Assembly (NCBI RefSeq): GCF_003073135.1
Contig: NZ_PGDQ01000026.1
Coordinates: 1 to 44,783, forward strand
DNA: 44,783 bases
Direction of reading: 5' to 3'
Source: Euzebya rosea
GTDB lineage: Bacteria; Actinomycetota; Nitriliruptoria; Euzebyales; Euzebyaceae
Positions 1 through 44,783 of this stretch are shown piece after piece (position 1 is the first letter of the stretch; every line of letters begins with the position of its first letter). The notes under the pieces were generated by a model. That model did no database searches, was not told where the DNA came from, and saw only the letters and a program-made list of their open reading frames with translations. The position numbers and the translations under genes were made by a program.

Positions 1-72
1 CCCCCGGCGCTCGGCGTGGGCGCCCACGATTGGCGTCCCCCGGCGCTCGGCGTGGGCGCCCACGATTGGCGT
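1..72. repeat. 36-bp tandem repeat, two perfect copies
   Basis: Bases 1-36 and 37-72 are identical. A third copy would begin with the C-run at 73-77 but diverges at once. Each copy holds a perfect 14-bp palindrome, CGTGGGCGCCCACG, at 15-28 and 51-64. The array begins at base 1, so more copies may lie outside. No spacers, so not a CRISPR array. Probably an intergenic palindromic repeat at a contig edge. Confidence 0.9.
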
Positions 73-78
73 CCCCCT

Positions 79-124
79 ACGATTGTCGCGGCGGGTGCAC
101 CGGTGCACCGCTGACCACAATCGT
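79..124. repeat. Large interrupted palindrome
   Basis: Arms ACGATTGT (79-86) and ACAATCGT (117-124) flank a perfect 16-bp palindrome, GGTGCACCGGTGCACC (94-109); both share the centre 101.5. The 7-nt segments between arm and core pair poorly. The left half resembles the hairpin repeats at 2504-2703. Could be a diverged member of that family or a protein-binding palindrome; no function is visible. Confidence 0.75.
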
Positions 125-481
125 CGCCGGAAGCCAGGTTCGGCGTGTGACGCCTCGGACAGCTGCGGTCGCCGCGCGTCGTCACGCGAGGCAAGCGGCT
201 GCTCCCCCCGAGACGAGAGCGGGCATGGCTCCAGGGGTGGTCAGACCCGGCTGCGGCCGACCGCACGCCTGGGTTCCCCTCGGATCGACAACGGGCGTCG
301 GTTGTGCACAGATGGGTCCGTTCGGGTCACATCGTCGCGCGTGTCGGGTTGTTGCCCACTTCAGACCGCCTTGGATGACAGTGTCCAACACCAGCCACGA
401 AGCGGAGACGATCACCACTGACGAACCGTCAGAAATGCCGTTTGAGCTGGGGAAACACCCGATCCAAGACCGTCGATCCGG
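125..481. other. Non-coding stretch, no gene seen
   Basis: Open frames here lack a convincing ribosome binding site, recognisable domains or coding-like composition. I see only the upstream flank of the nuclease promoter. A TTG at 442 is in frame with the nuclease gene but lies upstream of its promoter, so I treat 442-528 as untranslated. Confidence 0.5.
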
Positions 482-502
482 TATACTCGAACACACGATC
501 GA
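482..502 (+). promoter_or_regulatory. SOS/LexA-type box over a -10 element
   Basis: TATACT at 482-487 is a good -10 element. It overlaps TCGAACACACGATCGA (487-502), which fits the actinobacterial SOS consensus TCGAAC-N4-GTTCGA at 11 of 12 fixed positions. A LexA protein bound here would block the promoter. Genes for 13E12/DUF222-HNH proteins are known DNA-damage-inducible LexA targets in mycobacteria, which supports the assignment. The box lies 27 nt upstream of the ATG chosen for the nuclease gene. No clear -35 is visible. Confidence 0.65.
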
Positions 503-528
503 GACAGGTGAGAGGTGGGTTCTGGGGT

Positions 529-2394
529 ATGGGGTCAGGGGTGGTGGAAGCGGGTGAGGTGACCGAGCTGGTCACCCACCTCCATGCCCTTGCCTCCCGG
601 TTCGACCCCGATGCCATCCCCGACCCCGACATCGCCGGACTGGTTGCCGACCTGGGTCGTGCCGGCCGGATCGTTGATGGGATGCTCACCAGGGCGGCCC
701 GCCGGACCACCGAGGCCGACGCCCACCACACAGCAGGGGCCAAGGACGCGGTGACGTTGATCGCCACCGCCACTGGCACCACCCCTGCCGCGGCAAGGAA
801 GATGCTGAAGACGTCCGCGCAGCTGGTCGACCAGCCGGAGGTGGACCGGGCCGTGACCGACGGGACCCTCTCCACCGACCAGGCGGTCGTGGTGTCCGAA
901 ACCGTCGCTGATGCGCCCGATCGTGCTGGTGAGCTGATCGTGGATGCGGCCTCGCAGTCGTTGCCGGAGCTGCGGAAGAGGGCCCGTGACATCCGTACCG
1001 CTGCTGATCCGGATCGGGAAGCGACCCGCCGTCGGCATCTGGCGCGGCGGGCGTTTCGGTCGTGGACGGAGACCGATGGCGAGTGGAAGGCGTTCCTGCA
1101 GGCCCCCGGTGACCTGGGTGCCCGGATCGAGGCGGCACTACGGGGCGAGCACGATGCGGTGTTTCGTGCCGCCCACGCCGCCGGCCGTCGGGAGGACGAT
1201 GCCTGCTACCGCTTCGACGCCCTCCTCAACCTGCTCGACCACCCCACCCGTGACCTGACCGGCATCGTGGGGTCTCCGGCCGGCTCGACCGCCATCGGGC
1301 CGCCGTCTGAGCAGTCAGAGGGCGGCAGGACTGGCGACAGCCAAACGGCCGCCACGAACGCGCCGATCCAGTCAACGCTCCTCGACGCCCCTGGCACCAG
1401 CGACACCGACTCCAACGCCCCCGGCAGTACCGACTTCAACGGCGACCGCGACCGCAGCACCACCCCCAACGGCGACCGTGCCGGCAGCACCGACCCGGCC
1501 AACGGCGACCACACCGGCAGCACCGACCCGCCCAACGGCGACCACGCAGGCAGCACCAACCCCAACGGCGACCGTGTCGGCAGCACCGACCCGAGCACCG
1601 GGGACCACGCCCGCAACACCGACCCGGCCAACGGCGAACGGGCCGGCAGCACCGGCGCAAGCGTCAACGTTGCCGGCGGCGCCGATAGCACGCACCCTCC
1701 CGGCGGCACGGAGCCGAGCGGCACCACCACGGGCAGGCCGCCGCCCGGCCTCAAGACCGACGGGCCGGAGCCAAACGACCGGAATGCTGACAACCCGAAC
1801 CCGAACGACAACGGATCCGGCCGAACCGACCGGACCGATACCGCGGCGGACAGCTCGGAGCCGATCCCTTCTGATCACGGTGGCGGACGGGGCGGCCATC
1901 CGGCGCCGCAGCGACATCGGCCCTCCGGCAGGCAGACCAAGGTGATCATCCGCGTCGACGGCTCAGCGCTCGTCCGCGGCGAACTCGCCGACGGCGAGGT
2001 CTGCGAGATCGCCGGCATCGGCCCCGTCGCACTCTCCGCAGTCCGCGAACAGATGCTGGACGCCCACATCGCCTACGTCATCACCAACGCCACCGACGTC
2101 ACCGTCGCCCACCTCGGACGACAGGTCACCGCACGGCAACGCACCGCACTGGAAGCCCGCGGCTACCAGTGCGAAGTACCCGGCTGCACCGCCGACCATC
2201 TCCTGGAGATCGACCACATCACCGGATGGGCCATCACCCGAACCACGAAGCTGTCAGACCTCGCCTGGCTCTGCACGGCCCATCATCGGGACAAGACCAG
2301 ACGCAACCACCAGCTCCACGGCCCACCCGGCCAACGCATCTGGACCACCGACACAGGCGTGGAGATCAGCCGCGACCCACCCCTCGCCGCCTGA
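529..2394 (+). CDS. DUF222/13E12-family HNH endonuclease
   Basis: Predicted metal-dependent HNH nuclease, 621 aa from ATG 529; the in-frame TTG at 442 is rejected because the promoter and SOS box would then be inside the gene. The N-terminal ~260 residues are helical and DUF222-like. Residues ~304-375 are a degenerate repeat of NGDxxGSTDP type, followed by a long Gly/Pro/Thr/Asp-rich linker. The last ~75 residues hold the HNH fold: a CEVPGC Cys pair, EIDHI, then LCTAHHRDK, so the zinc knuckle and catalytic His residues look intact. Such genes are usually multicopy in actinobacteria. The true role is unknown; DNA-damage or mobile-DNA links are suspected. The linker is unusually long for the family. 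Confidence 0.85.
   Translation: MGSGVVEAGEVTELVTHLHALASRFDPDAIPDPDIAGLVADLGRAGRIVDGMLTRAARRTTEADAHHTAGAKDAVTLIATATGTTPAAARKMLKTSAQLVDQPEVDRAVTDGTLSTDQAVVVSETVADAPDRAGELIVDAASQSLPELRKRARDIRTAADPDREATRRRHLARRAFRSWTETDGEWKAFLQAPGDLGARIEAALRGEHDAVFRAAHAAGRREDDACYRFDALLNLLDHPTRDLTGIVGSPAGSTAIGPPSEQSEGGRTGDSQTAATNAPIQSTLLDAPGTSDTDSNAPGSTDFNGDRDRSTTPNGDRAGSTDPANGDHTGSTDPPNGDHAGSTNPNGDRVGSTDPSTGDHARNTDPANGERAGSTGASVNVAGGADSTHPPGGTEPSGTTTGRPPPGLKTDGPEPNDRNADNPNPNDNGSGRTDRTDTAADSSEPIPSDHGGGRGGHPAPQRHRPSGRQTKVIIRVDGSALVRGELADGEVCEIAGIGPVALSAVREQMLDAHIAYVITNATDVTVAHLGRQVTARQRTALEARGYQCEVPGCTADHLLEIDHITGWAITRTTKLSDLAWLCTAHHRDKTRRNHQLHGPPGQRIWTTDTGVEISRDPPLAA
1438..1653 (+). repeat. Minisatellite in the nuclease linker
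   Basis: About seven imperfect units of 30-36 bp encode NGD-x-x-GSTDP(x) in the reading frame of the HNH protein. Unit lengths are multiples of three, so copy-number change would preserve the frame. Expect length variation of a disordered, acidic linker between strains. Confidence 0.8.
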
Positions 2395-2749
2395 CCCCGC
2401 ACGCGGGCCACCTTCGCCAGCGACTCCCCCCGTCCATCACAACGCGACCACAGATCGCGGTCCAGCGATGGGGACCCGGATCAGGGCGGGCCCGAACCAC
2501 CCTGTTGTCGCTGCGAGGTGCGACCAAGGGCACCGGTCGAGGTTCCCCCGCCGACATCGCCTGACTCGGATGCGCCCAACCACACCCCGCCGTTGTCGCC
2601 ACGAGGTGCGACCGGGGCATCTCGAGTTCAGGCGGGATCCACGCGCGGAGCGCACGAACCCGGTAGAACCCGACCCCCACGGTTGTCGCCACGAGGTGCG
2701 ACCAACCCCACACCCATCGACCCAGCCGAGACCCGTCCGAGGAGGCGAC
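2395..2749. repeat. Three dispersed 22-bp hairpin repeats in an intergenic region
   Basis: Copies lie at 2504-2525, 2592-2613 and 2682-2703, spaced 88 and 90 bp. Copies two and three are identical and copy one differs at two positions. Each folds as GTCGC - 8 nt - GCGAC. Weaker similarity extends about 30 bp upstream of each copy. No credible gene sits here; the open frames on both strands are composition artefacts. Resembles a REP-like family, with spacing too wide for CRISPR. Confidence 0.75.
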
Positions 2750-3118
2750 ATGCGAACGCGGCCCAGCGCACCCGTGGTGCCAGCGACCCCCCGACTCGTC
2801 CGGATCGTGGGCCTCTTGGTGGTCGTGGCCCTGCTCGGTGCCTGCTCTGGGCAGTCCGCGACGGACCGGGCGGTCGATGTTGCACTGGCACACGCAGGGA
2901 TCGACGGCACGGGGGTGTTGATCGGCTCGTCCGCGGGCCAGGACGGTGTGGTTGATGTCCAGATCGTCCGTGACATCGCTGACCAGGACGACTCCGTCCG
3001 CACGCTGCGTCGCATCATCGTCGTGGACGCGGACGGCAGGGTCGTCGATGACCGCAGCGATCACGCCTGCCAGCCCGGAAGGGGCCACCAGGACTTCTCC
3101 ACCGAGCCGTGCCTGTGA
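2750..3118 (+). CDS. Small putative lipoprotein
   Basis: 122 aa, ATG 2750, preceded by GGAGG at 2741-2745. The N terminus is a type II signal peptide: Arg-rich start, hydrophobic LLVVVALL, lipobox LLGAC with Cys32 as the lipidation site. The mature part of ~90 residues is compact, with alternating hydrophobic strands (VVDVQIVRDI, TLRRIIVVDADG), suggesting a small beta-rich domain on the outer face of the membrane. No family recognised. Followed by a convergent gene. Confidence 0.75.
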   Translation: MRTRPSAPVVPATPRLVRIVGLLVVVALLGACSGQSATDRAVDVALAHAGIDGTGVLIGSSAGQDGVVDVQIVRDIADQDDSVRTLRRIIVVDADGRVVDDRSDHACQPGRGHQDFSTEPCL

Positions 3119-3153
3119 AGGCGCCCGGCCCGTGCCGTCCGACCGGGACGCGC

Positions 3154-3630
3154 CTAGCGCTGGCGGCGGCGGTGCCAGATGACTGCGCCCACCGCGCCGA
3201 TCATCACGACGAACGCCACGACGCGCAGGCTCCGAGGCAGGAACGGGCCGGCGATGGTCACGGCCAGCAGGGGGGCCAGGACGACGATGATCAGCACCCG
3301 CAGGTCACGGAAGCGCTGCATGACCAGCGGTGGTCCGTCGTGCACGTCGTCGGGATCCCGATGCACCGGGCCGTCGGCTCGGCCGATGGCCACGCGCGGG
3401 GCGGGGGCTGCCGCGATCTCGTCGGCGATCTCCTCCATCCGGGAGCCCATCTCGCGCATGGCGGCGTTGCGCTGCCCGTCGGGCACGCGCACGACAGTGT
3501 CGCCGTACTCGTCGGGTTCGGCGTCCTGCCACGCAGGTATGCCGGCACGGGACAGCACAGCCACGACCGCGTCAGCCGTGGCCCGGTCGAACGATGTCAG
3601 CGCGATGCCTTCGCGTTGCGGTGATTCCAC
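3154..3630 (-). CDS. Membrane protein, DUF2007-like N terminus
   Basis: 158 aa from GTG 3630. Residues ~10-55 (ALTSFDRATADAVVAVLSRA ... GIPAW ... VVRVPDGQ) look like the small alpha/beta fold of DUF2007-type 'signal transducing' proteins. Residues ~110-152 hold two hydrophobic segments split by PRSLR, with a basic tail, so the soluble domain should be cytoplasmic. TAGCAT on the minus strand at 3663-3658 is a possible -10. Function unknown. Confidence 0.6.
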   Translation of the reverse strand: MESPQREGIALTSFDRATADAVVAVLSRAGIPAWQDAEPDEYGDTVVRVPDGQRNAAMREMGSRMEEIADEIAAAPAPRVAIGRADGPVHRDPDDVHDGPPLVMQRFRDLRVLIIVVLAPLLAVTIAGPFLPRSLRVVAFVVMIGAVGAVIWHRRRQR

Positions 3631-3706
3631 GTCTCGCCCCTGGATGGCCAGCCACGTATGCTAGCCACCCATCGAGCCGGGCGCGGCCTGGCGCTGGAGG
3701 CACGAG

Positions 3707-4459
3707 TTGACAGGGCGTGAGCGGACACCGCTGCTGTACAAGATGATCCATACGGTCCTGCCGCCGATCCTGACGGCGATCTACCGGCCGTGGATCGAGG
3801 GGGCAGAGCACATCCCGACGGAGGGGCCGGCGATCCTGGCCTCCAACCACCTGTCCTTCCTCGACCACTTCTTCCTGCCTGCCTACGTCGACCGACCGAT
3901 CTTCTTCCTCGGCAAGTCCGACTACTTCTCCGGCTGGCAGCGGTACTTCTTCGAGAACGTCGGCGTCATGCCGGTCAACCGCGAGGGCGGCGACGCCGGC
4001 GAGGCCTCGCTCCGCAAGGGCATGGAGATCCTCGAGGCGGGCAAGCTGCTCGGCATCTACCCCGAGGGCACCCGCACCCCCGATGGACGCCTGTACCGCG
4101 GCAAGACCGGCCCCGTCCGCCTCAGCCTCCGCAGCGGCGTTCCGATCATCCCCGTGGCCATGATCGGTGTCTTCGAGATCCTGCCGCCGGGCGCGAAGTT
4201 CCCCCGCTTCGGCGGTCGGGTCGGCATCAAGGTCGGTGCGCCGCTGGACTTCTCCCGCTACGCCGGCAAGGACGACGACCGCTTCGCGCTCCGGTCGGCC
4301 ACCGACGAGCTGATGTACGAGCTGATGTTGCTCAGCGGCCAGGAGTACGTCGACGAGTACGCGGCGGCGGTCAAGAAGGGCGAGGTCGACATCGGCTCGG
4401 GGGACCTGGCCGAGCTCGGCCGGCAGATGGACGAGGAGAAGCGGGACCGGGCCGCCTGA
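3707..4459 (+). CDS. plsC: 1-acyl-sn-glycerol-3-phosphate acyltransferase (PlsC family)
   Basis: 250 aa from TTG 3707, with GGAGG at 3694-3698. It should transfer an acyl chain to lysophosphatidate at the inner face of the membrane, giving phosphatidic acid. The family signature is complete: NHLSFLD (His48-x4-Asp53), the substrate-binding FFLGKSDYF region, and YPEGTRTPDG (Glu120-Gly-Thr-Arg). Length matches the family. The C-terminal ~45 residues are charged and probably helical. Divergent from the membrane-protein gene, separated by 76 bp. Other acyl acceptors are possible in such paralogues. Confidence 0.88.
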   Translation: MTGRERTPLLYKMIHTVLPPILTAIYRPWIEGAEHIPTEGPAILASNHLSFLDHFFLPAYVDRPIFFLGKSDYFSGWQRYFFENVGVMPVNREGGDAGEASLRKGMEILEAGKLLGIYPEGTRTPDGRLYRGKTGPVRLSLRSGVPIIPVAMIGVFEILPPGAKFPRFGGRVGIKVGAPLDFSRYAGKDDDRFALRSATDELMYELMLLSGQEYVDEYAAAVKKGEVDIGSGDLAELGRQMDEEKRDRAA

Positions 4460-4473
4460 GCACGGGCTGGGTT

Positions 4474-4524
4474 CGGACCCCGACGTCCACGCGCTCGAGG
4501 GGTCCGGGCATGACCGGATGCCCG
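4474..4524. terminator. Two overlapping hairpins between convergent genes
   Basis: CGGACCCC (4474-4481) pairs with GGGGTCCG (4499-4506), and CGGGCAT (4505-4511) pairs with ATGCCCG (4518-4524). They share bases, so only one forms at a time. There is no T-run, which is common in high-GC genomes. The loop of the first hairpin resembles part of the 39-bp repeat at the end of the window. Confidence 0.5.
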
Positions 4525-4531
4525 CGGCGGA

Positions 4532-5085
4532 TCAGCCGGCGAAGCCGTTGCGGGCGGCCAGCAGGGCGCTGGCGAACGACGACAGCTCACCGGTGCGTTC
4601 GGGACCGACCGTGAAGCTCAGGCTGGTCGGCTGGATGGCGACGGCGTAGGAGAACACGTCTGGGTCCTCGATGCTGACGGGATCGGCATGTCCGGTGTGC
4701 CCCGGCGTGTTCAGCATGACCGCAAGCGACACGTCGAGCTGGGTGCCGTCCGGGTGGCTGGCCGACGACAGCTGCGTGCCGACGATCGTGTCCAGCGGAT
4801 GGGCCGACACCGTCGTCTCGAACGTCGTGTCGACCGACTCGGGGCCCCGGTCGAAGTGTTCCTCCGACACGATCACCGAGTGCAGGTGATCGGCCCCCAG
4901 CAGCCACATGACGATGTCGAGGTGGATGTGCCCCGCATCGCACAGGTCGCTGGCCATGCTCAGCAGGTGCAACGCCACCGGCTCGTCGGGCAGCAGCTCG
5001 GCCAGGTGGTCGGGCAGCCAGTCCAGCGTAGGACGATGAGCGGCCAGCGCGCCGGTCAGCTCGAAGTCCCAGGCATGTCGTTGTG

Positions 5086-5089
<4 letters not shown>
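4532..5089 (-). CDS. Unknown protein coupled to glpK
   Basis: 185 aa. The GTG at 5089 overlaps the glpK stop (GTGA), which fixes the start and implies translational coupling. The protein reads as soluble, with no signal peptide or membrane segment. His-rich stretches (LLSMASDLCDAGHIHLDIV, MWLLGADHLH) and a C-terminal beta-rich half (TTFETTVSA, QLDVSLAVML, YAVAIQPTSLSFTVG) are visible. I do not recognise a family. Its place after glycerol kinase suggests a link to glycerol use, but that is inference only. Confidence 0.7.
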
Positions 5090-6594
<1,505 letters not shown>

Positions 6595-6635
6595 GTGTTC
6601 GGCTCCCTGTCGCGGAGATGTCAGTGGGGGTTGTC

Positions 6636-6641
6636 TAGCAT
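6636..6641 (+). promoter_or_regulatory. -10 element TAGCAT for pfkA
   Basis: TAGCAT ends seven bases before GTG 6649, the spacing expected for a leaderless transcript. It overlaps the alternative ATG at 6640, which argues against that start. Confidence 0.45.
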
Positions 6642-6648
6642 GCGCGCG

Positions 6649-7683
6649 GTGACCAGACGCATCGGCATACTCACCGGCGGGGGCGACTGCCCCGGACTGA
6701 ACGCGGTCATCCGCGCCGTCGTACGACGGGCGGAGCACTTCGATGTCTCCGTCTTCGGTTTCCGCAACGGCTGGCGGGGGGTGCTCGACTCGACCGTCGA
6801 ACGCCTCGACCGTCGGTCCACCCAGGGCATCCTCCTGCGGGGCGGGACGGTGCTGGGCACCAGCCGCACCAACCCGATCAGCGAACCCGACGGGGTGGCG
6901 CGGATCACCGAGACGCTGGAGGTCCACGAGCTGGACGGCCTGGTGGTCGTCGGGGGCGAGGGCACCCTGTCGGCCTCGCGCGTGCTGAACGAGGAGCACG
7001 GCGTGCCGATCATCGGCGTGCCCAAGACGATCGACAATGACCTCGGGGGCACCGACTTCACCATCGGGTTCTCCACCGCCGTCGACGTCGCCACCGACGC
7101 CGTGGACCGGCTGCACTCCACGGCGGAGAGCCACAACCGCATCATGGTGCTGGAGCTGATGGGCCGTCACGTCGGGTGGATCGCCACCTACGCCGGACTC
7201 GCCGGCGGTGCCGACGCCATCCTCGTGCCCGAGCGGGCGTTCGACATCAACAAGGTCTGCCGGCACCTCAAGCGTCGCCATGGCATGGGCCGCTCGTTCT
7301 CGATCGTGGTCGTCGCCGAGGGTGCCGTCCCCGCCGAGGGCACCATGGCGCTGCCCGACTACGACACCGACGACTTCGGCCGCCCGGTCCTGGGTGGCAT
7401 CGCCAACATCATCGGGCCGGAGATCGAACGCCAGACGGGGTTCGAGACGCGTGTCACCGTCCTCGGCCACGTCCAGCGGGGCGGACGGCCCAACGCCACC
7501 GACCGGGTGCTCGGCAGCTCGCTCGGAAAGGCGGCGATGGACCACGCCGCCGCGGGGAACTGGGGGATCATGGTCGGGCAGGACGGCGCCCACGTCACCA
7601 CGGCGTCCCTGGGCGAGGCCACTCGCGAGCTGAAGACCGTCCCCTCGGAGATGTTCGAGACGGCGCGGGTGTTCTTCGGATGA
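6649..7683 (+). CDS. pfkA: 6-phosphofructokinase, ATP-dependent type predicted
   Basis: 344 aa from GTG 6649 (ATG 6640 possible). It phosphorylates fructose 6-phosphate in glycolysis. N-terminal GGGDCPGLNAVIR, GGEGT (Gly105) and PKTIDNDL (Lys126, catalytic Asp129) are clear. Gly at the position equivalent to E. coli 104 indicates ATP rather than pyrophosphate as donor; Lys at the next diagnostic position is the mixed Gly/Lys pattern known from actinobacterial ATP-PFKs. MGRHVGW and the C-terminal HVQRGG F6P-binding motif are intact. The stop overlaps the next start (ATGA). Confidence 0.93.
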   Translation: MTRRIGILTGGGDCPGLNAVIRAVVRRAEHFDVSVFGFRNGWRGVLDSTVERLDRRSTQGILLRGGTVLGTSRTNPISEPDGVARITETLEVHELDGLVVVGGEGTLSASRVLNEEHGVPIIGVPKTIDNDLGGTDFTIGFSTAVDVATDAVDRLHSTAESHNRIMVLELMGRHVGWIATYAGLAGGADAILVPERAFDINKVCRHLKRRHGMGRSFSIVVVAEGAVPAEGTMALPDYDTDDFGRPVLGGIANIIGPEIERQTGFETRVTVLGHVQRGGRPNATDRVLGSSLGKAAMDHAAAGNWGIMVGQDGAHVTTASLGEATRELKTVPSEMFETARVFFG

Positions 7684-8753
7684 GCGCCAACGCTCCCCGC
7701 CATGCCGACGGGCTGGTCGACCTCCGCTCCGACACCGTCACCCGTCCGGACGAGGCGATGCGACGTGCGATGGCCCGGGCCGAGGTCGGCGACGACGTCT
7801 ACGGGGAGGACCCGACCGTCCGACGGCTGGAGGAGACCGCCGCCGGGTTGTTCGGCAAGGACGCCGGCCTGCTGTGTCCCTCCGGAGTGCAGTGCAACCT
7901 CGTCGGGCTGCTCAGCCTGGCCACCCGTGGCACGGAGGTGCTGGTCGAGGCCGACGCCCACCTCGTCAACTACGAGGCCGGCGCCGGGGCGATGTTCGCC
8001 GGCGTGCAGTTCCGCACCGTGCAGGCCCCCAACGGCCTGTTCGACGCCGACCTCGTCGCTGCCCACATCCGGCCCGACCACTTCCCGCTGACCGCCACGT
8101 CGTTGGTCGCCATCGAGCAGACCCACAACCGTCGTGGCGGTACCGCCTACACCCCCGAGGCGCTGGCGGCCATCGGCACGACGGTGCGCGACGCGGGCCT
8201 GCCCCTGTACATGGACGGCGCCCGGGTCTTCAACGCCGTGGAGGCCACCGGCTCGACCACCCAGGAGCAGGGCCAGCACGTCACCGCCCTGTCGTTCTGC
8301 CTGTCCAAGGCGCTGGGCGCCCCCGTCGGCTCGGTGTTCGTCGGCCCGGCCGACGTCGTGGACGCCGCACGCAGCTGGCGGCGACGGCTCGGCGGGGCGA
8401 TGCGCCAGTCCGGCGTGATCGCCGCCGCAGGCCTGGTCGCCCTCCAGCAGGGCCCCGGTCGCCTCGCGCGGGACCACGAGCACGCCCGCATGCTCCACGA
8501 CGCCGCCCGGGCGGTGCTCCCCGAGGACCATCCGATCGCCGAGCCCGCCAGCAACATCGTCTACATCGACGGCGTCGACGCCCCCGCGGTCGTGGCGGCC
8601 CTGCGCGAACGCGGCATCCTCGCAGGGAGCATGGACCCCACCACGCTGCGGATGGTCACCCACCGGGACGTGGACACCGTCGGCATCACCCGTGCGGCCG
8701 ACGCGCTCAAGACCGTCCTGGCCAGCCAGCCCGCAGGAGGCATCCCGACATGA
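7680..8753 (+). CDS. ltaE: Low-specificity L-threonine aldolase
   Basis: 357 aa; the ATG at 7680 overlaps the pfkA stop by 4 nt. PLP enzyme cleaving threonine/allo-threonine to glycine and acetaldehyde. Visible: LRSDTVTRP N-terminal signature, GDDVYGEDP, MDGAR with Asp179 for the pyridine nitrogen, and FCLSKALGAP with Lys210 as the Schiff-base lysine. Length is usual. In E. coli the ring-stacking residue is a His; here the AHLVNYE segment retains it (His94). Part of a four-gene coupled run with unrelated metabolic functions. Confidence 0.92.
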   Translation: MSANAPRHADGLVDLRSDTVTRPDEAMRRAMARAEVGDDVYGEDPTVRRLEETAAGLFGKDAGLLCPSGVQCNLVGLLSLATRGTEVLVEADAHLVNYEAGAGAMFAGVQFRTVQAPNGLFDADLVAAHIRPDHFPLTATSLVAIEQTHNRRGGTAYTPEALAAIGTTVRDAGLPLYMDGARVFNAVEATGSTTQEQGQHVTALSFCLSKALGAPVGSVFVGPADVVDAARSWRRRLGGAMRQSGVIAAAGLVALQQGPGRLARDHEHARMLHDAARAVLPEDHPIAEPASNIVYIDGVDAPAVVAALRERGILAGSMDPTTLRMVTHRDVDTVGITRAADALKTVLASQPAGGIPT

Positions 8754-9331
8754 GCAGCCCGAACGCCCACCGGCTTCCGCCCGGCCAGTACGAGGCCCGC
8801 GGCTGGCCCGTCCTGCACTTCGGGGCCCCGCCGGCGGTCAACGCCGACACCTGGACGGTCTCCGGTTCCGGTGCCGTGGAGAACCCGACCACGTGGACGC
8901 TGGACCAGTTCAGGGCCCTGCCGCGGACCACGCTCACCGCCGACTTCCACTGCGTGACCAAGTTCAGCGTCTTCGACAACGAATGGCACGGGGTCGCCGC
9001 CCGCACCGTCCTTGCCGAGCTGCGCCCGACCGCGGAGGCGTCCCATGTGATGCTCCACGGCGCCGAGGGGTACACCACCAACGTGCCGCTGGACGCCCTG
9101 CTCGACGACGACGTGCTGTTCGCGTGGCGGCGCAACGGCGAGGACCTGAGCGTCGAGCACGGCTGGCCGCTGCGGCTGATCCTGCCCAAGCGGTATGCAT
9201 GGAAGTCCGCCAAGTGGGTGAACGGGATCGAGGTCATGGCGGGGGACCGTCGCGGCTTCTGGGAGGAACGCGGCTACCACAACGACGCCGACCCCTTCAC
9301 CGAGCAGCGCTACTCCTACCAGGAGGCATAG
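8750..9331 (+). CDS. Molybdopterin-dependent oxidoreductase, sulfite-oxidase fold
   Basis: 193 aa; the ATG at 8750 overlaps the aldolase stop, with AGGAGG just upstream. A stand-alone oxidoreductase molybdopterin-binding domain (PF00174 type). FHCVTKFS carries the conserved Cys expected to ligate molybdenum. GAEGYTTNVPL and GWPLRLILPKRYAWKSAKWV match the core of YuiH-like proteins. There is no Tat signal and no heme or dimerisation domain, so a cytoplasmic enzyme is likely. Substrate unknown; sulfite or S-oxide chemistry is the usual guess. Confidence 0.85.
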   Translation: MSSPNAHRLPPGQYEARGWPVLHFGAPPAVNADTWTVSGSGAVENPTTWTLDQFRALPRTTLTADFHCVTKFSVFDNEWHGVAARTVLAELRPTAEASHVMLHGAEGYTTNVPLDALLDDDVLFAWRRNGEDLSVEHGWPLRLILPKRYAWKSAKWVNGIEVMAGDRRGFWEERGYHNDADPFTEQRYSYQEA

Positions 9332-9335
9332 GGCC

Positions 9336-9701
9336 GTGCGCGTCCTCGTCGTCGATGACGAACCCGACATCCGGTTCATCATCGGAACCAGCCTCCAGCG
9401 CTGGGGGTACGAGACCGACGAGGCCAGCAACGCGGAGGAGGCCTACGCGATCTGTCGTGATGCGCCGCCCGACATCATGCTGCTGGACGTCTCCATGCCC
9501 GGTGAGACCGGCATCGAGCTGCTCGACCGGTTGCGGGCCGACGACCTGGTCCCCGGTCCCGTCGCGTTGTTGTCCGCAGCCTTTCCCGGACAGCTCGCCG
9601 GCGTGGCCGCCGACCACGGCGTCGTGCACCTGCCCAAGCCGTTCGGGCTGGAGGACCTCGAGGAGCTGGTCGCCGACCTGGCCAGCCGCGTCACGGGCTG
9701 A
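9336..9701 (+). CDS. Stand-alone response-regulator receiver (CheY-like)
   Basis: 121 aa from GTG 9336, with AGGAGG at 9321-9326 inside the previous gene's end. A single receiver domain: acidic pair in VVDDEPD, phosphoacceptor Asp51 in MLLDVSMPG, Ser80 in ALLSAAF, and Lys101 in LPKPFG. No output domain follows, so it must act by protein contact or in a phosphorelay. No histidine kinase is adjacent; the nearest is at 15215-16627 and has its own partner. Confidence 0.88.
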   Translation: MRVLVVDDEPDIRFIIGTSLQRWGYETDEASNAEEAYAICRDAPPDIMLLDVSMPGETGIELLDRLRADDLVPGPVALLSAAFPGQLAGVAADHGVVHLPKPFGLEDLEELVADLASRVTG

Positions 9702-9737
9702 CCACCCGCAGCCATTCCCGCGGAACGGTCAGCCCGT
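9693..9737. terminator. Bidirectional hairpin made from two convergent gene ends
   Basis: ACGGGCTGACC (9693-9703) pairs perfectly with GGTCAGCCCGT (9727-9737) across a 23-nt loop. Each arm contains the stop codon of its own gene, and both proteins end in Val-Thr-Gly. Likely terminates both the receiver gene and pncB. Confidence 0.7.
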
Positions 9738-11297
9738 CACCGTGGCACGGGCCCGGGCGACCAGGTCGCGCTGCACCGCCTTGGTCCGGTCGTCGAGTGA
9801 CACGTGGTAGGTGTGCGGGTTGACCAGCCGTCGCACGCCCGCGTCGAGGGTGGCGATGTCGTCGCTGCACCGCTGCCGCAACGTCGCGAGGTCACCCGAC
9901 GCCGTCGGTGACACCGTGGGTGGGGACGTCCGGCCGTCGAAGACCACCTCGTGCAGCGGCTCCACCCGGGACACCTCCGCTGGCGTGATGGTGCGGAACG
10001 CACCGTCGCGATGGGGGTGGTGCAGCTGCATGCCCTCGCCGTCGGCGAACGGCGTCGTGTCCGGCTCGGTGATCACGTCGGCGGTGGCGTGGCCACGGGT
10101 GTCGTAGAGGCGCCATGCCCGCTTGCGACCGGGGATGGGGACCTTCACGGGGTTCTCAGAGACCTTCACCGCCGGCTGCCACTCACCGTGGTCGTCCTGC
10201 AGCCCGACGAGCTTGTAGACGCCGTCGAGGGCCCCGTCGCCCTCGGAGGTGATCAACCGCGTGCCGACGCCGTAGGTCATGCGTCCCCGCAGCCGCGGCC
10301 AGTCGACACCCTCTCGGTCGGCCTCGTCGGCCATCTGGGTCAGGATCTGCCAGATCGTCAGCTCGTCCAGCTCGCTGGACAGCACGATCCGGGCGTCGGT
10401 GAACCCGGCCTCGTCCAGCATCCTCGCGGCCTGCACGCTCAGGTACGCCAGGTCGCCGGAGTCCAGCCTGACACCACCGGGGGCGTGCCCGGCCTCGCGG
10501 AGCTCCTCGAAGACCGTGATGGCGTTGGGCATGCCCGACCGCAGGGTGTCGATGGTGTCGACCAGCAGGACGCAGTCGTCGGGGGCGGACCTGGCGAACG
10601 CACGGAAGGCCTCCAGCTCGCCGCGCCCGTCGGCCATCCAGGCCTGGATCAGTGCGTGGGCGTGGGTGCCGGCCGACTGCACCCCGAGCGCGACGGAGGC
10701 CTGGACGTTGGAGGTGGCCACGAACCCGCCCACGAGGGCCGCACGGGCGGCCTCGTCCACGGCGACCCCCGGCCCGCGACGCATGCCGAACTCCAGGGTG
10801 GGGGCGCCCCTGGCGCTCTTGACGATCCTGGCCGCCTTCGTGGCGATCAGCGTCGGGTAGTTCAGCATGTTCAGCAGCGCCGTCTCCAGCAGCTGGGCCT
10901 GCGGCAGCGGGCCGGTCACGACCACGATCGGCAGGTGCGGGTGGACGACGCGAGCCTCGGGCACGGCCTCGAGGACGAGGTTGCGGAAGTGGCCGTGCAC
11001 GGCCAGCCAGTCGAGGAACGCCGGCTCGAACACCGGCGCACCCGCCGAGGTCGTGAACCGCGACAGGGCCTCGACCTCCTCGTCGGTGACGTGGACCTCC
11101 TGCATCCACTCCAGCAGGGGACCCAGCCCGGTCGTCACGCAGAACCCGGCCTGATGGCTGCCGTAGTCGGGGTTGGAGCGGTAGAAGTAGTCGAACTGCG
11201 CCAGCCGGTCGGCAAGGCCCTCGCGGACGTGCACCTGCGCCATCGCCAGCTGGTAGTGATCGGTGAACAGGGGCCCGCGGCCCTCGCGGAGGCTCAC
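9729..11297 (-). CDS. pncB: Nicotinate phosphoribosyltransferase
   Basis: 522 aa; the GTG at 11297 overlaps the pncA stop (GTGA). It converts nicotinate and PRPP to nicotinate mononucleotide, the entry step of the Preiss-Handler route. Visible: N-terminal LFTDHYQLAM, central GVQSAGTHAHALIQAW with the His region expected to be phosphorylated, RLDSGDLAYLS for PRPP binding, and a C-terminal extension past residue ~440 ending in repeated Arg/Ala. Somewhat longer than the ~430-aa classical form, as in actinobacterial PncB2-like proteins. Coupled to pncA, so the product of one is the substrate of the other. Confidence 0.93.
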   Translation of the reverse strand: MSLREGRGPLFTDHYQLAMAQVHVREGLADRLAQFDYFYRSNPDYGSHQAGFCVTTGLGPLLEWMQEVHVTDEEVEALSRFTTSAGAPVFEPAFLDWLAVHGHFRNLVLEAVPEARVVHPHLPIVVVTGPLPQAQLLETALLNMLNYPTLIATKAARIVKSARGAPTLEFGMRRGPGVAVDEAARAALVGGFVATSNVQASVALGVQSAGTHAHALIQAWMADGRGELEAFRAFARSAPDDCVLLVDTIDTLRSGMPNAITVFEELREAGHAPGGVRLDSGDLAYLSVQAARMLDEAGFTDARIVLSSELDELTIWQILTQMADEADREGVDWPRLRGRMTYGVGTRLITSEGDGALDGVYKLVGLQDDHGEWQPAVKVSENPVKVPIPGRKRAWRLYDTRGHATADVITEPDTTPFADGEGMQLHHPHRDGAFRTITPAEVSRVEPLHEVVFDGRTSPPTVSPTASGDLATLRQRCSDDIATLDAGVRRLVNPHTYHVSLDDRTKAVQRDLVARARATVTG

Positions 11298-11899
11298 CCC
11301 GTGCCCCGCACGACGACGCCGGCCTCGCGCATCGCGCTCGTGGCGGCGTCCCCGTCGCCGGGCGACAGCTCGACGGCCCGGCACAGGTCGACCCGAACGA
11401 TGGTGTCCAGACCGGCCTCGACGGCATCCAGGGCGGTGGCCTTCACGCAGACGTCGAGCGCCAGCCCGACCACGACCACTCGGGTGACCCCTCGGGCGGA
11501 CAGGTAAGCCGCCAGGCCCGTGGGGGTGGTTTCGCCGGTCGTCGGGTCGGCCACGCCGAAGGCGGAGTAGCCGTCCTCGCCGCCGGTGCCCTTGCGCAGG
11601 ATCAGGTCGGCGTCACGGGAGAGGTCCCGGTGCAGGGCGGCACCCCAGGTGTCCCGAACGCAGTGGACGGGCCAGACACCACCGTCGGTGGCGAAGTGCG
11701 GCGTCGACGGCGGGTGCCAGTCCTGGGTGGCGACGACGGTGCTGCCGGCGGACCGGGCGTCGGCCACGAGCGCGTTGATGCCGGGCACGATCGATTCGCC
11801 GCCGGTGACGTACAGGCCGCCGTGTGGGTCGGCGAAGTCGTGCTGGACGTCGACGACGAGCAGGGCGGTCGACGGGTCGAAGATGAGGTCGGTGTCCAT
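11294..11899 (-). CDS. pncA: Nicotinamidase
   Basis: 201 aa from ATG 11899. Hydrolyses nicotinamide to nicotinate and ammonia. Catalytic triad Asp17 (VVDVQHDF), Lys103 and Cys151 (LALDVCVKATA); metal ligands Asp60 and His62 (QDWHPP), His68, His79 (WPVHC). Spacing matches the Mycobacterium enzyme that activates pyrazinamide. First gene of a two-gene NAD-salvage operon. Divergent from the zinc-ribbon gene, with 83 bp holding both promoters. Confidence 0.95.
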   Translation of the reverse strand: MDTDLIFDPSTALLVVDVQHDFADPHGGLYVTGGESIVPGINALVADARSAGSTVVATQDWHPPSTPHFATDGGVWPVHCVRDTWGAALHRDLSRDADLILRKGTGGEDGYSAFGVADPTTGETTPTGLAAYLSARGVTRVVVVGLALDVCVKATALDAVEAGLDTIVRVDLCRAVELSPGDGDAATSAMREAGVVVRGTG

Positions 11900-11965
11900 C
11901 GCCGCAGAGCCTACGGCGCGACCGGCCGGTCACCTCACCTGGCCCTGCACTCGCGTCGTGCTGGG

Positions 11966-11971
11966 TAGGCT
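11966..11971 (+). promoter_or_regulatory. -10 element TAGGCT
   Basis: TAGGCT ends 11 bases before the ATG at 11983; a very short leader is expected. No ribosome binding site is seen between them. Confidence 0.45.
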
Positions 11972-11982
11972 CTCGGGACACG

Positions 11983-12831
11983 ATGACGCCCGAGACCTGT
12001 GACCGTTGCGGCGCCGACCTCGGCGACGCGGCGCGGTTCTGCACCCAGTGCGGGACCCCGGTCAACGGCGACCCGGTGGGGGCGCCGCCGCCCGCCGCCG
12101 AGGTCGACGACGACGTCGAGGCCGCGCGCCTGGTCGAGTGCGAGGAGTGCGGCGCGCCCAACGCGGCCAGCAGGCCCCTGTGCGCCCACTGCGGCACGCC
12201 GCTGCGCGAGGAGATCCCGGGTGGCGACGCGCTCCCGGAGGGCTGGACGGCGGACCAGACCGATCCCGGCCCCCCGCCGGCGCCCCGAGGCCGCGGCCTG
12301 GACACCTCGCCGGTGCTGCTGAGCCTCGTCCTGCTGGCGGGCCTGGTCACCGCGGGGGTGCTGCTGGCCCTTGTCACCTCGCAGGTCCGGCGACCCGACG
12401 GGCCGCCGGTCGCGGCCGGCGTGGCCCCGACGGGGGCGACCGCATCCAGCGTGGTCGAGGGCCACCGTGCGCTGGAGGCCATCGACGGCGATCCGACGAC
12501 GTCGTGGCACGAGGGCGCGGACGGCCCCGGGGTGGGGGAGTGGCTGGAGGTCCAGCTGCCCGGTCGCACCGAGGTCCGCCGGGTCCTGGTGTGGAACGGC
12601 GACCAGGCCGACGATGCCACCTTCGCCGAGCACGGACGGGTGGCCGGCATCCGAATCGAGGTGGGTGGCCGACAGTTCCGCGTCGACTTCCTGGACATCG
12701 ACGGGCCCCAGGCGGTCGACCTGCCCGCCGGCGTCGCCGACGACCGGGTACGGCTGGTCGTGGAGGCGGTCGTCGGCGACCAGCCGGCGCTGGCGATCAG
12801 CGAGGTGGTCGTGGAGACCGCCGCCGACTGA
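11983..12831 (+). CDS. Double zinc-ribbon, single-pass membrane protein with discoidin-like domain
   Basis: 282 aa from ATG 11983. Two CxxC...CxxC ribbons: CDRCG/CTQCG at ~6-26 and CEECG/CAHCG at ~50-70, then a Pro-rich linker. One transmembrane helix (~108-132, VLLSLVLLAGLVTAGVLLAL) precedes an extracellular ~140-residue domain with GATASSVVEGHRALEAIDGD, WHEG and WLEVQLPG, typical of F5/8-type C (discoidin-like) sugar- or cell-wall-binding folds. Inside-out order: ribbons cytoplasmic, lectin-like domain outside. Convergent with the PASTA kinase, which has a similar topology. A cell-envelope sensor or scaffold is plausible; unproven. Confidence 0.75.
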   Translation: MTPETCDRCGADLGDAARFCTQCGTPVNGDPVGAPPPAAEVDDDVEAARLVECEECGAPNAASRPLCAHCGTPLREEIPGGDALPEGWTADQTDPGPPPAPRGRGLDTSPVLLSLVLLAGLVTAGVLLALVTSQVRRPDGPPVAAGVAPTGATASSVVEGHRALEAIDGDPTTSWHEGADGPGVGEWLEVQLPGRTEVRRVLVWNGDQADDATFAEHGRVAGIRIEVGGRQFRVDFLDIDGPQAVDLPAGVADDRVRLVVEAVVGDQPALAISEVVVETAAD

Positions 12832-12850
12832 GCTGATCCCGCGCTCAGCT
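12828..12850. terminator. Bidirectional hairpin over two stop codons
   Basis: CTGAGC (12828-12833) pairs with GCTCAG (12843-12848), or AGCTG with CAGCT one step further in. The TGA of the zinc-ribbon gene and the TGA of the kinase gene are both inside the stem arms. Confidence 0.55.
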
Positions 12851-14803
12851 GGCGACGAAGTAGAAGATCTGGATGGAGTCGCCGCGCTGGATGGTCGTGC
12901 CGGCGTCGGGGATCTGCCGCTCGACCTCGTTGACCGATCCGTAGGTGAACGGGCCGAGCGTCGGCTGCGGGCTGGGCTCCTCGCGCAGCTCGACCTCGGC
13001 GACAGCGGCGACGGCGTCACGTGCCTGCTGGACCGACATGCCACGAAGGTCGGGCACCTGGATGCTGAGCGGGCCCCGGGAGACGACGAGCGGCACCTGG
13101 GTCAGCGCGTCGACGGTGTCCCCGGCGGCCACGCCCTGGGAGATCACGGTCCCGCGCTCGGGGTACTCGTCGGACCACTCCTCGGTGACCGTCGGGGACA
13201 GCCGGACGGCCTCGAGTGCCGCGGTGGCGTCCTCGACGGTGCCGCCGACCATGTCGGGCACGTCGACCTGCTCGATCCCGAGCGACAGCGTCACCGCGAC
13301 GACCGAACCCTCCTCGACCGGGCTGCCGGCCGGGGGCGACTGGGCGAGGACGTCGCCCTCGGGCACCGTGTCGTGGTGCTCCTCGGCGACCTGGACGTCG
13401 AAGGCGTGGGTCTCGCGCAGCAACGCCTCGACGTCGGCGAACGGCTGCAGCTGGACGTCGGGCATCTCGACCACCCGCGGGCCGAGGGACAGGATCAGCT
13501 GGACGACCTCGCCGGCGCGCAGCTCGGTGCCCTCGGTGGGGGACTGCCCGGTGACGATTCCGGCAGGCACGTCCAGCCGGTGCTCCTCCTCGGCGATGTC
13601 GACGCGCAGGTCGACGGCCTGCAGCTCGGCGACGACCTCCGCCTGCGGGCGACCGGTCAGGTCGCCAAGGATCGTGGTGGGTACCAGGACGGTGTCGTAG
13701 AGCAACCATCCGCCGGCGCCGAGCAGTCCGAGCACGACGAGGGAGATCAGCGCCATGCCGACCCGACGAGGCCAGCGGCGAGGGGGCCGTTCCGGGGCGG
13801 GACGGCGGCGGGCGGCGAGGTCCTCCTCGGCGGTCCGACGGGCCGGTCGGGTCGGCAGGGCCGAGGTCTCGGCCAGCTCGCTGGGCAGGACGAGGGTGTG
13901 CATCTGCCCGTCGTCGGCGAGGTGGGTGACGGCGGCCGGCGGGCTGTCGACGGCCTCCCGCAGCGCCCGACCCATCTCCGCGACGTCGGGGAACCGGCCG
14001 GCGGGGTCACGCGAGGTGGCCCGTGCGATCACGGCGTCCATGGCTGGGGTGACCTCGGGCGCGTAACGGCTGGGCGGTGGCACGTCCTCGTTTGCGTGGC
14101 GAAGCGCCACCGCCATCGGCGTGTCGGCCGGAAGTGGCTTGCGGCCGGTCAGCAGCTCGTAGGCGACGACGGCGAGGGCGTACTGGTCGCTGGCCGGGGT
14201 GGCCTCGATGCCGTCGACGAGCTCGGGGGCGAGGTAGTGGACGCTGCCGACGAGGGTGCCGGTGGCCGTGTGGCTGGTGGCCGCCATGACCCGCGCGATG
14301 CCGAAGTCGGCCAGCTTCGGGCTGCCCACGGCGGTGATCAGGACGTTCTCGGGCTTGACGTCCCGGTGGATCAGGCCGATCCCGTGGGCGGCGTGCAGGG
14401 CGTCGCAGAGCGGTTCGATGACCGCGAGCACCTGGGCGGGGTCGAGCGGACCGTGCGTGGCCAGCACTTCGCGGAGGCTGGGGCCGTCGATCAGCTCCAG
14501 CACGATCCAGGGCAGGTCGGTCTCGCCCTGGTCGTAGACCCCGACGACGTGGGGGTGGCTCAGTGATGCGGCGTGGCGGGCCTCCGCAGCGAACCGGGTG
14601 CGGATCTCGGGGTCGTCGGCCAGGTGCGGATGCAGGACCTTGACGGCGACCGGGCGGTCCATCTGGGTGTCGGTGCCGCGGAGGATCGTGGCCATGCCAC
14701 CAGCGCCGATCCGCGAACCGAGGCGGTATCGGCCGGCGAGGATGCGCGTCCGGTCACCCGCCGTGTCGGCGGGGACGGACGTGCCGGGGGCCGGAGTGGA
14801 CAC
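12845..14803 (-). CDS. pknB: Ser/Thr protein kinase with PASTA repeats (PknB family)
   Basis: 652 aa from GTG 14803 (GTG 14776 possible). Kinase domain ~26-285: GAGGMA loop, Lys55, HRDVKPEN with Asp148, DFG Asp166, a Thr-rich activation loop (ATSHTATGT), APE. Then a basic juxtamembrane region, transmembrane helix ~348-370, and four extracellular PASTA domains (~374-442, 443-510, 511-578, 579-652). Such kinases sense peptidoglycan fragments or lipid II and control growth and division. All catalytic residues are present. PASTA 4 carries a long PSPQPTLGPF insert. No phosphatase, FHA protein, RodA or PBP gene is adjacent, unlike the classical pknAB locus, so this may be a paralogue. Confidence 0.92.
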   Translation of the reverse strand: MSTPAPGTSVPADTAGDRTRILAGRYRLGSRIGAGGMATILRGTDTQMDRPVAVKVLHPHLADDPEIRTRFAAEARHAASLSHPHVVGVYDQGETDLPWIVLELIDGPSLREVLATHGPLDPAQVLAVIEPLCDALHAAHGIGLIHRDVKPENVLITAVGSPKLADFGIARVMAATSHTATGTLVGSVHYLAPELVDGIEATPASDQYALAVVAYELLTGRKPLPADTPMAVALRHANEDVPPPSRYAPEVTPAMDAVIARATSRDPAGRFPDVAEMGRALREAVDSPPAAVTHLADDGQMHTLVLPSELAETSALPTRPARRTAEEDLAARRRPAPERPPRRWPRRVGMALISLVVLGLLGAGGWLLYDTVLVPTTILGDLTGRPQAEVVAELQAVDLRVDIAEEEHRLDVPAGIVTGQSPTEGTELRAGEVVQLILSLGPRVVEMPDVQLQPFADVEALLRETHAFDVQVAEEHHDTVPEGDVLAQSPPAGSPVEEGSVVAVTLSLGIEQVDVPDMVGGTVEDATAALEAVRLSPTVTEEWSDEYPERGTVISQGVAAGDTVDALTQVPLVVSRGPLSIQVPDLRGMSVQQARDAVAAVAEVELREEPSPQPTLGPFTYGSVNEVERQIPDAGTTIQRGDSIQIFYFVAS

Positions 14804-14813
14804 CCACTGAGTG

Positions 14814-14819
14814 TAGGTT
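14814..14819 (+). promoter_or_regulatory. -10 element TAGGTT
   Basis: TAGGTT ends six bases before ATG 14826, so transcription should begin at or next to the start codon. The kinase gene starts only 22 bp away on the other strand. Confidence 0.5.
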
Positions 14820-14825
14820 GGCTGG

Positions 14826-15209
14826 ATGCCAGAACCTGCTGACCTCCCGCCCGAGTCCGCCGCCAACGGGACAGGATCCGACGAACTGCACGACGGGTTG
14901 CTGTCGCTGGACTTCCACGCGGTGCAGGCCGACCGCAAGGGCGTCGTGCAGTACGCGCGGCGTCCCAACCGGTTCCTGACCGAGTGGGTCCACGACGACG
15001 GTGACGAGCTGCTGTTCACGTGGGAGTTCGACCTCGGCGAGTTCTGCAAGGCCGTGGACTGGCAGATCGGCGCGGCCGAGACCTCGTTCCAGATCCTCTT
15101 CCCGCAGTTCGACGTGCGCATCGCCCGCGACCTGGAGGCCGTGGCCATCGAGGTGTCACGGCTGGAGGAGCAGATGCGCACCCTGGACCTGTCCGACCCC
15201 TCGCTGTGA
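14826..15209 (+). CDS. Unknown acidic cytoplasmic protein
   Basis: 127 aa from ATG 14826, probably leaderless. No signal peptide or membrane segment. The N-terminal ~20 residues are Pro/Glu-rich. The body has LSLDFHAVQADRKGVVQYA, FLTEWVHDDGDELLFTWEF and a helical C terminus (IARDLEAVAIEVSRLEEQMR) that could form a short coiled coil. I recognise no family. Divergent from the PASTA kinase and sharing a 22-bp promoter region, so co-regulation is possible. Confidence 0.65.
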   Translation: MPEPADLPPESAANGTGSDELHDGLLSLDFHAVQADRKGVVQYARRPNRFLTEWVHDDGDELLFTWEFDLGEFCKAVDWQIGAAETSFQILFPQFDVRIARDLEAVAIEVSRLEEQMRTLDLSDPSL

Positions 15210-15214
15210 CGCCG

Positions 15215-16627
15215 CTATCCGGCGGGTGGCACCACGACCGTCACCCGGGCGCCGCCTGAGGGTGCGTTGCCGATCGTGACCGTGCCGCCGTGCAGCGAGG
15301 TCAGCTGCGCGACCAGGGGCAGCCCCAGGCCGCTGCCGGGCCGGTCGGTGGCGTCGGCACCCCGAGTGAACCGTTCGAACGCGCGCTCGCGTTCCTCGAC
15401 GGGGAAACCGGTCCCGTCGTCGTCGACCACCAGCGTCACCGCGTCCTCGGCGACGCTGACGCGTGCCGTGATGCGACCGTCCGGGCGGCCGTGGACGGCG
15501 GCGTTGCGCAGCAGGTTGTCCACGATGCTCCGCAGCCATGGCTCGGCACCCCGGACCACCGCCGGTCGTTCGCCGAGCACCGCGTCGAGGGTGACGCCGG
15601 GGTGTCGCTGCCGGGCCGCGTCCACCGCCTCGGCCACGACATCGCGGAGGTCGAGCGGGGCGACGTCGCCCAGCAGACCGGCGTCGGCGCGTGCCAGCGT
15701 CTGCAGCGACCCGAGCAGGGTCGAGAGCCGGCGGGTCTCCTCCGCGACCTCCAGGACGATCTCCTCGCGCATCGTCGGTGGCATGTCGGCGTTGCGGACC
15801 AGCGTGTCGAGCGCCGCCTGCATGGCCGTGAGGGGCGTGCGGAGCTCGTGTCCGGCGTCGGCGGCGAACCGACGGGCGGCATGCAGGGCGGCCTCGCGAC
15901 CGTCACGGCTGCGCTCCAGCCGGGCGAGCATGGTGTTGAGGCCCTCCGCGACCGCCGCGACCTCCGTCGGGGCGTCATCGAGGGTGATCCTGGTGGTCAG
16001 GTCCTCGGTGGCGGCGACCCGTTCGGTGCCCTCGCGCAGCTGCCGAAGCGGGCGGGCCGCCAGCCCCGTGACGACGAACGTGGCCAGGCCCGTGAGCAGC
16101 GTGGCGACGGTGCCGATCACCAGGAACCGGGTTCGCAACGACTCCTGTGCCTCGTCGACCAGCAGGCTCGCATCCGCCGCGATCTGCAGGGTCAAGCCAG
16201 CTGGCCCCTCCGGCTCGGTGCGCAGCAGGTAGGTCGTGCCGTCGTCGGTGAACCGGGAGACGCCGACCTCGGGGACCCCCTCCGGCAGGTTGTCCGGGGC
16301 GTCGCCGAGTGTGGTCAGCACCTCGTCGTCCTGGCGGACCACCAGGAAGTAGCCCCGCCCGAGCGTCCGTTCGGCGGTGTTGCGCAGCTCGACGAGCTCG
16401 CCGCCCCCGAACGGGCCCGCCTGTCCGCCAGGTCGTGGGCCGAAGCTGCCGGGTCGGGCCCCGCGGCCGGCCGTCTCCAGCTGCGTCAGCCGGTCTCGCA
16501 GGTCGTCGCGGAGGCGTTGCTCCTGCGCCCGACCGGTGGCGCCGACGATCACGGTGCCGGTGAGCAGGAACGCGATGGCCACCACGAGGGTGGACATCAG
16601 CGCGACGCGACCGCGGAGGGTGCGCAT
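15215..16627 (-). CDS. Two-component sensor histidine kinase
   Basis: 470 aa; the ATG at 16627 overlaps the regulator's stop by one base (TGATG). Transmembrane 1 ~8-30, extracytoplasmic sensor ~31-167 with a Gly/Pro/Phe-rich insert (~56-78), transmembrane 2 ~168-190, HAMP ~190-243. HisKA phospho-acceptor His260 in AGHELRTPL; N box Asn371/Asn375 (DNLLRNAAVHG), G1 DDDGTGF (402-408), G2 GSGLGL (431-436). All catalytic parts are intact. The partner is the co-transcribed OmpR-type regulator. The MprB-like arrangement suggests envelope-stress sensing; the signal is unknown. Confidence 0.9.
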   Translation of the reverse strand: MRTLRGRVALMSTLVVAIAFLLTGTVIVGATGRAQEQRLRDDLRDRLTQLETAGRGARPGSFGPRPGGQAGPFGGGELVELRNTAERTLGRGYFLVVRQDDEVLTTLGDAPDNLPEGVPEVGVSRFTDDGTTYLLRTEPEGPAGLTLQIAADASLLVDEAQESLRTRFLVIGTVATLLTGLATFVVTGLAARPLRQLREGTERVAATEDLTTRITLDDAPTEVAAVAEGLNTMLARLERSRDGREAALHAARRFAADAGHELRTPLTAMQAALDTLVRNADMPPTMREEIVLEVAEETRRLSTLLGSLQTLARADAGLLGDVAPLDLRDVVAEAVDAARQRHPGVTLDAVLGERPAVVRGAEPWLRSIVDNLLRNAAVHGRPDGRITARVSVAEDAVTLVVDDDGTGFPVEERERAFERFTRGADATDRPGSGLGLPLVAQLTSLHGGTVTIGNAPSGGARVTVVVPPAG

Positions 16628-17364
16628 CAGCTGTCGATGGCCTCGGCGGGCCGCAGGACGAAGCCGATGCCCCGCTTGGTGTGGATCATGCGGGGTTCGC
16701 CCTCGGCTTCGGTCTTGCGGCGCAGGTAGCCGACGAAGACGTCGACGACGTTGCCGTCCGCAGCGAAGTCGTAGCCCCAGACCATCTCCAGCAGCTGGGC
16801 GCGCGACAGCACGATGGACGGGTGGGCGGCCAGCACCTCGAGCAGGTCGAACTCGCGGCGGGTCAGCTCGATCTCCCGTCCGGCCCTGGTCACCAGCCGG
16901 CGTGCCGGGTCCACGACCAGGTCACCCACGACCATCGCCTGCTGTCCGGGCGCCGAGGTGGCCCCTGCCCGGCGGAGGAGGGCGTGCAGCCGGGCGACGA
17001 GCTCCTCCAGCGCGAACGGCTTGACCACGTAGTCGTCGGCCCCGGCCTCGAGCCCCGCGACCCGGTCGGTGACCTCGTCGCGTGCCGACAGGACGCAGAT
17101 CGGGAAGTCGTGCCCGTCAGCCCGGAGGCGCCGGGCGACCGCGGCGCCGTCCACGTCGGGCATGCCGATGTCGAGGATCATCACGTCGGGGGGCTGACGG
17201 CGAACCGCGTTCAGCGCGGCCAGCCCGCCGTCGGCGGTCCGTGGGCTGAACCCCTCCAGCGTCAGGGCCCGCTGCAGCGACCGCAGGATGCCGGCGTCGT
17301 CGTCGACGACGAGGACGTCGGGTCCGTCGCTGGACGCGCCGGTTCGGTGGGAGGAGGCGTGCAT
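16627..17364 (-). CDS. OmpR/PhoB-type response regulator
   Basis: 245 aa from ATG 17364. Receiver domain ~16-130: acidic pocket VVDDD, phosphoacceptor Asp65 (MILDIGMPD), Thr/Ser switch (VLSARD), Lys115 (VVKPF). The winged-helix DNA-binding domain ~145-240 ends in [11 protein letters not shown], the usual wing motif. First gene of the regulator-kinase pair. Closest in feel to MprA/TcrA-type actinobacterial regulators. The N-terminal 13 residues are non-conserved, and a later start is possible. Confidence 0.92.
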
Positions 17365-17433
17365 GACCACGATGGCAGCGTGCCACGGCCGCCTGAGAAT
17401 TCCCTGTGAACCCGTCGTGGGCAGGGGAGCGAC

Positions 17434-17439
17434 TACGCT
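17434..17439 (+). promoter_or_regulatory. -10 element TACGCT for the thi operon
   Basis: TACGCT ends ten bases before thiO ATG 17450. This leaves no room for a downstream leader, so no riboswitch can sit between this promoter and thiO. Confidence 0.45.
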
Positions 17440-17449
17440 GTGCGGCCCA

Positions 17450-19562
<2,113 letters not shown>

Positions 19563-19570
19563 CCGGCGGG

Positions 19571-19576
19571 TACCCT
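19571..19576 (+). promoter_or_regulatory. -10 element TACCCT inside the thi operon
   Basis: TACCCT ends eight bases before ATG 19585. It suggests an internal, leaderless start for the last two genes. Confidence 0.4.
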
Positions 19577-19584
19577 GCGGGCAC

Positions 19585-20058
19585 ATGCAGGGTGAGGACA
19601 CGACGCCGATGACCGACACCGAGACCGACGCGCACGGGCCGCTGGTCGACTTCGTCGCGCTCCGCCGCCGGGTCGGGGCGGCCATGATGCCCCTGGCCGG
19701 GCTGTGCCTGCTGGGCGCCGTCGTCGACGGGGCGATCCGCGGCCTGACGTTCGAGCTGCTGGGCCGGTGGTTCGGCATGTTCGTCCTGCTGGCGGTCCTC
19801 GTGTCCGCCGTGGCGACCGCCCTCCACGCCCTGTCCGGCGCGAGCCGAGCGGAGCAGCGCGGCGAGCGGCTGTCCTCCCCCGACGTGGGGCTGGCACCGC
19901 GGAAGATCGAGGGCCGCACCCTGGTCTCGGCGTTCGAGCACGCGTCGACCCCACCGGCCGAACCCGATGCGGACCGTGCCGATGCGGGCCGCGCCGATCC
20001 GGGCCGCGCCGATCCGGACGCGACCGACGACACCACCGGAGACCATGGACCCCGCTGA
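19585..20058 (+). CDS. Two-helix membrane protein in the thi operon
   Basis: 157 aa from ATG 19585 (ATG 19609 possible). A short cytoplasmic N terminus, then two hydrophobic helices ~31-55 and ~60-82 (VGAAMMPLAGLCLLGAVVDG; MFVLLAVLVSAVATALHAL), then a ~75-residue soluble tail ending in DxxRA repeats. No family recognised. It overlaps thiE by 14 nt, so the two are co-translated. Location suggests membrane recruitment of thiamine enzymes or transport, but nothing in the sequence proves it. Confidence 0.7.
   Translation: MQGEDTTPMTDTETDAHGPLVDFVALRRRVGAAMMPLAGLCLLGAVVDGAIRGLTFELLGRWFGMFVLLAVLVSAVATALHALSGASRAEQRGERLSSPDVGLAPRKIEGRTLVSAFEHASTPPAEPDADRADAGRADPGRADPDATDDTTGDHGPR
19966..20025 (+). 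repeat. 15-bp tandem repeat, four copies
   Basis: Units at 19966, 19981, 19996 and 20011 encode Asp-(Ala/Pro)-(Asp/Gly)-Arg-Ala and end just before the thiE start. The third and fourth share GATCCGG. Frame-preserving. Confidence 0.8.
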
Positions 20059-20704
20059 CCGACGGACTCGGCTGGCCGACGCCGGGCTGTACCTGTGCGT
20101 CGGCGCCCGCCCCGACCTCGAGTCCCTGCTCGACGCGGTCCTGCCCGCCGGGGTCACCATCGTGCAGCTGCGCGAGAAGGACGGCGACGACGACCTGCGT
20201 CGGCGTGCCGGCGCGGTCATGCGCCGGGCAGCCGACCGACACGATGTCCTCTTCGTGGTCAACGACGACCCGGCGCTGGCGGTCGAGCTCGGCGCCGACG
20301 GCGTGCACGTCGGGCAGGACGACACCTCACCCGAGGCCGCACGGGCCGTCGTCGGTCCCGACGTGATCATCGGCCGGTCCACCCACGCCGTCGACGAGGT
20401 CGACCGTGCGCAGCACGAGGACTGCGACTACTTCGCCGTCGGGCCGGTGTCGGCCACCCCGACCAAGCCCGGACGCGACGGCATCGGCCTGGACCCGATC
20501 CGCCACGCCGCCCGGGTGGGCACCAAGCCGTGGTACGTCACCGGCGGCATGACCCCCGACACGGCCGGGCCGATCCTGGACGCCGGCGCGCGAGGGCTGG
20601 TGGTCGTCCGCGGTCTGACCGAGGCCAGCGACCCGGCTGGCGTCGCCCGCGCGATGGCGAGGCTGATCGCCGATCGGCGTTCCCGGGACGCCGCGGGCGG
20701 TTAG
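20045..20704 (+). CDS. thiE: Thiamine-phosphate synthase
   Basis: 219 aa from ATG 20045, inside the 3' end of the preceding gene. Joins HMP pyrophosphate with thiazole phosphate. VQLREKDGDDD, FVVNDDPALAVELGADGVHVGQDD-type core, GRSTHA, and DYFAVGPVSATPTKPGR cover the pyrophosphate- and Mg-binding motifs. The stop codon overlaps the stop of the convergent lipoprotein gene. Last gene of the thi operon. Confidence 0.94.
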   Translation: MDPADRRTRLADAGLYLCVGARPDLESLLDAVLPAGVTIVQLREKDGDDDLRRRAGAVMRRAADRHDVLFVVNDDPALAVELGADGVHVGQDDTSPEAARAVVGPDVIIGRSTHAVDEVDRAQHEDCDYFAVGPVSATPTKPGRDGIGLDPIRHAARVGTKPWYVTGGMTPDTAGPILDAGARGLVVVRGLTEASDPAGVARAMARLIADRRSRDAAGG

Positions 20705-21591
20705 GCGGTCAGGCCCTCCAGCATCGACCGCAGGATCGGCTCGGGCATCGGGCCGTCGAGGCGACCGGCGATCACGCCGTCGCCGCCGATGGTGAAGAAC
20801 CACGGCTCGCTGGGCAGTCCCCACGCCTCGACGGCGGGGACCAGGGGAGTGGTGGGCGCCTCGGCACCCACGGGGGCCTCGGCGAAGATCTCGGAGTGCA
20901 CGAAGATCGTGTCGCCCCAGTCCCCGTCACCGCGGACGGCGTCCAGCGTCGACACCGACGGGCCGCAGACGGCCGTCTGGCAGAACTCCGGGGTGGCGAA
21001 CATCAGCGCCACCGGGCGGCCGGTGTCCAGCGCCTCGTCCAGGCTCATCTCGTGCATCCCGCAGGGCGGGTCCTGGGTGCAGACGGCGAACACGCCGAGG
21101 TCGTCCTCGGTGGTCGCGGTGCGTGCGCTGATCGCGGCCTCGCCCGGCACGGCAACGCGGCTGTTGGACGGGTCGACGACCTGGATTGAGGCCACGCCGT
21201 GGTCGTCGCCGACGGTGGCGACGACGTCGTACAGCCCCGGCTCCTCGATGGTGGTCTGCAGGTAGTAGATGCCCTGCCCCGTCTCGGTCGCGGGGGCGAA
21301 GGACGCGGCCAGCGGGCCGGCAACGACCTCTGCGGTCTGGTCGGGCGCGGTCGCGATCGTCCGCAGGTAGACCTGCACGTCGGCATCGTCGATCGGGGTG
21401 TTCTGCAGGTCCCGGACGCCGAAGGCCAGCCAGCGGTCGGGGCCGGACAGGAACTCCAGCGAGGCGGCCTGGACGAACAGCGACTGCTCGGCGTCGACCG
21501 CGGGGACACCGTCACCCGAGCCGCAGGCCGTTCCGAGCACGGTGAGTCCGGCGGCGGCGCCGATTCCGGTGAGCAGCTGGCGACGGTGCAT
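20701..21591 (-). CDS. Tat-exported lipoprotein with thioredoxin-like domain
   Basis: 296 aa from ATG 21591. The N terminus MHRRQLLTGIGAAAGL has the twin-Arg signal, followed by lipobox LGTAC (Cys23). The middle (~35-150) is an Ig/beta-rich domain (LFVQAASLEFLSG, DVQVYLRTI, GLYDVVATVGDD). The C-terminal half is thioredoxin-like: PVALMFATPEFCQTAVCGPS carries a Cys-x4-Cys pair seen in a family of actinobacterial extracytoplasmic proteins. It also has ACTQDPPCGMHEM-like Cys residues earlier. Probable redox or copper-linked function outside the membrane. Stop overlaps thiE's stop. Confidence 0.8.
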   Translation of the reverse strand: MHRRQLLTGIGAAAGLTVLGTACGSGDGVPAVDAEQSLFVQAASLEFLSGPDRWLAFGVRDLQNTPIDDADVQVYLRTIATAPDQTAEVVAGPLAASFAPATETGQGIYYLQTTIEEPGLYDVVATVGDDHGVASIQVVDPSNSRVAVPGEAAISARTATTEDDLGVFAVCTQDPPCGMHEMSLDEALDTGRPVALMFATPEFCQTAVCGPSVSTLDAVRGDGDWGDTIFVHSEIFAEAPVGAEAPTTPLVPAVEAWGLPSEPWFFTIGGDGVIAGRLDGPMPEPILRSMLEGLTA

Positions 21592-21744
21592 GGCGAACGA
21601 CCTCGATGGCGGAGAGAGCGGAGCGTGTCCACAGCCCGACGACCCCCTGTCATCGGTGGCTGCGTTCGTGCGAGGGTAGCGCCCGGAGGGCCCGACAGCG
21701 GCCTCCGGGTGCGGTGGTTGCACACGGCACGGCACACTCGCCAC

Positions 21745-22632
21745 GTGCGCGCACTCCCCACCCTCCTCGCGGCCCTGCTCGTCGGGGTGCTGTTCGTGAC
21801 CGGGTGCACCGACGACTCCGGTCGTCCCGAGGTCCGGCTCGGCGTCGGGTCCACGATCGAGCAGCGGGCCCTCGCCGGCCTGACCCGCGTCACGCTGGAG
21901 GAGCTGGGGCTGGAGGTCCGGGTCGTGCCCGACATCGGCGACACCGTCGACGTCCGGGCGATGATGCTCGACGGCGACCTCGACCTGTACTGGGACTACA
22001 CCGGCGCTGCATGGTCGCTGGGCCTGGGGCGGGCGCAGCCCTCGGCCGATCCCCGTGAGTCGTTCGAGGCGGTGCGAGCGGCCGACGTCGCCAACGGGCT
22101 TCGCTGGTACGGGCCGACGGACGCCAACGCCACCCTCGCGCTGTTCGTCCGGGCCGCCGAACGTCCGCCCGGTGATGCCGGCTCCATGTCGTGGTTGGCC
22201 GGACAGCTGGCCACCGTTCCGGGCGGGCTGTGCGCCGACGAGGACTTCCTGTCCCGTCCCGCGGGCTACGCCGCGCTGGCCGACGCCTACGCGATCGCGA
22301 CGACGTCGGTGTCGACCACCGCGGCGAGCGAGGCCAAGGCCATCACCTCCGTGGCCAGCGGGGAGTGCTACGCGGCGCTGGCCACGGCGACGTCGGGCAC
22401 GGCCGTCAGCGCGGGACTGCTGCCCGTGGTCGACGACCAGGGCGTGTTCCCCGCGTTCGTCGTGGCACCGGTGGTGCGCGAGGGCGGCCGGGCCGACACC
22501 GAGACGGTCACCCGGGCGCTCGACGAGGTCTCGGCCCGCATCGACACCCTGGACCTGGCCGAGCTGAACGCCCGCATCACCGCGGGGGAGGATCCGGCCG
22601 AGGCCGCGACGGACCTGCTGGCGGAGGGGTGA
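21745..22632 (+). CDS. Glycine betaine/choline-type ABC substrate-binding lipoprotein
   Basis: 295 aa from GTG 21745. Signal peptide and lipobox VTGC (Cys20). The body matches the OpuAC/ProX cluster: VRLGVGSTIEQRALAGL, ALEELGLEVRVVPDIGDT, DLYWDYTGAAW at the ligand site, and a second lobe with FPAFVVAPVV. Binds a compatible solute or related cation outside the membrane. No ATPase or permease gene is nearby, so it is an orphan receptor sharing a transporter elsewhere. The start is uncertain because no ribosome binding site is seen. Confidence 0.85.
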   Translation: MRALPTLLAALLVGVLFVTGCTDDSGRPEVRLGVGSTIEQRALAGLTRVTLEELGLEVRVVPDIGDTVDVRAMMLDGDLDLYWDYTGAAWSLGLGRAQPSADPRESFEAVRAADVANGLRWYGPTDANATLALFVRAAERPPGDAGSMSWLAGQLATVPGGLCADEDFLSRPAGYAALADAYAIATTSVSTTAASEAKAITSVASGECYAALATATSGTAVSAGLLPVVDDQGVFPAFVVAPVVREGGRADTETVTRALDEVSARIDTLDLAELNARITAGEDPAEAATDLLAEG

Positions 22633-22660
22633 GCGCTGCGGGGTTCGGTTCCGGCACGGG

Positions 22661-22666
22661 TAGGGT
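22661..22666 (+). promoter_or_regulatory. -10 element TAGGGT
   Basis: TAGGGT ends eight bases before GTG 22675; the regulator is probably read from a leaderless mRNA. Confidence 0.45.
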
Positions 22667-22674
22667 GAACGGCC

Positions 22675-23316
22675 GTGGAACGTGTGAGCCTGACCGACCA
22701 GGTCGTCGCTGAGCTCAGGGAGGACATCCTCGGTGGCGCCCTGCGTCCGGGAACCTCCCTCCGCGAGGTTGCGCTGAGCGAACGGTTCGACGTCGCCCGC
22801 TCGACCATCCGCGAGGCCATCAAGGGCCTGGTCGCCGAGGGGCTGCTGTCCCACGAGCACCACCGCGGCGTCGTGGTCACCGAGCACACCGTCGCCGACG
22901 TCGAGGACCTCCTCGGCGCCCGCATGATGATCGAGCGCGCCGTCGCGGCGGCTGGCCCGCACACCCACGACGCCGCCACCGCGGCGCTCGAGGCCATGCA
23001 GGAGGCGGTGCAGGCCCGGGACTGGCGTGCCGCCGCACGAGCCGACGAGGAGTTCCACCACGGCCTCGTCCAGGCGCTCGGGTCCCCGCGGATCACCGCG
23101 TTCCACAGCCAGATGCAGGCGGAGATGCGGCTGCTGCTGGTCACCGCCGAGGGGCAGGTCCCCGAGACCGACAAGGTGGCCGAGCACGCCAACCTGCTCG
23201 AGCTCGCTCGTGCGGGCGACCGCGACGGGTACCTCGCCGCGGCCCGCCGGCACCTGCAGCGGTCGCGCCCCACGCTCCTCGCCGTCGCCAAGCAGCCGGC
23301 CGACACCCCCTCCTGA
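22675..23316 (+). CDS. GntR-family regulator, FadR/FCD subfamily
   Basis: 213 aa from GTG 22675. Winged helix-turn-helix ~1-70: LREDILGGALRPGTSLREV, then ERFDVARSTIREAIKGLVAEGLLSHEHHRGVVV, the standard GntR recognition region. FCD ligand-binding domain ~75-205 with metal-type His residues (EFHHGLV, HANLLELARAG, RRHLQRS). Ends 105 bp upstream of the arginine gene, whose promoter contains a GntR-type palindrome. So it is the likely repressor of arginine use, inferred from position. Confidence 0.88.
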   Translation: MERVSLTDQVVAELREDILGGALRPGTSLREVALSERFDVARSTIREAIKGLVAEGLLSHEHHRGVVVTEHTVADVEDLLGARMMIERAVAAAGPHTHDAATAALEAMQEAVQARDWRAAARADEEFHHGLVQALGSPRITAFHSQMQAEMRLLLVTAEGQVPETDKVAEHANLLELARAGDRDGYLAAARRHLQRSRPTLLAVAKQPADTPS

Positions 23317-23350
23317 CCGGACTCCCCGAGGGGTCGGTGGCACGCGGGGG

Positions 23351-23391
23351 TCGACATGCCCTCGCGTCTCGATTAGGATTGTCGGACAATC
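23351..23391 (+). promoter_or_regulatory. Promoter with overlapping GntR-type operator
   Basis: TCGACA (23351-23356), 17-bp spacer, TAGGAT (23374-23379). GATTGTC-G-GACAATC (23377-23391) is a perfect inverted repeat lying over the -10 and start point. TTGT...ACAA cores are typical of FCD-subfamily operators. Binding would block transcription of the arginine genes. Confidence 0.7.
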
Positions 23392-23420
23392 AGACAGTCA
23401 GACGATCGAGGAGGTCAGGA

Positions 23421-24286
23421 ATGGTCCAGGAGACTCGCGCGCTGGGGTGGGGACGTCGCTACATGATGTGTCCCCCGGATCACTTCCAGGTCGCGTATGC
23501 GATCAACCCCTGGATGGGCGGCACCGTCGACCCCGACCGCGCGATGGCGGAGTGGCAGGACCTCGTGGACACGATCCGCAGCGCCGGGGGAGAGGTCGAG
23601 GTCAACCCCGCCCAGCCCGGACTGCCCGACATGGTCTTCACCGCCAACGCCGGCGTGGTCGACGGCACGACGTTCATCGCCGGTCGCATGCGCCACGCCG
23701 AACGGGTCGAGGAGATCGGCCACGTCTCCAGCTGGGCCCTGCGGCACGGGTTCGAGGTCCAGGCGCTGTCCGACGGGGCCCTGCTCGAGGGCCTCGGTGA
23801 CGCCATGCCGCTGGCCGACGCGATGGTCGTCGGCTACGGCGCTCGCTCCAACGAGATCGCCCACGCCGACCTTCACCGCCTGACCGGCCGCGAGATCATC
23901 CCCGTCCACCTCGCGGACCTGCGCTGGTACCACGTCGACCTGACGCTGTGCCCGCTGGATGACCGGCGCGCGTTGGTCTTCCCGGATGCCTACGACGCCG
24001 CCGGTGCGGCGCGGGTGCTGGACCGCATCCCCGAGGCCCTGGTGCTGACCGAGGAGGAGGCGTCCACCTTCGCCGCCAACTCCATCGTCGTCGGGTCCAC
24101 CGTCATCATGCCGGCCGCCCCGCTGCGCGTCGGCCGCCAGCTCGAGGCCTGGGGCTTCGACGTCGTCGTGGTCGAGGTCGGCGAGTTCGCCAAGGCCGGT
24201 GGCGCCGTCCGCTGCCTGACCCTGCCGCTGGACACCGAGCTGACGGTCGCCCCGAGCACCATCGAGCCCACCCCGCTGGAGGCCGC

Positions 24287-24290
<4 letters not shown>
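23421..24290 (+). CDS. Arginine dihydrolase-like amidinotransferase-family enzyme
   Basis: 289 aa from ATG 23421, with GAGGAGG upstream. A guanidine-modifying fold: MMCPPDHF...YAINPWM at 16-32, FTANAG with Asn76, WYHVD with His171, and GGAVRCL with catalytic Cys265. The Asn/His/Cys set and its spacing match, from memory, the cyanobacterial arginine dihydrolase (ArgZ/AgrE N domain) that makes ornithine, CO2 and two ammonia from arginine, better than dimethylargininase or arginine deiminase. The coupled ornithine aminotransferase fits an ornithine product. Alternative: dimethylarginine dimethylaminohydrolase, the usual automatic label. Confidence 0.8.
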
Positions 24291-25525
<1,235 letters not shown>

Positions 25526-25546
<21 letters not shown>

Positions 25547-25594
25547 CGCAACTGATCGCGGTGTTGTAGCGCAGCTGATCGCGGTGGTGTAGCT
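25526..25594 (+). repeat. 23-bp tandem repeat over the rocD stop codon, three copies
   Basis: Units at 25526-25548, 25549-25571 and 25572-25594. Each carries a TAG. Because 23 is not a multiple of three, the TAGs at 25544, 25567 and 25590 fall in all three frames. Confidence 0.85.
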
Positions 25595-25632
25595 CAACCT
25601 CTCGCCGCGCGTGGGCGAGGAGTTCATCCAGC

Positions 25633-25672
25633 GGCCACCCCGCAGGCGTCCAGGACGTCGGGCGGGGTGGCC
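25633..25672 (+). terminator. Strong hairpin downstream of rocD
   Basis: GGCCACCCCGC (25633-25643) pairs perfectly with GCGGGGTGGCC (25662-25672), 18-nt loop. No T-run. Likely ends the arginine operon. Confidence 0.6.
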
Positions 25673-25765
25673 ATCCGCGTTCGGCGCAGCCGTCAGCGCG
25701 GCGGTGTGGGCGGCCCTGTCCGGTCGAGTGTGCACCGGGCCGAGCGGGGCTGCGAGGATCGTGGG

Positions 25766-26524
25766 GTGACCACGACCATCGTCTTCCTGCACGCCCATCC
25801 CGACGACGAGGCCATCTTCACCGGGGGCACGATGGCCCTCCTCGCCGCGGCAGGCCATCGGGTGGTGCTGGTCACCGCCACCAAGGGGGAGGAGGGGACG
25901 CCGCGCTTCCCGCTGCCGGCCGGGGAGTCGATCGCCGACCGTCGTGAGGCCGAGACCCACGCCGCCGCCGAGCTGCTGGCCGTCGACGCGGTGCGCTTCC
26001 TCGGGTTCCGCGATTCCGGGGTGGCGGGCAGCGACGCGCAGGACCATCCGCTGGCCTTCGGCGCCTGTGACGTCGAGGAGGCCGCCGACCGGCTGGCGAC
26101 GATCTGTGCGCAGGAGGGCGCCGACGTCCTGGTGCACTACGACCCGGGTGGCATCTACGCCCATGCCGACCACCTGCAGGTCCACCGCGTCGGTGGCCTG
26201 GCCGCTGCTCGTGCGGGCATCGCCACGACCTACGAGGCGACGGTCGACCACGAGTACCTGCACTTCGTGGACGTGCACCTCGTCGAGGGCGCCAACCGGT
26301 CGCTGGAGTCCCGCAAGGCCATCGGCCTGCCGACGGCGATGATCTCCACGACCGTGGACTGCCGTGCCGTGCTGGAGACGAAGTGGCGGGCGATGGCCGC
26401 CCACGCCAGCCAGATCCCCGACGCCGACCCGATGTTGCCGCCCGAGCAGTTCGCCGACGTCTACGGGTGGGAGTGGTTCGTCCGGCACGGGCCGCCGGGA
26501 CCCATCGATGCGTTGCCGTCCTGA
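25766..26524 (+). CDS. PIG-L/LmbE-family deacetylase
   Basis: 252 aa from GTG 25766; an in-frame ATG further upstream is dismissed because the family starts at TTTIVFLHAHPDDE. Zinc N-acetyl hydrolase fold: HAHPDDE (metal His, Asp) and HADH further on as third ligand region. In actinobacteria such enzymes include MshB and Mca of mycothiol metabolism and glycan deacetylases. It lacks features I would use to call MshB or Mca, so the substrate stays open. Confidence 0.85.
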   Translation: MTTTIVFLHAHPDDEAIFTGGTMALLAAAGHRVVLVTATKGEEGTPRFPLPAGESIADRREAETHAAAELLAVDAVRFLGFRDSGVAGSDAQDHPLAFGACDVEEAADRLATICAQEGADVLVHYDPGGIYAHADHLQVHRVGGLAAARAGIATTYEATVDHEYLHFVDVHLVEGANRSLESRKAIGLPTAMISTTVDCRAVLETKWRAMAAHASQIPDADPMLPPEQFADVYGWEWFVRHGPPGPIDALPS

Positions 26525-26631
26525 CGGCGTCGGTTCACCTTTTCCTCACTGGGAGTGCTCAGGAGTCACGCACGAGTGACGATGGGGGTGTACGGCGTCT
26601 TCGTGTGCCCGATCCCAGTGGAGTTGTCTCG

Positions 26632-27042
26632 ATGCTGCAGCCAACGTTCCGTCCCATCATCAGCGTGATCCGCGTGACCCCCGACCGGTCCTGCGTCGAG
26701 GTCAACCTCGACATGGAGGGCCTGGTGGCGTCGGGGTTCGGCAACGTGATCGGTGACGACACGATGCAGGCGGCGGGCGTGGCGACCTGCGAGGCCGTCG
26801 ACCGGCTGCTGCCCGACGGCTACGAGTTGTCGCTGGCGTGGGTGGAGCTGTTCAAGCGGTCCGACGACCGCGGGGAGGGGCATGCGGTGATCAACGTCGC
26901 CGTCGAGCTGCGAACCCTGGGTCGTGCCCACCCCGAGACCCTGCTCGGCGCCGCGCTGGTTCACCACGACATCGAGGTCGCCGCGGTGCGTGCCACGCTG
27001 GACGGCCTCACCCGTCGCCTGGCCCCGGCCATCCTGAGCTGA
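26632..27042 (+). CDS. Unknown conserved-looking protein
   Basis: 136 aa from ATG 26632. No signal or membrane segment. Alternating strands and helices (FRPIISVIRVTPDRSCVEVN; GHAVINVAVELRTL; GAALVHHDIEVAAVRATLDG) suggest a compact alpha/beta domain, perhaps a ligand-binding or dimerisation module. GTCAC/GTGAC flank a 6-nt centre upstream at 26565-26580. I do not recognise the family. The SOS-type promoter at 27135 lies after this gene, so it is not in that unit. Confidence 0.65.
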   Translation: MLQPTFRPIISVIRVTPDRSCVEVNLDMEGLVASGFGNVIGDDTMQAAGVATCEAVDRLLPDGYELSLAWVELFKRSDDRGEGHAVINVAVELRTLGRAHPETLLGAALVHHDIEVAAVRATLDGLTRRLAPAILS

Positions 27043-27134
27043 TCCGGCCCGACGGCGGGCGCTTCCGGCCCCTCGCCCGTGCGTTCCGGTGGCCCGACGG
27101 TCACCGGTGCGCCCGTCGCGTCCCTGATCCGACC

Positions 27135-27163
27135 TTGTCGCCCCACTCGAACAGGTGTACGAT
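27135..27163 (+). promoter_or_regulatory. SOS/LexA-controlled promoter
   Basis: TTGTCG (27135-27140), exact 17-bp spacer, TACGAT (27158-27163). TCGAACAGGTGTACGA (27147-27162) lies over the spacer and -10 and fits TCGAAC-N4-GTTCGA at 11 of 12 positions. Start site expected near 27170, giving a ~170-nt leader before the DUF6504 gene. Confidence 0.7.
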
Positions 27164-27200
27164 CGCGGTTCCTGCAGGGACGAGTGATCGCCCCTCGGGA

Positions 27201-27275
27201 GACCGTCCGTGAGGGCGGGTGGCACACGCGGGGAAGGCGTGGGCCACCCGCCGTCACCGTCCTTCCCGCACGGTC
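27201..27275 (+). ncRNA. Highly structured leader or small RNA
   Basis: GGCGGGTGGC (27214-27223) pairs perfectly with GCCACCCGCC (27243-27252). Inside, CACGC (27225-27229) pairs with GCGTG (27237-27241) around a GGGGAAG loop. Outside, GACCGT (27201-27206) pairs with ACGGTC (27270-27275). Lies in the SOS-promoter leader, ~65 nt before the DUF6504 start. It resembles no riboswitch I know. Could be an attenuator, terminator or independent RNA. Confidence 0.5.
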
Positions 27276-27339
27276 ATCGAACGCCCCCGGCGGCACCGCC
27301 GGACGAGCTGGAGGTGACAGGGATGACGGAGTGGCCACG

Positions 27340-27630
27340 ATGACGAAGCGGTACCGCGAGGCGGTGACCGTGGAAACCGCGGCGGTCTCGGTTGAGGTCG
27401 ACGGCGCCCAGCCGCCCCCGACCGGCTTCACCTGGCGGGGTGGGCGTTACCGGATCCTGACCGTGCTGGGCCACTGGCGCGAGGACGCGGCCTACTGGTC
27501 GGGTGGGGGCGTCGAGGTGCCCCAGCGGGACCTGTGGCGTGTCGAGGCGCAGAACGGCTCGCCGTCACGCGGGATCTACGAGCTGGTGGCCGAGGACGGG
27601 CAGTGGCGCCTGGACCGTGTCTGGGACTGA
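27340..27630 (+). CDS. DUF6504-like protein
   Basis: 96 aa from ATG 27340, with GGAG at 27328-27331; GTG 27331 is the other option. Small soluble domain: FTWRGGRYRILTVLGHWRED, then VEVPQRDLWRVEAQNG and a C-terminal strand GIYELVAEDGQWRLDRVWD. From memory, DUF6504 proteins in Streptomyces and relatives are encoded beside the imuB/dnaE2 error-prone repair genes. Here dnaE2 is 14 kb away, yet both carry SOS boxes. Role unknown; probably an accessory of translesion repair. Confidence 0.75.
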   Translation: MTKRYREAVTVETAAVSVEVDGAQPPPTGFTWRGGRYRILTVLGHWREDAAYWSGGGVEVPQRDLWRVEAQNGSPSRGIYELVAEDGQWRLDRVWD

Positions 27631-27705
27631 CAGTCGGGCCTGAACCGGTCGGGACGATCGGTACGCTGGTCGCCCCGCGCACACGACCGATCCAGAGGTG
27701 TCGTC

Positions 27706-28011
27706 ATGTCCACGTCCACCAAGGGCCCCATCGTCATGCCCGACATCGACGAGCAGACCCGCGTCGAGGAGCGTCAGGTCACCACCGACGAGGGTGACCA
27801 CGATCGCTTCGCCCACTACGTGTGGGGCAAGAACCCCAAGGCCATGGTGACCGAGTCGATGGTGACCGGCGTGCCGATCCGTGCCCTCTGCGGCAAGAAG
27901 TGGGTCCCCAGCCGCGACGGCTCGAAGTACCCCGTCTGTCCCGACTGCCAGCGGGTCAAGAACCAGCTGCAGGGCCGGGGCGGCGACGGTGGCGGGGACG
28001 GCGACCAGTAG
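27706..28011 (+). CDS. DUF3039-family protein
   Basis: 101 aa from ATG 27706; TACGCT at 27662-27667 is a likely -10 and AGAGGTG a weak ribosome site. The core RFAHYVWGKN, TGVPIRALCGKKWVPSRDG and PVCPDCQRVK is the actinobacterial DUF3039 signature, with one Cys plus CPDC suggesting a zinc-binding knuckle. Gly/Asp-rich tail. Conserved but uncharacterised across actinobacteria. Not in the same unit as DUF6504. Confidence 0.85.
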   Translation: MSTSTKGPIVMPDIDEQTRVEERQVTTDEGDHDRFAHYVWGKNPKAMVTESMVTGVPIRALCGKKWVPSRDGSKYPVCPDCQRVKNQLQGRGGDGGGDGDQ

Positions 28012-28033
28012 CCCGCCCCGGGGGGTGGCTACT
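28007..28033. terminator. Bidirectional hairpin over two stop codons
   Basis: AGTAGCC (28007-28013) pairs with GGCTACT (28027-28033), with a CCCC/GGGG extension inside. Both TAG stops of the convergent genes are in the stem. Confidence 0.7.
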
Positions 28034-28493
28034 CGCCGGAGCCCTCCTTGGACCCGGTGAGCTGCGCGAAGCCGCTGGAGTCCTCCAGCGGCTCGCCGAC
28101 CAGCAGGCAGACGATCTCGCGGTCCTCCGCGCCGTCCCACGACTCCTGTGACGGCGTCAGCGCCGTGGAGTAGATGGTCGACTGGTTGTACTCGATGCCC
28201 ACGTAGGCCTCGAAGTCCTGCTTGCAGCGCTCGTCGGCGAACTCCTCGAGGACGCTCTGCCCGGGGAAGGCCGCGTCCGGGCCGTCGGGGTGCTGGGGCA
28301 GCGCGTAGACCTCGGCGTCGTGCGCTTCGCCGCAGTCGACGGTCTCGTAGTCGCTGATCTGGGTGCCGTCGGGCAGGTTCACGCACTCGCCGATGGTGAA
28401 CTCCAGCGCGTTCTGGCTGCACGCCGACCCGAACGCGGCGAGGGCGAGGAACGCGACGATCACCATGGGTGACCGCCGGATCGGGGTAGGCAT
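28029..28493 (-). CDS. Lipoprotein, septum-formation-domain type
   Basis: 154 aa from ATG 28493, with GAGAAAGG upstream. Signal peptide with lipobox FGSAC (Cys25). The mature part has FTIGECVNLPDG, then YETVDCGEAHDAEVY, and two more Cys (DERCKQ, REIVCLL), the pattern of the 'septum formation' domain (PF13845), with likely two disulfides. Exported and membrane-anchored. Exact role unknown despite the family name. Confidence 0.75.
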   Translation of the reverse strand: MPTPIRRSPMVIVAFLALAAFGSACSQNALEFTIGECVNLPDGTQISDYETVDCGEAHDAEVYALPQHPDGPDAAFPGQSVLEEFADERCKQDFEAYVGIEYNQSTIYSTALTPSQESWDGAEDREIVCLLVGEPLEDSSGFAQLTGSKEGSGE

Positions 28494-28698
28494 GTGCGGG
28501 CCTTTCTCTGGCTGGGGTGTCTGGCCTGGTGTCTGGGTGACCGGCGCTGCTCCGGACGCTATCGCCCGGTGGCACCGATCGTGAACTCCCACGACCGTAC
28601 GCCAGACCGACGGCGGCGCAGGTGACCTTCGGGCCCGAACCACCCGACGCGACCCCCGTGGGCCGGTGAGATGCGTACGTGGCTCGCCACGTCTCGGA

Positions 28699-28704
28699 TA
28701 CGGT
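28699..28704 (+). promoter_or_regulatory. -10 element TACGGT
   Basis: TACGGT ends seven bases before ATG 28712, matching a leaderless mRNA and supporting that start over GTG 28679. Confidence 0.45.
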
Positions 28705-28711
28705 CTGCCGC

Positions 28712-29542
28712 ATGGACGAGACGACCAGCGACCTGCAGCCCTACGCCGAGTTCGAGAGCCTCCGGTTCTCCCGTCCCGAGGAGGGCCTCCTCGAGATCGT
28801 CATGTCGACCCCCGGCCGCCTGAACGCGGCCGGCCACGACATGCACCGCGACCTCGCCAACGTCTGGCGGGCCATCGACCGCGACCCGGCCACGAAGGTC
28901 GCGATCATCCGCGGCGAGGGCAAGGCGTTCTCCTCCGGCGGGGACCTCGACCTCGTCACCGACATGGCCAACGACTTCGAGACCCGCGTCCGGGTGCTCA
29001 AGGAGGCCCGCGACCTGGTCTACGAGGTCATCAACTGCAGCAAGCCGATCATCTCCGCCATGCACGGCGTCGCCGTCGGGGCCGGTCTCGTCGCCGGTGT
29101 CCTGGCCGACGTGTCCATCGCCACCAGGGACTGCCGGATCATCGACGGCCACACCAAGCTCGGCGTCGCCGCGGGCGACCACGCCGCGATCATCTGGCCG
29201 CTGCTGATCGGGATGGCCAAGGCCAAGTACTACCTGCTGACCTGCCGCCCGATGAGCGGCGAGGACGCCGAGCGCATGGGCCTGATCAGCCTGGTCGTCG
29301 ATGACGAGGAGGCGCTGCATGCCGAGGCCCACGACGTCGCCCGCACCCTCCGCGACGGCAGCCAGAGCGCCATCCGCTGGACCAAGTACTCCCTCAACCA
29401 GTGGCTGCGCCAGGCCGGCCCGACGTTCGACACCTCCCTCGCCCTGGAGTTCATGGGCTTCGCCGGCCCCGACGTCCACGAGGGCGTCGCCGCCATCAAG
29501 GAGAAGCGGCCGCCCCGCTTCACAGGCCCCGCCTCGGAGTGA
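28712..29542 (+). CDS. Enoyl-CoA hydratase/isomerase-family protein
   Basis: 276 aa from ATG 28712. Crotonase fold: [13 protein letters not shown] with the first oxyanion-hole region, [24 protein letters not shown] with the second, then [21 protein letters not shown]. The usual catalytic Glu pair of hydratases is not evident: the second position sits in AAGDHAA. So hydration of enoyl-CoA is not certain; another crotonase activity is possible. Monocistronic, followed by a hairpin and aceE. Confidence 0.85.
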
Positions 29543-29562
29543 CCCCACCCCGACGACCCATT

Positions 29563-29577
29563 TGGCCTGTCAGGCCA
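29563..29577. terminator. Inverted repeat between echA-like gene and aceE
   Basis: TGGCCT-GTC-AGGCCA, six-base perfect arms 21 nt after the stop. Short; could be a terminator or an operator upstream of the aceE promoter. A second pair TCGAGT/ACTCGA flanks the -35 region at 29590-29615. Confidence 0.4.
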
Positions 29578-29594
29578 CAAACCGGCTGATCGAG

Positions 29595-29622
29595 TCGACG
29601 TCGGTGTCAACTCGACTAGTCT
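29595..29622 (+). promoter_or_regulatory. Candidate aceE promoter
   Basis: TCGACG (29595-29600), 16-bp spacer, TAGTCT (29617-29622). The start point near 29629 leaves a ~25-nt leader containing GGAGG before ATG 29654. Confidence 0.45.
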
Positions 29623-29653
29623 GTGCCCCCAGACCGGTCACATGGAGGACGAC

Positions 29654-32398
29654 ATGAGCGAGACCGCGAACCCGCAGGGCGACCCCCAGCGCATCATCAC
29701 CGACGGCATGCCCACCCAGCTGCCCGACATGGATCCCGCCGAGACCCAGGAATGGGTCGACTCACTCGACGCTGTGGTCGAACACCACGGACGCGAACGC
29801 GCCAGGTACCTGATGCTGCGCTTGCTCGAGCGCTCCCGGGAGGCCGGCGTCGGCGTCCCCGCGCTGCGATCGACCGACTACATCAACACCATCCCGCCGT
29901 CGCGCGAGCCCGACTTCCCGGGTGACGAGCACATCGAGCGCCGGATCCGCGCCTACGTCCGCTGGAACGCCGCGGTCATGGTGACCCGCGCCCAGCGACC
30001 CGGCGTGGGCGTCGGCGGACACATCGCCACCTACGCCTCGGCCGCCAGCCTCTACGAGGTCGGCTTCAACCACTTCTTCCGCGGCAAGGAGCACGAGGGC
30101 GGCGGCGACCAGCTGTTCATCCAGGGCCACGGCTCGCCCGGCATCTACTCCCGCGCCTTCCTCGAGGGCCGCCTGACCACCGAGCAGCTGGACCTGTTCC
30201 GGCAGGAGTCCCAGCCCGGCGGGTTGTCCAGCTATCCCCACCCTCGGCTCATGCCCGACTTCTGGGAGTTCCCCACGGTCTCGATGGGCCTTGGGTCCCT
30301 CGGGTCGATCTACCAGGCGCGCTTCAACCGCTACCTGCACAACCGCGGCTTCTCCGACACCTCCCAGCAGCGCGTGTGGGCGTTCGTCGGTGACGGCGAG
30401 ATGGACGAACCCGAGGCACAGGGGGCGCTGACCGTCGCCGCTCGCGAGGAGCTCGACAACCTCGTCTGGGTCGTCAACTGCAACCTGCAGCGCCTCGACG
30501 GCCCGGTCCGCGGCAACGGCAAGATCATCCAGGAGCTCGAGAGCCTGTTCCGCGGGGCCGGCTGGAACGTCATCAAGGTCGTCTGGGGCCGCAAGTGGGA
30601 CCAGCTGCTGTCCCTCGACGTCAACGGTGCGCTGGTCGAGCGGATGAACAACACCCCCGACGGGCAGTTCCAGACCTACACCACCAAGGACGGCGACTAC
30701 ATCCGCGAGCACTTCTTCAACTCCCCGGAGCTGAAGCGGATCCTCGACGAGTCCGGCCTGACCGAGGCCGACCTGCCCGTCCTCGACCGTGGTGGCCACG
30801 ACTACCGCAAGGTCTACGCCGCCTACAAGGCCGCGACCGAGCACACCGGCCAGCCGACCGTGATCCTCGCCAAGACCATCAAGGGCTGGACCCTCGGCCC
30901 CGACTTCGAGGCCCGCAACGCCACCCACCAGATGAAGAAGCTGACCCGCAAGGCGCTGAAGACCTTCCGGGACCGCATCGACCTCGACATCCCCGACAGC
31001 GACCTCGAGGGTGACCTGCCGCCGTACTACCACCCCGGCGAGGACTCCGAGGAGATGGCCTACATGATGGAGCGTCGAGCCGAGCTCGGCGGCCCCATCC
31101 CCACCCGGAAGGTGCAGTACCAGGGCATCGACCTGCCCGAGCACGACGCCTACGGCGAGCTGAAGAAGGGCAGCGGCAAGAGCGAGGTCGCCACGACGAT
31201 GGCGTTCGTCCGGCTGCTCAAGGACCTGTTCAAGCACCCCGAGCTCGGCCCCCGCATCGTGCCGATCATCCCCGACGAGGCCCGCACGTTCGGCATGGAC
31301 ACGATGTTCTCCACGGAGAAGATCTACTCGCCGCACGGCCAGAACTACGAGTCGGTCGACAAGGCGATGCTGCTGTCCTACCAGGAGGCCACCGACGGCC
31401 AGATCCTGCACGAGGGCATCACCGAGGCCGGTTCGATGGCCAGCTTCGCCGCGGTGGGCTCGTCCTACGCCACCCACGGCCAGCCGATGCTGCCGATCTA
31501 CATCTTCTACTCGATGTTCGGGTTCCAGCGGACGGCCGACTCGATCTGGCAGGCCGCCGACCAGCGGGCCCGTGGCTTCCTGATCGGGGCGACCGCCGGA
31601 CGGACCACGCTCAACGGTGAGGGGCTGCAGCACCAGGACGGCCACTCGCCGCTGTACGCGCTGACCAACCCCGCCGTCGAGGCGTTCGACCCCTCCTTCG
31701 CCTACGAGGTGGCGACGATCACCGAGGCCGGGATCAACCGGATGTTCGGTGACGACCCCGAGGACGTCATCTTCTACGTGACGGTCTACAACGAGCCGAC
31801 GGTGCAGCCGGCCATGCCGGAGGGCCTGGACGAGGAGGAGATCCTCGACGGCATCTACCGCTACGCCACCTACGACGACGAGCGCAACCACCGCGTCCAG
31901 CTGCTGTCCAGCGGCTCGGCGATGAAGGAGACCCTCCGCGCCCAGCAGATGCTGGGGGAGGAGTGGGACGTCGCCGCCGACATCTGGTCGGTCCCCGGCT
32001 GGGTGCAGCTGCACCGCGACGGCGTGGACTGCATGACGACCAACCGCGACCACCCCACGGCCGAGCCGCGGGTGCCGCTGATGACCCGCAAGCTCGAGGC
32101 GTCCCGCGGTGGTCCCTTCATCGCGGTCACCGACTACCAGAAGGCCCTTCCCGGCCTGGTCGAGCCGTTCGTCCCCGGCCGCTTCGCCATCCTCGGCACC
32201 GACGGGTTCGGCCGGTCCGACACCCGTGAGGCGCTGCGTCGGATCTTCCGCATCGACGCCGAGTCCATCGTCGTCGCGGCCCTTCACGAGCTGAGCCTCG
32301 CCGGCGAGGTCAAGGCCGAGCTGGCGGCGGAGGCCATCGAGCGCTACGGCATCGACCCGGAGCTGCGCGTCTGGGACGAGCTGCACACCCACCGGTAG
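29654..32398 (+). CDS. aceE: Pyruvate dehydrogenase E1, homodimeric type
   Basis: 914 aa from ATG 29654, chosen because GGAGG (29644-29648) precedes it; ATG 29642 is in frame but would include that site. Decarboxylates pyruvate on thiamine diphosphate and passes the acetyl group to E2. Clear: [50 protein letters not shown], and the TPP-Mg motif GDGEMDEPE...NCNLQ near residue 246. C-terminal transketolase-like halves are complete. Length fits (E. coli 887). No E2/E3 genes nearby, as is usual in actinobacteria. Needs the cofactor made by the thi operon. Confidence 0.96.
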
Positions 32399-32435
32399 GG
32401 ACCAGCCCGAACCACAGGGGAGGAGTCAGGGCCCC

Positions 32436-32496
32436 GTGATCGGGGAACACCATTCGGCGACGCACCAGCCCGCCGCACAGGGAGTTCTCCGATCAC
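32436..32496 (+). promoter_or_regulatory. Long hairpin ahead of the topoisomerase gene
   Basis: GTGATCGGGGAAC (32436-32448) pairs with GTTCTCCGATCAC (32484-32496), 12 of 13 with a G-U for the last, loop 35 nt. GGGGAGGAG at 32417-32425 is a strong ribosome site ten bases before GTG 32436, the first base of the left arm. The right arm covers AGGGAG's end and an ATC that is in frame with the topoisomerase. Could be a translational attenuator. Confidence 0.5.
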
Positions 32497-32527
32497 CGCC
32501 CTCGACCCCGTTGTCTTCGCCGACCGT

Positions 32528-33532
32528 GTGGGCCTCACCTACGTGGCCGAGGACCTGCCCGGCATCACCCGCGTCCGCCGGGGCAAGGGCTTCAGCTTCC
32601 ACGGGCCCGACGGCAGGCTGCTCGAGGGGCCCGAACGCGAACGGGTGCTGTCGCTGGCCGTGCCGCCGGCCTGGCGGGAGGTCTGGATCTGCCCGACCCC
32701 CGACGGGCACGTCCAGGCCCGCGGCCTCGACGAGGCCGAACGGCGCCAGTACCGCTACCACGACCGCTGGACCGAGGGTCGGCGCATGGCCAACTTCGAC
32801 CGCCTGCGTGGCATGGGGAGCCGGCTGACGGACCTGCGTCGCGAGCTGGACGCCCTGCTGCTGGACGGGACGGACCCCGTCCGGCAGGCGACCGCGGCGA
32901 TGGTCCGCTTGGTCGACAGCGGCATGGCACGCATCGGCGGACCCCGGTCGGTGCAGGAGCACGGCCACTTCGGGGTGTCGACCCTGCAGCGTGACCACGT
33001 CGACGTCCGCGACCGGCAGGTCACGCTGTCCTACCCCGGCAAGTCCGGCGTGCAGCGCGAGGTCCACGTCACCGACGAGCTGCTGGCGGAGGTGCTCGAC
33101 CAGCTCGAGCTGGCCTCCGACACCCTCTTCCATGTCCACGCCGAGGGAGAGCTGCACCGACTGAGCGCCGCTGACGCCAACGCCCTGCTGGCCGAGCTGA
33201 CCGCTGGCTGGATGACCTGCAAGGACTTCCGGACCTGGGGCGGCAGCGCCGTGGCCCTGGAGGCGATGGTCCTGCCGATCCTCGCGGGGGACGAGCCGGA
33301 CCCCGTCGCGGCCGTCGACGCCGCCGCGGCCAAGCTGGGCAACACCCGTGCGGTCGCGCGGTCCAGCTACGTGCACCCCAGCGTCCTCGAGGCCGACCCG
33401 GAGCTGCTGGTCGACACGTGGAAGGTGTCGCGCTCCTCGACCCGGTTCGACCGACGCGAACGGGCCCTGGTCAAGCTGCTGGACGCCGTCCCGCCCCTCC
33501 TCGACCGCTGGATCGCCACGCCGGCGGACTGA
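32528..33532 (+). CDS. DNA topoisomerase IB (poxvirus/eukaryote-like)
   Basis: 334 aa from GTG 32528, the first canonical start in this frame. Relaxes supercoils through a 3'-phosphotyrosine. LPGITRVRRGKGFSF opens the N domain; RIGGPRSVQEHGHFGVSTL, KSGV (Lys172), TCKDFRTWGG (Arg235) and ARSSYVHPSVL (Tyr281, nucleophile) form the active site. Homologues begin earlier with a DPV...AGLRYV segment; here the codons for LDPVVFADRVG lie upstream of 32528 with no ATG/GTG/TTG, so the true start may be ATC 32492. Directly follows aceE by ~130 bp. Confidence 0.9.
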   Translation: MGLTYVAEDLPGITRVRRGKGFSFHGPDGRLLEGPERERVLSLAVPPAWREVWICPTPDGHVQARGLDEAERRQYRYHDRWTEGRRMANFDRLRGMGSRLTDLRRELDALLLDGTDPVRQATAAMVRLVDSGMARIGGPRSVQEHGHFGVSTLQRDHVDVRDRQVTLSYPGKSGVQREVHVTDELLAEVLDQLELASDTLFHVHAEGELHRLSAADANALLAELTAGWMTCKDFRTWGGSAVALEAMVLPILAGDEPDPVAAVDAAAAKLGNTRAVARSSYVHPSVLEADPELLVDTWKVSRSSTRFDRRERALVKLLDAVPPLLDRWIATPAD

Positions 33533-33600
33533 CGGCAGGACTCGGAACCACCGGCGTCGAAGACCCGCTCGACCGATCTCCGTCGAGCCAGGGGACCATC

Positions 33601-33813
33601 GTGCGGGCCGCCCTCCTCCGCCGTCACGGCGGCTGGTACGTGGTGGAGAACGCCCTGGCGTGGATCAGGGACGTGGCGAGGAACGGCAACACCGCCGGGG
33701 AGGCCGGGCGGTGCCCGACGACTCCACCGGCGGTGCGTCGTTGTTGCTCGTGGTGGCCCCGATGGGCCTGCTGGCTGCGCTCAGCCGTCGCTTCGGACGG
33801 AGTTGACCGCTGA
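33601..33813 (+). CDS. Possible small gene(s), perhaps frameshifted
   Basis: From GTG 33601 (AGGGG six bases upstream) runs LLRRHGGWYVVENALAWI and on to NTAGEAG, coding-like. After ~33708 this frame becomes Cys/Trp/Arg-rich and looks wrong. The next frame there has GGGGAGG seven bases before GTG 33711 and encodes a 31-residue peptide to 33806: VPDDSTGG, SLLLVVAPMGLLAAL, SRRFGRS, one membrane helix. Either two overlapping microproteins or one gene broken by a shift. Overlaps the 3' end of the convergent DoxX gene. Confidence 0.35.
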   Translation: MRAALLRRHGGWYVVENALAWIRDVARNGNTAGEAGRCPTTPPAVRRCCSWWPRWACWLRSAVASDGVDR

Positions 33814-34557
33814 CTTCACGCCGCGGGCGGCCATGGAGACGCCGCTGCCCGCGGCCCCGGCCACGCCGGTGAGGGTCTTCCCGACGACCTTGCCGGTGGT
33901 CCGGCCGGTGGCCTTCAGGGCCCGGACGCTCCGCTTGGTGTCCTTGACGGCCTGACGGGCCGGCGCGACCGTGCGGGCGTTGATGTCGGAGACGGCCGCA
34001 CGGGTCTCGGCGGCCTTGGTGTGGGCCTTGGCCCGGGCCACGTCGGCCTTGCCCTGCGCGCGGGCGCGGGCAAGCTGGCTGAGCAGCTCGGCCTCGCGGA
34101 CACGCCACTCCGCCTCGTGGCCGGCACGGTCGACCAGGTGGCCGGCGCGCCAGCCCACGCCGGGCTTGCCCTGGGTGTCCATGGCGGTGATGACGAGGCC
34201 GCCGAACATCGCGGCGTTCTTGAGGAAGTGCAGGAGCTGGGCCTGGCGTTCGTCGCCCTCGGCCTCCCAGAAGCGGTGCGCGCCGATGGTGGTCGGCACG
34301 AGGCTGCCGGCGAGGGCCAGCGACGCCGGGCGCGGGAGGATGTTGAACAGCAGCAGGCCACCACCGACCACCTGGACGGCGCCGTTGGCCAGGACCATCC
34401 GCTCGGCGTCGTCGGTGGGCGGGAACGGCACGTCGTCGGGGATGGTGTCGACGGCGGCCTCGGCCGCCTGGACCTTCGACCCGGGGTTGCGGAGGGCGTC
34501 GACGCCCCCGTAGATGAAGATGCCGGCCATCATGGCTCGGGCGAGATGACGGATCAT
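33781..34557 (-). CDS. DoxX-family membrane protein with basic coiled-coil tail
   Basis: 258 aa from ATG 34557. DoxX core ~1-125 with four hydrophobic segments (MMAGIFIYGGVDAL; VLANGAVQVVGGGLLLF; LALAGSLVPTTIGAH; AAMFGGLVITAMD). The following ~130 residues are Ala/Lys/Arg-rich, helical (LLSQLARARAQGKADVARAK ... VVGKTLTGVAG) and not part of the usual domain. The family is linked to oxidative stress and sometimes thiosulfate oxidation; the function here is unknown. The tail may bind nucleic acid or polyphosphate. Confidence 0.85.
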   Translation of the reverse strand: MIRHLARAMMAGIFIYGGVDALRNPGSKVQAAEAAVDTIPDDVPFPPTDDAERMVLANGAVQVVGGGLLLFNILPRPASLALAGSLVPTTIGAHRFWEAEGDERQAQLLHFLKNAAMFGGLVITAMDTQGKPGVGWRAGHLVDRAGHEAEWRVREAELLSQLARARAQGKADVARAKAHTKAAETRAAVSDINARTVAPARQAVKDTKRSVRALKATGRTTGKVVGKTLTGVAGAAGSGVSMAARGVKSAVNSVRSDG

Positions 34558-34671
34558 GTGTGGCTCCAGGGTGGTAGGGACTCGCTGGTGTTGGCCATTG
34601 ACCTGCCCACGCGCGCGTGGGATCGAAACATCGGTGTTTGTGGTCCGGGCCGATCGGCAAGAGTTGGTCGC

Positions 34672-35172
34672 ATGAGCGACGGTACTCCGAGGACGGCCGA
34701 CGAGGTGGGCACGGACGGCTCCGTGGAGGAGCAGTTCCGGTCGTTGATGGAGGGGCTCCGCACGACGCTGCCGGGGGTGGAGGTGCTGGTCGCCTTCCTG
34801 CTGACGTTGCCCTTCCAGTCAGGCTTCACCGACCTCGACCAGTACCAGCGGGGCGCCTACCTGGTGTCCCTGGTGGCGGCGGCGTCCTCTGCGGTCCTCC
34901 TGATCGCCCCCAGCGCCCACCAGCGCGTCCGGTCGGTGGAACGCGGCGGCCGGGTGGCGCGCAAGCACGAGCAACACCTGCGCACCGCCGTGCACGTGGC
35001 GCTGGCCGGGACGGTGCTGGCGTCGGTGGCGATCGTGGCCGCCATGTACCTGGCCACGTCGATGGTAGTCAGCCGTGGCGTCGCCATCACCCTGGCCGTG
35101 GTGCTGGGGCTGCTGGCCTCGTGGACGTGGTTCGGCATCCCCGTGTTCACCTTCGACTCCGACTCCGACTGA
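34672..35172 (+). CDS. DUF6328-family membrane protein
   Basis: 166 aa from ATG 34672. RSLMEGLRTTLPGVEVLVAF, LPFQSGF, YLVSLVAAASSAVLLIAPSA and HQRVR mark the DUF6328 family; four membrane helices are predicted (~36-52, 64-84, ~107-130, ~134-155). Uncharacterised. Divergent from DoxX, with AAACATCGGTGTTT (near-palindrome, ~34626-34639) in the 114-bp gap. Acidic tail FDSDSD ends in a palindrome shared with the convergent gene. Confidence 0.8.
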   Translation: MSDGTPRTADEVGTDGSVEEQFRSLMEGLRTTLPGVEVLVAFLLTLPFQSGFTDLDQYQRGAYLVSLVAAASSAVLLIAPSAHQRVRSVERGGRVARKHEQHLRTAVHVALAGTVLASVAIVAAMYLATSMVVSRGVAITLAVVLGLLASWTWFGIPVFTFDSDSD

Positions 35173-35181
35173 CGTCAGTCG
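35166..35181. terminator. Perfect 16-bp palindrome over two stop codons
   Basis: CGACTGACGTCAGTCG contains the TGA of the DUF6328 gene and the TGA of the aldehyde dehydrogenase gene; both proteins end in Asp. Short for a terminator; may also be coincidence of codon usage. Confidence 0.4.
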
Positions 35182-36545
35182 ACCCAGACCAGCTTGGTGT
35201 TGAGGAACGCCACGGCTCCCTCCTGGGACAGCTCGCGGCCGTAGCCGGAGTCCTTCACGCCGCCGAACGGCAGGCGGGGGTCGGACTTGACGAGCTGGTT
35301 GACGAACACCATGCCGGCGTCGATGCGGGCGGCGACGGCCTCGCCCCGCTCGTCGTCGCCCGTGATGATCGCCGCGCCCAGCCCGAAGCGGGTGGCGTTG
35401 GCCAGGGCGATGGCCACCTCGTCGTCGGCCGCGGGCATGACCGCCGCGACCGGGCCGAAGACCTCCTCCGACGCGGCCGGGGCCTCGGGGTCGACGTCGC
35501 GGATCACCGTCGGGGCGTAGAAGGCACCCGGTCCCTCGATGGAGGTGGCGCCGACGACGGCCTCGCCACCGTTGCGATGGACCAGCGTGCGGTGGACCTG
35601 GTCGGCCACGGTGTCGCGATGTCCCTCCGACGCCAGGGGACCGATGTCGGTGGACTCCTTCGCCGGGTCCCCCACGACCAGCCCCTTGACCCGGTGGACG
35701 AGCGCATCGATGAAGTCCTCGTAGCGGGACTCGGCCACGATCAGTCGCTTGGCGTTGATGCAGCTCTGCCCCGAGTTGAGGTAGCGGCTGTCCACGGCCA
35801 GCTGGGCGGCCAGGTCGAGGTCGGCGTCGTCGAGCACGACGAACGGGTCGGAGCCCCCGAGCTCCATGACCGACGGCTTGAGATGGCGTCCGGCGGTCGC
35901 CGCCACGGCACGACCGGCGACGTCGGACCCGGTCAGGGTGACACCCCGGACACGGGCATCACCGATGATGGACTCCACGGTGTCGTGGTCGCACAGCAGG
36001 GTGGTGAACAACCCGTCGGGGCCGCCGGCCTCGCCGACCATCCGCTCGATCTCCAGCGCCGTGCCGGTCACGTTGGAGGCGTGGCGCAGCAGGCAGGTGT
36101 TGCCGCCGACGACGTTGGGGACCAGGAACCGGAAGACCTGCCACAGCGGGAAGTTCCACGGCATGACGGCCAGGATCGGCCCCATCGGGTCGTAGCGGAC
36201 GTAGGACTTCGCCGCGTCGGTCTCGATGCTGCGGCCTGCCAGATAGGACTCGGCGCTCTCGGCGTAGTGGCGGCACAACCACGCGCACTTCTCCACCTCG
36301 CTGCGGGCCGCGCGGATCGGCTTGCCCATCTCGCTGGTCATCAGCCGTGCGAGCTCGTCGGTGCGGTCCTCCAGCACGTCGGCCAGCCGCTCGAGCAGCT
36401 GGGTGCGATCCTCCAGCGGGCGCGACCGCCAGTCGCCGGTGAACCGGGTCCACGACCGTGCGAGGCGGGCCTCGATCTCCCCATCGTCGTGCTGGCTGTA
36501 CTCGGCGATCGTCGTGCCGTCGGCGGGGTTGGTGGTGGTGATCAT
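35175..36545 (-). CDS. NAD(P)-dependent aldehyde dehydrogenase, succinate-semialdehyde type
   Basis: 456 aa from ATG 36545. Catalytic Asn131 (MPWNFPLWQ), Glu228 (MELGGSDPF) and Cys262 (NSGQSCINAKR); GSDVAGRAV for the nucleotide. The sequence is of the GabD1-like class that oxidises succinate semialdehyde; related enzymes oxidise 2-oxoglutarate semialdehyde in hydroxyproline use. Follows the hydroxyproline dehydratase gene by 41 bp on the same strand, so the second possibility deserves testing. Confidence 0.88.
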   Translation of the reverse strand: MITTTNPADGTTIAEYSQHDDGEIEARLARSWTRFTGDWRSRPLEDRTQLLERLADVLEDRTDELARLMTSEMGKPIRAARSEVEKCAWLCRHYAESAESYLAGRSIETDAAKSYVRYDPMGPILAVMPWNFPLWQVFRFLVPNVVGGNTCLLRHASNVTGTALEIERMVGEAGGPDGLFTTLLCDHDTVESIIGDARVRGVTLTGSDVAGRAVAATAGRHLKPSVMELGGSDPFVVLDDADLDLAAQLAVDSRYLNSGQSCINAKRLIVAESRYEDFIDALVHRVKGLVVGDPAKESTDIGPLASEGHRDTVADQVHRTLVHRNGGEAVVGATSIEGPGAFYAPTVIRDVDPEAPAASEEVFGPVAAVMPAADDEVAIALANATRFGLGAAIITGDDERGEAVAARIDAGMVFVNQLVKSDPRLPFGGVKDSGYGRELSQEGAVAFLNTKLVWVD

Positions 36546-36586
36546 GTGCCCTCGTGTACCCGACGGCCGCACCCTCGAACCACCGT

Positions 36587-37657
36587 TCAGCGGAGGAGGA
36601 AGCCCGTCCCGAGGGGGTCGTCGGGCCGCAGCACGAAGGTGTGCATGCCGCTGGGGAAGGCCTGGCCACCGACGTGGGTGATGACGGCCGGGTAGTCGCC
36701 GACGGCCGCCTCGGCGGAGACGGCCCCGGTCATGACGGTGCCGATGATGGAGTGGTTGTGCAGCATCCGACCCGGCTGGAGGACCCCCTGCCGGTGGAGC
36801 AGCGCCAGGCGGGCAGACGTCCCCGAGCCGGTGGCCGAGCGGTCGACCTCGCCGTCGGCGAAGACCGTCACGTTGCGCTGCCGCAGCGACCCGTCGGCGG
36901 CGTCCTCCATCTCGTCGACGAGGATGACGCCGTAGATGTCGCGCAGCTCGGGGATCTCGGGGTGGACGAACTCCTCGCTGTCGTTGAGGGCGTCCTTGAT
37001 GTCCCGGCAGGTCGCGATGATGTCGTCGAGCAGCTCGGGCACGACCTGCAGGTCCACCGCCGCGGCGGGCAGGATCGCGTAGAACGCGCCGCCGAAGGCG
37101 ATGTCGACGTCGACCGCGGCCCCGTCGACCTCCATGCCGACGTGGGCCTTGACGAAGGAGGGGACGTTGGTGAAGACGACCTGCTCGACGGTCCCGTCGG
37201 GGCGGACGTGCACACGGGTGGGCAGGCGGCCCGAGGGCACGTCGATGACGACGTCGGCCACGTCGCCGGTGACGGGCACGATGCCGGTCTCCACCGCCCA
37301 GGTGGCCAGCGCGATGGTGCCGTGGCCGCACGCGGTGGAGTATCCCTCGTTGTGGAAGAACACCACCCCGAGGTCGGCACCGTCGTCGTCGGGCGGCACG
37401 ACGAACCCGCCGTACATGTCGGCGTGGCCTCGGGGTTCGTTGACCAGCAGCTGGCGCACGTGGTCCATGTGCTGGGCGATCCATGCCCGACGCTCGAGCA
37501 CCGTTCTGCCGCCGATCGGGGGAATGCCGCCCGTGACGATGCGGAAGGGTTCCCCGCCGGTGTGGTAGTCGTGGCTCTGGACGGTCAGCGCGCGAGGGCG
37601 GGCGTGGGGGAGGTGGGTCACGGGGCGGGAATCGGTCACAGGGCGGGAATCGGTCAC
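36587..37657 (-). CDS. Trans-3-hydroxy-L-proline dehydratase-like (proline racemase family)
   Basis: 356 aa; the GTG at 37657 overlaps the previous stop (GTGA). The racemase fold normally uses two Cys. Here the first is present, Cys110 in STACGHGT, but the second position is Thr276 in DRSATGSGTSARL. A Cys/Thr pair marks the dehydratases that convert trans-3-hydroxy-L-proline to pyrroline-2-carboxylate, not racemases (Cys/Cys). The N terminus carries a repeated TDSRPV. Starts 37639 and 37621 are alternatives. Partner is the downstream aldehyde dehydrogenase. Confidence 0.88.
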   Translation of the reverse strand: MTDSRPVTDSRPVTHLPHARPRALTVQSHDYHTGGEPFRIVTGGIPPIGGRTVLERRAWIAQHMDHVRQLLVNEPRGHADMYGGFVVPPDDDGADLGVVFFHNEGYSTACGHGTIALATWAVETGIVPVTGDVADVVIDVPSGRLPTRVHVRPDGTVEQVVFTNVPSFVKAHVGMEVDGAAVDVDIAFGGAFYAILPAAAVDLQVVPELLDDIIATCRDIKDALNDSEEFVHPEIPELRDIYGVILVDEMEDAADGSLRQRNVTVFADGEVDRSATGSGTSARLALLHRQGVLQPGRMLHNHSIIGTVMTGAVSAEAAVGDYPAVITHVGGQAFPSGMHTFVLRPDDPLGTGFLLR

Positions 37658-37658
37658 A
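37623..37658 (-). repeat. 18-bp tandem duplication over the start codon
   Basis: Bases 37623-37640 and 37641-37658 are identical. Each copy contains a GTGA, so the dehydratase has two equivalent in-frame starts 18 nt apart, plus a third GTG at 37621. Confidence 0.85.
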
Positions 37659-38559
37659 GGGCAACGTCTCCGGTGGTGGCGGGGGCATCGAGCACCGCGG
37701 CCACCCGGTCGGGCAGGTCGTCGGCGTCGAGGCTCGTGCAGAGCTGGGCGAAGTCATCGGTGGGGCCGGTCCACTCGAGGTCGTCGACGGTCGTGCCGAT
37801 GTCGCCGTCGGTGACGAGGGTGGCCAGCGTGGTGAACAGCTCGGCCTCGGCCCGCGCGCCGGCCAGGGTCTCCGCCAGCCGGGCGGCGCCCCGGACCCCC
37901 TTGCCCCAGTCGGCCGGGTCGGCGGGGATGTCGGCGATGCGGCCGAACCGCGTCAGCAGCGTGGCTGCGGTCTTGGCGCCGAAGCCCGGGATGCCGGGGA
38001 AGCCGTCGGCGGTGTCGCCCACGAGGGCCAGCCAGTCGGGGATGGCCGCTGGCGGGACGCCGAACTTGTCGAACACCCCATCGGCGTCGCGGACGGTGCC
38101 ACGCATCCGGTCCCACTGCACGACCCGATCACCGACCACGCACTGCCCGAGGTCCTTGTCGGGGGTGGCGATGACCACCTGCTCGACCCGCTCGTCCGCG
38201 GCGGCCTCCGCGGCGGCGGTCGCCAGGGCGTCGTCGGCCTCGAGGTCGGTCATGGCCCACACCGTCAACCCGAGGGCGCGGAGCGCATCCTCCAGCGGGT
38301 GGAACTGCGCGGTCAGCTCCGGCGGCATCCCCTCGGAGGACTTGTACGTCGGCCACAGGGCGTTGCGGAACGACTCGATGACGTGGTCGGTCGCCACCCC
38401 GACATGGGTGACCGGGATGCCGTCGGGTCCGCCCTGCTCCAGCAACCAGACCATGCTGCGCAGCACGCCACGCACCGCCCCCCGCTCCGGGTCGTCGTTG
38501 CGGGGGGAGTAGTGGTGGCGGAACAGCTCGTAGGTGCCGTCGATCAGGTGGACGTACAT
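37654..38559 (-). CDS. 5'-3' exonuclease, PolI N-domain type
   Basis: 301 aa from ATG 38559. FEN-like nuclease fold: MYVHLIDGTYELFR with the first metal Asp, DLEADDALAT, ATPDKDLGQCV, VGDTADGFPGIPGFGAKTA with a helix-hairpin-helix for DNA. The metal-binding acidic residues are all visible. A free-standing version of the DNA polymerase I nuclease domain; likely removes flaps or RNA primers. Lies downstream of mug, 11 bp away, with a hairpin between, and overlaps the hydroxyproline gene. Confidence 0.88.
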   Translation of the reverse strand: MYVHLIDGTYELFRHHYSPRNDDPERGAVRGVLRSMVWLLEQGGPDGIPVTHVGVATDHVIESFRNALWPTYKSSEGMPPELTAQFHPLEDALRALGLTVWAMTDLEADDALATAAAEAAADERVEQVVIATPDKDLGQCVVGDRVVQWDRMRGTVRDADGVFDKFGVPPAAIPDWLALVGDTADGFPGIPGFGAKTAATLLTRFGRIADIPADPADWGKGVRGAARLAETLAGARAEAELFTTLATLVTDGDIGTTVDDLEWTGPTDDFAQLCTSLDADDLPDRVAAVLDAPATTGDVAL

Positions 38560-38564
38560 GGACC

Positions 38565-38582
38565 GGCAGCCTAGTGGCTGCC
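38565..38582 (-). promoter_or_regulatory. Hairpin just before the exonuclease start
   Basis: GGCAGCC-TAGT-GGCTGCC, perfect seven-base arms, five bases from the ATG and containing the mug stop. No ribosome site is visible otherwise, so it probably controls access of ribosomes. Confidence 0.5.
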
Positions 38583-39164
38583 CGTGACGGACAACCCGGC
38601 CGCGTGGCCGGCGGCGGCAAGCGCAGCGGCCAGTACGGGCACGGTGGCGTGGGCGTTCAGCCCCGAGGGGTTGTCGAGCAGCCAGAGGTCGGGCCGGTCG
38701 GGCTGGGGGCCGCGCTGGGCCCGTGGCTGCCCGAAGGCGACCCGGAAGGTCGTCACGCCCAGGACCGCGGTGACGGCAGGGCGATGCTCGGCGACGAAGG
38801 CGAGCAGACGTCGGCCGCCTGCGCGAAGCTCCTCCCTCGTGACCTCCGCTGCCCGCGCGGACGGGCGGGCCACCAGGTTGGTCATGCCGATGCCCCACCC
38901 GGGCAGCAGGTGCTGGTCCTCGGGACCCACGGGGTGGGGGACGAGTCCGCTGGCGGACAGGGCCGGCCAGAACCGGTTGCCGGGGCCGGCGTAGTGGCGG
39001 TTGGTGCGGGCCGAGGCCACGCCGGGGTTGATGCCGCAGACGAGCAGCCGAAGGTCGGCGTCGTCGGCCGGCAGGACGTCGTCGATGGGCTGCATGTCGG
39101 GCTCGGGGACTCGGGTCGGCACGGGCTCCGACGGTACCGCCCACACGAGGGCGTCGGTGGGCAA
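38571..39164 (-). CDS. mug: G/U mismatch-specific uracil-DNA glycosylase
   Basis: 197 aa from TTG 39164; ATG 39095 or GTG 39122 are also possible because the first ~24 residues are not conserved. Removes uracil or thymine opposite G. LLVCGINPGVASARTNRHYAGPG is the family core (GINPG active-site motif), FWPALSASGL follows, and NPSGLNAH is the second, intercalating motif. Asn in GINPG marks Mug/TDG rather than Ung. First gene of a minus-strand run with the exonuclease. CCGTCCGGACGG (39168-39179) lies just upstream. Confidence 0.88.
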   Translation of the reverse strand: MPTDALVWAVPSEPVPTRVPEPDMQPIDDVLPADDADLRLLVCGINPGVASARTNRHYAGPGNRFWPALSASGLVPHPVGPEDQHLLPGWGIGMTNLVARPSARAAEVTREELRAGGRRLLAFVAEHRPAVTAVLGVTTFRVAFGQPRAQRGPQPDRPDLWLLDNPSGLNAHATVPVLAAALAAAGHAAGLSVTGSH

Positions 39165-39252
39165 GGGCCGTCCGGACGGTGGCCGGATGGGGGAGCGTCA
39201 CCGCGGGCCACAACGGGAAGTATCGGACACCGTCCCAATCCGGAGGTCCCCG

Positions 39253-39528
39253 ATGCCACCGCGTCCCGTCCAGACCGTGCCCGCGCCCGTCCCCGCCGTC
39301 CCGTCAGCTCCCCTCGGGGGTGCCAGCCGCAGCGCCGCCGGGGAGATCGTGGTGACCACCCGGTCGGGGTCGACCTACCACGTGGCCGGCGACCTGGTGC
39401 TGCGCGAACACGACGACGGCTACACCGAGACCTACACCCTCATCGACCTCGGTGACCAGCGCCTGCGCTACACCGACGGGGAACGCGTCTTCGTGTCCTC
39501 GGCGGTCGTCTCCCGTCGGGCGGCCTGA
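39253..39528 (+). CDS. Small unknown protein
   Basis: 91 aa from ATG 39253, GGAGG at 39242-39246. Pro/Val-rich N terminus (~25 residues, no lipobox), then IVVTTRSGSTYHVAGDLVLR, YTETYTLIDL and LRYTDGERVFVSSAVV, a run of beta strands like a small barrel or SH3-type fold. No family recognised. Divergent from mug. Confidence 0.65.
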   Translation: MPPRPVQTVPAPVPAVPSAPLGGASRSAAGEIVVTTRSGSTYHVAGDLVLREHDDGYTETYTLIDLGDQRLRYTDGERVFVSSAVVSRRAA

Positions 39529-39542
39529 GCCCGCGTCAGCGA

Positions 39543-39600
39543 ACACCGTTCAGCCATCCACGAGGATCGTTTGTGCTGAACAGTGGTTTCCGATTACCGT
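39543..39600 (+). promoter_or_regulatory. Inverted repeat and promoter before the GGDEF-EAL gene
   Basis: ACACCGTTCAGC (39543-39554) and GCTGAACAGTGG (39575-39586) pair at 10 of 12 positions. TTGTGC (39571-39576), 18-bp spacer and TACCGT (39595-39600) form a fair promoter over the right arm. If used, translation would start at GTG 39610 or ATG 39625 rather than GTG 39583. Confidence 0.45.
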
Positions 39601-41661
39601 GACCCCACGGTGCAGACACACCACATGGACGGGATCCCGTGGGCGGCGGCGCTGCTCGATGACGACGGCGTGGTGGTGCGCACGTCCGACGAGTGGCGCC
39701 GGATCGCGGCAGGGGACCCAGACGGCACGACGTTCGTCGAGATCGGCGAACGGTACCTCGACGTGCTCGCCGACCGCGTGGTGGCACACGGGGACACCAC
39801 GGCGGGCAGCCTCGGCATCGTCCTCCGGCGGGTGCTCGACGGTGGCCATGCCGTCGCGCCGGTCGACTACGCCTGTCACACCCCGGAGGGCCTCGCCTGG
39901 TACCGGATCCACGTGACGGCGGTGCCCGGTGGTGGCGCCATGGTCATCCACTTGCCCGTGACCACCGAGGTCCGCGCCCGCATCGCCACGCAGAGCCAGA
40001 CGCTGGGCATCGTCGAGCTCGACACCGACCTCCGGGCTCGGTCGGTGGACGACCTCTGGGGTCGGACCCGTGGCGTCGGGGTCGGCGACGACCTCGGCGA
40101 CGGCTGGTGGGAGGCGATCCATCCTGCCGACCGGCCCGGCCTGGTGGGGTTGCTGCGCGACGTCGGCGCCGCGGACGGGTTCGCGGGTGTCCCGGTGATG
40201 ACCGACGTCCGGTTCTGGGGTGCGGAGGGGGAGGTCAGCGCCCGGGCCGAGGTCAGCGTGCACGGCAACGAGCACGGTCCGGTGGGGCTGCTCGTGGTCC
40301 TTCGCCGGCGCGACAGCCACGTCACCGGGGTCGTCGGCACCGACCGGATCGGCCGGGACGCCCTCACCGGCCTGCCGGACCGTACCGTCCTGTCGGACCA
40401 CCTGCGGCTGGCGCTCGGCCGCGCCGAACGGGACGGCCGGCGGGTCGCGCTGATGTTCCTCGACCTCGACGGGTTCAAGCCGGTCAACGACACCCACGGG
40501 CACGTGGTGGGTGATCGGCTGCTCGTGATGGTCGGGGGGCGCCTGAGTGGATGCCTGCGTCCGTCCGACCTGCTCGTGCGCCACGGCGGCGACGAGTTCG
40601 TCGTGGTGCTCACCGACGTGGACGACATGCGGGCGGTGCACGAGGTGGCGGAGCGCATGCGCGAGGCGTTGGGACGGCCCTTCGACCTCGACGGCGACCT
40701 CGTGGCGCCCCTTCGGCTTCCCGGGCTGTCGGTGTCGATCGGTGTGGCCACGGCGCGGGGTGGGGAGGACCCGTCGACGCTGCTGCGGCGTGCCGACGCC
40801 GCGATGTACCTGGCCAAGGCCGATGGCCAGGGCCTGACCCGCACCGCCGACGGCGACGTGGCCGGTGCGGGGCCCGTGGTCGACCTGTCGGCCACGATGG
40901 TCGAGCAGGCCTGGTCGGAGGGGGAGTTCGAGGTCTGGTTCCAGCCGATCGTCGACCTGGCCGACGGCAGGGTCGAGGCGGTCGAGGCGTTGCTGCGCTG
41001 GCGTCACCCGGAGCTTGGGGTGCTGCCCGCGTCGGTCTTCGTGCCGACCGCCGTGTCGTCGGGCCTCATCGCCGACCTCGGCTGGTGGGCCCTGGACCGG
41101 GCCATGTCGACGCTGCCCATCGACCTCGGCATCGACCTGTACGTCAACGTGGCGCTCAGCCAGTTCCGCGACCGTGACCGGCTCGAGGGCCTGATCGCCC
41201 GGCTGGGCAACGGTGTCCATCGCAACCGGACGGTGATCGAGCTCAGCGAGCACGTGCTGAACACCGATGGGATGTGGGTGCGCGAGGCGGTGGCGGCGCT
41301 CCGGGGGGCGAGCGCGCGGATCGCCATCGACGACTTCGGCGCGGGGTTCTCCAGCTTCTCGCGGTTGCGCCACATGCCCAACGACGTCCTGAAGGTCGAC
41401 GACAGCATCGTCCGTGGGATCGATCGCGACCCGGCCGCCCAGCGTGTCCTGGCCGGCGTGCTCACCCTCGCCGACGCGCTGGGGCTGCGGGTGATCGCCG
41501 AGGGGGTCGAGCACACCGGCGAGGTCCGCGTGCTGCGCGCCCTCGGGGTGTCGCTGGCGCAGGGGCACCTGCTGGCGCCGGCGGTGGCGTCGGAGGACCT
41601 CGGTGGGGTCATCGCGGAGATGAAGGACACCGTCGGCGGGCTGGAGCGCAGCGAGGGCTGA
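39583..41661 (+). CDS. GGDEF-EAL protein, c-di-GMP turnover
   Basis: 692 aa from GTG 39583 (39610 and 39625 possible). No membrane helix. N-terminal PAS-like sensory region ~15-250. GGDEF domain ~255-420 with GGDEF 335-339 intact and an RxxD inhibitory site at 326-329, five residues upstream. EAL domain ~435-685 with EAL 468-470, NVALSQF, ELSEH, IDDFGAG, LKVDD, AEGVEH and AQGHLL. Both halves look active, so it may make and break c-di-GMP under control of its N terminus. No receptor nearby. Confidence 0.92.
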   Translation: MVSDYRDPTVQTHHMDGIPWAAALLDDDGVVVRTSDEWRRIAAGDPDGTTFVEIGERYLDVLADRVVAHGDTTAGSLGIVLRRVLDGGHAVAPVDYACHTPEGLAWYRIHVTAVPGGGAMVIHLPVTTEVRARIATQSQTLGIVELDTDLRARSVDDLWGRTRGVGVGDDLGDGWWEAIHPADRPGLVGLLRDVGAADGFAGVPVMTDVRFWGAEGEVSARAEVSVHGNEHGPVGLLVVLRRRDSHVTGVVGTDRIGRDALTGLPDRTVLSDHLRLALGRAERDGRRVALMFLDLDGFKPVNDTHGHVVGDRLLVMVGGRLSGCLRPSDLLVRHGGDEFVVVLTDVDDMRAVHEVAERMREALGRPFDLDGDLVAPLRLPGLSVSIGVATARGGEDPSTLLRRADAAMYLAKADGQGLTRTADGDVAGAGPVVDLSATMVEQAWSEGEFEVWFQPIVDLADGRVEAVEALLRWRHPELGVLPASVFVPTAVSSGLIADLGWWALDRAMSTLPIDLGIDLYVNVALSQFRDRDRLEGLIARLGNGVHRNRTVIELSEHVLNTDGMWVREAVAALRGASARIAIDDFGAGFSSFSRLRHMPNDVLKVDDSIVRGIDRDPAAQRVLAGVLTLADALGLRVIAEGVEHTGEVRVLRALGVSLAQGHLLAPAVASEDLGGVIAEMKDTVGGLERSEG

Positions 41662-41686
41662 GGTCGGAACGGTCCCCGGGGTCCGG

Positions 41687-41739
41687 TTGACGTCGTGGAT
41701 GTCACACCCCACACTCATGGTGTACGAACACATGTTCGA
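41687..41739 (+). promoter_or_regulatory. dnaE2 promoter with LexA box
   Basis: TTGACG (41687-41692), 17-bp spacer, CACACT (41710-41715). ACGAACACATGTTCGA (41724-41739) immediately follows and fits TCGAAC-N4-GTTCGA at 11 of 12 positions; CGAAC/GTTCG is a perfect dyad. Mycobacterial dnaE2 is a known LexA target. Confidence 0.75.
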
Positions 41740-41810
41740 TACGCGATGTTCGTCCCCGACTCCTTCGGGTCGTCCTTCCCCGTCGCGCCGACCGACCAGG
41801 ACGCCTCGCC

Positions 41811-44783
41811 ATGACCGCCGACTTCGTGCACCTCGCATCCAGGACCTGCTACTCGCTGCGTGACGGGGTGATCCGCCCCCGCGAGCTCGCCAGGGCCACC
41901 GCCACCATGGGGGTCGGGGCCGCCGGGTTCGCCGACCGCGCGGGCCTGTACGGCGGGGTGCGGGTCGCCCAGGCCTGCGCGGCGGAGGGGGTCCGTCCCA
42001 TCTTCGGGGCCGACCTCGCGCTGCATCCCGAGGACGACCGTCCCGGCTGGGGGATCAGCCGCGCGTCGGCCAGCGGGATCGGTCGGGCCATGGGGCCGGG
42101 GTCGGGCCAGGCGTGGCTGGAGGACGACGCCCCCCGCGTCACGCTGATCGCTGCCGACATCGACGGGTTCGCGACCCTCAACCGGACCGTCACCGAGCAC
42201 CACCTGTCCTCGGTTCGGTCCGACCCGCACCTGCGCTGGGATGCCGCCAGCCAGCGGCTCGGTGCCACCGACGGGCTGTTCGTCATGCTGACCGACCGGT
42301 CGCCCGTGGGTCGGCTGCTGGGGGAGGGGCGGGGCGACGCCGCACGGGTCGAGGCACGTCGCTGGATGGACGTCGTGGGGCCCGACCGGCTGCTGGTCGG
42401 GGTCACCCACCACCTGGCGCCCGGCGACGACGACGTGGCTCGCCGCACCTTCGCGCTGGCCGACGAGCTGGGGCTGCGGGCGGTCGCCCACCAGGCCGCC
42501 CGGTACCTGCGTCGCGAGGACGCCAGGGTCGCCGACGTCATGGACGCCGTGCGCCAGCAGGTGCCGCTGGCCCAGCACCACTCCAGCCGTCGCAACGCCG
42601 AGGGGTACCTCAAGACCCCCGAGGAGATGGCCAGGGTCTTCGCCGAACGGCCCGATGCGCTCGCCAACACCATGTGGGTGGCGGATCGTTGCCACGTCGA
42701 CATGGGCCTGGGACGGCTGCGGGTGCCCGACTTCGCCTCTGCCTCTCCCGAGCAGGCCGCCGATCCCGGATGGGCGCTGGCCGAGCTGCGCCATCGCTGC
42801 GAGACCGGCATCAAGGAACGGTTCCCGGCGGTGGAGGACATCCACACCGACCTGCTGGACCGCGAGATGGACATGGTCCGCCAGCTCGGGCTCGCCCCCT
42901 ACTTCCTGACCGTCGCCGAGGTCATGGGACGCATCCGCGCCAAGGGCATCCTGGCCGCCTGCCGTGGGTCGGCCGCCGGGTCGCTGATCACCTATGCGCT
43001 GCGGATCTCCGACGTCGACCCGATCGCCCACGACCTGGCGTTCGAGCGGTTCATGAACCCCTACCGCGACGAGCTGCCCGACATCGACATCGATGTGGAG
43101 TCGGCCCGCCGCGAGGACATCTACCGCGACCTGCTGGACACCTACGGCGAACACCGCGTCGCCTGCGTCTGCATGGTCGAGACGTTCAAGGCCCGCATGG
43201 CCATCCGCGAGGTCGGCAAGGCCATGGGCCTGCCTGCCGGTGAGGTCGACTACATCGCCAAGTCCTTCCCGCACGTCCGGGCCGGCGACGTCCGCCCGGC
43301 GCTGGCCCACCTGCCCGAGCTGCAGGGCCTCAACATCGACTCCGGCCACCTCGCGCTGCTGTTCGACGTGGTCGAGCGGATGGACGGGTTCCCCCGTCAC
43401 GTGGCGCTGCATCCCTCGGGGGTGCTGCTGGCCGACGCGACCCTGCGCGACATCGTGCCGATGGAACGGTCGGCCGCCGGGTTCGCGATGGCGCAGTACG
43501 ACAAGGACGACGTCGAGGCCCTGGGGTTGTGCAAGCTCGACGTGCTGGCGGTCCGGATGCTCTCGAGCATGTCCCACTGCGTGGAGGAGGCCCGGCGCAC
43601 CCGCGGCATCGACCTGGACTTCGACGACGTCCCGTGGAACGACGAGGGCACCTACGAGCTGATCCGCTCGACCCGGACCCTCGGCATGTTCCAGATCGAG
43701 TCTCCCGGCCAGCGCGAGCTGATCGGCAAGTTCCAGCCCGAGCACCAGGGCGACCTGGTCGTCGACATCTCCCTGTTCCGGCCCGGCCCGGTCAAGGGCG
43801 ACATGATCAAGCCGTTCCTGCGGCGACGCCACGGGCAGGAGGGCAGCGGGGTGCCCCACCCGCTGCTGGAGCGTGCGCTGGGCGAGACCTACGGCGTGAT
43901 CGTCTACCACGAACAGGTGATGCGCTGTGTGGCCGCGGTCACCGGCTGCGACCTGGCCGAGGCCGACCTGGTCCGTCGCCGGCTGGGCGACCCGACCCAG
44001 AAGGCCGAGCTGGAACGATGGATCACGTCGGGGGCGGCCGCCCGAGGCATCGCCCCGGACGTCGCCGAGTGGCTGTGGAACGCGCTCAGCCAGTTCGCCT
44101 CCTTCGGGTTCTGCAAGGCACACGCAGCGGCGTTCAGCGTGCCGACCTACCGCTCGGCATGGCTGAAGGCCAACCTGCTGCCGGAGTTCATGGCCGGGGT
44201 GCTGACCCACGACCCCGGCATGTACCCGCGGCGGCTGATCCTCGACGACGCCCGCCAGTTCGGCGTCGCGATCCTGCCGCTGGACGTCAACGCCTCGGCC
44301 AGGGACTACCGGGTCGAGGTCGTTCCCGAGGACGAGGCGCTGGCGCTGCTGGGGGTGCGACGTCCGACCGAGCTGGGCGGCCGTGGTGAGCTGCCCCGTG
44401 GCTGGCGCTGGGACGGCGACCGGATCGTGCCCTCCGCTGGCTTCGACAAGGGCGCGGCGACACCGGGGTGGCGCTACGGCATCCGGTTGGCCCTGCAGGA
44501 CGTCGAGCGAATCGACGACCACATGATCGACTCGATCCTGGCCGGCCGGCCGTTCACCTCCATCGAGGACCTGCGCCTGCGGGCCCGCCTGTCCCAGCCG
44601 GTGGTGGAGTCGCTGGCCCACTCGGGTGCGCTGGATGCGATCGGTGGGGTGGGCCTGAAGGAGGATCGAACCCCGAGCGTCCACGCGAGGGGTGAGGACC
44701 GGACGGAGGGCCGGGGGTCTGGGGGCGAAGCCCCCAGTGTGAAGGGCCTGAAGGAGGATCGAACCCCGAGCGTCCACGCGAGG
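41811..44783 (+). CDS. dnaE2: Error-prone DNA polymerase III alpha subunit, DnaE2/ImuC type (3' end missing)
   Basis: At least 991 codons from ATG 41811, open to the last base. Translesion polymerase of the SOS mutasome. N-terminal PHP region (residues ~1-75: SLRDGVIRPRELA, GLYGGVRVAQAC) with degraded metal motifs. Polymerase core: ACRGSAAGSLI-type segment, ELPDIDIDVE (catalytic Asp pair, near residue 425), LCKLDVLAVRML (third Asp), FQIESPGQRELI, HEQVMR, QFASFGFCKAHA. A helix-hairpin-helix region ends SLAHSGALDAIGG. After that comes repeat-encoded sequence. No imuA/imuB seen. Partner polymerase DnaE1 must lie elsewhere. Confidence 0.9.
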   Translation, partial: MTADFVHLASRTCYSLRDGVIRPRELARATATMGVGAAGFADRAGLYGGVRVAQACAAEGVRPIFGADLALHPEDDRPGWGISRASASGIGRAMGPGSGQAWLEDDAPRVTLIAADIDGFATLNRTVTEHHLSSVRSDPHLRWDAASQRLGATDGLFVMLTDRSPVGRLLGEGRGDAARVEARRWMDVVGPDRLLVGVTHHLAPGDDDVARRTFALADELGLRAVAHQAARYLRREDARVADVMDAVRQQVPLAQHHSSRRNAEGYLKTPEEMARVFAERPDALANTMWVADRCHVDMGLGRLRVPDFASASPEQAADPGWALAELRHRCETGIKERFPAVEDIHTDLLDREMDMVRQLGLAPYFLTVAEVMGRIRAKGILAACRGSAAGSLITYALRISDVDPIAHDLAFERFMNPYRDELPDIDIDVESARREDIYRDLLDTYGEHRVACVCMVETFKARMAIREVGKAMGLPAGEVDYIAKSFPHVRAGDVRPALAHLPELQGLNIDSGHLALLFDVVERMDGFPRHVALHPSGVLLADATLRDIVPMERSAAGFAMAQYDKDDVEALGLCKLDVLAVRMLSSMSHCVEEARRTRGIDLDFDDVPWNDEGTYELIRSTRTLGMFQIESPGQRELIGKFQPEHQGDLVVDISLFRPGPVKGDMIKPFLRRRHGQEGSGVPHPLLERALGETYGVIVYHEQVMRCVAAVTGCDLAEADLVRRRLGDPTQKAELERWITSGAAARGIAPDVAEWLWNALSQFASFGFCKAHAAAFSVPTYRSAWLKANLLPEFMAGVLTHDPGMYPRRLILDDARQFGVAILPLDVNASARDYRVEVVPEDEALALLGVRRPTELGGRGELPRGWRWDGDRIVPSAGFDKGAATPGWRYGIRLALQDVERIDDHMIDSILAGRPFTSIEDLRLRARLSQPVVESLAHSGALDAIGGVGLKEDRTPSVHARGEDRTEGRGSGGEAPSVKGLKEDRTPSVHAR
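44652..44783 (+). repeat. 39-bp direct repeat (93-bp period) inside the dnaE2 frame
   Basis: Copies at 44652-44690 and 44745-44783 are identical, 54 bp apart. The period is divisible by three, so each copy reads GLKEDRTPSVHAR. The spacer holds CTGGGGGC-GAA-GCCCCCAG (44719-44737), a very stable hairpin with the GCGAAGC mini-loop. The window ends at the last base of copy two. Confidence 0.9.

Follow-up and report, generated by a model that had tools for sequence, protein, structure and literature searches.

A probable in-frame insertion of a small hairpin element array in a DnaE2-type polymerase gene of Euzebya rosea

Mycobacterial interspersed repetitive units (MIRUs) are repeats of the Actinomycetota, with units of 40-100 bp that form tandem arrays of variable copy number, lie mostly between genes, and sit in or next to stop codons. 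Rickettsia palindromic elements (RPEs) are small dispersed palindromes that are also found in frame and without stops inside conserved protein genes; in one tested case, the RPE in gmk, the element was translated and active (PMC2229807; PMC10969869). Small inverted triplications consist of direct, inverted and again direct copies of a short target with spacers between them (PMC13334657). We describe here an element in a polymerase gene of Euzebya rosea that, like RPEs, is small, palindromic, dispersed, and in frame within a conserved gene.

The array in dnaE2 and its surroundings

The window is the entire contig C26 (NZ_PGDQ01000026.1, 44,783 nt) of a 5.5 Mb draft genome in 40 contigs. At its right end, a polymerase gene runs into a tandem repeat with the following features.

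41811..44783, plus strand: N-terminal portion (PHP, alpha NTPase, finger, HHH_6) of a C-family polymerase of the DnaE2 type, without a stop up to the window end
44651..44658, plus strand: T, the 8-bp GGGCCTGA, left edge of the insertion, which starts each unit
44651..44743, plus strand: first complete 93-bp unit, encoding GLKEDRTPSVHARGEDRTEGRGSGGEAPSVK
44659..44713, plus strand: left module L, made up of GGATCGAAC, hairpin 1 (44671-44692, CCCCGAGCGTCCACGCGAGGGG) and GTGAGGACCGGACGGAGGGCCG
44714..44743, plus strand: right module H, the GGGGTCTGGGGGCGAAGCCCCC hairpin (stem 44719-44737, GAA loop) with tail AGTGTGAA
44744..44783, plus strand: second unit, of which the contig contains only the initial 40 bp

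The initial annotation had reported a palindromic repeat with a 93-bp period spanning 44645-44783. The repeat is real, and the end of that span was right, but the exact period holds only from 44651 up to 44783, with two head-to-tail copies at the window end. A direct repeat, given as 39 bp, is present; its copies measure 47 nt at 94% identity and include an identical stretch of 40 bp (44651-44690 = 44744-44783). The GCGAAGC-type hairpin was correctly recognized and has a perfect 8-bp stem around a GAA loop (CTGGGGGC-GAA-GCCCCCAG, 44719-44737). Each unit carries two hairpins, CCCCGAGCGTCCACGCGAGGGG and CTGGGGGCGAAGCCCCCAG, and, taken as a whole, the unit shows moderately stronger folding than shuffled sequence (z ~ -2). 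As annotated, the polymerase frame has no stop through to the window end. It is the only open one among the three forward frames of the unit, and the TGA within T is out of frame. The encoded peptide is hydrophilic and of low complexity (GRAVY -1.4). On the minus strand, a 1020-aa open frame (41715-44777) lies opposite dnaE2 and runs through the repeat. It is this long because all three reverse frames of the unit are open and, together with the high GC content, this most likely makes it a by-product rather than a gene.

Contig C7 opens with an exact copy of the 133-bp periodic tail of C26 (C7:1-133), so this tail is not a chance feature of one contig end. T recurs at the right edge of the array (C7 126-133), after which C7 leaves the repeat in frame (...APSVKGLMVGGGGRVKTRRDLLLEVGERW...), enters the OB domain and continues to a normal stop. 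About 320 polymerase residues follow the array on C7, which rules out a C-terminal extension of the polymerase. The closest genome of the genus, G003 (95% identical over a 384-residue query), has a dnaE2 gene that reads SGALDAIGGVGLVVGDGGRAKTRRDLLLEV with no insert, and its empty site is ...GGAGTGGGGTTGGTGGTCGG. In the alignment to G003, C26 extends up to 4346 and C7 takes over from 4349 as one uninterrupted stretch; unique dnaE2 sequence borders the repeat on both sides, synteny carries on at both flanks, and there is no stop or frameshift across ~1270 codons. Because the two contigs are collinear with one intact G003 gene, the insert must be internal and the contig end must be a gap at the array.

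Judged by this alignment, the array is an internal, exact in-frame insertion absent from the sister, and it would add at least two copies, or at least 62 residues, in the loop between the helix-hairpin-helix (HhH) and OB regions. By the same comparison, the contig end is a gap within a tandem array inside dnaE2, and the gene appears to stop at the window end because the short-read assembly broke at the repeat. Several parts of the initial annotation are revised by this. SGALDAIGG, read as the C-terminal motif of the polymerase, instead closes the HHH_6 region (~873 of the 1047 positions of NCBIfam's DnaE2 model), and the repeat placed at the 3' end of dnaE2 is internal, with the OB part and the C-terminus on C7. 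The proposal of a mobile palindromic element adding 31-residue units holds as to the in-frame insertion of a dispersed element, but the C-terminus is not extended. Likewise, a comparison with the sister DnaE2 did reveal a protein lacking the insert, at an internal site rather than at the C-terminus.

The smallest array compatible with both contig ends has two units, in which case the ends overlap by 72 bp. The periodic tails measure 111 bp at several contig ends, 133 bp at the dnaE2 end of C26, and 77 bp in another pair, so no single k-mer size accounts for them and only n >= 2 is safe. The true copy number in dnaE2 is at least two and may be higher; we infer both it and the exact C26/C7 join from collinearity. 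At least 10 further contig pairs in the same genome join at tandem arrays likewise. Another tandem array, with 2.1 copies of 36 bp, occupies the left end of the window (1-77). Its 77 bp overlap exactly with the right end of contig C19, which puts C19 to the left of C26 and reveals a second repeat at which the assembly broke. Further gaps at tandem repeats were seen between the left end of C15 and the right end of C33, where the translation of the 69-bp unit, DPLDPDTDDDGLTDGEE, resembles a calcium-binding type repeat, and between the right ends of C4 and C7 (15-bp unit).

The complete sister protein scored 680.5 against NCBIfam model NF004225 for the error-prone polymerase DnaE2 (ImuC), below the curated cut-off of 939 and narrowly above its score against NF004226 (673.4). 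The error-prone polymerase model is thus its best NCBIfam fit but hardly a better one than the DnaE model, so we use the careful name DnaE2-type, which is the best label rather than a proven identity. A paralogue at C19:8930 is likely the more typical DnaE. In an AlphaFold model of the C-terminal part of the sister protein, the insertion site falls in a predicted coil between helices 406-422 and 437-449. Since overall confidence in this model was low (mean pLDDT 56.5), we used only the local coil assignment, where pLDDT was ~75 and the flanking helices were confident. Among relatives, the loop between the HhH region and the next helix varies from 0 to ~30 residues of unrelated sequence. The dN/dS ratio relative to G003 is 0.09 before the insert and 0.12 after it, with no frameshift; these values mostly reflect time before the insertion and are therefore not proof that the present protein works.

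A third species (genome G002) also has an insert read in frame in this DnaE2 loop (L217, around 1500-1584), with a 10-bp inverted repeat, GTGCGTGTCC...GGACACGCAC. This insert belongs to a different dispersed palindrome family (GCGTGTCC-CTCAGTC...GGACACGC), further copies of which were found in the G002 genome (E = 1.6e-8, 3e-8, 3.6e-7, and weaker), mostly in a terminator-like position between convergent genes. That a single loop carries two unrelated palindromes within one genus points to a site that is permissive for extra residues. A separate DnaE2 loop, located before the HhH region, holds a GGGGAACCTGACC-type tandem repeat in G002 (L018) and three SGCSCGHQCPDPHPVG-type copies in G020 (L020).

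Relatives of the element at gene ends

A genome search for the repeat, suggested with the initial annotation, found it again on C7 and found relatives at about 12 other loci; absence of the repeat from the genome, which that annotation named as refuting its reading, is therefore not what was observed. By pattern searches of the genome, on which all our element counts are based, the right module H is dispersed: its hairpin (GGGGCGNAGCCCC) occurs at 20 places including the array copies, versus 4 for a reversed control pattern. The L-H layout is repeated at the ~12 other loci, where the left module of the intergenic relatives (GGAtCGAAC, a hairpin, then GTGAGGcCCGGAGG) shares the layout of L in dnaE2. 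Nearly all H copies lie no more than ~70 bp behind a stop codon and are oriented with the gene, and none except the dnaE2 copy was found within a gene. Related elements also form tandem arrays, with units of 93-97 bp.

At gene ends, the layout is T - L - T' - H - T. Here T stands for the last bases of the gene including its stop codon, which are usually repeated after H, and T' for a reverse-complement copy of the gene end that is often present to the left of H. Examples are L123 (rpsC, C3), L124 (C5), L132 (C18), L134 (C20), L213 (C4), L140 (C17/C31) and, in the sister genome, L204. The direct target copies range from 5 to ~40 bp among loci. Four sites are empty in G003, namely dnaE2, rpsC (C3) and the C5 and C18 loci. 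At other loci G003 shares the element, with one unit more at C1:12k and one unit fewer at C9/C34. The G003 ortholog of C1:107k (L180) bears, at the corresponding gene end, a distinct short array of hairpins (GGGCCTGATGCGCCCCTTCGGGGC, ~25 bp tandem), each unit of which contains the gene end with its stop codon.

At 9 of 14 loci, the 7-10 nt to the left of H matched the end of the upstream gene exactly in reverse complement. Summed over the 14 loci, the inverted-copy match was 93 versus 67.9 expected when gene ends were permuted, and none of 200000 permutations scored as high, although this test is descriptive, since the loci were noticed before testing and the boundaries were set by eye. Unlike at those nine loci, the inverted target copy in the dnaE2 unit is at background level (4 nt).

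Beyond this genome, the H hairpin was present with at most one mismatch in 12 of 396 Actinomycetota genomes, mostly from one genus whose copies carry a different left module, GTCCGGCGTTTGAGGACGAG. An exact, longer form of the hairpin was found in four database genomes. We considered a phage or plasmid origin and rejected it: phages gave no match to the repeat, and plasmids matched the hairpin core alone, in two Streptomyces records. A known RNA family was likewise ruled out, as Rfam returned only a neighbouring tRNA and one sub-threshold chance match at the array and related elements. IS200/IS605-type Y1 transposases (PF01797) were absent from both this genome and G003 while being detected in control genomes, and the analysis identified no mobilising enzyme for the element. 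Literature searches on the origin of MIRUs, on Streptomyces repeats and on Euzebya repeats returned nothing directly useful.

Origin of the insertion

We consider it very probable that a small bipartite hairpin element of a dispersed family (~85 bp plus the 8-bp target repeat GGGCCTGA) inserted in frame into the interior of dnaE2 and was amplified into a head-to-tail array with a 93-bp period. The best reading is a small palindromic element, akin in kind to RPEs and MIRUs, that is tolerated in a permissive linker. After divergence from the G003 lineage, one copy would have inserted into dnaE2 at GGGCCTGA, which is similar to the gene ends occupied by its relatives. Replication slippage, made possible by the direct repeats and hairpins, would then have multiplied the unit, as the tandem form and the copy-number differences from the sister suggest. 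With a unit of 93 = 3 x 31 bp and a reading frame free of stops, translation would continue through the array and add at least 62 residues, hydrophilic and probably unstructured, to a loop whose length varies in all relatives. Survival of the insert would be explained by this stop-free length divisible by three and by a loop that seems to tolerate extra residues. With unit length fixed modulo 3, later changes in copy number would keep the frame as well. The insert is presumably neutral or nearly so, tolerated rather than useful.

An assembly mis-join, in which an unrelated repeat was attached to the end of dnaE2, had been offered initially as the alternative. In its favour, the feature is found at the end of one contig and its sequence recurs at the end of a second. 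However, C7 holds exactly the missing remainder of dnaE2 in frame, both contigs follow one sister gene with unique dnaE2 flanks on either side, and the ten or more other contig pairs meet in the same manner; a mis-join is extremely improbable. Should the insertion be genuine, it might still be the first decay step of a dnaE2 that was already a pseudogene or encoded an inactive enzyme. DnaE2 polymerases are often dispensable, and a long repetitive insert in a conserved polymerase would fit such a loss. The uninterrupted ~1270 codons, the dN/dS of ~0.1 on both sides (mostly divergence that predates the insertion) and the confinement of the insert to a loop of variable length argue otherwise, and we regard decay as unlikely. 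The opposite notion, that the units are functional, for example as a longer linker altering the clamp or partner contacts of the polymerase, draws on the two species with independent in-frame palindromes in the same loop. Yet that loop varies in length and sequence in all relatives and may simply be permissive, the sister species manages without the array, and nothing shows a benefit, so that a function appears more doubtful still than decay.

A more serious competitor dispenses with a mobile element and treats the array and its relatives as local products of template switching at hairpins, followed by slippage. The exact inverted gene-end copies left of H at 9 of the 14 loci, with their excess over permuted gene ends, are in its favour, and a DUP/IN/DUP arrangement with a spacer is a described outcome of replication errors (PMC13334657). 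A single cut-and-paste enzyme would not be expected to leave direct copies ranging from 5 to ~40 bp; these unequal target repeats and the inverted copies speak against a standard cut-and-paste transposase and for template switching. However, unrelated loci share similar L and H modules that the empty sites lack, which requires part of the sequence to have come from elsewhere, and the dnaE2 copy has no clear inverted target copy. We hold purely local template switching to be possible but considerably less likely than insertion of a dispersed element. Somewhat more tentatively again, a hairpin element might settle at gene 3' ends, copying its target directly and inverted as it does so (T - L - T' - H - T), spread without a transposase through template switching guided by hairpins, and occasionally land in genes, where it survives only in frame, as in dnaE2. 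Copying of the target in this layout would let the host gene keep its stop codon.

The locus, which lies outside Rickettsia, suggests that selfish-looking palindromic repeats can occupy a DNA polymerase and leave its frame intact, and one DnaE2 loop appears to have been struck twice, in different species and by unrelated repeat families. For studying the origin of such elements, the copies at gene ends, with their direct and inverted target copies and with empty sites in a 95%-identical sister, offer an unusually clean set. When a polymerase seems truncated or extended in a draft genome, the cause can be a gap that the assembly left at a repeat read in frame.

Comparison with described repeats

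Several kinds of dispersed repeat resemble the element in part. Like REPs, its relatives are dispersed extragenic palindromes, but the absence of a Y1 transposase from this genome and G003 rules out a REP/RAYT system. Direct copies of 5 to ~40 bp and a lack of terminal inverted repeats do not agree with a MITE. GC-rich bipartite intergenic repeats of Actinomycetota, for example behind Streptomyces genes (...GTCCGGCGTTTGAGGACGAGGCC...GGGGGTCTGGGGGCGGAGCCCCC), share the same H hairpin but have another left module and, at the inspected loci, no direct gene-end copies except simple repeats. Small inverted triplications have an inverted target copy between two direct copies, an arrangement that is clear at 9 of 14 loci here but not in dnaE2; the spacers L and H of the element are, in addition, conserved between loci.

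The likeness to RPEs extends to behaviour: the same element occurs at several unrelated loci, and its insertion in a conserved gene keeps the frame and is absent from a close relative. RPEs, however, are 105-146 bp long and form one long stem-loop with terminal inverted repeats, whereas the dnaE2 element has two separate hairpins, and its unit ends are not complementary. Unlike RPEs, the family also forms head-to-tail arrays, and most copies sit just behind stop codons. This last arrangement, tandem units of 93-97 bp beginning behind a stop codon, agrees with the general description of MIRUs; the likeness is one of layout between sequences that probably differ. Strong GC hairpins, an inverted target copy at many loci and a copy inside a polymerase gene set the element apart from MIRUs. 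By the tests made, the element appears nearest in behaviour to RPEs and MIRUs and a member of neither.
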